64,000 nt of DNA from positions 124,001-188,000 of the forward strand of contig JAIUPQ010000007.1 of the NCBI GenBank assembly GCA_020161145.1, given 5' to 3'. Both the position numbers and the translations under genes were made by a program. This stretch comes from Pseudomonadota bacterium (GTDB taxonomy: Bacteria > Pseudomonadota > Gammaproteobacteria > Burkholderiales > Burkholderiaceae_C). The notes under the pieces are model-generated. The model did not search any database and was not told the DNA's origin. It saw only the letters and a list, made by a program, of their open reading frames with translations. Shown one piece after another: positions 1 through 64,000 of this stretch (position 1 is its first letter; each line of letters opens with the position of its first letter).

Positions 1-2447
1 CTGCCGCCGGCGAACCGGGCCGGGCCGCCCAGCACGGTGGCCTGCCCCCCACGCACCTGGAAGTCGCTCTCGGTGAACGCCACCTCGCCGCTGGCCGCCG
101 CCAGCAGCGGCACGTCGGGGCGCAGCCGCACGTCGTTGTCGGCCAGGGTGATGCGGCCTTTCAGGCGGGTGTCGCCGGCGTTCAGCAGCGGGATGGTGAG
201 GGCCAGCTCCAGCCCGGCGGTGCCGCTGGCCTGGGCCTGGCCCAGCGCATGGCCCATCCAGCCGGCGATGGGCGTGGCCTCCAGAAACCGCAGGGCGTCC
301 ACGGCCGGACCGCGGCCTTTGCCGTGCACGGTCAACTCGGGGGCGTCGGCGCCCAGGTTGGGGATTTCGCCCTGCACGCCGCTGAGGGCCACGCCCCAGA
401 GCCGGGCGCTGGCATCCTTGATCTGCATGCGGGCGCGATCGAACACCAGCTCGCCCGCCACGTCGGTGAACGGTGGCCAGCCTGCGTCTTCGGGATCGAC
501 CAGCCCTGGCGGCACATAGGCCAGCTCCAGCCCGCGCACGCGCCCGGCAATGCGAAAGACACCGGGCTCGCCATGGGCGTACGGGAAGTCCCACAAATCG
601 CCCTGCACGGCAAAGCGGGCGTTCTCGATCTGCCCGCTGTGCACGGCGGTGGCCACGTAGTGCCGGGTGTCGACGGGAATGTCCAGCGGCAGGTAGCGCA
701 CCACCTGCGTGCCCTGCCCCTTGGTGATGACGCCTTCCAGATCGATGCGCCCGGGCAGCCGTTGGCCCGCGCCGACGCCGGGTGTGGCGCCGGTTTGCCA
801 GCGGCCGCTGAGGCTGCCCTGGGCGTCGGCGTTGGCAAAGGTGGCGCCTTGCACGCGCAGGGCGATGGCGGGTGGGCCACCGCCCTGCGCCGGCGTGGCC
901 GTCCAGCTCAGGTGGGCGTCAGCCCGGGTGAGGGCAATCTCCGGCTCGGCGAACACGCCGGGGAAGGTCAGTGACCCGTTCTCGATCTGGATCCGTGCCG
1001 TGCCCCCGGTGTGGCTGGCCTGCACCTGCGTGCGCAAACCCCGCACGCCCGGGCGGCCCAAGGCCCTGGGGTCGTCCGCGCGCTCGGCCCGCAGCGCCAG
1101 GCCACTGGCGGTGAAGCCAACGCGCCAGTCCGTGGGCGCGTCCGGCCGGCCCTGCCAGCGAAACGCGAAATCGCTGACCTGGCCTTGCGGCGCCACGTCT
1201 TGCAGGCTTTCGCGCAGCGTGGCCGACAGTGGCAGTCGCAGCGCCAGCTCGGTGGCGCCGGCCAGGGCCAGGCTGGGCACTTGCAACTCGCCGCCCACAA
1301 TGGCGGCCACCTCGCCGGCCGCGCTGTCGCCTCGCTGGCGCCACTGCAGCGTCACGTTGCCGGCGGGCCAGGTCGTGCCGTCCTGCAGCACCCCTTGCAC
1401 GGCCTGCGTGGCGGCCTGGTAGCGGTCACCGTCGCGCTGCAGGTGCAGCCGGCCTTGCAGCGCCTGCCACCGCAGCGGCGGCAGGTCGCCGGCGGCACGG
1501 CCCTGCACGTCGGCCAGCGCCACGTCCAGCGTCATGGCCTGCCAGCGGCCCGGCGCACGGCTGAGCCAGGCGCGCAAGGCGCCACGGCCGGTGCCCACCG
1601 TCACGGGCAGGTGCAGATGGGGCACCAGCGCCGCCCAGTCCAGCAGCGGCGCGTCGGCATAGACCCGGCCCTGCCACTGCGCCACGTCACCGGCCCGGGT
1701 CAGCAGGCCGCGCGTGAAGTCGCCGCGCAGGCCAAAGCGCTGGCCCCAGGCGGGGGGCGGTGTGGCGTCCAGCCGCCAGCGGTGGCGGTGCAGGCTGTGG
1801 CGCAGCAGCACATCGACGCCGGTGAGCTCGGCCGCTGGCTGGCCGCTGGCATCGTCCTGCCAGCGCACCTGGCCGGCGCGCACGACGATTTCGGGCTTGC
1901 CCAGGATCCAGTCGGCCGCTGGACTGCCGCCCTGGGCCTCGGGGTGCAAGGCGATGCCGGCCACCTGCCAGCGGCCGTTGGCGTCGCGGTGGGCGGTGAC
2001 GCGTGGGGATTCGATGACGATCTGGCGAAACACCAGCTCGGCACGCAGCAGCGAGTGAGCCGAGACCATGGCGACGAGCCGGGGCACGTGCAACACCACT
2101 TCGCCCTGGGCGTTGCGCAGCGTCACCTCCTGGGCGGTGAAGACGGGCACCCATTGCCCTGTCTGGGCTTGCAGGCTGGCGATGCGCAGGGTCAGGCCCT
2201 CAGGCGCCAACTGCCGGTTGATGGCCGCCTCGATGCGGGGGCGCCAGCTGTCGAGCTGGCCCAGCACCAGGAAGTGCAACGCCAGCCAGGCGGCCAGCAG
2301 CAAGGCCCAACCGCCCAGCACGATGACCAGGGCCAGGCGCCAGAGGCGACGGGCCCGCGATGGCCTCGGGGGCATTGAGGCAAGCTGGGGTGGCCCGGCG
2401 TGGTCTTCGGTGGGCAAGGCGGGCGACGGCATGGGAAGGGCAAGCAT
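1..2447 (-). CDS. YhdP-family AsmA-like envelope protein, C-terminus cut by window edge
   Basis: An open minus-strand frame runs from an ATG at 2447 (second in-frame ATG at 2432) to the window edge without a stop, giving about 815 visible codons. The N-terminus has a short cytoplasmic stretch, then one membrane segment (around LVIVLGGWALLLAAWLALHF), then a very long beta-rich periplasmic region with phrases such as WQGRPDAPTDW typical of YhdP/TamB/AsmA-like lipid-transport proteins. Family members span the periplasm and help move phospholipid to the outer membrane. The gene is divergent from glnE with only 22 bases between the two start codons, so promoters must overlap coding sequence. The family call rests on architecture and remembered sequence; the C-terminal AsmA-like domain lies outside the window. 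Confidence 0.8.
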   Translation of the reverse strand, partial: MLALPMPSPALPTEDHAGPPQLASMPPRPSRARRLWRLALVIVLGGWALLLAAWLALHFLVLGQLDSWRPRIEAAINRQLAPEGLTLRIASLQAQTGQWVPVFTAQEVTLRNAQGEVVLHVPRLVAMVSAHSLLRAELVFRQIVIESPRVTAHRDANGRWQVAGIALHPEAQGGSPAADWILGKPEIVVRAGQVRWQDDASGQPAAELTGVDVLLRHSLHRHRWRLDATPPPAWGQRFGLRGDFTRGLLTRAGDVAQWQGRVYADAPLLDWAALVPHLHLPVTVGTGRGALRAWLSRAPGRWQAMTLDVALADVQGRAAGDLPPLRWQALQGRLHLQRDGDRYQAATQAVQGVLQDGTTWPAGNVTLQWRQRGDSAAGEVAAIVGGELQVPSLALAGATELALRLPLSATLRESLQDVAPQGQVSDFAFRWQGRPDAPTDWRVGFTASGLALRAERADDPRALGRPGVRGLRTQVQASHTGGTARIQIENGSLTFPGVFAEPEIALTRADAHLSWTATPAQGGGPPAIALRVQGATFANADAQGSLSGRWQTGATPGVGAGQRLPGRIDLEGVITKGQGTQVVRYLPLDIPVDTRHYVATAVHSGQIENARFAVQGDLWDFPYAHGEPGVFRIAGRVRGLELAYVPPGLVDPEDAGWPPFTDVAGELVFDRARMQIKDASARLWGVALSGVQGEIPNLGADAPELTVHGKGRGPAVDALRFLEATPIAGWMGHALGQAQASGTAGLELALTIPLLNAGDTRLKGRITLADNDVRLRPDVPLLAAASGEVAFTESDFQVRGGQATVLGGPARFAGG

Positions 2448-2469
2448 ACCGTCCGTCCACAATCGGGCC

Positions 2470-5145
2470 ATGAGCGCCGACCTCGCTTCCTACAGCCGCT
2501 ACGTCCAACGCGTGCGCCGCCTGGGGCTGACCAACCCGCCTGCCTTGGGCACGGGCACGCCCAGTGCCGCGCAGATCGATGCCACCATCGCCGCCCATCT
2601 GGCGCAGGGCCTGCCCTTGGGCGCAGCCCTGCGACGCACCCGCCAGGCGGTGCTGGAGCGCCTCGCGGTGCGCGACGTGGATGCCCGGGCCTCACTGGCC
2701 GAGATCACCCAGGCCATGAGCGACCTGGCCGAGGTGACGCTGGAGCGCGCGCTGGCCGAAGCCCATGCGCTGCTGCAGCCCCGCCATGGCGCGCCGCGCA
2801 ACGACCAGGGCCAGCCCATCGAGATGTGGATTGTGGGCATGGGCAAGCTGGGGGCGCGTGAGCTCAACGTCTCCTCCGATATCGACTTGATCTACATCTA
2901 CGAGGAAGAGGGTGAGACCGACGGCGCCGTGCCGCTGTCGGCCCAGGAGTACTTTGGCCGCGTGGCCAAACACCTGTATGCGCTGATGGGCGACGTCACC
3001 GAGGACGGCTTCGTCTTTCGCATGGACCTGGCGCTGCGGCCCCATGGCGCCAGCGGCCCCCCGGTGGCCAGCCTGGCCATGCTGGAGCAGTACCTGCTGA
3101 CCCAGGGCCGTGAGTGGGAGCGCTTTGCCTGGCTCAAGAGCCGGGTGGTGGCACCGCGTGCCGCCGTGACCAGTGGCCGCGCGCTGGCGCTGGCCCATCT
3201 GGTGACGCCGTTCGTCTACCGCAAATACCTGGATTACGGCGTCTTCGAGGGCTTGCGCCGGCTGCACCGCAAGATCGGCGATGAGGCGCGCCGCAAGGCC
3301 ACCGGCCGACCCGAGCGCGCCAACGACGTCAAACTGGGCCGCGGCGGCATCCGCGAGATCGAGTTCATCGTGCAACTGCTGCAGGTGGCGCGCGGCGGTC
3401 AGTTCCCCGAAATCCGCACCCGCCGCACGCTGGAGGCGCTGGCCCGGCTGGCCCGGCACGGCCTGATGTCGCCCGCCCGCGCCGACCAACTGGCCCGCGC
3501 CTACACGCTGCTGCGGCAGATGGAGCACCGCATCCAGTACCTGGACGATGCCCATACCCATGTGCTGCCCACCACCGAGGCCGACCTGCGGTGGATGGCC
3601 GCCACCCTGCCCGGCCTGCACGGCGCCGGTGACGTGCTGGCCCTGCTGGTGGCGGTGCGCGAGGTGGTGACCACCGAGTTCGATGCCTTGCTGGAAGGCG
3701 GCGGTCAGGACGACCAGCATGGGCTGGCCATCGACCAGGAGGAGTTGTGGGAGCGGCTGCCGGCCGGCCTGCAAGTCCGCTTGCGCGAGTTGGCGCTGCA
3801 ACCCCGTGTGCAGGCTTTGCGCGACGTCAGCCGCCTGCGGCTGGGCGCCGTGGTGCTGGCCGCCGGTGATGCCATGGCGCGCGGCCAGGCCAGCGAGGTG
3901 GCCGTGCTGCGGCTGCTGGACTGGCTGGAATCGCTGCTGCGGCGCGACAGCTACCTGGCCATGCTGACCGAGCGCCCGGACGTGCTGACCCGGCTGCTCA
4001 ATCTGCTGGGGCTGGCGCGCTGGCCGTTGCGCTACATGCTGCGTCACCCCGGCGTCATCGACGAGTTGGCCGACGAGCGCCAGTTGCATGAGCGCTTTGA
4101 CCGCCTGGCTTTTGAAACCGAAATGGCCGACCGCCACGCCGCCTGGGTGCGCGCCGGCGAGGCCGACGAGGCCGAGTTGCTGGACACCTTGCGCCGCGCC
4201 CACCACACCGAGGTCTTCCGCACCCTGGTGCGCGACGTGGAAGGCAAGCTCACCGTGGAGCAGGTGGCCGACGACCTCTCGGCCCTGGCCGATGCCATGC
4301 TGGCCACCTGCGTCGATTGGGCCTGGAGTCACTTCAAACAGCGCCACCGCGAGACGCCGCAGTTGGCCGTCATCGCCTACGGCAAGCTGGGTGGACTGGA
4401 GCTCGGCTACGGCAGCGACCTGGACGTGGTCTTTCTCTACGACGATGCCGACGAGGCCGACCCCGACCAGGCACAGATGGCCTACACCGCCTTCGTGCGC
4501 AAACTCATCACCTGGCTGACGCTGCAGACCGCCGAAGGCGGCTTGTTCGAGATCGACACCGCGCTGCGGCCCAACGGCAATTCGGGCCTGCTGGTGACCA
4601 GCATTGCCGCCTTCGAGCGCTACCAGCAAGGCCGGGGTGCCAACCACGCCTGGACCTGGGAGCACCAGGCCCTGACCCGCGCCCGCTGCGCCTGCGGGTC
4701 TGCGGCGCTGGCCGCCCGGTTCGAGGCCACCCGCTGCGCCGTGCTGGCCACGGCGCGCGAGGCCGAACCCCTGCGTGCCGAAATCATGGCCATGCGGGCC
4801 AAGGTCAGCGCCGCCAGGCCGGTCAAAGAAGGGCTGTTCGACGTCAAACACAGCCTGGGCGGCATGATGGATGCCGAATTCGCTGTCCAGTACCTGGTGC
4901 TGGCCCATGCCCATCACCATCCCGATCTGCTGGCCAATGTGGGCAATATCGCGCTGATGCAGCGTGCGCAGCAGCAAGGCCTGCTGCCCCCGGGGGTGGG
5001 TGATGCCGCCGCCAACGCCTACCGCGAGTTGCGCCGGTCTCAGCACCGGGCCAGGCTGGACGAGCAACTGACTCAGTTCGACCCCACCTTGTTTGCGCCG
5101 CACCGCGCGGCCATCACCGCCCTGACCCAGGCCGTGTTCGGATGA
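2470..5145 (+). CDS. glnE: Glutamine synthetase adenylyltransferase/adenylyl-removing enzyme
   Basis: This 891-residue bifunctional enzyme adds AMP to, and removes it from, glutamine synthetase in response to PII, setting glutamine synthesis by nitrogen status. Two nucleotidyltransferase domains are visible: the N-terminal one around residue 124 (MGKLGARELNVSSDIDLIYI) and the C-terminal one around residue 638 (GKLGGLELGYGSDLDVVFLY). Each keeps the G-S/D-D-x-D metal-binding signature. The start at 2470 (MSADLAS) is chosen because the frame upstream runs through the divergent YhdP gene; no clear ribosome site is seen. Length is slightly below the 946 residues of E. coli. The stop overlaps the ATG of the next gene. 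Confidence 0.95.
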   Translation: MSADLASYSRYVQRVRRLGLTNPPALGTGTPSAAQIDATIAAHLAQGLPLGAALRRTRQAVLERLAVRDVDARASLAEITQAMSDLAEVTLERALAEAHALLQPRHGAPRNDQGQPIEMWIVGMGKLGARELNVSSDIDLIYIYEEEGETDGAVPLSAQEYFGRVAKHLYALMGDVTEDGFVFRMDLALRPHGASGPPVASLAMLEQYLLTQGREWERFAWLKSRVVAPRAAVTSGRALALAHLVTPFVYRKYLDYGVFEGLRRLHRKIGDEARRKATGRPERANDVKLGRGGIREIEFIVQLLQVARGGQFPEIRTRRTLEALARLARHGLMSPARADQLARAYTLLRQMEHRIQYLDDAHTHVLPTTEADLRWMAATLPGLHGAGDVLALLVAVREVVTTEFDALLEGGGQDDQHGLAIDQEELWERLPAGLQVRLRELALQPRVQALRDVSRLRLGAVVLAAGDAMARGQASEVAVLRLLDWLESLLRRDSYLAMLTERPDVLTRLLNLLGLARWPLRYMLRHPGVIDELADERQLHERFDRLAFETEMADRHAAWVRAGEADEAELLDTLRRAHHTEVFRTLVRDVEGKLTVEQVADDLSALADAMLATCVDWAWSHFKQRHRETPQLAVIAYGKLGGLELGYGSDLDVVFLYDDADEADPDQAQMAYTAFVRKLITWLTLQTAEGGLFEIDTALRPNGNSGLLVTSIAAFERYQQGRGANHAWTWEHQALTRARCACGSAALAARFEATRCAVLATAREAEPLRAEIMAMRAKVSAARPVKEGLFDVKHSLGGMMDAEFAVQYLVLAHAHHHPDLLANVGNIALMQRAQQQGLLPPGVGDAAANAYRELRRSQHRARLDEQLTQFDPTLFAPHRAAITALTQAVFG

Positions 5146-5714
5146 GGGCCTGGCTGGCCGTCTGCCTGCTGGCGGGTGCCGGTTCGTTGGCCGCCTGGTC
5201 TTTGCCTCCGGTCTGGCTCGACTGGCAGCCGGCGCTGCTGTGGCCGCAGCCCTGGCGCCTGGTGAGTGCGGCCTGGGTGCATTGGAATGCCCTGCACCTG
5301 CTGACCAACCTGGCCGCGCTGGTCTTGCTGGCCGTGGCCGGTTGGCGGGTGCCGATGCAGGGCCGCGATGCCATGGCCTGGCTGCTGGCCTGGCCGCTTA
5401 CCCACTTGCTGCTGGCCTTGCTGGCGCCGCCAGGCTTGCTGCACTACGGCGGCCTTTCAGGCTTGCTGCATGGGGCCGTGGTGCTGATTGGCCTGCGCCT
5501 TGTCGCCAATGGCCAGCGCATGGGCTGGATCTGGCTGGGTTTGCTGGCCGTCAAACTGCTGATCGAGCAGCCCTGGCACCCGCTGCTGCCAGACGACCTG
5601 CTGCTGGGTCTGGCCGTGGTGCCTGCGGCCCATTTGGCGGGTGCGCTGGCGGGGCTCCTGGCGTTGACTGGGGTTACTGCGGTGCAACCGCGTCGTGCGG
5701 CTCCACGACAATAG
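5142..5714 (+). CDS. rrtA: Rhombosortase-like rhomboid intramembrane serine protease
   Basis: A 190-residue membrane protein with about six hydrophobic segments. It has the rhomboid core in the short rhombosortase form: H47 and H52 with N56 in HWNALHLLTN, the nucleophile S106 in GGLSGLLHG, and H164 in AHLAGALAG. Rhombosortases cleave proteins ending in a GlyGly-CTERM anchor so that they can be released or modified. The gene overlaps the glnE stop by 4 bases (ATGA), so it is translationally coupled. None of the secreted proteins in this window ends in a recognisable GlyGly-CTERM tail, so its substrate must be elsewhere. A generic rhomboid protease is the alternative. Confidence 0.72.
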   Translation: MRAWLAVCLLAGAGSLAAWSLPPVWLDWQPALLWPQPWRLVSAAWVHWNALHLLTNLAALVLLAVAGWRVPMQGRDAMAWLLAWPLTHLLLALLAPPGLLHYGGLSGLLHGAVVLIGLRLVANGQRMGWIWLGLLAVKLLIEQPWHPLLPDDLLLGLAVVPAAHLAGALAGLLALTGVTAVQPRRAAPRQ

Positions 5715-5743
5715 CGGATTGATTGTCATCAGCCGTTACCACC

Positions 5744-6289
5744 ATGAGTCAGCCCCGTCCCCCCAGCCAATGCGACCAAGGCATCAACGCCTACGACCGC
5801 CAAGGTTTGTTGGCCAGTGGCCATGGCCATCTGTTCGGCCCCGGCAATGCCCGCCTGCCGCTGCCCAATATGTTGATGATGGACCGCATCAACCGCATCG
5901 ATGCCACGGGCGGTGCCCATGGCAAAGGCCGCATCGAGGCCGAGTTGGACATCGACCCCAAGCTGTGGTTTTTTGACTGCCACTTTGAAACCGACCCCGT
6001 GATGCCCGGCTGCCTGGGCCTGGACGCCATGTGGCAGTTGGTGGGCTTCTGGCTGGCCTGGCGCGGCAACCCGGGCTGGGGCCGCGCGCTGGGCGCGGGC
6101 GAGGTCAAGTTCTTCGGCCAGGTGCTGCCCACGGCCAAGAAGGTGCGCTACGAGTTGGACATGAAGCGCGTCATCGAGCGCAAACTGGTGATGGGCATTG
6201 CCGACGGCCGCATGCTGGTCGATGACCGCGAGATCTACAGCGCCAGCGACCTGAAAGTGGGTTTGTTCACTTCCACTGAGGCCTTTTGA
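5744..6289 (+). CDS. fabA: 3-hydroxydecanoyl-ACP dehydratase/isomerase FabA
   Basis: A 181-residue protein that dehydrates 3-hydroxyacyl-ACP and isomerises trans-2- to cis-3-decenoyl-ACP, the branch point to unsaturated fatty acids. The hot-dog active-site segment is intact: H80 in FDCHFETDP, then [18 protein letters not shown] with C90 and D94, matching E. coli H70, C80 and D84. The ATG at 5744 is preferred over a TTG at 5723 because it gives the usual family N-terminus. FabB, often adjacent, is not here; the next gene encodes a small secreted protein. Confidence 0.95.
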
Positions 6290-6535
6290 CTGCAACGCTG
6301 CGCACTATGTCATGGTGTGCCTTCCTGGCCACGAGACAGACAGAATCGGTTGTGTCAACCTTGCCGCAACAGAGCCCGTTGAGCGTTTAGCACGTTCGTT
6401 CTATTGCGTGCTTGTATCGGTTCCATGGCTGCGCGGCCGGTCTGTCTTCAGGCTGTCCACTGGGTGCGACTCTCCTCCTCCCTCCCTCTTCTCGCTCCCG
6501 GTGCTGCGCAGCCTTTTTCTCTTCTTGCTCGCCGC
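6290..6535. other. Intergenic region with pyrimidine-rich leader
   Basis: These 246 bases between fabA and the next gene have no convincing coding frame. The last part (about 6466-6530) is strikingly pyrimidine-rich (CTCCTCCTCCCTCCCTCTTC and CCTTTTTCTCTTCTTGCTC), directly before an ATG that lacks a purine-rich ribosome site. I see no intrinsic terminator for fabA and no clear -35/-10 pair. Confidence 0.5.
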
Positions 6536-6967
6536 ATGAAAGCTCTGCTCACCACGCTGCTGTTGACCGCTGCCCTCGGGGCCCAGGCGGCCGAGGCCGA
6601 CGACGAGGCCTTTTACCGTCATGCAGCCGGTTGTGTGGCCTTGCTCAAGCAGGACGCGCTGGCGCTGCTGCCAGCCGCCAAAGGCGGCGACGCGCCAGCC
6701 AAGGCGCAGATGGTGCAACTGACGGCCTGGGGCTTTGGCTTCATCGCCAGTGCCTACAAGCGCGGCCTGCGCAACCCACGTGCCGACACGCTGCTGGACG
6801 AAGCCGAGGCCGACCAGCAAAACTGGCCCGCCAGCCGCCGGCAAGAACAAGGCAGCCGCTGCCTGACCGATGCCCGCGACATATTTGCCAACGCCTCCGG
6901 CCTTGAGCGGGCCATCGTCAACAACCGCGCCGCCGCCCGGGTGGAGCGGTTGCTGAACCGAAAATAA
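6536..6967 (+). CDS. Small secreted protein of unknown function
   Basis: A 143-residue product starting MKALLTTLLLTAALGAQA, a clear Sec signal peptide with likely cleavage after residue 18-20. The mature part is mostly helical and polar with two cysteines (in AGCVALL and GSRCLTD), which could form a periplasmic disulfide. I recognise no domain. The ATG at 6536 is chosen because the signal peptide begins there; upstream in-frame starts would place a long non-hydrophobic extension before it. The upstream region is pyrimidine-rich and has no Shine-Dalgarno sequence. Confidence 0.7.
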   Translation: MKALLTTLLLTAALGAQAAEADDEAFYRHAAGCVALLKQDALALLPAAKGGDAPAKAQMVQLTAWGFGFIASAYKRGLRNPRADTLLDEAEADQQNWPASRRQEQGSRCLTDARDIFANASGLERAIVNNRAAARVERLLNRK

Positions 6968-6979
6968 GCCCCCGCAACC

Positions 6980-7136
6980 CTGTGGATGACGCTGGCATAA
7001 CCGCCAGGCTATCCACAGCGCAGCGACGGCCGGCGCAGTTGTTGTCATCGCGCAGTGGCGTTGTCCCGGGTTCGAGCCACAGCCTTGCCATGAATGCAAC
7101 TGATTGATTTAAATTGGATTTCTGGATTTGTCCACA
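6980..7136. promoter_or_regulatory. Cluster of DnaA-box-like 9-mers with hairpin and AT-rich patch
   Basis: Three 9-mers match the DnaA box TTATCCACA at 8 of 9 positions: TCATCCACA (minus strand, 6981-6989), CTATCCACA (7009-7017) and TTGTCCACA (7128-7136). The first two also form an inverted repeat (CTGTGGAT 6980-6987 with ATCCACAG 7011-7018) around an inner CTGGC/GCCAG stem, so they could instead be a hairpin ending the upstream transcript, although no T-run follows. An unusually AT-rich stretch (about 7098-7130) lies beside the third box. Either DnaA-responsive control or chance is possible; dnaA and dnaN are not in the window. Confidence 0.35.
7085..7113 (+). promoter_or_regulatory. Candidate sigma-70 promoter before the methyltransferase gene
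   Basis: TTGCCA (7085-7090) and TTTAAA (7108-7113) are spaced by 17 bases, matching the -35 and -10 consensus at 4 of 6 positions each, in the only AT-rich stretch of the intergenic region. Transcription would begin near 7120, upstream of the ATG at 7185, which argues against translation starting at the TTG at 7128. Confidence 0.35.
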
Positions 7137-7184
7137 GCGCCGGTCGGCCTCTACTACCAACACCACATTGAATCTTCTATTGAA

Positions 7185-8444
7185 ATGAACAACAGCGCTG
7201 ACGCGCTGGGCGATCTCGCCCGCCGCGCCCGGTTCGATGACGCGCTGGCCCACATCGTGGCCCAGGGCGATCTGGTGCAGTTGGTGCTGTCCAAGACACG
7301 CCGTGCCGTGGCCAAGGCGCTGGCGGATGCGCCTTTGGACTGGTTTGATGCCCAACGTGTGGCGGTCAAGCCTGTGCAACTCAAAAGCGGCGCCCACCTG
7401 GCCTTGCGCTGGACGTTTGCCCACCGCGAAGAGGTGCACAACCTCCAACCGCAGGTGGCACTGGCCCTGATCGGCATGCTGCTGGACACGCGGTTCCAGC
7501 ATGCGCATCTGCTGGCGCGCGAAGAAGCCTTGCAACTGGTCATCAGCCAGCGCGGCAAAGTGGCGCTCAAGCGCTCTCGTGCCAGCCACACGGCGTCGGA
7601 TGAGGGTCACAGCCGCAGCAAGACCCGCTGGGTGGCGCAGGATGCGCCGTTCCTGCATCTGCTGGGTGTGACCGATGGCGGGGGCCAGGTGGTGCCAGCC
7701 ATGGCGCGCAAATGGAAGCAGATCAACAAATTCGTCGAGGTGCTGGACGGGGCCTTGCGCAGCGGTGGCCTGATCGGCCGTGAGGCGGCGTTGCAGGTGG
7801 CCGATTTCGGTGCCGGCAAGGGCTATCTGACGTTTGCGCTGGCCCAGCATCTGCAGACGGTGGGCCAGCCAGCCCAGGTGTTGGGGGTGGAGTTGCGCCC
7901 CGGTCTGGTTGACGAGGCCAACGCGCATGCCAAGGCCAGTGGGCTACCCGGCCTTTCGTTTCGCTGCGGCGACGTGAACGACGTGCGGCCCGAGCGGTTG
8001 GATGTGATGGTGGCGCTGCATGCCTGCGACACCGCCACCGACGTGGCCATCCACACCGGCATCCAGGCCGGTGCGGCCGTCATCGTCTGCAGCCCTTGCT
8101 GCCACAAGCAGTTGCGGCCGCAACTGGCCTTGCCCGAGGTGCTGCGCCCGCTGTTGCGCCATGGGGTGCACCTGGGTCAGGAGGCCGAGATGCTGACCGA
8201 TGGCGTGCGCGCGCTGCTGCTGGAAGCCCAGGGCTACGCCACCCAGGTGTTCGAGTTTGTCAGCCTGGAGCACACGGCCAAGAACAAATTGATTCTGGCT
8301 GTGCGCCGGCCGGGCGAGGTGGACGCGGCGCGGCGCCAGACGCTGCTGGCGCAATACGCCCAGCTCAAGGCGTTTTACGGCTTTGGCTCACATCAGTTGG
8401 CCGCATTGCTCAACCTGGAGGCCAGCGCCGAGAGCGCGGCATAG
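7185..8444 (+). CDS. SAM-dependent methyltransferase (Methyltransf_32-like)
   Basis: A 419-residue cytoplasmic protein. The C-terminal half carries a class I SAM-binding fold, with motif I ADFGAGKGYLTFALA around residue 206, then GVELRPGLV as the acidic loop and a conserved SPCCHKQLR segment. The N-terminal half has no domain I recognise. Substrate is unknown; this family contains methyltransferases linked to RNA or small-molecule modification. The ATG at 7185 is chosen over TTG at 7128 because a candidate promoter ends just before 7128. The 3' end overlaps the convergent DUF2520 gene by 52 bases. Confidence 0.8.
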   Translation: MNNSADALGDLARRARFDDALAHIVAQGDLVQLVLSKTRRAVAKALADAPLDWFDAQRVAVKPVQLKSGAHLALRWTFAHREEVHNLQPQVALALIGMLLDTRFQHAHLLAREEALQLVISQRGKVALKRSRASHTASDEGHSRSKTRWVAQDAPFLHLLGVTDGGGQVVPAMARKWKQINKFVEVLDGALRSGGLIGREAALQVADFGAGKGYLTFALAQHLQTVGQPAQVLGVELRPGLVDEANAHAKASGLPGLSFRCGDVNDVRPERLDVMVALHACDTATDVAIHTGIQAGAAVIVCSPCCHKQLRPQLALPEVLRPLLRHGVHLGQEAEMLTDGVRALLLEAQGYATQVFEFVSLEHTAKNKLILAVRRPGEVDAARRQTLLAQYAQLKAFYGFGSHQLAALLNLEASAESAA

Positions 8445-9202
8445 GCGGCGGCCAGGTCGCTGTCCAGGGCGGCCAGTGCCTGGATTTCGGCCTGCACCAC
8501 GGCCAGATCGCCGCGCGCCGCAGGGCCGGTCAGCGCGGCCTGGGCGCCCAGTTGGCCGACGTTGTCTACCGCGCGCTGTGCAAACCCCTGTGCCAGCGGC
8601 GCCACCAGATCGGGCGGCATGCCGATGTGGCGCCACAGGCCCTGAGCCACGGCATCCAGCACCGGCTGGAAGTTGCTGGCCCAGACGGCGGCGGCGTGAT
8701 AGAGCGGCTTGGCTTCGGCGCGGAGCGCAAATGGTCGCCCGCCGATGGCGCTGACGGCGGCAAAGGCACGGTCATCGCCTTCAACGGCGCAGACGGTGCC
8801 GGCAAACTGGGCCAATGCCGCGTCACGATCGGCAAAACTCAGCGCGGGGTGAACGCTGCCGACCTGCCAGCCTGCGGCGGCCAGTGGTGCGAGGGCGCAA
8901 CTGGGCAGAAAGCCGCTGCAATGCCAGGCTGCAGCCGGCACATGGGGCTGGGCGGCCAGTTGGGTGGCGACGGCAGTGATCTGGTCGTCCGGCACGGCCA
9001 CCAGCCACAACTCGGCTGGAGGCAGTTCGGCCAGATCGGTGCAGGCCAGGCCAGAACCGATGAAGGCAGTGGCATTTTGGGCAGACACCAGATGGCGGGC
9101 GGCCACACCCTGGACGCGCAGCACACCGGCCTGCTGCCACAGCCGCGCCAGCACCGGTCCGACGCGGCCGGCGCCTATCACGTTCAACGTGGACAATCGC
9201 AT
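8393..9202 (-). CDS. Rossmann-fold/DUF2520 oxidoreductase-like protein
   Basis: A 269-residue protein starting MRLSTLNVIGAGRVGPVLARL, where GAGRVG is the dinucleotide-binding loop, followed by an SVHPALSFAD segment and a helical C-terminal domain typical of DUF2520 proteins related to ketopantoate and pyrroline reductases. The reaction is unknown. The start at 9202 places the Rossmann motif at residues 9-14; the open frame continues upstream but with no family resemblance. The stop lies inside the end of the methyltransferase gene on the other strand (52-base overlap). Confidence 0.8.
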   Translation of the reverse strand: MRLSTLNVIGAGRVGPVLARLWQQAGVLRVQGVAARHLVSAQNATAFIGSGLACTDLAELPPAELWLVAVPDDQITAVATQLAAQPHVPAAAWHCSGFLPSCALAPLAAAGWQVGSVHPALSFADRDAALAQFAGTVCAVEGDDRAFAAVSAIGGRPFALRAEAKPLYHAAAVWASNFQPVLDAVAQGLWRHIGMPPDLVAPLAQGFAQRAVDNVGQLGAQAALTGPAARGDLAVVQAEIQALAALDSDLAAAYAALSALASRLSNAAN

Positions 9203-9224
9203 GATTCGATTGTCGGGGTGAGCA

Positions 9225-10502
9225 ATGGACAAACGCATGTTTTTGGGGTGCATGGCGACGTCGCCATGGTGGCTGACCGCCTGTGGCGGTGGCAACGACG
9301 GCGCCATTCGCCTGGTTCAGGCCAGCCCGGCGCTGGGCGCGCTGGACTGGTGGGTGGACGGCTCGGTCAAGGCCAGCAGCATCGCCTTCGGGCAGTCCAG
9401 CGGCTATCGGGACATCGACAGCGGCGGCACGGAGATGAGCGTGAGCCTGGCGGGCAGTGCCTCGCTGTTGCTCACGGCCGATGTGTCGGTGGAGGCGCGG
9501 GGCCACCACCAGAGTTGGGTCATCTTCGGCTCGGCCTCGACGCTCAAGGCATTGATGATCGACGACGAGGTCACCACGCCCTCGTCCAGCTACACCACCA
9601 TCAAGGTGTTGCACACGTCCACCCAGGCGCCCGACGTGGACGTCTACCTGATGAACGCGGCCGATGACCCGGCCGGCGCGACCTTGCAGGCCGAAAGCCC
9701 GGCCTTGAACACCTTGGTCGATACCGAGGACGTCAAGAGCGGGCTCAAGCGCCTGCGCGTGACCACGGCGGGCCAGGCCGACGATGTGTTGCTGGACATC
9801 CCGCAGATGGTGTGCGCGGGCGGCGGCGTGACGACGCTGGTGCTGACCGACGGCACCGGTGGCATGCTGATCGAGGCCATCCAGCTGGACCAGCAGGGCG
9901 CGGTGACGCCACTGGTCAACCCGGCCGCCCGGTTGCGGGTGGTGACGGCGCTCAATGGCTCGGCCGCCGTCACGGTGTCGGCCCAGGGTGTGGCGCTGCT
10001 GTCGCAAGCCACCTCGCCGTCCATCAAGGACTACGTCACCGTCAGTGCCGGTACGCTGACGTTGGCCGCCACCATCGACGGCGCGGCGGTCACGGCCCCT
10101 TCGTTGACCTTGACCATGGGGGGCGACCACACGCTGCTGATCACCGGTACCACGGCAGCCGATGCCCGGTTCACGCTGCTGACCGACGACAACAGCATTC
10201 CCAGCCCCAGCACCAGCGCGTGCGTGCGGCTGGTGCATGCGGTGACCAGCCTGGCGTCGACGGCCGTCAGCCTGCAGGTGGATTTCGCCAGCATGGTCAC
10301 CAACCTGGCTTTTGCCAGCGCCTCGGTGCGCGTGGTGTTGACGCCGCGCACCACCGCCAACGTGCGCGTCATCGGGGGCAGCCAGACGCTGCTGCAACTG
10401 ACGGACCAGGTTTTTGCGGCGGGTGCGGTCTACACCGTGTTCGTATTCAACGACGGCGCCGGCACGGGCCTCACCACCGGCGTACTCACCCAAGACCGTT
10501 AA
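9225..10502 (+). CDS. DUF4397-domain lipoprotein
   Basis: A 425-residue protein with N-terminus MDKRMFLGCMATSPWWLTACGGGND. LTAC is a lipobox, although the hydrophobic core before it is short and weak. The mature part is beta-rich and contains DUF4397-like units, including IRLVQASPALGALDWWVDG, IKVLHTSTQAPDVDVYL and VRLVHAVTSLASTAVSL, so at least two or three repeats are present. Such proteins are extracytoplasmic and of unknown function. The thioredoxin-like gene follows 11 bases downstream and probably shares the transcript. The divergent DUF2520 gene starts 22 bases upstream. Confidence 0.8.
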   Translation: MDKRMFLGCMATSPWWLTACGGGNDGAIRLVQASPALGALDWWVDGSVKASSIAFGQSSGYRDIDSGGTEMSVSLAGSASLLLTADVSVEARGHHQSWVIFGSASTLKALMIDDEVTTPSSSYTTIKVLHTSTQAPDVDVYLMNAADDPAGATLQAESPALNTLVDTEDVKSGLKRLRVTTAGQADDVLLDIPQMVCAGGGVTTLVLTDGTGGMLIEAIQLDQQGAVTPLVNPAARLRVVTALNGSAAVTVSAQGVALLSQATSPSIKDYVTVSAGTLTLAATIDGAAVTAPSLTLTMGGDHTLLITGTTAADARFTLLTDDNSIPSPSTSACVRLVHAVTSLASTAVSLQVDFASMVTNLAFASASVRVVLTPRTTANVRVIGGSQTLLQLTDQVFAAGAVYTVFVFNDGAGTGLTTGVLTQDR

Positions 10503-10513
10503 GGACGATTGCC

Positions 10514-12076
10514 ATGCGACTGCACACCCTGACCCTGGCCGCTGCACTGGCCCTTGCCACGCCGCTGACGGGCCACACCCAGACGCCCGCGGCCAGCGCG
10601 GCCGAGGCCCATGTGGCCTGGCAGATGGCCACCACCGATGCCGACATCGACCGCGCTTTTGCCAAGGGCAAGGCCGAGGGCAAGCCGGTGCTGATCTACT
10701 GGGGCGCGGCCTGGTGCCCACCCTGCAACCACCTGAAATCCACCCTCTTCAACCGTGCCGACTTCATCGAGCGCACCCGCCACGTGGTGCCGGTGCAGAT
10801 TGACGGCGACGGCCCCGGTGCGCAGAAGCTCGGTGCGCGTTTCAAGGTGCGGGGTTACCCCACGCTGGTGCTGTTCAACGCCCAGGGCACCGAGATCACC
10901 CGCCTGCCGGGCGAGGCCGACGCCCCCATGGTGATGAACCTGATGGAGATTGCGCTCGCGGGTGGCCGGCCGGTGGCGGCGGTGCTGGCCGATGCGCGTG
11001 CCGGCAAACCCATCTCGGCCAATGAATGGCGGCTGCTGGCCTACCACTCATGGGAGTTGGAGGACGACGACGGCCTGCTGCCGCCCGCTCAGCGTGCGGC
11101 CACGCTGGCCAAACTGGCGGCGGCGGCGCCGCAACCCGAGGTGGCCACGCGGCTGTGGCTCAAGGCTGTGGCCGCGGGTGATGCGGGCAGCCCGGCCGTG
11201 GTGGCCGATGCTGCGGCACGCAAGCGGCTGGTGGCCGTGCTGGACAGCCCCAGCGCTGCACGCACGCAGATGGACGTGCTGACCAATGCCGCCGCCGATC
11301 TGGTGCAGGGTGTGGCGCCCAAGGCCGGCGCAGAGCGCGACGCCATGGTCAAGACCTATGACGCAGCCCTGGTGCGGCTGCAAAAAGACGCCACGCTGTC
11401 ACGCGCCGACCGGCTGACGGCGCTGGGCGCACGGGTGGACTTGCAGCGGCTGGGCCAGCCCAAGGACACGCTCAAACCCAAGTTGCCGCCGGCATTGGTG
11501 CAGGAGGTCAAGACCGAAGTGGCCCGGCTGGACCGCGAGGTGGCCAGCGGCTTTGAACGTCAGGCCGTCATCACCAGCGGTGCCTATGTGCTGGCCCAGG
11601 CCGGCTTGTGGGCCGACAGCGATGCGCTGCTCAAGGCCAACCTGGACAAAAGCCACTCGCCTTACTACCTGATGAGCCAGTTGGCGGGCAATGCGCGCAA
11701 GCAGGGCCGCAACGCCGAGGCCGTGGACTGGGCCGCCAAGGCCTACGACAAGAGTGTGGGCCCAGCCACCCGGCTGCAATGGGGTGCCAGCTACGTGGGC
11801 ACGCTGACCCAGGCGGCGCCGCAAGACGCCAAGCGCATCGAGGGTGCAGCCAGCAAGGTGCTCACCGAGGCGGCAGGTCAGCAGGGCGCCTTCTTCGATC
11901 GCAACGCGCGCTCGCTGCAGCGCATCTCGCAGCAGGTGCTGGCCTGGAACACGGCCGCCAAGGGTCGCCACCAACCGGTGGTCGAGCGCCTGCGCAGCCA
12001 GATTGCACCCACCTGTGCCAAACTGCCCGCCGCCGATGGGCAGAAGGCCGCCTGCGACGGGCTGTTCAAGGCCTGA
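10514..12076 (+). CDS. Secreted thioredoxin-fold protein with long helical C-terminus
   Basis: A 520-residue product with a signal peptide (MRLHTLTLAAALALATPLTG) and a thioredoxin-like domain at about residues 30-150, with the active-site pair WCPPC at 67-71 and the cis-proline region RGYPTLVLF. The following roughly 350 residues are helical and repeat-like (TPR-like in look, unassigned). It probably acts as a periplasmic thiol-disulfide reductase or isomerase. AAGGA lies 9 bases before the ATG, next to the stop of the DUF4397 gene, so the two are likely cotranscribed. The client is unknown; the lipoprotein partner has few cysteines. Confidence 0.82.
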   Translation: MRLHTLTLAAALALATPLTGHTQTPAASAAEAHVAWQMATTDADIDRAFAKGKAEGKPVLIYWGAAWCPPCNHLKSTLFNRADFIERTRHVVPVQIDGDGPGAQKLGARFKVRGYPTLVLFNAQGTEITRLPGEADAPMVMNLMEIALAGGRPVAAVLADARAGKPISANEWRLLAYHSWELEDDDGLLPPAQRAATLAKLAAAAPQPEVATRLWLKAVAAGDAGSPAVVADAAARKRLVAVLDSPSAARTQMDVLTNAAADLVQGVAPKAGAERDAMVKTYDAALVRLQKDATLSRADRLTALGARVDLQRLGQPKDTLKPKLPPALVQEVKTEVARLDREVASGFERQAVITSGAYVLAQAGLWADSDALLKANLDKSHSPYYLMSQLAGNARKQGRNAEAVDWAAKAYDKSVGPATRLQWGASYVGTLTQAAPQDAKRIEGAASKVLTEAAGQQGAFFDRNARSLQRISQQVLAWNTAAKGRHQPVVERLRSQIAPTCAKLPAADGQKAACDGLFKA

Positions 12077-12107
12077 ACCCACACCCCTGCCATTCATCAC
12101 CCGCTGC

Positions 12108-12133
12108 GGGCGGTTCGTGAGATCGAACCGCCC
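12108..12133 (+). terminator. Hairpin after the thioredoxin-like gene
   Basis: GGGCGGTTCG and CGAACCGCCC form a perfect 10-base stem with a 6-base loop, 31 bases after the stop codon. No real T-run follows (GTTCGCC), so termination strength is uncertain. Confidence 0.55.
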
Positions 12134-12204
12134 GTTCGCCATTCTGGGCGGCCCGCCTGAACGGATTGCCCGGATGATGCGCAGCCATAGGAACTTGCCG
12201 ACAC

Positions 12205-13689
12205 ATGATGAACCACCGATGGATTGCGGCCGCGCTGGCGCTGGCGGCGGGTGCCGCTGGCGCCGACACCCTTACGCTGACCTCCTGCAATCTGCCAGGG
12301 GTGGCGCTGGCAGCACGCTGCGGTGTGCTCGCCCGGCCACTGGATCCCAGCCAGCCCAAGGGTCTGCAAATAGATCTGCATGTGGCCGTGCTGCCCGCGG
12401 TGGCTCGCAACAAGGCGCCCGATCCGGTGCTGGTGTTTGCCGGCGGCCCGGGGCAAAGCGCCATCGACCTCGCCCCGGCCATCCAGCGGTTGCTGGCGCG
12501 CTTTGGCAGCCGGCGCGACATTGTGTTGATCGACCAGCGCGGCACCGGGCGCAGCGCGCCGCTGCGCTGCGACAGCCCGCCTTTCGACACCCCGCTCAAA
12601 GACCATGGTGACGCGGCCCTGGAGGCCAACCTGGCGCGGTGCCGCACCGAGTTGCAGCAACTGCCCTGGGGCGATCTGCGCCAGTACACGACACCCATCG
12701 CCAGCGCCGACGTGGAGGCCATGCGGCTGGCGCTGGGCCTGGGGCCGGTCAACCTGGTGGGCGTGTCGTACGGCACGCGGGCGGCGCTGGACTACATGCG
12801 CCTATACCCCGGCAGCGTGCGCCGCGCGGTGCTGGACGGCGTGGCGCCACCCGACATGGTGCTGCCTTTGTCGTTCTCTGCGGATGCGCAGTCGGCGCTG
12901 GACGCGCTGCTGGCCTACTGCGCCCAGGATGCGGCTTGCACCCGCCACTACCCGAATCTGCGCACCGATTGGCAGGCGCTGCTGGCGCGGCTGCCTCAGG
13001 AGGTCGGCGCCATCAACCCTGGCAGTGGCGCCAGCGAGCGCTTCACGCTGACGCGTGAGACGGCAACCGGTCTGGTGCGCACGGCGCTGTACAGCCCGGT
13101 GCTGGCCTCGGCATTGCCGCTGGCCATCACCCGTGCGGCCCAGGGCGAGTTGACCGCGCTGGTGGGCCTGGCGGCCGGGATGGGCGGCCCGCGTGGGCTG
13201 CAACTGGCCTTGGGCATGCATTTCTCGGTGGTCTGCGCGGAAGACCTGCCGCGCCTGGGCAGCACGGCCGACCGCGCCGCGCCGGACTTCGGCCAGGCCA
13301 CGCTGGCGCAATACCGCCGCGTCTGCGCCGACTGGCCGCGTGGCACGGTACCGGCCGCGTTCTACAGCCTGCCCAGGACGACGGTGCCGACGCTGCTGCT
13401 GTCGGGCGCGATCGATCCGGCGACGCCGCCGCGCCATGGCGCGCGGGTGGCGCAAGCCCTGGGCCCTCAGGCCGTGCACGTGGTGGCCCCCAACACCGGC
13501 CACGGCGTGATGCAACTGGCCTGCATCCGGGATGCGGTCTATCGCTTCGTCAACGAGCCCGACGCCGCCAAAGCCCTGGCCAGCGTGGCCCAGGACGCTG
13601 GTTGCGTCCAGGCCTTGCCACGCCCGCCCGTCTTGCTGCCCCAGGTCGCCCGCCCGCAACCCGCCCGCAACCAGGGGGACGCGAAATGA
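12205..13689 (+). CDS. Secreted alpha/beta hydrolase with TAP-like C-terminus
   Basis: A 494-residue protein with a signal peptide (MMNHRWIAAALALAAGAAGA). The hydrolase fold shows the oxyanion region VFAGGPGQS, the DQRGTGRS motif of proline-iminopeptidase-type enzymes, the nucleophile elbow GVSYGT with Ser188, and a C-terminal SGAIDPATPP/NTGHGVM pair supplying Asp and His. Likely a periplasmic peptidase or esterase of the SlpD/TAP type. It overlaps the ABC transporter ATPase gene by 4 bases, and the same coupling continues to the permease, so hydrolase and exporter may act on the same compounds. Confidence 0.85.
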   Translation: MMNHRWIAAALALAAGAAGADTLTLTSCNLPGVALAARCGVLARPLDPSQPKGLQIDLHVAVLPAVARNKAPDPVLVFAGGPGQSAIDLAPAIQRLLARFGSRRDIVLIDQRGTGRSAPLRCDSPPFDTPLKDHGDAALEANLARCRTELQQLPWGDLRQYTTPIASADVEAMRLALGLGPVNLVGVSYGTRAALDYMRLYPGSVRRAVLDGVAPPDMVLPLSFSADAQSALDALLAYCAQDAACTRHYPNLRTDWQALLARLPQEVGAINPGSGASERFTLTRETATGLVRTALYSPVLASALPLAITRAAQGELTALVGLAAGMGGPRGLQLALGMHFSVVCAEDLPRLGSTADRAAPDFGQATLAQYRRVCADWPRGTVPAAFYSLPRTTVPTLLLSGAIDPATPPRHGARVAQALGPQAVHVVAPNTGHGVMQLACIRDAVYRFVNEPDAAKALASVAQDAGCVQALPRPPVLLPQVARPQPARNQGDAK

Positions 13690-14441
13690 TTGAAGTCAAG
13701 CAGTTGAGCAAGGCGTTCACCCATGGTTCGGGTCGCAAGCGCCAGACCGTGCAGGCCGTGGCGGACGTGAACTGGCGCGCCGAGGACGGCGCCATCACCG
13801 GCCTGCTGGGCCCCAATGGCGCGGGCAAGACCACCACGCTGCGGATGGTGGCGGGCCTGATCGCACCCGATGCCGGCGAGTTGCTGGTGGATGGCATCAG
13901 CGTGCGCGCCCAGCCCATGCGGGCCCTGGCCCGACTGGGCGTGCTATCGGACGCCCGCGGCCTCTACCCGCGGCTGACGGCGCGCGAGAACATCGTCTAC
14001 TACGGCCGCCTGCACGGCATGACGGCGGCGGCGGCCAGCGCCCGGGCCGATGCCCTGGCCGCCGTGCTGGACATGCAGGCGCTGCTGGAGCGGCGCACCG
14101 AGGGCTTCAGCCAGGGCGAGCGCATGAAGACGGCGCTGGCGCGGGCGTTGGTGCACGACCCGCAGAACATCATCCTGGACGAGCCCACCAACGGGCTGGA
14201 CGTGCTGGCCACGCGGGCGCTGCGTGAGGCCTTGCGCCGGCTGCGCGACGACAGCGGCAAGTGCGTCGTCTTCTCGACCCACATCATGCAGGAGGTGGAG
14301 CGGCTGTGCGATCAGGTGGTGGTGGTGGCTCATGGCCGCACGGTGGCCGGTGGCACCGTGGCCGAGTTGCTGGCCAGCACGGGCCAGCGCGATTTTGAGG
14401 AGGCCTTCGTGCAACTGGCATTCGACAAGGAGGGCGCGTGA
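13686..14441 (+). CDS. natA: ABC transporter ATP-binding protein, NatA-like
   Basis: A 251-residue ATPase with Walker A GPNGAGKTT (42-50), signature FSQGERMK near residue 140 in place of LSGGQ, and Walker B IILDEPTNGLD near 161, followed by the H-loop FSTHIMQE. It energises the adjacent ABC-2 permease. In the NatAB family the pair exports sodium; related pairs export other small compounds, so the substrate is inferred only from similarity. Start at 13686 (MIEVKQLSKAF) is fixed by the 4-base overlap with the hydrolase stop. Confidence 0.88.
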   Translation: MIEVKQLSKAFTHGSGRKRQTVQAVADVNWRAEDGAITGLLGPNGAGKTTTLRMVAGLIAPDAGELLVDGISVRAQPMRALARLGVLSDARGLYPRLTARENIVYYGRLHGMTAAAASARADALAAVLDMQALLERRTEGFSQGERMKTALARALVHDPQNIILDEPTNGLDVLATRALREALRRLRDDSGKCVVFSTHIMQEVERLCDQVVVVAHGRTVAGGTVAELLASTGQRDFEEAFVQLAFDKEGA

Positions 14442-15604
14442 TGCATACCGCCTGGATGGTGTTCGTCAAAGAGATGGTGGATGCGCTGCGCGACCGCCGC
14501 ACGCTGATGATGGTGCTGATCAGCGCCGTGGCCGTCGGCCCGCTGATGCTGGCGGCGCTGTCGGCGGTGGTGTCCATGATGGAGGAGCGCGCCGATGCAC
14601 GCGAGGTCATGGCCGTGGGGCTGGACGCGGCGCCCACGCTGAGCAACTTTCTGGTGCGCCAGGGCTATACCGTCAAGACGGCGCCGGCCGACTATGAGAA
14701 GAAGCTGACCGACGCCAAGCTGGGCGATCCGGTGCTGGTGGTGGGGCCGACCTTCGAGGCGGAACTGGTGGCGGGCGAGATGCCCAGGGTCACCGTGGTG
14801 ACGGCCACCGGCAACCAGCGCGCCCAACTGGGCACGCGCCGGCTGGAGACCCTGCTGACGGGCTTCAACCAGGAGCGGGGCAGCCTGCAGTTGGCGCTGC
14901 GCGGCGTGCCCGTGACCCTGGCGCAGGCGGTGGAGGTGCAAAGCCGCGACGTGGCCAGCCCGCAGGCGCGGGCGGCACAACTGACCGCCATGCTGCCTTT
15001 TTTCATCATCATGGCCGTGATCTACGGCGCCATGAACGCCGGCCTGGACGTGACGGCCGGCGAGCGCGAGCGGGGTTCGTTGGAGCCGCTGCTGATGAAC
15101 CCCGCACCACGCTGGGCGCTGGTGCTGGGCAAATGGGGGGCCGTGGCCATGGTGGGCATGGCCATTGCGGTGCTCTCCAGCCTGTCCTTCCTGCCCGGGC
15201 AGTGGCTGATGCGCAGTGAGGAATTGGCGGCGCTGTTCCAGTACGGCTGGCGTGAGGCGCTGGCTTTTCTGGTGCTGCTGCTGCCACTGGCGGGCGCGAC
15301 GGCCGCCTTGCTGATGGCCGTGGCCATCCGCTCCAAGAGCTTCAAGGAGGCCCAGGCCAGCGCCACCATTGCGCTGATGGCCTTCACCATGACGCCGTTG
15401 ATTGGCATGCTCAGCCCCGACGGCGAGCAGCCCTGGCATGTCTGGGTGCCCGGGCTGGCGCAATACACCTTGATGGGTCGGGTGCTGCGTGGCGAAGGCG
15501 TCGTGCCGACGGACGTGGCCGCCACGGTGATGGCGGCGGTGGTGGTGACGGCGGTGTCGCTGGTCTACGTCTCGCGCAGCCTGTCGCGCTCGGCCATCAA
15601 ATGA
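14438..15604 (+). CDS. natB: ABC-2 type permease, NatB-like
   Basis: A 388-residue permease with an N-terminal membrane segment, a periplasmic domain of about 150 residues, then five or six membrane segments. The ABC-2 feature NAGLDVTAGERERGSLEPLL, where the E-R-E-R-G-S-L-E motif sits, is clear. It overlaps natA by 4 bases. Together they form a two-component export system, probably with the upstream secreted hydrolase in the same operon. Confidence 0.87.
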   Translation: MMHTAWMVFVKEMVDALRDRRTLMMVLISAVAVGPLMLAALSAVVSMMEERADAREVMAVGLDAAPTLSNFLVRQGYTVKTAPADYEKKLTDAKLGDPVLVVGPTFEAELVAGEMPRVTVVTATGNQRAQLGTRRLETLLTGFNQERGSLQLALRGVPVTLAQAVEVQSRDVASPQARAAQLTAMLPFFIIMAVIYGAMNAGLDVTAGERERGSLEPLLMNPAPRWALVLGKWGAVAMVGMAIAVLSSLSFLPGQWLMRSEELAALFQYGWREALAFLVLLLPLAGATAALLMAVAIRSKSFKEAQASATIALMAFTMTPLIGMLSPDGEQPWHVWVPGLAQYTLMGRVLRGEGVVPTDVAATVMAAVVVTAVSLVYVSRSLSRSAIK

Positions 15605-15614
15605 CGCAAGGCCG

Positions 15615-15809
15615 TCAATCGGTCTTGGTGGGGCAGGTCTTCATGCCCAGCAGCGTGTAGGCGGGGCAGAAGCGAAACAGGCCCGTCAGCAACGGGATGA
15701 GGCCCAGATAGCCCCACCAGCCGATGGTGCCCAGGCCGGCGGCGACGATGAGCGCCGCGCCAATGGCCACGCGCAGGATGCGGTCGATGCCGCCCACATT
15801 GGTTTGCAT
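15615..15809 (-). CDS. DUF2892 (YgaP-type) small membrane protein
   Basis: A 64-residue protein with two membrane segments (ILRVAIGAALIVAAG and LGLIPLLTGLFRFCPAYTLL). The N-terminal NVGGIDRILR and the C-terminal CPAYTLLGMKTC with two cysteines match the stand-alone membrane domain of YgaP-like proteins, a family of unknown role near sulfur or rhodanese functions. It converges with natB, 10 bases between the stops. The intergenic inverted-repeat element begins 20 bases upstream of its ATG. Confidence 0.8.
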   Translation of the reverse strand: MQTNVGGIDRILRVAIGAALIVAAGLGTIGWWGYLGLIPLLTGLFRFCPAYTLLGMKTCPTKTD

Positions 15810-15829
15810 GGGTGTGCTCCGGTGGTTTG

Positions 15830-15934
15830 ATACGGCTTCGCAATCAAGGCGCTCACTTCGTTCCGTCGCCTTGCCGTGCTACAGCACTGTCTGCGGCTCC
15901 GCGCCTTGTGATCACCTTGATTGCGATGTCGTAT
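15830..15934. repeat. 105-base inverted-repeat intergenic element
   Basis: The first 27 bases (15830-15856, beginning ATACGGCTTCGCAATCAAGG) are the reverse complement of the last 27 (15908-15934) at 23 positions. The 51-base centre has its own GTGCT-A-CAGCAC-type hairpin at about 15875-15886. The element fills most of the space between the divergent DUF2892 and mnmG genes and is less GC-rich than its surroundings. It looks like a dispersed palindromic repeat or small non-autonomous element, but I see no second copy in this window. Confidence 0.6.
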
Positions 15935-15985
15935 GAGCGCCCATCTTATTAAAATCAGCCGCTTTGTGGGCCGAGGGCCGCCGCC

Positions 15986-17923
15986 GTGCGCTATCCGACC
16001 GAATTCGACGTCATCGTGGTGGGTGGTGGCCATGCCGGCACCGAGGCCGCGCTGGCCGCTGCGCGCCTGGGTGCGCGCACGCTGCTGCTGACCCACCAGA
16101 TCGAGACCCTGGGCCAGATGAGTTGCAACCCGTCCATTGGCGGCATTGGCAAAGGGCATCTGGTCAAAGAGGTCGATGCGCTGGGCGGCGCCATGGCGCT
16201 GGCCACCGACGCGGCTGGCATTCAGTTTCGCATTCTCAACGGCTCCAAAGGCCCGGCGGTGCGCGCCACCCGCGCGCAGGCCGACCGCGTGCTCTACAAG
16301 GCGGCCATCCGCCAGCGGCTGGAAAACCAACCCAACCTCTGGCTGTTTCAGCAGGCGGTGGACGACGTGGTGGTTGAAGGCGACCGTGCCGTAGGCGTGG
16401 TTACGCAAGTGGGCATTCACTTCGCGGGACGCGCCGTGGTGTTGACGGCGGGCACGTTTCTGGATGGTCGCATCCACGTGGGGCTGCAGAACCATGCCGG
16501 CGGTCGCGCCGGCGATGTGCCAGCGGTGCGGCTGTCGGCCCGGCTCAAGGAACTCAAACTGCCGCAGGGGCGCCTGAAAACGGGCACGCCACCACGCATC
16601 GACGGCCGCAGCATCGACTTTGCCCGCCTGGAGGCGCAACCCGGCGATCTGGACCCGTTGCCGGTTTTCAGCTTCATGGGCCGCGCCGCCATGCACCCGC
16701 GCCAGGTGCCTTGCTGGATCACCCACACCAACGCGCGCACGCACGAGATCATCCGCAGCGGGTTCGATCGCAGCCCCATGTTCGCCGGGGTCATCGAAGG
16801 CGTGGGGCCGCGGTACTGCCCCAGCATCGAAGACAAGGTCAATCGCTTCGCCGACAAGGACAGCCACCAGATCTTTCTCGAGCCCGAGGGGCTGGATACC
16901 CACGAGATCTACCCCAACGGCATTTCCACCTCGCTGCCGTTCGATGTGCAACTGGCGGCGGTGCGGTCCATGGCGGGGTTGGAGCAGGCCCACATCCTGC
17001 GACCCGGCTATGCCATCGAATACGACTACTTCGACCCGCGTGCGTTGGCGGCCACGTTTGAGACCCGGGCCGTCAAAGGCCTGTACTTCGCCGGCCAGAT
17101 CAACGGCACCACCGGCTACGAAGAGGCGGCTGCGCAAGGCCTGTACGCCGGCGCCAACGCGGCGCTGGCCGTGCAGGGCAGGGCGCCGCTGCTGCTGCGG
17201 CGCGACCAGGCCTATCTGGGCGTGCTGGTCGACGACCTGACCACCCAGGGGGTGAGTGAGCCCTATCGCATGTTCACCAGCCGCGCCGAGTACCGGTTGC
17301 AGTTGCGTGAGGACAACGCCGATGCCCGGCTGACGCCGTTGGGCCGTGAGCTGGGGCTGGTGGACGACGCGCGCTGGGCCGCTTTTGAGCGCAAGGAGTC
17401 GGCGGTGCAGGCCGAACTGGCGCGCCTGAAGTCCACCTGGCTCAACCCCACGTTGCTGCCGGCGGCGCAGGCTGAGCGCCTGCTGGGCAAGGCATTGGAG
17501 CGTGAGTACAACCTGGCCGACCTGCTGCGTCGGCCAGACGTGGGCTACGACGCCGTGGCCGAAGCCCTGGCCATAGCCAAACCCGAGGCGGCTGTTTCAC
17601 GTGAAACATTGGCGACCGACCTTGACCTCGCACTGGCTGATGCCGTGGTGGAGCAGGTGGAGATTCGCACCAAGTACGCCGGCTACATCGACAAGCAGGT
17701 GGACGAGGTGGCGCGGGCCCGCGCCTACGAAGACCTGGCGTTGCCACCTGACCTGGACTATGCGGCGGTGACGGCGCTGTCCATCGAGGCCCGCCAGAAG
17801 TTGGCCCAGCATCGACCGGCCACCTTGGGGCAGGCCGCGCGCATCTCAGGCATCACGCCGGCCAGCGTCTCGCTGTTGTTGGTGTACCTGAAAAAGCGTC
17901 GCATGGCGCAGGCGGCGGCGTGA
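15986..17923 (+). CDS. mnmG: tRNA uridine-5-carboxymethylaminomethyl modification enzyme MnmG (GidA)
   Basis: A 645-residue FAD enzyme which, with MnmE, modifies U34 of tRNAs reading two-fold degenerate codons. Clear features are the FAD loop [12 protein letters not shown] (residues about 11-22), the [16 protein letters not shown] segment, [23 protein letters not shown] and the C-terminal helical domain ending [17 protein letters not shown]. The start codon is GTG at 15986. The gene carries a perfect parS site within codons for VSRET. It overlaps rsmG by 4 bases (GTGA). Confidence 0.97.
17593..17608. promoter_or_regulatory. parS centromere site (perfect consensus)
   Basis: TGTTTCACGTGAAACA is the perfect 16-base palindrome bound by ParB of the chromosomal ParABS system. 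It lies inside the 3' part of mnmG, encoding V-S-R-E-T, about 4.4 kb from parB. ParB loads here and spreads to mark the origin region for segregation. Confidence 0.93.
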
Positions 17924-18585
17924 CGCCCGGGCGTCTGTCCGCCGACGCGGCGGCCCTGGGGCTGGAGCTGGAGACCGACCAGTGCACGGCACTGCTGGCG
18001 CACCTGGATCTGGTACAGCGTTGGGGCAGGGTCTACAACCTGACCGCGCTGCGTGATCCGGCGCAGATGTATGGCCACCACCTGCTGGACTGCCTGGTCA
18101 CCGTGCCAGCGCTGGCGGTGCGGGTTGAGCCCTCGGCCCGTGTGCTCGACGTGGGCAGTGGTGCGGGGTTCCCGGGCGTGGTGTTGGCCATCGCCCGGCC
18201 GGACTGGCAGGTCTGTTGCATCGACGCCGTGGCCAAGAAGACCAGTTTCATCCGCCAGGTGGCGGCCGAGTTGCGGCTGCCCAACTTGCATGCGCTGCAC
18301 CAACGGGTGGAGACGCTGGCGAGTGCCGACTTCGATCTGATCACCTCGCGCGCCTTTGCCTCGTTGGCCGACTTCACGCGGCTGTCGCGCGGCGCACGGG
18401 CGCCGCGAGGGCAGTGGGCCGCCATGAAGGCCAAACTCACCGATGCCGAACGCGCCGAGTTGCCGGCCGACGTGCAGGTGTTTCACGTGGAACAGTTGCA
18501 CGTGCCCGGCCTTGCTGCCGATCGTTGCCTGGTCTGGATGCGCCCCGATACCGATCAACCCCTCACCCAACCCGCCTCATCATGA
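17920..18585 (+). CDS. rsmG: 16S rRNA (guanine527-N7)-methyltransferase RsmG (GidB)
   Basis: A 221-residue SAM methyltransferase acting on G527 of 16S rRNA. Motif I is [20 protein letters not shown], followed by [19 protein letters not shown] and the TSRAFASL segment. It starts at a GTG overlapping the mnmG stop and ends in a 4-base overlap with parA, so mnmG, rsmG and parA form one coupled unit. A near-perfect parS site lies inside its 3' part. Confidence 0.95.
18479..18494. promoter_or_regulatory. Second parS-like site (15 of 16 bases)
   Basis: TGTTTCACGTGGAACA differs from the parS consensus at one base. It lies inside rsmG (coding V-F-H-V-E-Q), 871 bases after the perfect site. Clustered parS sites near parAB are usual for bacterial chromosomes. 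Confidence 0.8.
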
Positions 18586-19415
18586 CGACCGCACGCATCT
18601 TCTGCATCGCCAACCAGAAGGGGGGCGTGGGCAAGACCACGACCACCATCAACCTCTCGGCCGGGCTGGCCAGCCTGGGCTGGCGGGTGCTGTTGGTGGA
18701 CCTGGACCCGCAGGGCAATGCCACCATGGGCTCGGGCGTGGACAAGCGCAAGCTCGAACTCAGCGTCTACGACGTGCTGTTGGAGTCGGCCAGCGTGGCC
18801 GAGGCCAGGGTGCGCAGCGAGCGCGGGGGCTATGACGTGCTGGGGGCCAATCGTGAACTGGCCGGTGCCGAGGTGGAGTTGGTGCCGCTGCCGCATCGCA
18901 ACGAAAGGCTGCGTCGCGCCTTGACGGCGGTGGAGGGTGACTATGACTTCGTTCTCATCGACTGTCCGCCCAGCCTGTCGATGCTGACCCTCAACGGCTT
19001 GTGCGCGGCCCACGGCGTGGTGGTGCCCATGCAATGCGAGTACTTTGCACTGGAAGGGCTCTCGGACCTGGTCAACACCGTCAAGCAGGTGCATGCCAAC
19101 CTGAACTGCGATCTGGAACTGATAGGCCTGCTGCGCATCATGTTCGATCCGCGCATCACGCTGCAAACCCAGGTCAGCGAGCAGTTGAAAGCGCACTTCG
19201 GCGACAAGGTGTTCAACACCGTCATCCCGCGCAACGTGCGCCTGGCCGAGGCGCCCAGCCATGGCATGCCCGGGGTGGTCTACGATCCGGCAGCCAAGGG
19301 TGCCCAGGCCTTTGTGGCCTTTGCCCGTGAGATGGCCCAGCGCCTGGGCGCCGCCAAAACCGCGCAGCCCGTCACACCGACGCCGGCCCCCCAATCGGAG
19401 GGCTTGCCCGGGTAA
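18582..19415 (+). CDS. parA: Chromosome partitioning ATPase ParA
   Basis: A 277-residue deviant Walker ATPase with KGGVGKTT at residues 13-20, VDLDPQGNAT and LIDCPPSLS. It forms the nucleoid-bound gradient that pulls ParB-parS complexes apart. It overlaps the rsmG stop by 4 bases. In most relatives parB follows directly; here an S41 protease gene and a divergent argC lie between them. A perfect palindrome covers the parA stop codon. Confidence 0.95.
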   Translation: MTTARIFCIANQKGGVGKTTTTINLSAGLASLGWRVLLVDLDPQGNATMGSGVDKRKLELSVYDVLLESASVAEARVRSERGGYDVLGANRELAGAEVELVPLPHRNERLRRALTAVEGDYDFVLIDCPPSLSMLTLNGLCAAHGVVVPMQCEYFALEGLSDLVNTVKQVHANLNCDLELIGLLRIMFDPRITLQTQVSEQLKAHFGDKVFNTVIPRNVRLAEAPSHGMPGVVYDPAAKGAQAFVAFAREMAQRLGAAKTAQPVTPTPAPQSEGLPG

Positions 19416-19423
19416 ACCCGGGC
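19406..19423. terminator. Perfect palindrome spanning the parA stop codon
   Basis: GCCCGGGT-AA-ACCCGGGC is a perfect 8+8 inverted repeat containing the TAA stop of parA (19413-19415). No T-run follows, so it may be a weak terminator, an RNA-stabilising hairpin or a protein site. Confidence 0.4.
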
Positions 19424-19496
19424 GGCCACAATGCCAGGATTCACGTTGTCTGGTGATCGCCATGGCGCCACCACAGAGTTTTTAGGGAGTTTGTTC

Positions 19497-21038
19497 ATGA
19501 CCAACCGCTTTGTCCCGTCTCGCACGGTGTTGACGGCCATCGCCAGTGCGGCGTTGTTGGCAGCTTGCGGCGGAGGCGGCTCGGACGACACGCCACCCGT
19601 ATCGGGCACCAATCCCCAGGTCTGCTCGCCCAACAATCCCTACCGCGCCGATGCCGGCGGGCGCTACGTCAACGGCACCTGGACCACGGTGTCCTATACC
19701 AACGGCTCCATCAGCACCGAAAAATCCTGGCTTCAGTCCTATATGACCGACGCCTACCTTTGGTACAGCCAGATGCCCAGCGTCAACGCCAGCCTGTCGC
19801 AGTACAGCAACGACACGCCGGCGGGGTTCTACCCATCGATCGATGGCTACTTTGAAGCGCTGAAGACACCTGCACGCACGGCGACTGGCGCCCTGCTAGA
19901 CCGGTTCAGTTTCACCTACCCCACCAAACTTTGGGCGGACCTCATCGGTTCGGGCACCTCGGGCGGTTACGGCATCGAGTGGTCGGTCACCTATGACGAC
20001 CCCACCCGAACGGAGACGCGCCACATCAAGGTGGCCTATGTAGAGGTGGGTTCGGCTGTGGCCGCGCTGGGCATCACCCGAGGCGACGAGGTGCTCCAGA
20101 TCGACGGGGTGGCAGCCAACGTCACCACCGAAGCCGGCCGTCAGGTCTTGAATGCGGGGCTCTCGCCGGACATTGGCGCCAATCACACTTTTGTCATTGC
20201 CAGAAACGGGGTGACCCTGGCGCCGCTCACCCTGACCGGGGCGTCCATCACCGCCGACCCGGTGCCCAACACCCATGTGGATGTGGTCAATGGCAAGCGC
20301 ATCGGCTACATCCTGTTCAACTCACACACGGCAGCCTCCGAGGCCAAGCTGATTGCATCGGTCAATTCGTTGGCGGGCCAGGGCATCGATGACCTGGTGC
20401 TGGACGTGCGCTACAACGGCGGTGGCTACCTCTACGTGGCCAGCGAACTGGCCTACATGATTGCCGGCTCTGCGCGCACTGCGGGCAAAACCTTCGAGAA
20501 GCTTCAGTACAACGACAAGCGCACGGCTGATAACAACCGGGCGCCCACGGAGTTCTTCAGCACCTCCAACAGCGGTGCGACGCTACCCTCGCTGAACCTC
20601 GGCCGTGTCACCGTGCTGACCACCGGCAACACCTGCTCGGCCAGCGAGGCCATCATCAACAGCCTGCGCGGCGTTGGGGTCACGGTCACCGTCGTTGGCG
20701 GCACCACCTGCGGCAAGCCTTATGGCTTCACGGCCAAGGACAACTGCGGCATCTCCTACTTTCCCATCGAGTTCAAGGGGGTCAACAACGTCGGCTTTGG
20801 TGACTATGCCGATGGCTTTGCGCCCAACTGCGCGGTGGCGGACGACTTGAGCCAGCCGCTGGGCAGCCGCCAGGAACTGCAGTACGCCACCGCCGTGGGC
20901 CAGTTGCTCAACGGCAGTTGCTCGCCCGTCTTTGCCCGCGCCGAACCCAGGGGCGGCGTGCCCAACGTGGGTGGCCGCATCCTGCGCGGCCCCGAGCGCG
21001 AGAACCGCATCCTGCTGGAAGAGGGGCGGGTGCGCTGA
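19497..21038 (+). CDS. S41-family (C-terminal processing type) protease lipoprotein
   Basis: A 513-residue protein beginning MTNRFVPSRTVLTAIASAALLAACGGGG, with LAAC as lipobox, so probably anchored in the outer or inner membrane facing the periplasm. A helical region (about 60-140) is followed by a PDZ-like segment (VGSAVAALGITRGDEVLQIDG) and the S41 core: LDVRYNGGG, catalytic Ser381 in NTCSASEAI and Lys about 24 residues later in GGTTCGKPYG. AGGGAG precedes the ATG. Its place between parA and parB is unusual, with no obvious link to segregation. A strong terminator follows. Confidence 0.88.
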   Translation: MTNRFVPSRTVLTAIASAALLAACGGGGSDDTPPVSGTNPQVCSPNNPYRADAGGRYVNGTWTTVSYTNGSISTEKSWLQSYMTDAYLWYSQMPSVNASLSQYSNDTPAGFYPSIDGYFEALKTPARTATGALLDRFSFTYPTKLWADLIGSGTSGGYGIEWSVTYDDPTRTETRHIKVAYVEVGSAVAALGITRGDEVLQIDGVAANVTTEAGRQVLNAGLSPDIGANHTFVIARNGVTLAPLTLTGASITADPVPNTHVDVVNGKRIGYILFNSHTAASEAKLIASVNSLAGQGIDDLVLDVRYNGGGYLYVASELAYMIAGSARTAGKTFEKLQYNDKRTADNNRAPTEFFSTSNSGATLPSLNLGRVTVLTTGNTCSASEAIINSLRGVGVTVTVVGGTTCGKPYGFTAKDNCGISYFPIEFKGVNNVGFGDYADGFAPNCAVADDLSQPLGSRQELQYATAVGQLLNGSCSPVFARAEPRGGVPNVGGRILRGPERENRILLEEGRVR

Positions 21039-21064
21039 AGTACGGCACCCATCGCCAAACAAAC

Positions 21065-21087
21065 AACCCGCCAACCGGCGGGTTTTT
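21065..21087. terminator. Intrinsic terminator between S41 protease and argC
   Basis: AACCCGCC (21065-21072) and GGCGGGTT (21077-21084) form an 8-base stem with loop AACC, followed by TTT to make a run of five Ts on the plus strand. On the minus strand the preceding AA pair gives a weaker tail, so it may also end argC, whose stop codon begins at its edge. Confidence 0.85.
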
Positions 21088-22034
21088 CATGCCCTGAGGC
21101 TGCGGTCCTCGTCCAACCCCAACCGCAAGTTCATGCACTGCACGGCAGCACCGCTGGCGCCTTTACCCAGGTTGTCCAGCCGGGCCATCAGCAGCAGGTG
21201 CTCGCCGCCGGCGAAGACGGCCAGATCGATGCGGTTGGTGTCGTTGCAGGCCTGCACGTCGTAAAAGCCGCCGTCAGTCGCAGCCGCCAGGTCACCCAGC
21301 GGCAGCAGGCGCACAAAGCGCTCGCCCGCGTAGTGCGCAGCCAGTGCCGCGTGCAACGCGGTGGCGTCCCCGTTGACCTGACTTCGGTGTAAGGGCACAC
21401 TCACCGCCAATCCCTGTGCAAACGGACCGACCACCGGCATGAACGTGGGCGCATGGGCCAGGCCACATTGGGCGCGCATTTCGGGCAGGTGTTTGTGGGC
21501 CAGGCCCAGGGCATAGGGGCGCGGTGCGGTCAGGGCGGCGGGCAGCGGCGTGGCGGCGTAGTCGGCCATCATGGCCTTGCCGCCGCCGGTGTAGCCGGTC
21601 AGCGAGGTGGCCGCCAGCGGCGTGTCGGGCGCCGCCAGCCCGGCGGCCACCAGCGGCCGCACCAGCGCGATGAAGCCGGTGGCGTGGCAGCCGGGGTTGG
21701 CGATGCGCCGGGCGCTGCGCAGCGCCTCGCGACGCTCGGGGCCCCATTCGGGAAACCCGTACACCCAGGCCGGATCGGTGCGGTGGGCGGTGCTGGCGTC
21801 GATCAGACAGGTGCGCGGGTTGGTCACCAGCGCAGCCGACTCGCGCGCGGCGGCGTCGGGCAGGCATAAAAAGGCCACGTCGGCGGCGTTGAGCAGGCGG
21901 GCCCGCTCGGCCGGGTCTTTGCGCAACTCGGGCGCAATGCGCAGCAGGGTCAGATCCTGGCGCGCGGCCAGCAGTTCATGGATGCGCAGGCCGGTGGTGC
22001 CGTCCTGGCCGTCAACGAATACGGTGGGTTGCAT
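21087..22034 (-). CDS. argC: N-acetyl-gamma-glutamyl-phosphate reductase, type 2 ArgC
   Basis: A 315-residue NADPH enzyme of arginine synthesis that reduces N-acetylglutamyl phosphate to the semialdehyde. It has VDGQDGTTGLRIHELL as the N-terminal dinucleotide-binding region, the catalytic Cys in ANPGCHATGF, and GYTGGGKAM, typical of the shorter type 2 form. The start MQPTVFVDG at 22034 leaves only 19 bases to the divergent parB ATG, so regulatory signals of both genes must overlap coding sequence. Other arginine genes are not in the window. Confidence 0.92.
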   Translation of the reverse strand: MQPTVFVDGQDGTTGLRIHELLAARQDLTLLRIAPELRKDPAERARLLNAADVAFLCLPDAAARESAALVTNPRTCLIDASTAHRTDPAWVYGFPEWGPERREALRSARRIANPGCHATGFIALVRPLVAAGLAAPDTPLAATSLTGYTGGGKAMMADYAATPLPAALTAPRPYALGLAHKHLPEMRAQCGLAHAPTFMPVVGPFAQGLAVSVPLHRSQVNGDATALHAALAAHYAGERFVRLLPLGDLAAATDGGFYDVQACNDTNRIDLAVFAGGEHLLLMARLDNLGKGASGAAVQCMNLRLGLDEDRSLRA

Positions 22035-22053
22035 TGGCCGACAATACCACCCC

Positions 22054-22959
22054 ATGGCAAGCAAAAAACCCAAAGGTCTGGGCATGGGCCTCGAAGCCCT
22101 GCTGGGCCGCGCCGACGCCGGTGCCGCTGCGGACGACACGGCACGCGATGGCGCTCCCTCCACGCTGAATGTGAGCGCGCTGCAGGCGGGTCAGTACCAG
22201 CCGCGCACCCGCATGGACGAAGGCGCGCTTTATGAGCTGGCTGAGAGCATTCGCAGTCAGGGCGTGATGCAGCCCATTTTGGTGCGGCCCCTGGCCGACG
22301 CCGGGCGCTACGAGATCATTGCCGGTGAGCGGCGCTTCAGGGCGGCGCAGATCGCCGGCCTGACCGAGGTGCCGGTGCTGGTGCGCGCCGTGCCCGATGA
22401 GGCCGCTGCGGTGATGGCGCTGATTGAGAACATCCAGCGCGAAGACCTGAATCCGCTTGAAGAGGCGCAAGGCCTCAAGCGGTTGGTGGACGAGTTCGGC
22501 CTCACGCACGAGCAGGCGGCGCAGGCCGTGGGGCGCTCGCGCTCGGCGGCCAGCAACCTGCTGCGGCTGTTGAATCTGGCCGAGCCGGTGCAAAAACTGC
22601 TGCTGGCGGGTGACCTGGATATGGGCCACGCGCGAGCGCTGCTGGCGCTGGAGGGCAGCCAGCAAGTCATGACGGCGCATGAAATCGCCGGCAAAAAGCT
22701 CTCGGTGCGCGAGGCTGAAAAGCTGGTCACGCGCACGGCCAGCCCGGGCCGTCAGACGCCGCTGCTGCGGGTGGCGCGCGAGAAGTCGCGCGACATCGTG
22801 CGGCTGGAGGAGCAACTGGCCGACAGGCTGACGGCGGACGTGGACATCCGCGTGCAGCGGGCCGGCCGGCGCGGCCAAAGCGGTGAGATCGCCATCCGCT
22901 TTGGCTCGCTGGATGAGCTCAGCGGCCTGCTCGACCGCATGGGCGTCACCGAGCGGTGA
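22054..22959 (+). CDS. parB: Chromosome partitioning protein ParB
   Basis: A 301-residue CTPase-type partition protein. Visible are the N-terminal KPKGLGMGLEALLG segment, the CTP-binding boxes (QPRTRMDEGAL, then GERRFRAAQIAG at about residue 92), ENIQREDLNPLEEA, and a helix-turn-helix (LTHEQAAQAVGRSRSAASNLLRLL) that reads parS. The C-terminal dimerisation part ends at residue 301. It is separated from parA by 2.6 kb and presumably has its own promoter within argC coding sequence. Confidence 0.95.
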   Translation: MASKKPKGLGMGLEALLGRADAGAAADDTARDGAPSTLNVSALQAGQYQPRTRMDEGALYELAESIRSQGVMQPILVRPLADAGRYEIIAGERRFRAAQIAGLTEVPVLVRAVPDEAAAVMALIENIQREDLNPLEEAQGLKRLVDEFGLTHEQAAQAVGRSRSAASNLLRLLNLAEPVQKLLLAGDLDMGHARALLALEGSQQVMTAHEIAGKKLSVREAEKLVTRTASPGRQTPLLRVAREKSRDIVRLEEQLADRLTADVDIRVQRAGRRGQSGEIAIRFGSLDELSGLLDRMGVTER

Positions 22960-22992
22960 CGCCCCCAGGGGCAGTTGGAGCCGCCCCTGGGG
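22945..22992. terminator. Two tandem hairpins between convergent parB and S8 protease genes
   Basis: GTCACCG-AG-CGGTGAC (22945-22960) spans the parB stop codon. CCCCAGGGGC (22963-22972) pairs with GCCCCTGGGG (22983-22992) as a perfect 10-base stem. They sit between converging genes and probably limit read-through, though neither has a T-run. Confidence 0.5.
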
Positions 22993-23010
22993 CCTGACCG
23001 CCCTGCGCGT

Positions 23011-24372
23011 TCAGCGTGAGGGCATCTCCGGCGTCTTGGCCAGCGCCGCGTTGGCGTCGAGCAGACCCGAGCCGCATTGATCGCAAGGCGCGGGGAAGGG
23101 CCGGACGGTTTTGACCAGGATCTTGCCCATCTGGCGCGGCGTCAGCGTCGGGTTCTTGGACAGCATCAGCGCCGCCACCCCCGCCACGTGCGGGGCGGCC
23201 ATCGAGGTGCCGTAGTAGGCGCCGCCGGCATAGCTGTCGGCTTCGGGCAGCTTGCGGCCGGTGTTGGATGTGGACCAGACCGGTGCACCGTCATCGCCAC
23301 CCGGGGCAGCCAACTCGATGGTGGCACCATAGTTGGAGTAGCTGGCGCGGCCGCCGGTGGGGCCGGTGGCAGCAATGGTCAGCACGTTGCGGCAGTTGGC
23401 GGGGTTGTAGCCGCTGGCGTCGGCACTGGAGTTGCCGGCTGCCACGACGACCAGCGCACCACGCCGGGTGGCGGCGTTGATGGCCCGCTGCATGGTCTCG
23501 GAGCAGGCACCCGAGCCACCCAGCGACATGTTGATGACGCGCGCCGGCGTTTTGGTGCGTGTCATGCCGGGCACGTTGCCGCCGGCGGCCCAGACGATGG
23601 CATCGGCGATGTCGGAGTAGGTGCCGCCGTCCTTGGCCAGCACGCGCACCGGCATCACCTTGGCCTTGGGTGCCACGCCGGCCACGCCGATGCCGTTGTT
23701 GGTCACGGCCGCCACGGTGCCGGCCACATGGGTGCCGTGCCAGGAGCTGTCGAGAGGGATGACGCCGAAGAGTCGGGTCCAGTCGCCTTCGTCGGAGGCG
23801 TCGGGGTCGCGGCCGTCGCCGTCGCGGGCCCGGTCGGCATCGGTCACGAAGTCATAGCCGGGCAGGATGTTGGCCACCAGATCCACGTGCGGGCGGTAGC
23901 CGGTATCCAGCACGCCCACCACCACGCCATCACCTTGCGGGCCCTGGGCCCAGGCCTGCTCCAGGTTGATGCCGACGACCGGATCCCAGTAGTGCCACTG
24001 GTTGGCCCACAGCGTGTCGTTGGGCGCTGCCATGGGCTTGAGCATCAGGTCGGGCTCGGCCAGGCTGACGCCGGGCAGCTTGGCGATGGCCTTGGCCAGT
24101 TGGCGGGCCTGAGCGTCCGCAAGCGGGCGATCCATTTTGAACACCTGGCCGCCGACGGCCAGCTTGTGCAGGCCTTTGAGCTGAACCTGGTATTGCGCGG
24201 CCAGTTGGCGCAGACCGTCGGTGGCGGCCGTTTCGGCGGCGGCCGAGTCGAACTCAATGATGAGCTGGCCCACAGACGGCGGGTGGCCGGTCTGCGCGCC
24301 CGCAGCCGCGGCGGCCAGGGTGCCCAAGGCAGCGGCGGCGGCACGGGCGAGATGGGTCAGACGAATGGTCAT
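23011..24372 (-). CDS. Secreted subtilisin-like S8 serine protease (copy 1)
   Basis: A 453-residue preproenzyme: a signal peptide (to about residue 26), an inhibitor-like prodomain (about 33-113, GQLIIEFDSAAAET ... PGVSLAEPD), then the S8 catalytic domain with D156 (VLDTGYRPH), H212 (WHGTHVAGT) and S390 (GTSMAAPHVAG). The C-terminus ends shortly after CGSGLLDANAAL with no sorting anchor, suggesting full secretion or a periplasmic location. The start at 24372 (MTIRLTHLAR) is chosen because it begins the signal peptide. It is a tandem paralogue of the next minus-strand gene. A short hairpin lies 29 bases upstream of its start. Confidence 0.93.
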   Translation of the reverse strand: MTIRLTHLARAAAAALGTLAAAAAGAQTGHPPSVGQLIIEFDSAAAETAATDGLRQLAAQYQVQLKGLHKLAVGGQVFKMDRPLADAQARQLAKAIAKLPGVSLAEPDLMLKPMAAPNDTLWANQWHYWDPVVGINLEQAWAQGPQGDGVVVGVLDTGYRPHVDLVANILPGYDFVTDADRARDGDGRDPDASDEGDWTRLFGVIPLDSSWHGTHVAGTVAAVTNNGIGVAGVAPKAKVMPVRVLAKDGGTYSDIADAIVWAAGGNVPGMTRTKTPARVINMSLGGSGACSETMQRAINAATRRGALVVVAAGNSSADASGYNPANCRNVLTIAATGPTGGRASYSNYGATIELAAPGGDDGAPVWSTSNTGRKLPEADSYAGGAYYGTSMAAPHVAGVAALMLSKNPTLTPRQMGKILVKTVRPFPAPCDQCGSGLLDANAALAKTPEMPSR

Positions 24373-24400
24373 GGGTACACTCCGTTGCAGTTGTAAGAGG

Positions 24401-24421
24401 GGAGCGGAACTATCACGCTCC
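24401..24421. promoter_or_regulatory. Inverted repeat upstream of S8 protease copy 1
   Basis: GGAGCG and CGCTCC flank GAACTATCA in the leader of the protease gene. The upstream hairpin of the second protease copy also has ACTATC in its loop, so both could bind a common regulator. This is inference from short sequences. Confidence 0.3.
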
Positions 24422-24579
24422 AACTGCGTCGTGCCCATGAGCAGTTATCCGGTTCGGGAAAGTCCTAGGAAACTCCCGAATGGCTGGCGGGGCCAGCGCT
24501 GATGCGGCATGAGCCCTGCCAATCGAGGCCGAGCGATCCGCTCGACTTGCTCAATTGGCATGGGGCCCATGCTTTTTTC

Positions 24580-25938
24580 TTATGGCGCCGGGGTGGCAGC
24601 CACGGCGGCGGCGGCGTCCAGCAGCCCGGAGCCACACTGGCTGCAGGGGGCAGGGAAGGCCCGGGCCGAGTTCTTCAGGATGGTGCCTACCTGTGCCGGG
24701 CTCAGTTGGGGGTTCTTGCCCAACATCAGCGCCGCCACGCCGGCCACGTGGGGCGCGGCCATGGACGTGCCCATGTAGGAGCCACCCAGATAGGTGTCGG
24801 CAGCCGGCAGCTTCTTGCCGGTGTTGCTGGTGGACCAGACCGGCGCCCCGTTGTCGCCACCTGGCGCCGCCAGGTCGATGCGGGCGCCAAAGTTGGAGTA
24901 GCTGGCGCGGCCACCGGTGGCGCCGGTGGCGGCGATGGCCAGCACGCCGTTGCAGTTGGCCGGCTGGAAGCCGCTGACGTCGGCACTGGAGTTGCCAGCG
25001 GCGACCACGACGACCACGCCGCGCCCAATGGCGCCATCAATGGCCTGCTGCATGGTGGTGCCGCAGGCGCCCGAGCCGCCCAGCGACATGTTGATGACCT
25101 TGACCGGGGTGGCCGTGTCGGCAATGCCCGGCACGTGGCCGCCCGAGGCCCAGATGATGGCGTCGGCAATGTCCGAGGTGGTGCCGCCGTCCTTGGCCAG
25201 CACGCGCACCGGCATCACCTTGGCCTGCGGGGCCACGCCGGCCAGGCCGGCGCCGTTGTTGGTCACCGCCGCCACCGTGCCGGCCACGTGGGTGCCATGC
25301 CAGGAGCTGCTCACGGGGATGAAGCCGTAGAGCCGCGTCCAGTCGCCCTCGTCCAGCGCGATGGCGTCGCGGGCATTGCCGTCACGCGCCTTCTTCTTGT
25401 TGCTGACAAAGTCGTAGCCCGGCAGGATGTTGGCCACCAGGTCCGCGTGCGGGCGGTAGCCAGTGTCGAGCACGCCCACCACCACGCCCTGGCCCTGGGC
25501 GCCTTGTGCCCAGGCGGCTTCCAGCCGGATGCCGGCCGTGGCATCGTGGTAGTGCCACTGGTTGGCCCACAGCGGGTCATTGGGCGCAAAAGCCTGGACC
25601 TTGAGGTCGGGCTCGGCATAGGCCACACCGGGCAGGCGGCTGATGTCCTGCGCCAGCGCCTGGGCGGCGTCGGGGCTGAGCTCGCGCTCCAGCGTGAACA
25701 CCTGGGCACCCAGGGCCAGCTTGTGGGCAGCGGCCAGGCGTGCCTGGTGGCGCTGCGCCACGGAGGCCAGTTGGTTGCCGGCACTGCGCTCGGTGGCGGC
25801 GGAATCGAACTTGATGATGAGCTGGCCCACGGCGCGGGGCGCGTCGGCGGCCATGGCCCCCGAGGAGGCCAGCAGCAGGCCGGCGGCAGCCAGGCAGGCG
25901 CGTTGGACGAGGGTGGGGTGAGCAACGGGTCGATGCAT
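24580..25938 (-). CDS. Secreted subtilisin-like S8 serine protease (copy 2)
   Basis: A 452-residue paralogue of the adjacent S8 protease, with the same layout: signal peptide (about 1-30), prodomain (38-112), and catalytic D158 (VLDTGYRPH), H214 (WHGTHVAGT) and S392 (GTSMAAPHVAG). Long identical stretches such as GYRPH.DLVANILPGYDFV and KVMPVRVLAKDGGT show a tandem duplication, with divergence mainly in the signal and prodomain regions. Both keep complete triads, so both are probably active. About 207 bases separate the copies. Confidence 0.93.
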   Translation of the reverse strand: MHRPVAHPTLVQRACLAAAGLLLASSGAMAADAPRAVGQLIIKFDSAATERSAGNQLASVAQRHQARLAAAHKLALGAQVFTLERELSPDAAQALAQDISRLPGVAYAEPDLKVQAFAPNDPLWANQWHYHDATAGIRLEAAWAQGAQGQGVVVGVLDTGYRPHADLVANILPGYDFVSNKKKARDGNARDAIALDEGDWTRLYGFIPVSSSWHGTHVAGTVAAVTNNGAGLAGVAPQAKVMPVRVLAKDGGTTSDIADAIIWASGGHVPGIADTATPVKVINMSLGGSGACGTTMQQAIDGAIGRGVVVVVAAGNSSADVSGFQPANCNGVLAIAATGATGGRASYSNFGARIDLAAPGGDNGAPVWSTSNTGKKLPAADTYLGGSYMGTSMAAPHVAGVAALMLGKNPQLSPAQVGTILKNSARAFPAPCSQCGSGLLDAAAAVAATPAP

Positions 25939-25966
25939 GAACGGGCTCCGGTGTCAAAGTGATGGA

Positions 25967-25990
25967 GGTCGCACTATCGCCAGTGCGACC
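25967..25990. promoter_or_regulatory. Perfect inverted repeat upstream of S8 protease copy 2
   Basis: GGTCGCACT-ATCGCC-AGTGCGACC is a perfect 9-base inverted repeat 29 bases upstream of the protease start, in the gap shared with the divergent cobalamin adenosyltransferase gene. It could be an operator or a transcript hairpin. I see no cobalamin riboswitch in this gap, which is only 125 bases. Confidence 0.45.
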
Positions 25991-26063
25991 GGGTCTGCCC
26001 GTGCGGGAAAACACGACCACCCCCTAGAACGAGGGCGCGCATGCGGCGCCGATAATCGCCGCC

Positions 26064-26648
26064 ATGGGCAACCGACTTTCGCAAATTGCCACCCGCACGG
26101 GTGACGACGGCACCACCGGCCTGGGCGATGGTTCGCGCGTAGGCAAAGCCAGCGCGCGCATCGACGCCATTGGCGAGGTGGACGAACTCAATTCCCACCT
26201 GGGCGTGCTGTTGGCCGAGCCGCTGCCCGACGCGGTGCGCGAGCTGCTGGTGACCATCCAGCACGAGTTGTTCAACCTGGGCGGCGAGTTGTCCATGCCG
26301 GGCCACAGCCTGCTGGGCGCGCCGGCCGTGGCCGCGCTGGACGACGCCTTGGCGCAGCACAACGCCGAGCTGCCGCGGCTGCTGGAGTTCATCCTGCCGG
26401 CGGGCACGCGCAGCGCGGCCCTGGCGCATGTGGCGCGCACCGTGGCGCGCCGTGCCGAACGTGCCGTGGTGCGGCTGGCCGAGGCCGACGCGGCCAACGT
26501 GGGCGAGGCACCCCGGCAGTACCTGAACCGCCTTTCGGACCTGCTGTTCGTGCTGGCGCGCGTGCTCAACCGTGCCAACCTGGACGGCCTGGGCGGCGAC
26601 GACGTGTACTGGCGCAGCGAACGGCTGCGGCGCAGCGAAGCCGCTTAG
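26064..26648 (+). CDS. PduO-type ATP:cob(I)alamin adenosyltransferase
   Basis: A 194-residue enzyme that transfers the adenosyl group of ATP to cob(I)alamin to make coenzyme B12. The N-terminal TRTGDDGTTGLGDGSRVGK is the ATP-binding signature, with EVDELNSHLG and the C-terminal ARRAERAVVRL and YLNRLSDLLFVLAR helices. Its stop overlaps the convergent histidine kinase stop by 4 bases. No other cobalamin genes are nearby, so it may serve salvage. Confidence 0.93.
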   Translation: MGNRLSQIATRTGDDGTTGLGDGSRVGKASARIDAIGEVDELNSHLGVLLAEPLPDAVRELLVTIQHELFNLGGELSMPGHSLLGAPAVAALDDALAQHNAELPRLLEFILPAGTRSAALAHVARTVARRAERAVVRLAEADAANVGEAPRQYLNRLSDLLFVLARVLNRANLDGLGGDDVYWRSERLRRSEAA

Positions 26649-28492
26649 CTCTCGAACGCCTGTGGCGGCAGGCTGAGCCGGTAGCGCGTGCCCAGCATGC
26701 CGACGGTGTTGGGCAGCCGCTCCAGCTTGGCGCCCATTTCTTCAGCCCGGCCGTGAATGGAGCGCAGGCCGATGCCCAGCTTGTGGGCGACGGCGTTGAA
26801 GCCGATGCCGTTGTCGGCAAACGTCAGGTGCAGCCCACCGGTGGCATCGTCGCGCACCAGCACCTCCACCTGGGTGGCCTTGGCGTGCTTGAGCACGTTG
26901 GTGGTCAGCTCGAACACCAGCCGCTGCAGCGCCACCGCCTGTGCGGGCCGCAGCACGCGGCCGGGGTAGGACAGGGCCGTCTGCCAATGCAGCGTGGTGT
27001 CGGTATGGGCCAGCCGGCGGCCGATCTGGTAGCGGATCTGGCCCAGCAACATGCCCACGTCGCCCTCGAAGGCATCGGCGTTGTCCACCAGCAGGCGCAT
27101 CTGCTCGATGGCGATGCGCACCTCGCGGGTCAGCCGCTCGGGGCCGACCTCGGCGCTCTGGGCCAGCGACAGCAACCCGCTGAGTTGCAGCCCCATGCCG
27201 TCGTGGATGTCGCGCAGGATGCGCTGGCGCTCCTGACGGCGCGCCTGCTGGCGGGCTTCGCTGCGCTGGACCTCGAACTGCCCCTCCAGCAGTTGGCGCT
27301 GCTGCCGCAATTCGGCCTCGCTGCGGGCATGGGCTGCCGCCTCGCGGCGCATCAGCGCACGGTGGCGCTCGGTCAACAGCCACACCATCAACACCAACAC
27401 CACCAGCAGCGAGGCGCGCTCGCCGCCGATCATGACGTAGCCGTTGGCCAGGCCATGGCGCCCCACCATGGCATGCGCGGCCAGCGCCAGCGCCAGCAGG
27501 CCGCAGGCGAGCAACGCCCACGGTGTGGTGGCACGGGCGCGCCAGATCGAATGCGCCACACGCCCCAGCAGCCACCCCGCATACAGCAAGGCAAGCAACA
27601 GCCACACCTCGCGCGCCACACCCGAGCGACCCCAGGCGTGCAGCGGCATCAGCGTCACCGTGGCCGCCACCAGCAGCCATTCCATGCCATGCCCTTTGCA
27701 GGGCCAGCGCAGCACATGAGAGGCCACGGCCATCAGAGCCAGCAAATAGCCCATATGGGCCATATGGGCCAGGGCATCCCACAGCCGGTAGTCCAGCGGG
27801 GGGGTAGCGACCACCAGATGCAGGGTCGAGATGGCGATGCACACGCAGGCCAGTGCCAGCCACCAGAACGCGTGGTCACGCATCAGGCGGCCCATCAGCC
27901 CGGCCACCAGCGCAAACGACAGGGCCACGACGACCATGGCGAACGAGCCCCAGCTTTGCAGGGCGTCCCGCCCTTGGTAGATGGGCTGCAACACGGCCAG
28001 CGGGCCGACCAGCACCGGCGCCAGACCGGCCTGGCGCGCGCGCTCACCCTGCACCGTCACGCGCACCTGGTTGAGTCCGCCGCGCAACAGCCCCGATGGC
28101 ACCAGGGCCAATCGGGGTGCCAGGCTGGCGTCGCTGGTGTCGTTGGTGAAATGCCCCCACTGGGCCACCTGCGTGCCATTGATGTGCACGGCCAGACGGT
28201 TGCCTGCGCGCGGGATGTAGAGCGCCCAGGCGTCCGCAGGCGTCTCGGCCAGTGCGAACTCGAGGTCGTAGCGCCACAACCCCGAGCGGTCATCCCGCTC
28301 CCAGGCGTCTGGCAAGGCCACGGCCTGGGCGGGCCCCTTGGGCGTGGCCGCATCGGTCAGTGGCAGGCGCAACGCATGGCTCAGCTCTTGAGCCGGCGCA
28401 GCGACGTGCGGCGTGCAGCCTGCCAGCAGCCCCAATCCCGAGACCAGCCAGCACAGGTACAGACACAGCAGACGCAAGGCGGAGTCGAACAT
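26645..28492 (-). CDS. Membrane sensor histidine kinase, HisKA_3 type
   Basis: A 615-residue kinase. An N-terminal hydrophobic stretch ends in LLAGC, resembling a lipobox. A periplasmic beta-rich domain follows (to about 180), then seven or eight membrane segments, a coiled linker rich in Arg, Gln and Glu, the phosphoacceptor H430 in ILRDIHDGMGLQLSG, and a C-terminal ATPase with FELTTNVLKHAKAT (N box) and FADNGIGF (G1 box). The layout resembles 7TM receptors with extracellular sensing domains. It is divergent from a NarL-type regulator 165 bases away, which is the likely partner. The signal is unknown. Confidence 0.88.
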   Translation of the reverse strand: MFDSALRLLCLYLCWLVSGLGLLAGCTPHVAAPAQELSHALRLPLTDAATPKGPAQAVALPDAWERDDRSGLWRYDLEFALAETPADAWALYIPRAGNRLAVHINGTQVAQWGHFTNDTSDASLAPRLALVPSGLLRGGLNQVRVTVQGERARQAGLAPVLVGPLAVLQPIYQGRDALQSWGSFAMVVVALSFALVAGLMGRLMRDHAFWWLALACVCIAISTLHLVVATPPLDYRLWDALAHMAHMGYLLALMAVASHVLRWPCKGHGMEWLLVAATVTLMPLHAWGRSGVAREVWLLLALLYAGWLLGRVAHSIWRARATTPWALLACGLLALALAAHAMVGRHGLANGYVMIGGERASLLVVLVLMVWLLTERHRALMRREAAAHARSEAELRQQRQLLEGQFEVQRSEARQQARRQERQRILRDIHDGMGLQLSGLLSLAQSAEVGPERLTREVRIAIEQMRLLVDNADAFEGDVGMLLGQIRYQIGRRLAHTDTTLHWQTALSYPGRVLRPAQAVALQRLVFELTTNVLKHAKATQVEVLVRDDATGGLHLTFADNGIGFNAVAHKLGIGLRSIHGRAEEMGAKLERLPNTVGMLGTRYRLSLPPQAFES

Positions 28493-28657
28493 CGGGCAAT
28501 ACAGCAGCGCTTACAACACTTGGATGATAGAAGTCTCAACCCGTTAGCGCATCACGACCTCACCCCCCGATTTGGGCAGGCACAAGGCGTAAGCAGGCGC
28601 TACGATCAAGGCTTCTGAGACCATAGAGCAGCCCCAGCTGCCCCAAGGAGGCGGCTC
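28493..28657. other. Intergenic control region between kinase and response regulator
   Basis: 165 bases separating divergent starts. It holds a good ribosome site (AAGGAGG at about 28645-28651) for the regulator and must hold both promoters. GCGCTTAC near 28508 and CGTAAGC near 28588 form a loose inverted pair that could be a regulator site, but I see no convincing promoter. Confidence 0.4.
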
Positions 28658-29344
28658 TTGCCTGCGCCCACCACGACCATTCGTGTGATGATCGTCGAGG
28701 ACGACGCCATCACACGCCAACGTTTCGCCCATGCCATCGGCTCGGCGCCCGATTTGACGCTGGTTGCGGCGTTCGAGTCCGGCCGCGAAGCCCTGCGCTG
28801 GTTGGAGCGCGAGGGCGTCGACGTGCTGCTGACCGACCTGGGCCTGCCCGACGTGCCCGGTCTGGGCGTCATTGCCTATTGCGCCCAGCGTCACCCCGAC
28901 GCGCAAATCATGGTCATCACCATGTACGAGGACGAAACCCATGTGCTGCGCAGCCTGCAGGCGGGTGCGCGTGGCTATCTGCTCAAGGATGCGCTCAACG
29001 ATGAAATCGTTGCGCGCATCCACGAGCTGGCGGCGGGCGGCGCGCCCATGACGCCGCCCATCGCCCGGTTGGTGCTCAATCGGCTGTATCCGCGCCCGGC
29101 TGCCCCGGCGCCGACCTTGACGGCGGCCAGCTTCGACCCGCTGACCGAACGCGAACGCCAGGTGCTGACGCGCATTGCCCAGGGTTTCAGCTACGCCGAG
29201 ATTGCCGAGCTCGAAGGCATCTCACGCCACACCGTGCACACCCACATCAAAAGCATCTACGGCAAGCTGCAGGTGCATTCCAAGTCGGAGGCCGTGTTCG
29301 AGGCCGGCCGGCTGGGTCTGATCGACGTCACGCTGCGCGCGTGA
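28658..29344 (+). CDS. NarL/FixJ-family response regulator
   Basis: A 228-residue regulator starting at TTG, supported by AAGGAGG 6-7 bases upstream. Receiver domain: acidic pair D15-D16, phosphoacceptor D60 (LLTDLGLPD) and K110 (GYLLKDALND). The LuxR-type DNA-binding domain spans roughly 150-225 (LTERERQVLTRIAQGFSYAE, then ISRHTVHTHIKSIYGKLQVH). It is probably phosphorylated by the divergently encoded kinase. The 3' end overlaps the convergent DAHP synthase gene by 17 bases. Targets are unknown. Confidence 0.92.
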   Translation: MPAPTTTIRVMIVEDDAITRQRFAHAIGSAPDLTLVAAFESGREALRWLEREGVDVLLTDLGLPDVPGLGVIAYCAQRHPDAQIMVITMYEDETHVLRSLQAGARGYLLKDALNDEIVARIHELAAGGAPMTPPIARLVLNRLYPRPAAPAPTLTAASFDPLTERERQVLTRIAQGFSYAEIAELEGISRHTVHTHIKSIYGKLQVHSKSEAVFEAGRLGLIDVTLRA

Positions 29345-30446
29345 GCGCGCGGCGGTCGCGCACCGCCTGGGCCAGCCCGTCCAGCGCGGCCACCGTGTCT
29401 TCCCAGTCTATGCAGGCATCGGTGATGCTCTGACCGAAGTTCAGCGCGGCCGGATCGCTGCGCCCCGGTGTGAAGGCCTGGGCGCCCTCGTGCAGATGGC
29501 TCTCGATCATCAGACCGAAGACGGAGCGGCCACCCGCCGTCACCTGGCCGGCCACGTCGCGCGCCACATCCAGTTGCTTGCGGTGCTGCTTGGACGAGTT
29601 GGCATGGCTGCAATCGACCATCAGCGTGGGCGTCAACCCGGCTGCGGTCAGGGCCAGATGGGCGGCCTGCACGCTGGCCGCGTCATAGTTGGGCGCCTTG
29701 CCGCCGCGCAGAATCAGGTGGCAGTCGGCGTTGCCGCGCGTCTCCACGATGGCCACCTGGCCATTCTTGTGCACCGACAGAAAGTGGTGCGGCCGGGTGG
29801 CCGCCAGAATGGCGTCGGTGGCGATCTTGATGTTGCCGTCGGTGCCGTTCTTGAAGCCGATCGGGGCCGACAGCCCCGAGGCCAGTTCGCGGTGCACCTG
29901 GCTCTCGGTGGTGCGCGCGCCGATGGCGCCCCAGGCGATCAGATCGCCGATGTACTGCGGGCTGATGGTGTCGAGAAACTCGCTGCCCGCCGGCACACCC
30001 AGGCGGTTGATCTCCAGCAGCAGCTGGCGCGCCATGCGCAGGCCCTCGTCGATGCGGAAGCTGCCGTCCAGATAGGGGTCGTTGATCAAGCCTTTCCAGC
30101 CCACCGTGGTGCGCGGCTTCTCGAAGTAGACCCGCATCACCAGCTCCAGCTCGCCGCCCAGCCGGGTGCGTTGCTCGCGCAGGCGGCGGGCGTATTCGAG
30201 CGCAGCCTGCGGGTCGTGGATGGAGCACGGCCCCACCACCACCAGCAGCCGGTCGTCGCGGCCGTGCAGGATCTGTTGCACCGCACTGCGGGTGTGCTGC
30301 ACCAGCGTCTCCACCGGCGTGCCGTCGATGGGAAAGAAGCGGATCAGGTGCTCGGGCGGAGGCAACGGCGTCACCTGGGCGATGCGTGCATCGTCGGCAT
30401 CGCTGGTGCGGTCGTTGGGGCTGTGCAGCGTGGGCAAGGCGTTCAC
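29328..30446 (-). CDS. 3-deoxy-7-phosphoheptulonate (DAHP) synthase, class I AroF/G/H type
   Basis: A 372-residue enzyme joining phosphoenolpyruvate and erythrose 4-phosphate, the first step of aromatic amino-acid synthesis. It shows VVVGPCSIHD, YFEKPRTTVGWKGLINDPYL, GARTTESQVHRELASGLS and the metal-site DCSHANSSK. The GTG at 30446 (VNALPTLHS) is preferred over TTG at 30482 because GGAG lies 9 bases before it and the TTG would overlap the attenuator region. The Phe/Trp/Tyr class cannot be set from sequence alone. A leader peptide and terminator directly upstream point to attenuation. Confidence 0.95.
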   Translation of the reverse strand: MNALPTLHSPNDRTSDADDARIAQVTPLPPPEHLIRFFPIDGTPVETLVQHTRSAVQQILHGRDDRLLVVVGPCSIHDPQAALEYARRLREQRTRLGGELELVMRVYFEKPRTTVGWKGLINDPYLDGSFRIDEGLRMARQLLLEINRLGVPAGSEFLDTISPQYIGDLIAWGAIGARTTESQVHRELASGLSAPIGFKNGTDGNIKIATDAILAATRPHHFLSVHKNGQVAIVETRGNADCHLILRGGKAPNYDAASVQAAHLALTAAGLTPTLMVDCSHANSSKQHRKQLDVARDVAGQVTAGGRSVFGLMIESHLHEGAQAFTPGRSDPAALNFGQSITDACIDWEDTVAALDGLAQAVRDRRALTRAA

Positions 30447-30480
30447 GAGAGAGACTCCGGGTGAGGCGGACGCCAGCGGC

Positions 30481-30510
30481 AAACGAAAACCGCCGGCTGA
30501 TCCGGCGGTT
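30481..30510 (-). terminator. Attenuator terminator ahead of DAHP synthase
   Basis: On the minus strand, AACCGCCGG (30510-30502) and CCGGCGGTT (30496-30488) form a perfect 9-base stem with a 5-base loop, followed by a T-rich tail (TTCGTTT, giving TTTTCGTTT with the stem end). It sits 21 bases after the leader peptide stop and 41 bases before the DAHP synthase GTG, on the same strand, so it would end transcription before the gene. The 5' arm can instead pair with CTGGCGG (30564-30558) inside the leader frame, a possible antiterminator. Confidence 0.8.
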
Positions 30511-30531
30511 GCGAGGGGGTTGGGCCAGGCG

Positions 30532-30612
30532 TCAGACCTGCGCGCGCACCGTCCCGGCCGCCAGAGGCGAGGGCCAGAACCAGCAAAAAAATCGAGCGCG
30601 CAAGGTCAACAT
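30532..30612 (-). CDS. Phe/Trp-rich leader peptide for DAHP synthase attenuation
   Basis: A 26-codon frame, ATG at 30612 to TGA at 30534-30532, encodes MLTLRARFFCWFWPSPLA and then eight more residues. Five of six consecutive codons (8-13) are aromatic: Phe Phe Cys Trp Phe Trp. This is the layout of known attenuation leaders (trpL, pheL): a short peptide rich in the pathway's products, followed by alternative hairpins and a terminator. The ribosome site before the ATG is weak (GAGTGGGCC). A ribosome stalled at the Phe codons would leave CTGGCGG (30564-30558) free to pair with the terminator's 5' arm. I infer control by charged tRNA-Phe and possibly tRNA-Trp. Confidence 0.75.
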   Translation of the reverse strand: MLTLRARFFCWFWPSPLAAGTVRAQV

Positions 30613-30764
30613 GGGGCCCACTCTAGCATCTGCGCTGTGGCGCCAGGCCGACACCGGCCGCGCCTACCTGCCATGCACACTTTCTTACTCAAGCCAGCCG
30701 CTGCGGCTCCGACATCTCTGACTGAGGGTGCGTTGTGTGATGCCCTCGGGAGCAGGAGCCGATC

Positions 30765-32156
30765 ATGGGGCAGACCAACACACGCACGGGCCGAGGTGTG
30801 GCCATGCTGAATCTGGGCGTGTTGGGGGCTGTGCTGATGGCGGCCTGCGGTGGCGGGGGCGGCGCGGGGTCCGGGGACCCGCCGGTGGCCGTCACACCGC
30901 CGCCGCCAGCCTCTGCGCCGGGCACACCACCCGCCACGGGCGTGACCAATCCGCCGCCGCTGGACCATGGCCCCGACGCCTTTGAATTCCGTCCCTCCAC
31001 GGCCCTGGCCGCGCCGGGGGCGCTGGATGGCCTCTCCGATGGCCGGCGGCTGTTCGCCGCCTGGAACCCCACGTCGCAGACGGCGCTGGCGCCAGGCATG
31101 AAAGTGATGTTCTTCGGCAATGCCGAGGGCTGTGCCAGCGGCACCGAAGGCCCGTTGGCGGCGCCCCAGCCGGTGCGGCTGGCCGAGGTGCTGGCTGCCA
31201 TCGGCGTGGCCGGCACCGGGGTGACCGACGCGCTGCGCTGGTCGCCATCCGGCGCCGCCGCCGGTTGCAACCTGGCCACCCAGCACAAGCTGGGCGGCTC
31301 CTCGGTGCTGCTCAATGCCGACGACACCACGGGCGCCGTGGGCTTGCTCACCACCTCCGGCGTGCAGTCCGACGGCCAGCGCAGCTTCTTCGGCCCGCTG
31401 ACCGCGGCGGGTCAGAACGGCAGCGGCGCCAACGCCTACATCACCGGCAGCTTCGTGACCTTCCGCCAGGCCTGGACCAACGACCCCACGCCGCACAAGC
31501 CCTGGCAGGGCGGCGGTGCCGCGCGGTTGCAAAGCCGCCAGATCGTGGGCGTGGTGCGCGGCATCGATGCCGCCGCCAGCAGCACCCGCCAGGCCAAGCA
31601 GCAGCTGATCGCCACCTTCATCAACCCCACCTGCCGCGCCGAGCTGGCCACCCAGGGCAAGCTGTGCCAGATCCAGTACCTGTTCAACACCGCCATCTAC
31701 CGCTCGGGCGTCAGCGACTGGAGCCGTGAGACCTGGTTCAACAGCCCGCGTCTGCTCAACGACCCCGGCCAGGGCGGCATGCCCGTCTTCGGCGGCCCGG
31801 TGCCCGACGCCGGCACGCTGGCGACGGATGCCGCCAGCGGCCTGGCGCTTTACCGCTCGCAGGGGGAGCCCACCCAGCATGGGCGTTTTCTGGACAAAAC
31901 CTTCGATGTGACCATTGGCTTCGACCAACTGGGCAATGCGCTGCGGCTGGTGGTGGCCAACTTGCAGGCCTTGCCGCCCGCGCAGGTGACCGACGCCATG
32001 CTGGCCGCCCACTGGGGCAGCGCCTGGAGCCAGCCGGGCGCCTGGGTGCTGCTGTCGATCCAGCTGGGCCAGGAGGTCTACAACCCCGAGCCCGACCTGC
32101 GGGTGGAGATCGCTGGTGCGGCCCGCCATCTCTACGTGGGGCCACAGAACCCGTAG
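30765..32156 (+). CDS. Hypothetical proline-rich-linker lipoprotein
   Basis: A 463-residue frame from 30765, or 450 residues from the ATG at 30804 (MLNLGVLGAVLMAACGGGG), which gives a tighter lipoprotein signal with lipobox MAAC. A Pro/Ala/Gly-rich linker (about 35-70) leads into a domain of roughly 390 residues with several cysteines (EGCASG, AGCNLAT, NPTCRAEL, GKLCQIQYLF). I recognise no family. It is probably outer-membrane anchored. The gene is divergent from the DAHP synthase leader and followed 23 bases later by a hexapeptide-repeat gene. Confidence 0.75.
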   Translation: MGQTNTRTGRGVAMLNLGVLGAVLMAACGGGGGAGSGDPPVAVTPPPPASAPGTPPATGVTNPPPLDHGPDAFEFRPSTALAAPGALDGLSDGRRLFAAWNPTSQTALAPGMKVMFFGNAEGCASGTEGPLAAPQPVRLAEVLAAIGVAGTGVTDALRWSPSGAAAGCNLATQHKLGGSSVLLNADDTTGAVGLLTTSGVQSDGQRSFFGPLTAAGQNGSGANAYITGSFVTFRQAWTNDPTPHKPWQGGGAARLQSRQIVGVVRGIDAAASSTRQAKQQLIATFINPTCRAELATQGKLCQIQYLFNTAIYRSGVSDWSRETWFNSPRLLNDPGQGGMPVFGGPVPDAGTLATDAASGLALYRSQGEPTQHGRFLDKTFDVTIGFDQLGNALRLVVANLQALPPAQVTDAMLAAHWGSAWSQPGAWVLLSIQLGQEVYNPEPDLRVEIAGAARHLYVGPQNP

Positions 32157-32179
32157 CCGGCCCTCGGGATAATCGGCCC

Positions 32180-32971
32180 ATGCCGATCCAGACCCCGCAT
32201 CCGCTGATCACGCCGCTCATCCGCACCGTGCTGGACATGCCCGCCGCCCTGGTGCGGCATGCGCCGCAATCGGGCCAGCTCAAGCTGCACACCCTGTTGC
32301 TGCGCGACACGCCGCTGGCGCGCGAGGCCAAGGCCACCTTCGACGACAGCTGCACGTTGACCGTGGCCGAGGGCGAGGAGGCCACCATCCAGAACCTGCG
32401 CCTCATCACGCCGGGGCCGGTGCGCCCCTACAAAGGCATTGCGCTGGCGGTCTTCAGCAGCGCCGGGCAAATCGCCCTCACGCTGGGGGGCGACAACCTG
32501 CGACTCTTCGTGGGCCGGGGCTGCACCGTGCGGGCGCAGATTCAGCTGAGCCAGCAAGCCACCTGCTTCATCGGCGACGGCTGCACCATGGCCGGCGCGC
32601 GCATCGCCGTGGCCCACGGCGACTGTTCGTTCGGCGACGACTGCCTGCTGGCCGACGACGTGATGGTGCAGGCGCACGAGCTGCATCCGCTCTACGACAT
32701 GGCGGCCGGCGGCGCCATGCTCAACGGCGTGCGCCGTCGCCTCAAGGTGGGCCGCCATGTCTGGCTGGATGCCCGTGCCACGCTGCTGCCGGACACCCAG
32801 GTGGGCGACCACAGCTACGTGGCCGCCGGCAGCGTGGTCAGCGGCCGCCAGCCGGCCAACGCCTGGATTGCCGGCAACCCCGCCGGCGTGCTGCGCGAGG
32901 GCGTGGGCTGGGCGCGCGGCTTTGGCCAGCAGCCGCCACCGCCGGCGCAAGGGGTCGAGTTGCCGGATTGA
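32180..32971 (+). CDS. Hexapeptide-repeat (left-handed beta-helix) acyltransferase-like protein
   Basis: A 263-residue protein. The central part has imperfect hexapeptide repeats (ATCFIGDGCTMAGARIAVAH, then CSFGDDCLLADDVMVQAHEL), and the C-terminal VGRHVWLDARATLLPDTQVG and AGSVVSGRQPANAWIAGNPA match the LbH acyltransferase end found in maltose/galactoside acetyltransferase-like enzymes. His in AHELHP could be catalytic. The acceptor is unknown; polysaccharide modification is the usual role of such enzymes. Confidence 0.78.
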   Translation: MPIQTPHPLITPLIRTVLDMPAALVRHAPQSGQLKLHTLLLRDTPLAREAKATFDDSCTLTVAEGEEATIQNLRLITPGPVRPYKGIALAVFSSAGQIALTLGGDNLRLFVGRGCTVRAQIQLSQQATCFIGDGCTMAGARIAVAHGDCSFGDDCLLADDVMVQAHELHPLYDMAAGGAMLNGVRRRLKVGRHVWLDARATLLPDTQVGDHSYVAAGSVVSGRQPANAWIAGNPAGVLREGVGWARGFGQQPPPPAQGVELPD

Positions 32972-32982
32972 GCGGCGGCGCC

Positions 32983-34443
32983 CTAGCTGGTGCCGCCGAC
33001 GGTCAGGCCTTCGATGCGCAGCGTGGGCTGGCCCACGCCCACGGGCACGCTCTGACCCTCTTTGCCGCAGGTGCCCACGCCGCTGTCCAGCCGCAGGTCG
33101 CTGCCGATCTGGGTGATGCGGCGCATGGCTACCGGGCCGCTGCCAATCAGCGTGGCGCCCTTGACCGGGTACTGGATCTTGCCGTTCTCGACCCAGAACG
33201 CCTGCGAGGCCGAGAACACGAACTTGCCGTTGGTGATGTCCACCTGGCCGCCGCCGAAGTTGGTGGCGTAGAGGCCGCGCTTGAGGCCGGCCACGATCTC
33301 CTCGGGCGCCAGCCGGCCGGCCAGCATGTAGGTGTTGGTCATGCGCGGCATGGGCAGGTGGGCATAGCTCTCGCGCCGGCCGTTGCCCGTGGGCTTGACC
33401 CCCATCAGGCGGGCGTTGTGGCGGTCCTGGATGTAGCCGCGCAGCACGCCGTCCTCGATCAGCACATTGCGCTGCGTGGGCTGGCCCTCGTCATCCACGT
33501 TGAGCGAGCCGCGCCGGTCGGCCAGCGTGCCATCGTCCAGCACCGTCACGCCCTTGGCCGCCACGCGCTCGCCGATGCGCCCGGCAAACAGCGACGTGCC
33601 CTTGCGGTTGAAATCGCCCTCCAGCCCATGGCCCACCGCCTCGTGCAGCATCACGCCGGGCCAGCCGCTGCCCAGCACCACCGGCATCTGGCCGGCGGGC
33701 GCGGGGCGGGATTCGAGGTTGGTCAGCGCCGCCTGCACGGCCTCTTCCACATACTCGGCCACCTGGGCCTCGCTGAAATAGGCCAGGCCAAAACGCCCGC
33801 CACCGCCGCCATTGCCCACCTCGCGGCGGCCGTTCTGCTCGGCGATGACGGTGACCGACAGCCGTACCAGTGGCCGCACGTCGGCCGCGCGCGTGCCGTC
33901 GGCACGGGCGATCAACACCACGTCGTACTCGGCCGCCAGGCCCGCCATCACCTGCACCACGCGCGGATCGCGCGCGCGCGCCAGCCGCTCCACGCGCTCC
34001 AGCAGCGCCACCTTCTGCGTGCTGTCCAGCGTGGCAATGGGATCCATGGGCGCGTACAGCGCGTGGTTGGCCACCACCGGCTTGCGGGCCACCTTGATGC
34101 GCCGGCTCTGGCCTGCGGCGGCAATGCGGCGCACCGTGTGTGCGGCGTCCAGCAGCGCGCGGGCCGAGAGTTCGTCCGAGTAGGCGAACGCCGTCTTCTC
34201 GCCGGCCACGGCGCGCACGCCCACGCCCTGGTCAATGGAGAAGCTGCCGGCCTTGACCATGCCCTCCTCCAGACTCCAGCCCTCGTGGCGGGTGTACTGG
34301 AAGTACAGGTCGGCGTCATCGACCCGGTGCGCGGTGATGGCCCCCAGGGCCTCGCGCAGCGTGGCGTCGGTCAGGTCGTGGGGGGCAAGCAGCAGCGCCT
34401 CGGCCGTGGCCAGGCGCGCAAGAGCGGGTTCGCGGGCAATCAT
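32983..34443 (-). CDS. tldD: Metalloprotease TldD
   Basis: A 486-residue subunit of the TldD/TldE (PmbA) zinc protease, which degrades unfolded short peptides and processes some ribosomal peptides. The zinc motif HEAVGHGLEGD is intact, along with GSGWPGVMLHEA before it and GLKRGLYATNFGGGQVDITN toward the end. The start overlaps the rsmI stop (ATGA), so it is coupled to rsmI. The partner tldE is not in the window. Confidence 0.95.
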   Translation of the reverse strand: MIAREPALARLATAEALLLAPHDLTDATLREALGAITAHRVDDADLYFQYTRHEGWSLEEGMVKAGSFSIDQGVGVRAVAGEKTAFAYSDELSARALLDAAHTVRRIAAAGQSRRIKVARKPVVANHALYAPMDPIATLDSTQKVALLERVERLARARDPRVVQVMAGLAAEYDVVLIARADGTRAADVRPLVRLSVTVIAEQNGRREVGNGGGGGRFGLAYFSEAQVAEYVEEAVQAALTNLESRPAPAGQMPVVLGSGWPGVMLHEAVGHGLEGDFNRKGTSLFAGRIGERVAAKGVTVLDDGTLADRRGSLNVDDEGQPTQRNVLIEDGVLRGYIQDRHNARLMGVKPTGNGRRESYAHLPMPRMTNTYMLAGRLAPEEIVAGLKRGLYATNFGGGQVDITNGKFVFSASQAFWVENGKIQYPVKGATLIGSGPVAMRRITQIGSDLRLDSGVGTCGKEGQSVPVGVGQPTLRIEGLTVGGTS

Positions 34444-35363
34444 GGGTTCAGATTCTCCTTGAGTTGCAGCGCCCGAGCATAGAGCGCATTGCGCGGGCTG
34501 CCGCTGATCTCGGCGGCCAGTTGCACCGCCTGCTTGAGCGGCAGCGTGCGCACCAGTGGCGTCAGCAGCGCGTCATGGGCACTGGCATCCGCGTCCGGCG
34601 CGGCGGCAGGCTGACCGTGCAGCAGCAGGGCGAACTCGCCGCGCGCACGGTGGGCATCGGCCGCCAGCCAGGCGGGGGCCTCGCCGGCCGGCAGGGTGAC
34701 GATCTGCTCGAACTGCTTGGTCAGTTCGCGGCCGACGGTGAGGCGGCGCGTGGGCACGAGCGCCGCCAGCTCGGCCAGCAACTCGGCCATGCGGTGCGGT
34801 GCCTCGAACAGCAGCACCGCCAATGGCTGGGCCACCAGCTCGCGCAGCCGCGCCGTGCGCGCCGCACCGCGCGCCGGCATGAAGCCGGCAAACACGTGGC
34901 CACCATGCGCCTGCACGTCGCCCGCCGCGCTCAGCAGCGTCACGCCGCTGCTGGCGCCGGGCAGCGGCACCACCGGGTGGCCCGCCGCATGCGCCGCTGC
35001 CGCCAGCACGGCGCCGGGGTCGGACAGGCCCGGCGTGCCGGCATCGCTGACAAAGGCCACGCGCTCGCCGGCCGCCAGCCGCGCCAGCACCGTCTCGGCG
35101 GCGGCCCGCTCGTTGTGCTCGTGGGCTGCAATCAAGGGCTTGTGCAGGCCCAGGTGGCGCAGCAACTGGCCGCTGACGCGCGTGTCCTCGCAGGCCACTG
35201 CGTCGGCCAGCGCCAGCGCGTGCACCGCGCGCAGCGTCAAATCGGCCAGGTTGCCGATGGGCGTGGCCACCATGTACAGCGCGCCGCGCGCAAAATGCTG
35301 CGCGCCAGCCGCTTGCGCGGCCACGGCGGGCCAGTCCAGGGGTGGGGCAGAAGAGATGGACAT
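34440..35363 (-). CDS. rsmI: 16S rRNA (cytidine1402-2'-O)-methyltransferase RsmI
   Basis: A 307-residue tetrapyrrole-methylase-fold enzyme that methylates C1402 of 16S rRNA. Motifs are [68 protein letters not shown] and LYEAPHR-like [13 protein letters not shown]. The ATG at 35363 gives a usual N-terminus; an internal ATG at 35273 is too close to the core. This ATG overlaps the start of the divergent yraN by 8 bases. Confidence 0.93.
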
Positions 35364-35748
35364 CTGGAATCGCTGGCGGGGTCGCACCGCACAGCAGGTG
35401 GGCGAAGGCGCCGAGGCGCGTGCGCTGACCCATTTGCAAGCGCACGGCCTGCGGCTGGAAGCCCGCAATTATCGGGTCGCGCGCGGCCCCGGGCGCCGCG
35501 GCGGCGAGATTGACCTCATCATGCGCGAGGCCGACGGCACCCTGGTCTTCGTCGAAGTGCGCGCCCGCGCCAACAACCAGCACGGCGGTGCGGCGGCCAG
35601 CATCGGCGCGGCCAAACGCGCCAGCCTGGTCTTCGCCGCGCGCTGCTACCTCGCCCGCTGGCCCCAGCCGCCGCGCTGCCGCTTCGACGTGGTGGCCATT
35701 GAAGGCGAGGCGCTCAGTTGGCTGCGAGGGGCGTTTGAGGCGGGGTGA
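35356..35748 (+). CDS. yraN: YraN-family (UPF0102) endonuclease-like protein
   Basis: A 130-residue protein of the UPF0102 nuclease-fold family. [20 protein letters not shown] contains the D-x-E/V-E-V metal site of PD-(D/E)XK-like nucleases. The function is not established. The ATG at 35356 lies 5 bases before the CAT complementing the rsmI start, so the two divergent reading frames overlap by 8 bases. It begins a yraN-SIS-BON order as in E. coli yraN-diaA-dolP. Confidence 0.9.
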
Positions 35749-35766
35749 TCGGTATGATCACGGCCC

Positions 35767-36309
35767 ATGCTTGAAGCCCGTATCCAGCAGCACCTGTTTG
35801 AATCCGCCGACCTGACCTACCAGGTGGCCGACAGCCTGGCCGCCGCGCTGGTGCCGGCCGTGCTGACGTTGACCGGCAGCCTGACGGCGGGCGGCAAGGT
35901 GTTGGTGGCGGCGCCGGGTGAGGACGCGCTGGCGCGGCTGTTCTGCGCGGCGCTGCTCAGCGGGTTTGAGCGCGAGCGGCCGCCGCTGGCGGCGCTGGTG
36001 CTGGAACAGGGCGCCGCAGGCCTGGCGCAGTTGCGGGCGCTGGGCCAACCCGGCGACACGCTGCTGATCAGCGCGCCGCAGGCGGCGACGCCCGAGGTGT
36101 CGGCGCTGATTGCGGGCGCACAGGCGCATGACTTGCAGGTGGTGTTGCTGGCCGGCGCCACGGGCGAGGCCGAGTCGGCGCCGCTGGGCGAGACCGATGT
36201 GCGCATCACCATCCCCCACCCTCGCACGGCGCGCGTGCGCGAGCTGCATCTGTTGGCGCTGCACGCCCTGTGCGATGCCATCGACCTGCATTTGATGGGC
36301 CTGGAGTAG
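35767..36309 (+). CDS. SIS-domain protein, DiaA/GmhA-like
   Basis: A 180-residue protein with one sugar isomerase fold (AGGKVLVAAPGEDA, GDTLLISAPQ, ARVRELHLLALHALCDAIDL). In E. coli the gene at this position is diaA, a DnaA-binding initiation factor, and close relatives are heptose isomerases. The key GmhA residues of the sugar phosphate site are not obvious (APGEDALA instead of GNGGSA), favouring a non-catalytic DiaA-like role. It begins 18 bases after yraN. Confidence 0.82.
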   Translation: MLEARIQQHLFESADLTYQVADSLAAALVPAVLTLTGSLTAGGKVLVAAPGEDALARLFCAALLSGFERERPPLAALVLEQGAAGLAQLRALGQPGDTLLISAPQAATPEVSALIAGAQAHDLQVVLLAGATGEAESAPLGETDVRITIPHPRTARVRELHLLALHALCDAIDLHLMGLE

Positions 36310-36380
36310 GCCTGTCGTCCACCGATTGCGTTGAGCCGGCCATGCCCGGCACATCCCCGATTGACCAAGGAGTCCCCCCG

Positions 36381-36980
36381 ATGACACACCGTATCCGTTT
36401 GCCCCTGCTCGCCGCTGCGTTGGCCGCCAGCGTGCTGATCACCGCCTGCGCCCCCATTTTGGTGGGCGGTGCGGTGGCCGGCGGGGCCATTTCGTACAAC
36501 GACCGGCGCACCACCGGCACCCAGGTCGATGATCAGGGCATCGTGCTGCGCACCGGCAGCCGCATTCAGGAGGCGCTGGGTGGGCGTGGTCACGTCAACG
36601 TCAACAGCATGAACCGCCTGGTGCTGCTGACCGGTGAGGTGGACACCGAGGCCGACAAGCAGACCGCCGAAACCGTGGCGCGCGGGGTGGACACCGTGCG
36701 CAGCGTGGTCAACGAGTTGGCCGTGACGCTGCCCAGCTCGGTGTCGGCGCGCTCGCAGGACACGCTGACCACCACCCAGGTCAAGGCCCGGCTGATCGAT
36801 GCCACCGACATCCAGGCCAACGTCGTCAAGGTGGTGACCGAGCGCGGCGAGGTCTACCTGATGGGCATCGTCAGCGAGCGCGAGGCCACGCGCGCCGCCG
36901 AGGTGGCGGCCGGCACCAAGGGTGTGCGCAAAGTGGTGCGCGTCTTCGAGGTGGTGTCCGACGCCGACCTGGCGCGCTGA
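36381..36980 (+). CDS. dolP: BON-domain outer-membrane lipoprotein, DolP (YraP)-like
   Basis: A 199-residue lipoprotein with signal and lipobox LITAC (Cys about residue 23) and two BON domains: one near GTQVDDQGIVLRTGSRIQEA to TLPSS, and one near TTQVKARLIDATDIQANVVK to VFEVV. DolP-type proteins bind anionic phospholipid and support outer-membrane integrity. AAGGAG lies 10 bases before the ATG. It completes the yraN-SIS-BON cluster, although lpoA (yraM) is absent. Confidence 0.9.
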   Translation: MTHRIRLPLLAAALAASVLITACAPILVGGAVAGGAISYNDRRTTGTQVDDQGIVLRTGSRIQEALGGRGHVNVNSMNRLVLLTGEVDTEADKQTAETVARGVDTVRSVVNELAVTLPSSVSARSQDTLTTTQVKARLIDATDIQANVVKVVTERGEVYLMGIVSEREATRAAEVAAGTKGVRKVVRVFEVVSDADLAR

Positions 36981-37087
36981 CAACGAATGGTTACGTCCGC
37001 CCTGTCGTCGGTCGTTGCAAAGCGGGCGTTGTGACGGCAACCGGGCAGACTGGCCCGGGAGCGCCAAACCACTGAAGAGGAATCACC

Positions 37088-37738
37088 ATGCAATCCATTC
37101 GTCACACCCTGACCGCGTTGGCCCTGGCCGCGCTGGGCGCCTCGGCGTTTGCCCAGGCCGTGGCCCCGGCGGCAACGGCAAGCGCGCCGCGCACCTTTGC
37201 CGAGCGCCAGGCCCAGCAGCAGCAGCGCATCGACAACGGCATGCAATCGGGTCAGATCAACACCCAGGAAGCCCAGCGTCTGCAGACTGAACAGCAGGCC
37301 ATTCAGAAGGCCCAGCAAAAGGCCAACGCCGACGGCGTGGTCACCGCCAAGGAGCAAAAGCGTTTGAACCGCATGCAGGATGGCGCCAGCAAAGACATCC
37401 ATCAGCAGCGTCACGACCAGCAGGCCATGCCCGGCGTCACCCCCAACGCCAATGCCGGCGCCAACAACCACGGTGACGACCCCAACCACTACAACCGCCG
37501 CAAAGAGACGCAGGACGCACGCATCGACGCCGGCATGCAGTCAGGCGCCATCAACGAGCGTGAGGCCAAGCGCCTGCACGCCGAGCAGCAAGTCATCAAA
37601 GACGCCCACCAGGACGCGAGGGCCGACGGCGTGGTGACCAAGACGGAGCGCAAGAACCTCAACACCATGCAGGATGCGGCCAGCAAGGACATCCATCGCC
37701 AGCGCCACGACAAGCAAAAGAAGAAGACGAAGGACTGA
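37088..37738 (+). CDS. Secreted protein with two tandem EF-hand-like repeat units
   Basis: A 216-residue protein: signal peptide to about residue 22 (GASAFA), then two 64-residue units at 47-110 and 145-208 with about 44 identical positions, joined by an Asn/Gly/His-rich linker. Each unit holds two EF-hand-like loops: NGMQSGQINTQE or AGMQSGAINERE (Ser at position 5, Gly 6, Ile 8, Glu 12) and KANADGVVTAKE or DARADGVVTKTE (Asp 5, Gly 6, Val 8, Glu 12). Missing acidic residues at positions 1 and 3 make calcium binding doubtful. The rest is Gln- and Lys-rich, probably helical. GAAGAGGAA precedes the ATG. I recognise no named family. Confidence 0.75.
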   Translation: MQSIRHTLTALALAALGASAFAQAVAPAATASAPRTFAERQAQQQQRIDNGMQSGQINTQEAQRLQTEQQAIQKAQQKANADGVVTAKEQKRLNRMQDGASKDIHQQRHDQQAMPGVTPNANAGANNHGDDPNHYNRRKETQDARIDAGMQSGAINEREAKRLHAEQQVIKDAHQDARADGVVTKTERKNLNTMQDAASKDIHRQRHDKQKKKTKD

Positions 37739-37764
37739 CCAGCCCCTTCTCGCTGATGTCTCTG

Positions 37765-37787
37765 GACGCCCCGCCCGCCGGGGCGTC
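37765..37787. terminator. Hairpin between convergent EF-hand-like and reductase genes
   Basis: GACGCCCC (37765-37772) and GGGGCGTC (37780-37787) form a perfect 8-base stem with a 7-base loop between two converging genes. The tails are only weakly T-rich (GGTCATTTC on the plus strand). Confidence 0.65.
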
Positions 37788-37789
37788 GG

Positions 37790-38655
37790 TCATTTCAGGC
37801 GCTCGATCAGGCTGGAGGTATCCCAGCGGCCGCCGCCCAGGCCCTGCACGTCGGCGTAGAACTGATCGACCAGCGCCGTCACCGGCAGCCGCGCGCCCTG
37901 GCGGCGGCCCTCGTCCAGCACCAGGCCCAGGTCTTTGCGCATCCAGTCCACGGCAAAACCAAAGTCGAAGCGGCCCTCCACCATGGTCGGGCCCCGGTTG
38001 TCCAGTTGCCAGCTCTGGGCCGCGCCCTGGCCGATGACCTCAAGCACCTGTGCCATGGGCAGGCCGGCACGCTGGCCGAAGGCCACGGCCTCGGCCAGGC
38101 CTTGCAGCAGCCCGGCGATGCAGATCTGGTTGACCATCTTGGCCAACTGCCCGGCGCCGCTCTCGCCCAGGCGCGTCACCGCGCGGGCGTAGTTGCGCAG
38201 CACCGGCTCGGCGCGCGCAAACGCCGCCGCGTCGCCGCCGCACATCACCGTGAGCAGGCCTTTGATGGCGCCCACCTCGCCGCCCGAGACGGGCGCGTCG
38301 ATGAAAGCAATGCCCCGCGCCTGCGCCGCTTGCGCCAGCTCGCGCGCCAACTCGGCCGAGGTGGTGGTGTGGTCGATGAACACCGAGCCCGGCGCCATGC
38401 CGGCAAACGCCCCATCGGTGCCCAGCGTCACGGCGCGCACGTCGGCGTCGCGACCCACGCAGGCCATCACCAGGGCCGCGTCAGTGGCTGCCTGGCGGGG
38501 CGTGGCCGCCAGGCGCGCACCGGTATGGGCCGCCAGCCAAACCTCCGCACGGGCGGGGGTGCGGTTGTAGACGGTGATCGGATGGCCGGCGCGGTGCAGG
38601 TGGCCGGCCATGGGGCCACCCATCACGCCCAGGCCGAGAAACGCGACCGGGGTGC

Positions 38656-38659
<4 letters not shown>
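37790..38659 (-). CDS. NAD(P)-dependent beta-hydroxyacid dehydrogenase (GarR/GlxR-like)
   Basis: A 289-residue reductase of the 3-hydroxyisobutyrate dehydrogenase family. [17 protein letters not shown] is the cofactor loop, [18 protein letters not shown] the substrate loop and [19 protein letters not shown] carries the catalytic Lys. Substrate could be tartronate semialdehyde or a similar compound; the sequence does not decide. It starts at GTG 38659, overlapping the rpe stop by 4 bases, so the two are coupled. Confidence 0.87.
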
Positions 38660-39336
<677 letters not shown>

Positions 39337-39375
39337 GGGCGCCAAGGATAACGGCCCAGTTGATAGCATCGCCCC

Positions 39376-39753
39376 ATGTCCGACACGCCCTGCTTCACCT
39401 GCACCGTCACCACCCGCTACCTGCCCGAGCAGTCCAGCCCGGCTGAGTCGCGCTATGCGTTCGCCTATACGGTCACCGTGGTCAACGCGGGCGGGGTGCT
39501 GGCCCAGTTGGTGGCGCGGCGCTGGCTGATCGACGATGCCAGCGGCCGCACCGAGGAGGTGCGTGGTCTGGCCGTGGTGGGCCACCAGCCGCTGCTGCGA
39601 CCGGGCGAGGCATTCGAATACACCAGTTGGGTGGAGCTGGCCGCGCCGCGCGGCCATATGGAAGGGACGTTCTTCTGCATGACGGAGGATGCCCACCTTT
39701 TTGAGGCGGCGGTGCCGCGTTTCGAGTTGACGCAGCCGCAGGCGCTGCATTGA
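39376..39753 (+). CDS. apaG: ApaG protein
   Basis: A 125-residue immunoglobulin-like beta-sandwich protein. It has [51 protein letters not shown] and GHMEGTFF, all standard for ApaG. The function is not settled (linked to cobalt/magnesium tolerance and possibly pyrophosphate binding). The stop TGA shares its final A with the ATG of the next gene (TGATG). Confidence 0.94.
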
Positions 39754-41807
39754 TGGCGCGAAACAAGGTTCGTCAACTGGCCTCCACGCGTTGGGATCTG
39801 ACGGCGCTGCTCAACGCCGCCAACCCCAAGGATGAACCCACGCAGCGCCACCTGTGGCTGATCCATCTGGTGCAGTGGCTGCGCATCCCTGGCCCCGAGG
39901 CCACCCAGGCCGTGCCCGAGCCGGACGCGGGAACCACAGCCACGCCGTGGCCGGTGCGGCGCCTGCGCCATCTGCTCAATGTGCTGGACCGCCACCCCGA
40001 TCACCGCCAGCGCGTGGGCGAGCTGCTGCACGTCTCGCTGGCCGAACTGGATGCCACCGGCCTGCTGGCCGATTTCGGCTTTGCCTCGCGCACCAGTTTC
40101 ATGAGTGAGCTGTCGGAGCGGCTGCGGCTGAAGTTCCTGCCCGGCACGCCGCAGACGCATGACCTGGGCGAGCTGTTCCTGCTGCTGCTCCAGGACGAGG
40201 AGGACGCGCTGTGGGTGGAGGCCATCGACGAGGCCACGCTGGCCCGGCTGGTGGCGCTGTGCGTGCCCGACGCCAAGGCCATGCCCTGGAAGGACGCCAT
40301 GGTCGAGTCCATCCAGTTGCTGGCCAGCCAGTTGCGGGCGTCAGGCCTGTCCAGCGCCATGCGCCAGCGCATGGCGCGCGAGCTGCTGGTCGACCGCCCG
40401 TTCCACCAGGTGGTGCAGGCCGCCGAGGCGCTGCGCTCCAGCCACCTGGACGGCGAGGCCGGTGGCCCGGCGCTGCTGCAGCAGGCGCAGTACCTGCGCG
40501 CCGTGCTCGGGGCCTGCCGGGCCGCGGCGGCCAGCGTCAGCGGCCATCTGGACGAACACGGCATCTCGGTGGACGTGGTGTTCCAGGTCGACCGCATCCG
40601 CGCCCGCGCCTCTCGCATCGAGCGGTTGCTCAACTGCCTGGTGTCGCCGCATCCACTCATGGAGATGCGCGCGCTGGTGGCCCGGCTGGTGAGGGCCGGC
40701 GTGGAGCGGCGCGGCGTGCGCGCCCTCTTCAAGCGCCACTACGCGCTGCTGGCGCGCAAGGTCACCGAGCGCAGCGCCGAGACGGGCGAGCACTACATCA
40801 CCCGCGACATGGCCGGCTACAAGACCATGCTGGGCCAGGCCATGGGCGGCGGCGCGCTGATCGGCTTCACCACGTTGATCAAGTTCGGCATCACCGCACT
40901 GGGCCTGTCGCTGTTCTGGACGGGCTTCTGGGCCGGCTTCAACTACGCGCTGAGCTTTGTGCTGATCTACCTGCTGCACGGCACCGTGGCCACCAAGCAG
41001 CCGGCCATGACGGCGCCCAGCATGGCGGCCAAGCTGGAGAACGTCTCGGCCAGCGACGCGGCGGTGGAGAGCTTCGTCGATGAGGTCACCCACCTGATCC
41101 GTACCCAGACCGCCGGCATCCTGGGCAACGTCATCGCCGTGGCGCCCGTGGCGCTGGCGCTGCAACTGGCCACCCTGCCCTTGCTGGGCCACCCGCTGGT
41201 GGGCGTGGACTCGGCGCACCACACGCTGGCGCATCTGACGCTGTGGGGGCCTACGCTGCTCTATGCCGCCTTCACCGGCGTGCTGCTGTTCGGTGCCAGC
41301 CTGATTGCCGGCTGGACGGAGAACTGGTTCGTGCTGCACCGGCTGGACAGCGCCATCGCCTGGAACCCCCGCTTCACCCGCCTGCTGGGCGCCCAGCGCG
41401 CGCAGCACTGGGCGCGCTGGTGGCGCGACCACATCTCCAGCCTGGCGGCCAACGTCTCGCTGGGGTTCATGCTGGGGCTGGTGCCGGTGTTTGCCAGCTT
41501 CTTCGGCCTGCCGCTGGAGGTGCGCCACGTCACCCTCTCCACGGGCCAGATCGCCGTGGCCGCTGGCGCACTGGGCTGGGAGGTGGTGCACGAGCCCACC
41601 TTCTGGTGGTGCGTGGCCGCCATTCCACTGACCGGTGCGCTCAACGTCGCTGTGAGCTTTGCGCTGGCCTTTCGCGTGGCGCTGGCCTCGCGCAGCCTGC
41701 GCAACGTCGATCGTGGCCGCATCTACAAGGCCTTGCGCCAGCGGCTGTGGCGTGCGCCGCGCAGTTTCGTCTGGCCCATCAACCGCCGCCCTTGGGGGCC
41801 ACCATAG
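39753..41807 (+). CDS. SpecificRecomb-family (Gcr-like) membrane protein
   Basis: A 684-residue protein called 'site-specific recombinase' in databases (family SpecificRecomb), named after a gonococcal gene. I see no tyrosine or serine recombinase motif. The N-terminal half is helical and soluble-looking ([20 protein letters not shown]), while the C-terminal half has about six strong membrane segments ([40 protein letters not shown] and later ones). A membrane role is more likely than recombination. It overlaps the apaG stop by one base. Confidence 0.78.
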
Positions 41808-41819
41808 CGGCCACCATGC

Positions 41820-41942
41820 CTACCGGTCGCCTTCGTCACCGCTGCGACGTTCGCCCTTGCGGCGGCCCGAAAACATCGTCCACCACACCATGAACACCAG
41901 CATCGCCAGCGCGGCGAGCGCCTCCAGCACCAACAGCCACAT
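41820..41942 (-). CDS. 40-residue single-pass membrane protein
   Basis: A 40-codon frame with a strong ribosome site (AAAAAGGAG, 9 bases before ATG). The product has one hydrophobic segment (LLVLEALAALAMLVFMVWW) followed by MFSGRRKGERRSGDEGDR, a positive then mixed-charge tail, so the C-terminus is probably cytoplasmic. Its ATG and the mltA ATG overlap in the palindrome CATG, with the two genes diverging. I recall similar short proteins in Burkholderiales but no function. Confidence 0.72.
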   Translation of the reverse strand: MWLLVLEALAALAMLVFMVWWTMFSGRRKGERRSGDEGDR

Positions 41943-43080
41943 GGGCCTACGCTCCTTTTTACTTCCCCCATTGTCCGTGTTGCTGCTGCTGGCGTCCTGC
42001 GCCAGCACACCGCCCGCGCCGGTGCCCGCGCCGCCGCGCCCGCCGGCCGCCATCGAGCCCGGCCCCACCGGCCCCGTGCTGCAACGCGGTGACCGGGCCC
42101 GCTGGGTGCGTGCCAACTGGGCCGATCTGCCAGGCTGGGGCGGCGATGCGCTGGCCGAATGGTGGCCCGCCTTCGTGCGCGGCTGTGCGCGCCCCGCCAG
42201 CGGCTGGGCGGCCTTGTGCCAGCAGGCCCAGCGCCAGAGTCTCGGCGACGACGTGGCCACCCTGGCCTGGGTGCAAAGCCATCTGCAACCCTGGCGCGTC
42301 GAGGCATTGGATGCCAACGCCGTGGGCCTGGCCACCGGCTACTTCGAGCCGCTGCTGGTGGGCAGCCGCCAGCGCACGGCCACACAGCAGGTGCCGCTGT
42401 ACGGCGCGCCGCCAGCCGACGCCAGCGGCCGGCGGCCGAGCTGGACGCGCCAGCAGATCGACTCCGACCCGGCCATCCAGGCCGCGCTGGCCGCGCGCAC
42501 CATTGCCTGGGTGGCCGATCCGCTGGACGCGCTGTTGCTGCACATCCAGGGCTCGGGCCGCCTGCAGGTGCAGGAGGCGGGCGGCAGCGAGCGCCTGGTG
42601 CGGCTGGCCTTTGGTGGCCACAACGACCAGCCCTACCGCAGCGTGGGCCGCTGGCTGATCGAACAGGGCGAGCTGCGGCCGGGCGAGGCCTCCTGGCCGG
42701 CCATCAAGGACTGGGCGCGGCGCAACCCGGCGCGCGCCAACGAGTTGCTGTGGCAGAACCCGCGCTACGTCTACTTCAAGGAGGAGCCGCTGCCCGACCC
42801 CACGGTGGGTCCGCGTGGTGCCCAGGCGGTGCCGCTGACACCGGGCCGCTCCATCGCCGTCGATCCGCAGGCCGTGCCCTATGGCACGCCGGTGTGGCTG
42901 GACACCACGGAGCCGCTCTCCAGCCGGCCGCTGCAGCGGCTGGTGATGGCGCAGGACACCGGCAGCGCCATCGTCGGGGCCGTGCGCGCCGACTATTTCT
43001 GGGGCTGGGGCGGCGAAGCCGAGGCCCAGGCCGGGCGCATGAAGCAGCCCCTGCGCATGTGGGTCTTGCTGCCGCAGTAA
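41941..43080 (+). CDS. mltA: Membrane-bound lytic murein transglycosylase A
   Basis: A 379-residue lipoprotein enzyme that cleaves peptidoglycan glycan strands. MGLRSFLLPPLSVLLLLASC is an exact lipoprotein signal, which sets the start at 41941 rather than the in-frame ATG at 41890. The MltA domain (GYFEPLLVGSRQRT, LHIQGSGRLQV, AFGGHNDQPY) is followed by the 3D domain with the catalytic Asp in AQDTGSAIVGAVRADYFWG. No ribosome site is visible; its start overlaps the divergent 40-residue gene. Confidence 0.94.
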   Translation: MGLRSFLLPPLSVLLLLASCASTPPAPVPAPPRPPAAIEPGPTGPVLQRGDRARWVRANWADLPGWGGDALAEWWPAFVRGCARPASGWAALCQQAQRQSLGDDVATLAWVQSHLQPWRVEALDANAVGLATGYFEPLLVGSRQRTATQQVPLYGAPPADASGRRPSWTRQQIDSDPAIQAALAARTIAWVADPLDALLLHIQGSGRLQVQEAGGSERLVRLAFGGHNDQPYRSVGRWLIEQGELRPGEASWPAIKDWARRNPARANELLWQNPRYVYFKEEPLPDPTVGPRGAQAVPLTPGRSIAVDPQAVPYGTPVWLDTTEPLSSRPLQRLVMAQDTGSAIVGAVRADYFWGWGGEAEAQAGRMKQPLRMWVLLPQ

Positions 43081-43161
43081 CAGCGGCGCACGCAAACGGC
43101 AGGTCAGGCGGTAGAGTCGGCCGGGTCAACCCCGCTCCGTCTCAACCCGTTGCCCAAGCCT

Positions 43162-44669
43162 ATGAATGCACCACTCATGTTGAATCGACGCCACTTGTTG
43201 GGGCTCACCCTGGGCGGCGCCACCGCGCTGGCCTGGCCCACCGTGTTCGCCGCCTCGGGGGCGGCCCCGGTGGCCGACCTGCGCTGGCTGAACCGCATCA
43301 CCTGGGGCGCCACGCCCGCCGCCTGGGCCAGCTTGCAAAAGCTGGGTCGCGAGCGCTTCGTCGAGGCCGAAATCGCTGCCCCGGCCACCGATGCGCCGCA
43401 ACTGGCGGCGCTGTGGGCCGGCGGCGCGTTGGGACGGCCGCTGACCCAGGTGTTGGCCGACGCCCAGGCCGACCAGAAGCAGGCGCGGCGGCAAAAAGGC
43501 GATGCCCGCAAGGCCGCGCGCAAAGACCTGGTCAAGCAGGGCGAGGAGGTGCTGGGCGCCACCCGCGAGCGCCACCTGCTGCGCGCCGTTTACAGCCCGG
43601 CACAGCTGCGCGAGCAGCTCACCTGGTTCTGGCTCAACCACTTCAGCGTCTACTCGCGCAAGCTGCTGCTGCGCTGGACGGTGGCCGACTACGACAACGC
43701 CACCGTGCGCCCGCGCGCGCTGGGCAAGTTCACCGACCTGGTGATGGCCACGCTGAAGTCGCCGGCCATGGTCCAGTACCTGGACAACGAAAAGAACATG
43801 GCCGGGCAGATCAACGAGAACTTTGCCCGCGAGCTGATGGAGTTGCACACGCTGGGCGTCTCGGGCGGGGCCAGCGGCTCGCGCTACACCCAGGCCGACG
43901 TGCAGGCGCTGGCGCAAATCCTCACCGGCCTGACCCTGGCCAAGCCCAACCAGCGCGCCGAGCGCGGCGGCTGGGTCGAGGGCGGCACGGCCTTCGTGCC
44001 CAGCAAGCACATCAGCGGCCCCAAGACGCTGCTGGGCCAGCGCATCGAGGGCGGTGGCTGGGACGAGGTCGAGCGCGCCGTTCGGCTGTTGGTCAGCCAG
44101 GACGCCTGCGCCCGCTTCCTGTGCAGCAAGCTGGCATTGCACCTGGTGGGCGACGATGCGCCCAAGGCGCTGGTCGCGCGCATGGAGGCCGAGTGGAAGC
44201 GCACGGGCGGCGACATTGCCGCCGTGATGCGCAGCCTGTGGCTGGCGCCCGAGCTGGCCGCCCACCTGGACGGCAAGGCCAACGACCTCAAAGACCCGAC
44301 GCAGTTCGTCGTCTCCTCGCTGCGCCTGCTGGCGGCCGATGGCACCTTGATGAAGGACGCCAGCCCCGCCGTCAAATGGCTGGGCCAGCTGGGCCAGCCG
44401 CTGTTTGGCCGCATCACGCCCGACGGCTATCCGGTGGCCGAGGAAAGCTGGACCGGCCCCGGCCAGATGCTCAAGCGCCTGGAAGTGGCCAAGGCCATGG
44501 TGGCGCAGTGGAACGACATGAGCGGCGCCCGCCCGCGCTGGGATGCCGGCTGGTACGCCACCGGCGTCGAGCCGCTGCTGGCCGCCAACACCCGCCAGGC
44601 CATTGCCGGCGCCCCGAATGACAACCAGCGGCTGGCCTTGCTGCTGGGCTCGCCCGATTGGATGCAACG

Positions 44670-44673
<4 letters not shown>
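43162..44673 (+). CDS. DUF1800-domain secreted protein
   Basis: A 503-residue protein with a Tat-like signal (LNRRHLLGLTLGGATALA). DUF1800 features are RITWGATPAAWASL, LTWFWLNHFSVYS, NENFARELMELHTLGV and LTGLTLA. The family is almost always paired with DUF1501, as here. It starts at ATG 43162; a TTG 12 bases upstream is in frame. It overlaps the DUF1501 gene by 4 bases. Activity is unknown. Confidence 0.9.
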
Positions 44674-46608
<1,935 letters not shown>

Positions 46609-46612
<4 letters not shown>

Positions 46613-47166
46613 GGGCGGTCGCGTTGAAAGAGATGGGCGTGGACGGCACCGGCCTTGAGGTGGCGGTGGGCCGCAAAACCGGCCGGCGCGGCGTGCTCGC
46701 TGCCGGCCTCAAGATACAGCCAACCGCCGGGGGTCACCAGCGGTGCCCCTGCGGCCAGCGCGGGCGCGGCCAGGCCGGCGTCGAACGGGGGGTCCAGCAG
46801 CACCAGTTCAAACGAGTCCGGTGTGGCGCGGCGCATCCAGGCCAGCGCGTCGGCGCGCTGCACGGCAACCGGCGTGGCGCCCAGCCGCTGGGCGCAGGCC
46901 TGCAAGCCCGCCACCGAGGGGGCATCTTGCTCCAGCAGCGTGACGGCGGTGGCGCCGCGCGAGGCGGCCTCGAAGCCCAGCGCGCCGCTGCCGGCAAACG
47001 CGTCCAGCACGCGCCAGCCGGTCAGTTGCTGGCCCAGCCAGTTGAACAAGGTCTCGCGCACGCGGTCGGGCGTGGGGCGCAGGCCGGCTCGATCGGGCAC
47101 CGGCAGCTTGCTGCCGCGCCAGGTGCCGCCAATCAGCCGCACCTGCTGGGGCCGGCTCGCCTTCAC
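46609..47166 (-). CDS. rsmD: 16S rRNA (guanine966-N2)-methyltransferase RsmD
   Basis: A 185-residue SAM enzyme. [50 protein letters not shown] (motif I) and LLDPPF (catalytic motif IV) are all present. It starts at GTG 47166, overlapping the hisF stop (GTGA). Confidence 0.96.
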
Positions 47167-47924
47167 TGGCGCACCGGGATGCCGGCGGCGGCCATGGCAG
47201 CCTTGGCTTCACCGATGGTGTACTGCCCATCGTGAAAGATGCTGGCCGCCAGCACCGCGTCGGCCCCGCCTTCGCGCACGCCGGCCACCAGGTGGGCCAG
47301 CGTGCCCACGCCGCCCGAGGCGATGACGGGCACCGGCACCGCATCGGCCACGGCGCGCGTCAGCGCCAGGTTGAAGCCCGCGCGCGTGCCGTCGCGGTCC
47401 ATGCTGGTCAGCAGGATTTCGCCCGCGCCGGCAGTGGCCATGCGCTGTGCCCAGGCCACGGCGTCCAGCCCGGTGTTCTTGCGCCCGCCATGGGTGTAGA
47501 CCTCCCAGCCGCCGCCATCCGCCCGCGCCTTGGCGTCGATGGCGACGACGATGCACTGGCTGCCATAGCGGCCGGCCGCCTCTTCGATCAGCTCGGGCCG
47601 CGCCACGGCGGCCGAGTTGAAGCTGACCTTGTCGGCGCCGGCGTGCAGCAGCCGGCGCACGTCGTCCACCGTGCGCACGCCGCCACCCACGGTCAGCGGG
47701 ATGAACACCTGATCGGCCACGGCCTCCACCACGTGCAGGAGGGTGTCGCGGTCGTCGCTGGTGGCGGTGATGTCGAGAAAGGTCAGCTCGTCGGCCCCTT
47801 GCTCGTTGTAGCGCGCGGCCACTTCCACCGGGTCACCGGCGTCGCGCAGCGCCACGAAGTTGACGCCCTTGACCACGCGGCCGGCGTGCACGTCCAGGCA
47901 GGGAATGATGCGTTTGGCGAGCAT
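47163..47924 (-). CDS. hisF: Imidazole glycerol phosphate synthase cyclase subunit HisF
   Basis: A 253-residue TIM-barrel subunit that, with HisH, makes imidazole glycerol phosphate in histidine synthesis. Catalytic Asp11 ([10 protein letters not shown]) and the Asp in VVAIDAKA near residue 130 are present, with [13 protein letters not shown] and [11 protein letters not shown] phosphate loops. It heads a coupled unit with rsmD, coaD and the ferredoxin and is separated from the rest of the his genes, at least in this window. Confidence 0.97.
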
Positions 47925-47973
47925 GGGGGGATTGTCGCAAGCAACAGCGCGTCTGCATCCGCGTGGTGCTTGG

Positions 47974-47999
47974 TGTGATAAGGTATTACCTATCATCAC
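47974..47999. promoter_or_regulatory. Palindromic operator/promoter of the toxin-antitoxin pair
   Basis: AGGTA-T-TACCT (47981-47991) is a perfect 5+5 palindrome. GTGATA on the left and ATCATCAC on the right extend the symmetry with a two-base shift. It lies 22 bases before the antitoxin ATG, where antitoxins of the ribbon-helix-helix type usually bind to repress their own operon. Confidence 0.5.
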
Positions 48000-48012
48000 C
48001 AGGTTGCTCACC

Positions 48013-48303
48013 ATGACGACTGTTGCTGCCAAGACGGTCTCCGTCAAGCTGGACGACGGCACCCACGCCCGTGTCAAGCGGCTGGCCGGCGCCAGAAACC
48101 GGACGGCCCACTGGATCATGCGCGAGGCGATCGAGCGCTATGTGGAGCGCGAGGAGCAGCGCGAAGCCTTCCGCGAGGCCACGCTGGCGGCCTGGCAGGC
48201 CTACCGCGATACCGGACTGCATGCCACCGAGCAGGAGGCTGAGGTTTGGCTCAGCCGGTTGGCTCAGGGCGAAGACGTGGAGCCGCCTGCGTGCCACGCC
48301 TGA
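48013..48303 (+). CDS. Ribbon-helix-helix antitoxin, ParD/CopG-like
   Basis: A 96-residue protein. The N-terminal [20 protein letters not shown] and [20 protein letters not shown] form a ribbon-helix-helix DNA-binding fold, followed by a charged helical tail that would cover the toxin. The downstream toxin gene overlaps it by 13 bases. It probably represses the pair through the palindrome upstream. Confidence 0.87.
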
Positions 48304-48587
48304 TCTGGGCGCCGCCGGCTTTGCGGGATGTGCAGCGGCTCTACCGGTTTTTGCTGCCCAAGAATCCGGACGCGGCGGGGCGGGCCGTCAAGGCCATCCA
48401 GCAAGGCGTGCGTGTGCTGCGCCAGCAGCCCGGCATCGGCCGGCCGGTGGAGGATCTGACCGAGGCGTTTCGCGAGTGGCTGATCGACTTTGGCGACAGC
48501 GGCTATGTGGTGCGCTACCGCTGGGAACCTGACGCCGACACGGTGACCTTGTTGGCGGTCTGGCATCAGCGGGAAGCCGGCATGTGA
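48291..48587 (+). CDS. RelE/ParE-superfamily toxin
   Basis: A 98-residue protein: [40 protein letters not shown], and the C-terminal YVVRYRWEPDADTVTLLAVWHQRE match ParE/RelE folds. The W-H-Q-R-E ending resembles the ParE group (gyrase poison) more than the RelE ribosome nucleases. The GTG start at 48291 gives the usual N-terminus and a 13-base overlap with the antitoxin. Confidence 0.87.
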   Translation: MPRLIWAPPALRDVQRLYRFLLPKNPDAAGRAVKAIQQGVRVLRQQPGIGRPVEDLTEAFREWLIDFGDSGYVVRYRWEPDADTVTLLAVWHQREAGM

Positions 48588-48590
48588 CCG

Positions 48591-49583
48591 CTACGGGCCC
48601 AACCGCTGCCGCGCCTGCCCCTCCAGCACCGCGATGCGGGCATCGAACTGGCGGTTCTGCTCGTCCATGAACTCCACCAGCCCCAGCCCCTGCGGCGGGG
48701 CGTCGGCGACGAAGTGCAGCGTCAGGCCCAGCGGCGAGAAGATGACTTTCAAAAAAGCCTCGGTCATGCGGCGGATGCCTTCGTCCAGGTGGGCGAATTC
48801 CAGCCCCTCGTTGACGCGCTGGATGATCTGGCTTTGCATGAGGTCAGACTTCTTCAGCGCCTCGGCGTCGTCGGTCAGGAAGCGCTCCTGCTCGACCTTG
48901 CCGCTGTCCACCCGGGTGATGCGCTCCAGCCGGGCCGACAGCTCTTTTTCGGTGCGCATGGACTGAAAGCCCTGGAAGTCGCGCGCAAAGCCGGTGACCT
49001 CGACCTCGCCATCTGAAACGCGCCGAAAGCGCAGCGCCTGCAAGTCCACGCCCAGATTGGCCTCGAAGGCCACGCGCACGACGTTGAACAACTCGGCGCT
49101 GGTGCGCCGCTCTTTCTGGCCCAGGCCGAGCATGCCGCCGCTGCGCTCGACGGTGTCGGTGGCGGCGGGCGTGTGCAGGTAGTCGCGAATGGCAGCCTTC
49201 ACGCTGATGAGGTTGAGCCGCAGGATGGGCTTGTAGCTCTCGACGCTGATCTTCATGCTGCGCAGGCGGGCGATTTCGGCGTCGAGGTTGCGCTGCGCGG
49301 CCAGCGCGTCACGCAATGCCGCCTCGCGCGCTTCCAGCTCGCGGGTCTTGTCCTGGGTGCCGCGCGCCAGCGCCTGCGGAATGGTCAGCGCATAGATGAA
49401 GCCCGCCACCAGCGAAAAGACGGTGGTCAGAAAGAGGGCCGTGGGCCGGTCGGCGATGTTGATGGCCATCATCACGCCGGCGGCAAACACGGCCGTGGCC
49501 AGCAGCAGCACCGAGCGGGCCGAGAGGCGGGCGAGCCAGCGCAGTGGAGCCGCGAGCAGGGTCAGTGGATTCATCGCGTTCAT
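48591..49583 (-). CDS. Unknown membrane protein with coiled coil, coupled to Lrp regulator
   Basis: A 330-residue protein: two hydrophobic segments at about 25-65 (SVLLLATAVFAAGVMMAINI and LFLTTVFSLVAGFIYALTI), a predicted coiled coil (about 70-115, KTRELEAREAALRDALAAQR), then a soluble domain of 200 residues with no family I recognise. The ATG at 49583 overlaps the Lrp stop (ATGA), so it is translated with the regulator. A link to proline catabolism is possible from context only. Confidence 0.75.
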   Translation of the reverse strand: MNAMNPLTLLAAPLRWLARLSARSVLLLATAVFAAGVMMAINIADRPTALFLTTVFSLVAGFIYALTIPQALARGTQDKTRELEAREAALRDALAAQRNLDAEIARLRSMKISVESYKPILRLNLISVKAAIRDYLHTPAATDTVERSGGMLGLGQKERRTSAELFNVVRVAFEANLGVDLQALRFRRVSDGEVEVTGFARDFQGFQSMRTEKELSARLERITRVDSGKVEQERFLTDDAEALKKSDLMQSQIIQRVNEGLEFAHLDEGIRRMTEAFLKVIFSPLGLTLHFVADAPPQGLGLVEFMDEQNRQFDARIAVLEGQARQRLGP

Positions 49584-50080
49584 AGGGCAAGAGCGGTGGT
49601 GTGTTTGACTTCTTCCATCACGACGTAGGTGCGGGTCTCGCGCACGCCGGGCAGGCTCCAGATCACCTCGCCCACGAAGAGCCGGTAGGCCGCCATGTCG
49701 GCCACCCGGGTCTTGAGCAGGTAGTCGAAGCCGCCGGCCACGAGGTGGCATTCGAGGATTTCAGGCCGCACCTGCACGGCGGCGCGAAAGTGGTCGATCA
49801 CGTCCTGCACGGTGCGGTCCAGCAGCACCTCCACAAAGACCAGCAGCCCGGCGCCCAGTTTGGCCGGGTTGAGCCTGGCCTCGTAGCCCAGGATAAAGCC
49901 TTCACGGGTGAGGCGGCGCACGCGCTCCAGCACGGCCGTGGGCGACAGGTGCACCGCCTCGGCCAGCTTCAGGTTGCTGATGCGACCGTCGCGCTGCAGC
50001 GCGCGCAGGATGCGGGCGTCGATGGCGTCCAGGCCCAATGCGGTGAGCGCGCCAGATTGTTTGGCCACAGTGGGGAACAT
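49580..50080 (-). CDS. Lrp/AsnC-family regulator, likely of putA
   Basis: A 166-residue regulator: N-terminal helix-turn-helix (LDAIDARILRALQRDGRISN, then HLSPTAVLERVRRLTREGFI) and a C-terminal RAM ligand-binding domain (LLVFVEVLLDR ... VAGGFDYLLKTRVADMAAYR). It faces putA across 72 bases with a perfect palindrome in the gap. In several proteobacteria an Lrp-type protein (PutR, BkdR-like) activates putA in response to proline, which fits here because this PutA lacks its own DNA-binding domain. Confidence 0.9.
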   Translation of the reverse strand: MFPTVAKQSGALTALGLDAIDARILRALQRDGRISNLKLAEAVHLSPTAVLERVRRLTREGFILGYEARLNPAKLGAGLLVFVEVLLDRTVQDVIDHFRAAVQVRPEILECHLVAGGFDYLLKTRVADMAAYRLFVGEVIWSLPGVRETRTYVVMEEVKHTTALAL

Positions 50081-50089
50081 CCGAATTTC

Positions 50090-50108
50090 ATGCGGAAGAC
50101 TTCCGCAT
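50090..50108. promoter_or_regulatory. Perfect palindrome, candidate Lrp operator for putA
   Basis: ATGCGGAA-GAC-TTCCGCAT is an 8+3+8 perfect inverted repeat, 10 bases from the Lrp start and 44 from the putA start. Its location fits a regulator-binding site controlling both genes. Confidence 0.65.
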
Positions 50109-50152
50109 ATCCTGCGCGATTCTCCACCACAACCCCTTTGCAGAGGCCACGC

Positions 50153-53100
50153 ATGACCGCTGTGTTTTCGTTTGGCGCCCCGCGCGCACGCCTGCCCTTC
50201 CCCTACCGCCGCGAGGCCGCTGCGCTGGCCGAGGCGCGCACCCGCCTGGATGGCGGGCTGGACTGGCCCGCCGTGATGGCCATGGCCACGCCCTGGGCGG
50301 CGGCGGTGCGCAGCAAGCCTGCGCCCTTCTGGGCCATGGAGTCGCTGCTCAAGGAGTACCCCATCTCCAGCGCCGAGGGGCTGGCACTGATGCGGCTGGC
50401 CGAGGCGCTGCTGCGCGTGCCCGACGCCGAGACGGCGGTGGTGCTGACCGCCGACCAGCTGGGCCGGGCCGATTTCGATACCGAAACCGGCGGCGGCGTG
50501 CTGGCCAACCTCTCGGCCAGCGCCATTGCCATGTCCAAGAAGTTTCTGCCCGACGCGGGCGGCGAGTCGGGCCTGCTGGCGCGGCTGGGCGCCAAGACGG
50601 TGGTGGGCGCCACGGTGCGCGCCATCCAGCTGCTGGGGCGCCAGTTCGTGCAGGGCCGCACCATAGGCGAGGCCATGGACGAGGCCGAAAGCGCCCGCAA
50701 GAAACAGCCCACGTTGCGCTTCTCGTACGACATGCTGGGCGAAGGCGCGCGCACCGAGGCCGACGCCGAGCGCTACCTGGCCTCGTATGCCGGCGCCATC
50801 CGCGCCATTGCCGCGCTGCCGGCCAAGGGCGCGGGGCCGGAGCAGCGCGACGGCATTTCCATCAAGCTCTCGGCGCTGTTCTCGCGCTACGAGGAGGTGC
50901 AGCGCGAGCGCGTGGCGGCCGAGCTGCTGCCGCGCGTGTGGCAGCTCATCGAGCTGGCCGCGCCGGCCGGCCTCAACCTCACCATCGACGCCGAGGAGGT
51001 GGACAGGCTGGAGCTGTCGCTGGACGTGCTGGAGGCGCTGGCCGCCCGCATTGCCCAGACCTACCCGCAATGGCGCGGCTTTGGCCTGGCCGTGCAGGCC
51101 TACCAGACGCGCGTGCTGGCGGTGGTGGACGAGGTGGCGCGCATCGCCAAGCAGCACAACCTGCGCTTCATGGTGCGGCTGGTCAAAGGCGCCTACTGGG
51201 ACGCCGAGATCAAGCGCGCCCAGGAGCTGGGCCTGCCCGGCTACCCGGTCTACACGCACAAGGCCCACACCGACGTGTCCTACCTGGCGGCGGCGCGGGC
51301 GCTGTTTGCGCACAAGGCGCAGATCTACCCGCAGTTCGCCACCCACAACGCCGCCACCATCGCCGCCATCCTGCAGATGGCCAAGACGGCTGGTGCCGAG
51401 CCCGACCGCGATTTTGAGATGCAGCGCCTGCACGGCATGGGCGACGGCGTCTACCGCGAGGTGCTGGCCGACGGCCAGATGGCCTGCCGCGTCTACGCCC
51501 CGGTGGGCGAGCACCGCGATCTGCTGGCCTACCTGGTGCGCCGGCTGCTGGAGAACGGCGCCAACTCCTCGTTCGTCCACCAGCTGGCCGACGACGATGT
51601 GCCGCTGGAGACGGTGCTGGCCTCGCCGCTGGCGGGTGTGGTGGCCGGCCCCCATGCCGAGGGCTTCCCGCTGCCGGCCGACCTCTATGGCAAGAGCCGC
51701 CGCAACTCCACCGGTGCCGACGTGACCGCCCCGGCCCAGCGCGACCCGCTGCTGGCCGCCGTGGCCGCCACCACCGTACCGGCCGTGGCCGAAGCGCATG
51801 CGGCCGAGATCGACGCCGCCATGGCCACGCTGCACGCCGGTTTCTGGGCCTGGAACGACCGCCCGGTGGCCGAGCGCGCCGCCATCATCCGCCGCGCGGC
51901 CGACCTGCTGGATGCGCGCCTGCCCGAATACTGCGGCCTGCTGGTCAAGGAGGCGCACAAGACGCTGGGCGACTGCGTGGCCGAGGTGCGCGAGGCGGTG
52001 GATTTCCTGCGCTACTACGCCGCCCAGGCCGAAGAGAAGATGCAGCCGCAGGAGCTGCCCGGCCCCACCGGCGAGCGCAACACGCTGCGCCTGGCCGGGC
52101 GCGGGGTGTTCGTCTGCATCAGCCCGTGGAACTTCCCGCTGGCCATTTTTGCCGGCCAGGTGGCGGCGGCGCTGGTCACCGGCAACACGGTGGCCGCCAA
52201 GCCCGCCGAGCAGACGCCGGCCGTGGCGGCCCGCATGGTGGCGCTGCTGCACGAAGCCGGTGTGCCCGAGGACGCGCTCAAGCTGCTGCACGGCCCCGGC
52301 GAGACGGTGGGCGCGGGCCTGGTGGCCGACGCGCGCACGGCCGGTGTGTGCTTCACCGGCTCCACGCAGGTGGCGCGCATCATCAACCGCACGCTGGCCG
52401 CCAAAGACGGCCCCATCGTGCCGCTGATTGCCGAGACCGGTGGCCTCAACGCCATGATCGTGGACTCCACCGCCCTGCCCGAGCAAGTCATTGACGCCGT
52501 GGTGCAAAGCGCCTTCCGCTCGGCCGGCCAGCGCTGCTCGGCGCTGCGCCTGCTGCTGGTGCAGGACAGCGTGGCCGACGGCATGATCCACATGCTGCAA
52601 GGCGCCATGCAGGAGCTGCACGTGGGCGACCCGGCCGAGCTGCGCACCGACGTGGGCCCGGTCATCGACGACGAGGCGTTTGAAGGCATCAGCGGCCACG
52701 TGGCCCGCCTCAAGCGCGACGCCACCCTGCTGGGCGAGACGCCCAGCGGCAGCCCGGCGCCGCGCCAGATCCTGCCGGTGGCGTTCGAGCTGCCGCGCAT
52801 CGCCGATCTCCAGAACGAGATCTTCGGCCCGGTGCTGCACGTGGTGCGCTGGAAGGGCGACGTCGATGACGTGCTGCGCCAGGTCAATGCGCTGGGCTAC
52901 GGCCTGACGTTCGGCGTGCAGACGCGCATCGACAGCCGTGCCGAGCGGCTGGCGGCGGCCGCCCACATCGGCAACGTCTACGTCAACCGCAACATGATCG
53001 GCGCGGTGGTGGGCGTGCAGCCGTTTGGCGGCGAGGGCCTCTCCGGCACCGGCCCCAAGGCGGGTGGGCCGCACTACCTGTACCGCTTTTGCAGCGAGCA

Positions 53101-53164
53101 GACGGTGACCATCAACACCACGGCGGCGGGCGGCAATGCGGCACTGTTGGCCGTAGCCAACTGA
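50153..53164 (+). CDS. putA: Bifunctional proline dehydrogenase/P5C dehydrogenase PutA (short form)
   Basis: A 1003-residue enzyme that oxidises proline to glutamate. The proline dehydrogenase barrel fills about 160-470 ([44 protein letters not shown]-like [17 protein letters not shown]). The aldehyde dehydrogenase follows with [39 protein letters not shown], the catalytic Cys in [10 protein letters not shown] and the adjoining ETGGLNAM. The N-terminal ribbon-helix-helix domain of E. coli PutA (1320 residues) and the long C-terminal domain are absent, as in minimal PutAs, so it cannot repress its own gene. The facing Lrp gene probably controls it. Confidence 0.96.
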
Positions 53165-53234
53165 GGCGCGGCAGCGGGGCTGGAGCCCCTGGGTTGCGGC
53201 GCACAATCGCGCTTTGCCACCACCGGCCCGCTGC

Positions 53235-55127
53235 TTGAACACCTCCGCCCACGCTCCCGCATCGAAATCGGCCACCGCCACCGCCGGGCTCACGCTCGGC
53301 GCACTGGGCGTGGTCTATGGTGACATCGGCACCAGCCCGCTGTATGCGCTCAAAGAGGTGTTCCACGGCGGCCACGTGCCGGTCACGCCCGACAACATCC
53401 TGGGCGTGCTGTCGCTGATCTTCTGGACCATCACCGTGGTGGTCTCGCTGAAGTACGTGCTGCTGATCCTGCGCGCCGACAACAACGGCGAGGGCGGCCT
53501 GATCGCCATGCTGGCGCTGGCCACCACGGCCGTCAAGGACAAGCCCGGGCTGCACCGGGTGTTGATGATCGTGGGCCTCTTTGGCACCGCCATCTTCTAT
53601 GGCGACGGTGTCATCACGCCCGCCATGACGGTGTTGGGCGCGGTCGAGGGCATCGACGTCTATGCGCCCGAATACCACCACACCATCATGCCCCTCACGT
53701 TGCTGGTGCTGACCGGGCTGTTTGCCGTGCAGCGCTTTGGCACGGCCGGCATCGGCAAGTTCTTCGGGCCGGTGATGCTGGCGTGGTTTGCGGCGCTGAC
53801 CGCGCTGGGCCTGCCCTACATCGCGGGCAACCCCGGCGTGCTGGTGGCGCTCAACCCACTGTACGCGCTGGAGTTCTTCCAGCACCAGCCGCTGGTGGCC
53901 TTCATTGCGCTGGGCGCGGTGGTGCTGGTGGTCACCGGCGGTGAGGCGCTCTATGCCGACCTGGGGCACTTCGGCAAAAAGCCCATCCGCCTGGCCTGGT
54001 ACGGCGTGGTCATGCCGGCGCTGGTGATCAACTACTTTGGCCAGGGCGCCATGTTGCTGGCCGAACCCGAGGCGGCCACCAACCCCTTCTTTCACCTCGC
54101 GCCGGCCTGGGCCGAGGTGCCCCTGTTTCTGCTGGCCACGGCGGCGGCCATCGTGGCGTCGCAGGCGCTGATCACGGCGGCCTTCTCGGTCACCAAACAG
54201 GCGGTGCAGCTGGGCATCCTGCCGCGCATGGCCATCATCCACACCTCCGAGCGCGATACGGGTCAGATCTACGTGCCCTTCGTCAACTGGGGGCTGTACG
54301 TGCTGATCGTGCTGGCGGTGGCGCTGTTCAAGAACGCCTCGTCGCTGGCGGGCGCCTATGGCATCGCCGTCACCATCGACATGACCATCACCACGGTGAT
54401 GACTTTTTTCGTCATCCGCTACGGCTGGCACTACCCGCTGGCGGTGGCGCTGGCGGCCACCACGTTCTTCTTTGCCATCGACGTGACCTTCCTGGCCTCC
54501 AACCTGCTCAAGCTCTTTGCCGGCGGCTGGTTCCCGCTGGTCATCGGCGGGGGCATGTTCGTGCTGATGCTGACCTGGATGCAGGGCCGGCGCCTGCTGC
54601 GCGCCAAGCTGCGCGAGGACGCGCTGAATCTGCGTGAATTTCTGGAGGCGGTGTTCATCTGCCCGCCTGCGCGCGTGGAGGGCACGGCCATCTTTCTCAC
54701 GGCCGAGCCCGGGTTGGTGCCGGTAGCGCTGCTGCACAACCTCAAACACAACAAGGTGCTGCACACCCACAACCTGTTTTTGACGGTGCGCAGCCACGAA
54801 GTGCCCTACATCCCGTCGGCCGAGCGCGTGGAGGTGGAGCCGCTGGGCCCCGACTGCTGGCAGGTGGTGCTGCATTTCGGCTTCATGAACGAGCCCAACG
54901 TGCCGGCCGCGCTGCGGCTGGTGCCCGAGCACGACTTGCCGCTGGACGAAATGCAGACCAGCTACTTCCTCAGCCGCGACAGCGTCATGCCCACGGTGGG
55001 CGAGGGCATGGCGATGTGGCGCGAAAAGCTCTTCGCCTCCATGCACCGCAATGCGGCCGACATGGCGGACTTTTTGAGCCTGCCGTCCAACCGCATCGTG
55101 GAGCTGGGGGCGAAGGTCGAGATATGA
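53235..55127 (+). CDS. kup: Kup-type low-affinity potassium transporter
   Basis: A 630-residue proton-coupled potassium symporter with twelve or so membrane segments and a C-terminal cytoplasmic domain. Clear family parts are [74 protein letters not shown] and [20 protein letters not shown]. The start is uncertain: TTG at 53235 (MNTSAHAP) or TTG at 53214. No ribosome site is visible. Strong stem-loops follow the stop. Confidence 0.95.
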
Positions 55128-55140
55128 GCCCACCCCCTAC

Positions 55141-55207
55141 GCAATCGCAGATTGCGCCCCCTCAAGGGGGCACTGCCAGTGGACCGGCGAAGCCGGATCC
55201 ACGGCAG
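55141..55207. repeat. Three consecutive stem-loops between kup and benE
   Basis: GCAATC-GCA-GATTGC (55141-55155), then GCCCCCT-CA-AGGGGGC (55156-55171), then a long stem in which CTGCC-A-GTGGACCGGC (55173-55188) pairs with GCCGG-A-TCCACGGCAG (55192-55207) around a GAA loop, 15 pairs with two single-base bulges. This looks like an intergenic repeat of Comamonadaceae type that may also end kup transcription. Confidence 0.65.
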
Positions 55208-55233
55208 TCACCGGGTGAGACGGCAGAGCAAAG

Positions 55234-56403
55234 GTGGTGACCTTGCGGCGGTTCCTGCGGGATCTCTCGCTGCCGGCCGTCGTGGCCGGGTTTGTGGCGG
55301 TGCTGGTGGGCTTTACCAGTTCGGTGGCCATCGTGTTTCAGGCGGCGCAGGCGTTTGGGGCCACGCCGGCGCAGACGGCATCGTGGATGTGGGCGCTGGG
55401 GCTGGGCATGGGGGGCACCAGCATCGTGCTGTCGCTGTGGGCACGCCAGCCGGTGCTGACGGCCTGGAGCACGCCCGGCGCGGCGCTGCTGGCGGCTACC
55501 AGCGGCATCACCATGCCCGAGGCCATCGGGGCGTTTCTGGTCACCGGTGGGCTGATCGTGGTGGCGGGCGCCACCGGCTGGTTCGAGCGCATCATGGACC
55601 GCATTCCAGTGGCGGTGGCCTCGGCGCTGCTGGCGGGGGTGCTGGCGCGCTTCGGGCTGGACGCGGTGCTGGCCGCGCGCAGCGCGCCGCTGCTGGTGGG
55701 CGTGATGGCGCTGACCTATCTGGCGGCGCGGCGCTGGTGGCCGCGCTATGCGGTGCCGCTGGTGCTGGTGGCCGGCGTGGCCGTGGCAGCGGCCCAGGGG
55801 CAGTTGCACCTGGGCAGCGTGGCCTGGGACTGGGCGCGGCCGGTGTTCACCGCACCCACGTTCAGCATGGCCGCGCTGGTGGGGGTGGCGCTGCCGCTGT
55901 TTCTGGTCACCATGGCCTCGCAGAACCTGCCGGGGGTGGTGGCGCAGCGCGCCTCAGGCTATGACGCGCCCATCTCGCGCAGCATCACGGTCACCGGCGC
56001 CGCCACGGTGTTGCTGGCGCCGTTCGGCGGTTATGCACTGAATCTGGCGGCCATCACGGCCGCCATCTGCATGGGCCGCGAGGCGCATGAAGACCCGGCG
56101 CGGCGCTACACGGCGGCCGTGATGGCCGGCCTGTTCTACGTGGCCATCGGCCTGGCCGGCGGCGCCGTGGTGGGGCTGCTGACGGCGTTTCCGCGCGAGC
56201 TGGTGGCGGCGGTGGCGGGCCTGGCGCTGCTGGGCACCATTGCCACGGGGCTGGCCCATGCCTTGAAGGAAGAGGCCCACCGCGATGCAGCCATCGTCAC
56301 CTTTCTGGTCACGCTGTCGGGCCTCACGGTGCTGGGCATAGGCTCGGCGTTCTGGGGGGTGATGGCCGGGGCGGCGGCGCTGGGGTTTGGGCGGCGCGGG
56401 TAA
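55234..56403 (+). CDS. BenE-family benzoate/proton symporter-like transporter
   Basis: A 389-residue membrane protein of about twelve hydrophobic segments, typical of BenE: FTSSVAIVFQAAQAFGATPA, SWMWALGLGMGGTSI, RQPVLTAWSTPGAALLA, MASQNLPGVVAQRASGYDAP and APFGGYALNLAAITAAICMG. It starts at GTG 55234 or the next GTG. No aromatic-ring degradation genes are nearby, so the substrate may be another carboxylate. Confidence 0.9.
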   Translation: MVTLRRFLRDLSLPAVVAGFVAVLVGFTSSVAIVFQAAQAFGATPAQTASWMWALGLGMGGTSIVLSLWARQPVLTAWSTPGAALLAATSGITMPEAIGAFLVTGGLIVVAGATGWFERIMDRIPVAVASALLAGVLARFGLDAVLAARSAPLLVGVMALTYLAARRWWPRYAVPLVLVAGVAVAAAQGQLHLGSVAWDWARPVFTAPTFSMAALVGVALPLFLVTMASQNLPGVVAQRASGYDAPISRSITVTGAATVLLAPFGGYALNLAAITAAICMGREAHEDPARRYTAAVMAGLFYVAIGLAGGAVVGLLTAFPRELVAAVAGLALLGTIATGLAHALKEEAHRDAAIVTFLVTLSGLTVLGIGSAFWGVMAGAAALGFGRRG

Positions 56404-56517
56404 GGCCACGGGCTGGCGGCGCCGAGCGCTCGGACCCACACTTCGATCGCGACCGAAACCAGCGGGCCGCCTGCTGCCGCACACTGCGCCGCACGTTCCA
56501 CTTCCAACGGACATGCC

Positions 56518-56874
56518 GTGATCGCCGTGATGTTTGAACTCTGGCCCCAACCCGGTCAAGGCCCGCGCTACTTCGACCTCGCGGCCGGCCTGCGCGACGA
56601 GTTGGCCACGATAGAGGGCTTTGTCAGCGTCGAGCGCTTCGAGCGCATCGGCGCGCCAGGCAAATGCCTGTCGCTCTCGTTCTGGCGCGATGAGGCCGCC
56701 GTGGTGGCATGGCGCAACCGGACCGCGCACCGGGCCGCACAGGAAGCGGGCCGTGCCGCTGTGCTGGCTGACTACCGCCTGCGCGTGGCCCATGTGCTGC
56801 GCGACTACGGCATGCGTTCGCGCGAGCAGGCCCCGGCCGACTCCAACCACCACCATGCGAAGGCCCACCCATGA
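56518..56874 (+). CDS. Antibiotic biosynthesis monooxygenase (ABM)-domain protein
   Basis: A 118-residue protein with a dimeric ferredoxin-like alpha-beta barrel fold ([53 protein letters not shown]). Such proteins can be cofactor-less monooxygenases or isomerases. The start is GTG 56518, with an in-frame ATG at 56530. The C-terminus is His-rich (NHHHAKAH). It overlaps the next gene by 4 bases, the first of a three-gene operon. Confidence 0.83.
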
Positions 56875-57221
56875 GCATCACCTGTTTCATCCGCTACGAA
56901 ATCGATCCATTCCAGACCGACGCCTTTCGACAGTACGCGCAGAACTGGGAGTCCATCATTCCGCGCTGTGGTGGCCATTTGGTGGGCTACTGGCTGCCAC
57001 ATGAGGGCAGCAACGTAGAGGCCTTTGGCCTGATCCGCTTTGCCTCCTTGGCCGCCTACGAGACCTATCGCACCCGGCTCAAGGCCGACGCCGAAGGCGC
57101 GCGCAACTTTGCCTGGGCGCAACAGCAGCGCTTCATCCTGAAAGAGGAGCGCCGCTTTTTGTGCGACGTGGAGGGCACGCTGAACCAGCCCGCTCTGGCG
57201 CCTGCGTCCCCATGTGCCTGA
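56871..57221 (+). CDS. NIPSNAP-family protein
   Basis: A 116-residue protein: [40 protein letters not shown] and [18 protein letters not shown] match NIPSNAP, again a dimeric alpha-beta barrel related to ABM. It sits between an ABM gene and an ArsR regulator, overlapping both. Substrate unknown. Confidence 0.86.
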
Positions 57222-57904
57222 GCCCACCCCGGCCTGAGCCACGCTTTGCCCGCGTCGCCGCGTTGCTGGCTGACCCCACGCGGGCGCGCATGCTGGCTTG
57301 CTTGCTGGGTGGTGAGCACCGCACGGCGGGTGAATTGGCACGCGCTGCCGGCATCACGCCGCAAGCGGCCAGCTCGCAACTGGCGCAGCTGGTGGAGGCC
57401 CATCTGGTGAGCGAACGAAAGCAGGGTCGCCTCAAGTATGTCGCGCTGGCCGACGCAGAGGTGGCGCGCCTGCTGGAAACCCTGGCTGGCGTGGCCGAGT
57501 GCGATGGCGTGGCTATGCGATGGCAACGCCCCGCCTACCAGCCGCTGAAGCACGCGCGGCGTTGCTACGGCCATCTGGCCGGCGAGCTGGGTGTGGCGCA
57601 GTGCAAGGCGTTGCTGGCACGCGGTGTGCTGGTCGAGCAGGCCGATGGCTTCACGCTGACCGCCGAGGGCCGTGCCTGGTTGGCCGACTTGGGCATCATG
57701 CTGCCGCCCTCACGCAGTCGGCTGGCCTGGCGTTGCATGGACTGGTCGGAGCGCCAGGATCACCTGGCCGGCCCACTGGCCAAGGCACTGCTCGACCATC
57801 ATCTGCACAAAGGTTGGTTGCGCGCCAACACGAACAACCGCGCGCTGCGCGCCACGCCCGAGGGTCAGGCGCGGCTGCTGCCGCTGCTGGACCTCGGCGG
57901 ATAG
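57212..57904 (+). CDS. ArsR-family regulator with C-terminal extension
   Basis: A 230-residue protein. Residues about 10-95 form an ArsR-type winged helix ([55 protein letters not shown]). The C-terminal 130 residues form a second domain ([19 protein letters not shown]) found in ArsR proteins linked to small-molecule genes. The ATG at 57212 overlaps the NIPSNAP stop by 10 bases, so it likely regulates this operon. The effector is unknown. Confidence 0.87.
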
Positions 57905-57919
57905 CGGCCGCCCAGACAA

Positions 57920-57939
57920 AACGCCCCCGAAGGGGCGTT
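57920..57939. terminator. Intrinsic bidirectional terminator between ArsR and glutamate dehydrogenase
   Basis: AACGCCCC (57920-57927) and GGGGCGTT (57932-57939) form a perfect 8-base stem with a tetraloop. On the minus strand it is followed by TTTGTC, making TTTT with the stem end, a good terminator for glutamate dehydrogenase; the plus-strand tail is weaker. Confidence 0.85.
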
Positions 57940-57965
57940 GCGAATGGAAGGCGATGCAGCCGGCT

Positions 57966-59243
<1,278 letters not shown>

Positions 59244-59393
59244 GGTTGGGTTGCTCCTGATTGCGCCACAGTGGTTGGGGTTGTGCGTGGCATGGCTGGG
59301 CAATGTAGGCGGGCGCCGCGTGCAAGGCGAGTCAGTTCGATGCAAGATTTGCATAATCGGCCTCATGGTTGGTCGGCCCCTACACTGGCCTTC

Positions 59394-60200
59394 ATGAAAA
59401 CACATTCGGTGATGGCGTTCGTTGGGGGCGGCAACATGGCTGGCGCTATCGTGGCGGGGCTGGTTCGCGGCGGTCATCCGCCGGCGCAGCTGTGGGTGGT
59501 GGAGCCCAACGTGGCCGCGCGCGAAGCCTTGGTCGCCCGGTTGGGCGTGCGGGCGCTGGCGCAGGCCGAAGCCGCGTTGACCGAAGCCGACCTGGTGGTC
59601 TGGGCCGTCAAGCCGCAGGTGTTTGCGGCAGCGGCGGCGCCGGTGGCGGTCCATACGAAGGCGGCCCTGCACGTCAGCGTGATGGCGGGTGTACGTTGCG
59701 CCGCGTTGACGGCGGCCACCGGCAGCGCCCGCGTGGTGCGCGCCATGCCCAACACGCCCGCGCTGGTGGGGCAAGGCATGACGGGCCTGTATGCCCCACC
59801 GGCCGTGCGTGCCGACGACCGCGACCGGGCCGAGGCGCTGTTGACCACCACGGGCCTGGTGCGCTGGGTGGCCAACGAAGGGCTGATGGATGCAGTGACC
59901 GCCATCTCGGGCTCGGGCCCGGCCTATGCGTTCTACTTGATGGAGGCCATGATCCAGGCCGCCCAGGAGCTGGGCCTGGATGCCGACGCCGCGCGCCAGC
60001 TCACGGTGCAGACGGTGGCGGGCGCGGCCGCGCTGGCGGCCCAGAGCGACGAGTCGGTGGCCGCACTGCGGGCTCGCGTGACCTCGCCCGGCGGCACCAC
60101 GGCGGCGGCGGTGGCGGTGCTGGATCAGCGCGGCATGGATGCCGCCGTGCGCGAAGCCGCCCGTGCGGCAGCGCGGCGGGCCCAAGAGCTCAGCGGTTGA
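59394..60200 (+). CDS. proC: Pyrroline-5-carboxylate reductase
   Basis: A 268-residue enzyme making proline from P5[21 protein letters not shown] is the cofactor loop, [12 protein letters not shown] and [16 protein letters not shown] follow, and [15 protein letters not shown] and [10 protein letters not shown] mark the C-terminal dimer domain. The 3' end overlaps the convergent ubiA by 11 bases. A CATAAT hexamer at 59352-59357 may be its -10 element, but no matching -35 is seen. Confidence 0.95.
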
Positions 60201-61083
60201 CGGCCAGTGCCAGCGCCGTGCCCGCAAACACCGCCGCACCCACCCAGTGGTTGAGGCGAAACGCCCGGAAGCAGCCTTCACGCGAGCGGTCCCGGATCAG
60301 CGTCCAGTGCCAGCCCACCTGCAGGGCCGCTGCGGCGATGCCCAGCCAGGCCAGCGGCGGCACGCCCAGGCTGTGGGCCAATGCGCCCCAGCCCAGCAGG
60401 TAGGCGACATAGAACGCCATCACGGCGGCCACGTCCCAGTGGCCCAGCGTGATGGCCGAGGTGCGGATGCCGATCTTCACGTCGTCGTCGCGGTCCACCA
60501 TGGCGTACTCGGTGTCGTAAGCCAGCACCCAGCAGGCGTTGGCAGCCACCAGCGCCCAGGCCTGCCAGGGCAGTGACGCGATGTCGGCCCCCACACCCGA
60601 GCTGCGCCCACCCAGCACGGCCATGAAGGCCATCGGAATGCCCCAGCTGAAGGCCAGCCCCAGCACCGCCTGCGGCATGGACAGAAACCGCTTGGTGAAC
60701 GGGTAGACCAGCGTGACGACCAGGCCCACCACCGACATGGCGATGGTGGCCGGGTTGGTGGTCAGCACCAGGGCGAACGCGGCCAGCGCCAGCACGGCGC
60801 CCACCAGCAAGGCCTCGCGGCGGGAGATGCGGCCGCTGGTGACGGGCCGCTGGGCGGTGCGTTTGACATGGCGGTCGAACTCGGCGTCGGCCACGTCATT
60901 GACGCAGCAACCGGCGCTGCGCATCAACACCGTGCCCAGCGTGAACACCACCAACAGGTGCCAGCCGGGAAAGCCGTCGGCGGCGATCCACAGCGCCGCC
61001 AGCGTCGGCCACAGCAGCAGCAGCCAGCCCGCCGGGCGATTCCAGCGGATCAAATCCAGATACAGCGAGAGCCGCTCGCGCAT
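60190..61083 (-). CDS. ubiA: 4-hydroxybenzoate polyprenyltransferase UbiA
   Basis: A 297-residue membrane prenyltransferase of ubiquinone synthesis with about eight segments. The two Asp-rich motifs are [20 protein letters not shown] and [17 protein letters not shown]. The ATG at 61083 ([20 protein letters not shown]) gives the usual N-terminus. It lies 27 bases after the start-side gene on the same strand and overlaps proC at the 3' end. Confidence 0.95.
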
Positions 61084-61110
61084 GCCCTTGTCCCCACAAA
61101 GCCGCAATTG

Positions 61111-61929
61111 TCACTGCGTCTGCGGGTAACCGTACTCGTCGTTGACCACGGGCGCGGGGGCGACCACGCCGCGCAAGGTGTCGGCCGCATGGCGGTAGAT
61201 CTCGGGTTGATGGAACAGGCCCCCCAGCCCGCCAGGCAGGTCGATGGCGCGGCCAGGGCGCTCGCTGGCACCAAACAGCCGCACCAGCACATCGCCCGAC
61301 AGGCGCAGCGACACCACCTGCTCGTGCAATGCCGCGAGCGCGGCACGCTGGGCGGCGGCGTCCAGCCCCTCCAGCGCCCGGCTGGGCAGGCCCATGTCGC
61401 CAAACACCACGGCTTGAGCACCATGGCGCAGCGCCAGCACATAGGCCGACTGGCTGCCCAGCGAATAGCCGATGACTTCCAGACTGCCCACGCTGTCGTC
61501 GCAGGCCAGCGCCAGGTATTGGCGCTCGGCGACGGTGCTTTGGGTGCGCGTGCCACCGAATACCGCGCCCAGGTCGGCCATGGCATCGCCAAAGCCGCCA
61601 CGGTCGGCAAACCAGCGGTTCATGCCTTGCAACACCAGCAAAGCGTGCGCGCCTGTCACCTGACGCAACACGGTGGCCGAGTAGCCGCCCTCTTCGTCGA
61701 TGTGCGTATCCACGCGGTAGTCCAGGCCACCGATGGTCAGCACGTCGCCCAGGCGGCGATGGGCGCCGTAGACGACTTCGTCATAGACGGCCGGGGCCTC
61801 CAACGGGTCCACGAACCGTTGGGCCTTGGCGGCGAGGGTGGTTGCTTCGCAACCGGGTGAGTCCACATCCTGCGCGGCCACGGGGCCGGCCAGGGTGACC
61901 CACAAAAGAACGATGGGGATACAACGCAT
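61111..61929 (-). CDS. Secreted alpha/beta-hydrolase-like protein of unknown specificity
   Basis: A 272-residue protein with signal peptide MRCIPIVLLWVTLAGPVAA. The mature part has ALLVLQGMNRWFADRGGFGD and an elbow-like IGYSLGSQSAYVLALRHGAQ, where G-Y-S-L-G fits the lipase-type G-x-S-x-G nucleophile. His and Asp of a triad are not certain. I recognise the fold only loosely; a lipase-like or inactive role is possible. It precedes ubiA on the same strand by 27 bases. Confidence 0.7.
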   Translation of the reverse strand: MRCIPIVLLWVTLAGPVAAQDVDSPGCEATTLAAKAQRFVDPLEAPAVYDEVVYGAHRRLGDVLTIGGLDYRVDTHIDEEGGYSATVLRQVTGAHALLVLQGMNRWFADRGGFGDAMADLGAVFGGTRTQSTVAERQYLALACDDSVGSLEVIGYSLGSQSAYVLALRHGAQAVVFGDMGLPSRALEGLDAAAQRAALAALHEQVVSLRLSGDVLVRLFGASERPGRAIDLPGGLGGLFHQPEIYRHAADTLRGVVAPAPVVNDEYGYPQTQ

Positions 61930-61972
61930 GCCCGCAGCATCTCAAAAAAATGTGACGACGTGTATCCCTAGT

Positions 61973-62511
61973 CTACTTTTTGGGTGTCGTGATGGCGGCG
62001 GCCCACGTGTCAACCGTGATCTCATGCACCGCGCAATCCATGTCGTACCAACGCTCCAGCGCGGGGCGCTGGGTCATGCCCAGCTTGTCCATCACGCGGC
62101 CCGAGGCGACGTTGTCAGGGTGGCGCACGGCCATCAGCAGGGGGGCGCGCTGGTCGTCGAAGGCGTAGGCGGCGATGCGCCGCGCGGCCTCGATGGCATA
62201 GCCCTTGCCCCAATGCGCCGGGTGCAGGCGCCAGCCCAGCTCGTGCGGGTTGCTGCGCTCGCCGCCCATGTGCTGGAGGCAGGCCGCGCCGGCCAGTGCG
62301 CCGCTGTTCTGCTCGATCAGCGCCCACCATCCATAGCCCCAGGTGGCCCAGCGGGCCTGCGTGCGGGCAATGGCGGCCCGGGTGTCGTCGGGCGTTTCGG
62401 GTTTGCCGGTGATGTAGCGCACCACTTCGGGCTCGCGGTTCATGGCGTGCAGGCCGGCCAGATGGGCGTCGGCAAACGGCTCCAGGCGCAGACGGGGGGT
62501 GTGCAGGACGG

Positions 62512-62515
<4 letters not shown>
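61973..62515 (-). CDS. GNAT-family N-acetyltransferase (RimJ/RimL-like)
   Basis: A 180-residue acetyltransferase: LHTPRLRLEPFADAHLAGLH, then the acetyl-CoA loop GWRLHPAHWGKGYAIEAARR and ASGRVMDKLGM, typical of the RimJ/RimL group that acetylates ribosomal proteins or small molecules. It overlaps the prfC stop by 4 bases. Confidence 0.9.

Positions 62516-64000
<1,485 letters not shown>

Follow-up and report, generated by a model that had tools for sequence, protein, structure and literature searches.

The class I DAHP synthase gene in the window, the whole 64,000 nt stretch of DNA analyzed here, is preceded by a leader that very probably acts as a ribosome-mediated transcription attenuator sensing a shortage of aromatic aminoacyl-tRNAs. 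As this layout is common to many relatives, it looks like a real, conserved switch by which the enzyme would be made only when aromatic amino acids are short.

Architecture of the leader in the window

The leader and the enzyme gene are encoded on the minus strand and comprise the following features.

30620..30628, minus strand: extended −10-like box TGCTAGAGT of a putative promoter, ending 7 nt before the leader ATG
30532..30612, minus strand: leader peptide ORF MLTLRARFFCWFWPSPLAAGTVRAQV, 26 codons; homologous leaders precede DAHP synthase
30574..30591, minus strand: control codons Phe-Phe-Cys-Trp-Phe-Trp, the counterpart of the congeners' run RFFFAYFWFS
30558..30565, minus strand: putative antiterminator 5′ strand TCTGGCGG, within the leader ORF, complementary to CCGCCGGA at the terminator 5′ arm
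30502..30510, minus strand: terminator 5′ arm AACCGCCGG, which is also the antiterminator 3′ strand
30488..30510, minus strand: predicted intrinsic terminator hairpin of 9 bp with an interrupted T tract; covariation in relatives
30455..30458, minus strand: Shine-Dalgarno-like GGAG of DAHP synthase, 8 nt upstream of the GTG
29328..30446, minus strand: class I DAHP synthase with a GTG start (Pfam PF00793, NCBIfam TIGR00034), the presumed regulated gene

The leader ORF starts with ATG at 30612-30610 and stops with TGA at 30534-30532. Its aromatic run, TTT TTT TGC TGG TTC TGG (30591-30574), has five aromatic codons in six, and the sequence confirmed the coordinates of the 26-codon frame that the first-pass annotation had placed before the enzyme gene. 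The 21 bases between the leader stop and the 9-base terminator (30531-30511) and the 41 bases from there to the enzyme's GTG (30446) were also as it had described, with a T tract that proved to be interrupted. The loop ATCAG separates AACCGCCGG (30510-30502) from the 3′ arm CCGGCGGTT (30496-30488), which is directly followed by TTCGTTTG. A terminator scan of 30300-30900 returned exactly one site, the 30510-30488 hairpin (shuffles 0.2, sd 0.5). The segment CTGGCGG, said to be able to pair with the terminator 5′ arm from inside the leader, was found at 30564-30558 and contains the core GGCGG at 30562-30558. The Phe codons had been placed at least 22 bases before CTGGCGG; from first base to first base, this holds for the first two (27 and 24 nt) but not for the third, TTC at 30579, which is 15 nt away, and the last Trp codon, TGG at 30576, is 12 nt away.

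The product of 29328-30446 matched Pfam PF00793 (DAHP_synth_1) with an E value of 5.5e-93 and NCBIfam TIGR00034 (aroFGH) with 521.5 bits against a cut-off of 173.2, and a Phe-sensitive DAHP synthase is among its best solved relatives. Beyond the leader, two plus-strand ORFs (30765-32971) stand before tldD (32983-34443, minus strand). The first, 30765-32156, encodes 463 aa with a lipoprotein-like start and had no family match in Pfam, NCBIfam or PHROGs; the second is hexapeptide acyltransferase-like. If 30765-32156 is a gene, to which its lipoprotein-like start points, it is divergent from the leader, and therefore no neighbouring gene in the same direction can be ending at the terminator and the DAHP synthase promoter must lie in between.

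Conservation and distribution of the leader

We compared DAHP synthase loci consisting of the best 80 of at least 590 from named genomes and 30 from 60 related whole genomes. Homologue upstream regions of at least 150 nt numbered 109, including the window and two duplicates (L064 and L113). Among the loci listed, a small ATG frame with at least six aromatic codons in eight was present in 83 of the 109 upstream regions; one such frame arose in 5,450 dinucleotide shuffles and none in the 109 reverse strands. The window leader scores five in eight, a value seen in 28 of the 5,450 shuffles (29 with five or more). The leader reads MTSRIAFYFYFWFSVPGGREASA in a Comamonadaceae MAG, MSAKFYFYFFWHLKPLADREG in Burkholderia and Caballeronia, MHSFIFFTGYFYFSDSNPKAVE in Rugamonas rubra, MNANRSFYFWYYGFPMPLAEEGVRSP in Xanthomonas bonasiae and MRASRFFFAYFWFSPRLAAGEANART in a congener of the window, and the peptide outside the aromatic run varies.

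For further analyses we used 86 distinct leaders that bear the antiterminator core, leaving out L001 (the window locus itself), L047 (score 4), L018 and L075 (no core; L075 was dropped by hand) and the two duplicates. Phe codons occur in all 86, Tyr in 84, Trp in 70 and all three in 68, Tyr being absent only from the window leader and L097. The joint Phe/Trp sensor proposed in the first-pass annotation thus fits the window copy but is not the norm of the family. Phe is encoded by TTT more often in the leaders (251 TTT and 136 TTC; 251/387) than in the downstream DAHP synthase genes (101 TTT and 580 TTC; 101/681), and the TTT share of the leader exceeds that of its own gene in 82 of the 86 cases. 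This preference may tune the decoding speed or keep the RNA unstructured.

A sigma-70 consensus scan of the window leader region returned no promoter, and the −10 element came from the comparison. After L107 (overlong frame) and L074 (no upstream sequence) were left out of the 86, 58 of the remaining 84 leaders have an extended −10 sequence TGnTAnnnT, commonly GTGCTACATT, that ends 6-10 nt upstream of the ATG (0.57 in shuffles). A Shine-Dalgarno-like 4-mer accompanies 1 of the 84 leader ATGs versus 67 of 80 DAHP synthase genes, for which any in-frame ATG or GTG was allowed. Because the −10 element adjoins the ATG and Shine-Dalgarno sequences are almost absent, the leader mRNA is probably leaderless. 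In the copies of the Burkholderia and Oxalobacteraceae types, a TATAAA or TATAGT box was seen by eye further upstream, again without a Shine-Dalgarno sequence.

We searched genomes with R1, a covariance model built from 63 leaders. Full-length copies were found in 16 of 16 genomes of the window's genus, and all 36 family genomes carry one copy each, directly before the window-type DAHP synthase. At an E value of 1e-6, R1 matched 43 of 60 relatives, and all 43 matches lie directly before a DAHP synthase match when coordinates are compared by eye. In the order, 104 of 399 genomes from 14 families have a full-length match at E ≤2.4e-7, and the 30 loci fetched from this search all precede DAHP synthase. 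In a search of 369 genomes from the class, full-length matches at E <1e-12 occurred in four that lie outside the order, each before DAHP synthase; eight weaker class matches (E 4.1e-7 to 9.1e-6), of which L161 is full-length, were rejected as none is at a DAHP synthase gene. Three of the four belong to one order, in which 21 of 101 genomes have a full-length match at E ≤1e-8 and nine of nine newly fetched loci adjoin DAHP synthase; judging from the named locus L079, this order appears to include Xanthomonas. The aromatic run and hairpin, whose absence from orthologues had been named as the refutation of the first-pass reading, are accordingly conserved in many Burkholderiales and apparently in the Xanthomonas order.

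In an unrooted DAHP synthase tree of 84 rows, in which the long branches of L076 and L079 meet, the leader label changes 8 times versus 18 times when shuffled, with at least 6 changes required by well-supported branches. The leader thus tracks the enzyme lineage, and several changes look like losses, in Polynucleobacter, two Cupriavidus copies and Undibacterium. The Methylotenera, Thauera, Azoarcus and Rhodocyclus loci examined showed no leader of this type. Three DAHP synthase MAG records titled Planctomycetota, Gemmataceae and Anaerolineae (L044, L047 and L075) group with betaproteobacterial rows and are possibly mis-binned contigs. Neither the window nor 10 leader loci matched an Rfam 15 family at its gathering score; at E values up to 5 the only hit was sroD, with 24 bits against a cut-off of 50.

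With an R1 score of 61.9 bits, the window copy ranks below all others of the 36 family members (68.5-110.1 bits). It lacks Tyr and the conserved GAGAG element, its T tract is interrupted, and its DAHP synthase branch in the 84-row tree is 0.59 long versus 0.12 for the neighbour. Judged by its sequence, the window leader is a shortened relative of the congener form, without Tyr. As it retains the run, core, terminator and −10 box, we expect a functional copy that responds to Phe and Trp.

R1 had 13 other matches in the window's own genome at E values up to 1. The seven that were fetched (L115-L121) were rejected as DAHP synthase leaders since their loci contain no DAHP synthase; L120, a full-length match, overlaps a glutamine synthetase locus by eye and was dismissed as a chance match. 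Of twelve other places that were fetched, L198 and L199 are DAHP synthase loci and the remaining ten are not; L189, L191, L196 and L197 look like chance by eye. The second DAHP synthase gene of the genome (L002) has no aromatic leader: its best upstream frame contains two aromatic codons in eight, and the gene appears by eye to start a few bases after an upstream frame. As the L002 branch is abnormally long, its tree position was not used.

Other short frames were observed before genes other than DAHP synthase. Aromatic leaders with a terminator-like hairpin precede such genes in L193 (MITFSAVFNAYFYWYRSSRRLQGASLD) and L194 (MNTFSAVFNAYFYWYRSSRRLQGASLH). By eye, leucine-rich short frames and terminator-like hairpins are located before leuA-like genes in two Burkholderiales loci (L192 and L195), and the frame RSILVLVLITQ with a terminator-like hairpin before ilvC-like genes in two loci of the apparent Xanthomonas order (L188 and L190) is likely a branched-chain leader peptide. 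The trpE gene of the window's own genome (L200; contig C2 near 81.6 kb) is preceded by the ATG frame MFTAPAHRSQGQGAWPWRRGFTA with two Trp codons, a possible Trp-only leader; TACACT is located shortly before its ATG, no Shine-Dalgarno sequence is evident there, and no clear T-tailed terminator was seen.

RNA pairing and the proposed switch

A GGCGG segment (GGTGG once) follows the aromatic codons in 86 of 88 distinct leaders, where shuffles of rows chosen to contain this core predict about 8 of 86; it is absent from L018 and L075. Counted from the first base of the last aromatic codon, the core starts after 12-15 nt in 64 of the 86 (median 14, range 5-20). A distance of 12-15 nt is about the ribosome's reach ahead of its A site. 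The core is read in frame 0 in 36 leaders, in frame 2 in 48 and in frame 1 in two, giving residues such as PGG, LAA and LADR. As the core is kept in spite of the differing frames and residues, it is the RNA and not the peptide that is conserved, and the constraint is pairing. GGCGG is complementary to CCGCC in the 5′ arm of the terminator, which a script detected in 86 of 90 relatives. L059, L064 and L067, missed by the script owing to its T counting, have a terminator by eye, and in L075 none was seen either by script or by eye.

Covariation was examined in a MAFFT alignment (A1) of 63 of the 86 leaders remaining after removal of near-copies. In the terminator helix, 96.6% of cells are paired and 16 double changes were counted versus 2.8 in shuffles; five of the nine pairs are invariant and the innermost shows little or no covariation. 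A1 shifts the core by one column between groups, and antiterminator pairs were counted with a core-anchored script. In these rows, again chosen to contain the core, the flanking position −1 is paired in 49 of 63 leaders (shuffle mean 42.1; 0 of 1,000 shuffles as high), the next position is weaker (29 of 1,000 as high), and the outer positions −3 and −4 are near or within chance (36 and 196 of 1,000). The core itself is invariant, partly through this selection of rows, and therefore gives no covariation. Beyond the core, the arms formed more stable pairs with the spacer of their own leader than with spacers from other species (−7.6 versus −6.9 kcal/mol; permutation p 0.0005, kinship ignored) in a test of 86 rows that kept L004, L014 and L067 with a misassigned terminator arm.

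We then modeled the nascent RNA of the 86 leaders by folding with a simple ribosome footprint. With the first, middle or last aromatic codon placed in the A site, the antiterminator formed in 78, 85 and 45 of the 86, respectively, and in 31 without a ribosome; with the ribosome at the stop codon, the antiterminator core was still paired in 48. For the window, the antiterminator formed when any of codons 7-12 occupied the A site (−30.9 to −34.3 kcal/mol) but not with codons 13-16 there, and the folding of its leader RNA, suggested earlier as a check, thus indicates that a stall at codons 8-12 of the run, and not one at the last Trp (codon 13), would expose the antiterminator. Phe starvation, favored in the first-pass annotation as the antiterminating signal, is compatible with this model, but the inner Trp at codon 11 should work equally well. 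With the ribosome at the window's stop codon, the outcome flips with two bases of RNA length (with two more, the core is paired at −22.8 kcal/mol). When the RNA includes the 3′ arm, the predicted minimum contains the terminator in 79-85 of the 86 even with a stalled ribosome, so that only a kinetic switch would fit. Such a switch is supported by the model, but the state with the ribosome at the stop codon is not cleanly reproduced, which is the weakest part of the analysis.

The trp/phe-type attenuation layout put forward in the first-pass annotation is supported by the conservation of the leader, the overlapping antiterminator and terminator, and their placement before DAHP synthase. Transcription would start at or beside the leader ATG. 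When aromatic aminoacyl-tRNAs are plentiful, the ribosome would pass the aromatic codons and cover GGCGG, leaving CCGCC to pair with its own 3′ arm, and RNA polymerase would halt at the terminator. When charged tRNA-Phe or tRNA-Trp runs low (or tRNA-Tyr, in most relatives), the ribosome would stall within the run, and the freed segment, beginning 12-15 nt past the last aromatic codon, could pair with CCGCC before the 3′ arm is made. With the antiterminator formed, the terminator would fail and DAHP synthase would be transcribed.

The leader might instead serve mainly as a stable small RNA or a trans-acting peptide, like rnTrpL/peTrpL of Sinorhizobium meliloti, with attenuation being secondary or lost in this lineage, which we consider improbable. 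Its probable leaderless start and a terminator-ended short RNA would resemble rnTrpL as presented in the pertinent parts of PMC7298713, and the window copy is diverged with its DAHP synthase on a long branch. However, the variation of the peptide beyond the aromatic run speaks against such a role, and a core that is kept in varying frames at a fixed spacing and pairs with the terminator arm fits control in cis; a function in trans would add to attenuation and not replace it. That the small ORF and hairpin arose by chance in GC-rich intergenic DNA that contains an ordinary terminator is very hard to believe: GGCGG/CCGCC pairs are easily found at such GC content, the window region as a whole folds mildly better than shuffles (z −1.94) and 29 of 5,450 shuffles reach its run score, but the run, core, spacing and terminator are conserved in 14 families plus the apparent Xanthomonas order, and the criterion of six in eight gave 1/5,450 and 0/109 in the shuffle and reverse-strand controls. 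Equally implausible is that the hairpin is the 3′ terminator of the upstream gene and the ORF incidental, since, although tldD lies upstream on the same strand in at least 54 of 86 leader loci (a lower bound set by short flanks), within 200 nt of the leader in 36 and within 61 nt in 15, the neighbouring ORF in the window is on the opposite strand, the −10-like box ends 6-10 nt before the ATG in 58/84 and the terminator is located beyond the leader ORF.

With attenuation as the preferred reading, we give an even chance to a more specific proposal: in the Burkholderiales/Xanthomonas type, one leaderless leader is an OR gate in which a lack of any one of Phe, Tyr and Trp stalls the ribosome where the same antiterminator becomes free, and single lineages retune it by losing one amino acid, as Tyr in the window. 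If this is true, the enzyme at the entry to the shikimate pathway is switched on by an OR gate instead of the TyrR/TrpR and isozyme system that E. coli uses, and one RNA element would read charged tRNAs for up to three amino acids. This would offer a testable explanation of the way in which many beta- and some gammaproteobacteria match the flow into aromatic synthesis to demand. The element is short and has many natural variants in aromatic mix, spacing, frame and leaderless start, which suits tests of multivalent attenuation; it could be used to sense aromatic amino acids or be deleted from production strains, for example of Cupriavidus, and with R1 there is now a covariance model of an element that Rfam 15 missed in the loci tested.

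Comparison with known attenuators

The aroR-aroF attenuator of Corynebacterium glutamicum was reportedly described by Neshat et al. in 2014. As recounted in sections of PMC11802643 and PMC4046766, a Phe-Tyr-Phe leader precedes the DAHP synthase gene, and stalling under Phe limitation raises transcription, with no response to Tyr. The two systems are alike in anatomy, an aromatic leader peptide preceding DAHP synthase. C. glutamicum, of another phylum, is reported to have three aromatic residues whereas the leaders here have five to eight, with Trp in most, and the window leader contains no Tyr.

The E. coli pheL-pheA and trpL-trpE leaders each control one terminal branch in response to one amino acid and start with a Shine-Dalgarno sequence. 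Here, in contrast, the target is the first enzyme of the pathway, up to three amino acids are mixed, the start is probably leaderless and the antiterminator strand is inside the leader ORF. Several amino acids are sensed by one leader in enterobacterial ilvGMEDA and thr as well, but these are branched-chain amino acids or Thr/Ile and not aromatic ones. Control codons, alternative antiterminator and terminator structures and an intrinsic terminator are shared with the E. coli leaders as outlined in PMC11802643.

The uORFC-13-1 motif before Acholeplasma aroF likewise combines a candidate uORF with at least one Phe codon and a terminator before a DAHP synthase gene; the account in PMC8632094 gives 24 representatives, from Acholeplasma and unassigned environmental sequences, and is computational only. 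The same article cites a hypothesis for E. coli aroF, and attenuators were predicted upstream of the Vibrio aroA-tyrA operon, according to the relevant passage of PMC1173090. In S. meliloti, the transcript of trpL, a Trp leader preceding trpE(G), begins with the ATG of the leader ORF, as stated in the corresponding part of PMC7298713; a comparable leaderless start is probable here, to judge from the −10 spacing. We found no description of the element in Burkholderiales or Xanthomonadales in the open-access literature searched. Given the precedents in C. glutamicum, Acholeplasma, Vibrio and S. meliloti, this kind of attenuator is already known; what appears new is the variant, with three aromatic amino acids in one leader, a probable leaderless start, the antiterminator within the ORF and an occurrence in two orders.
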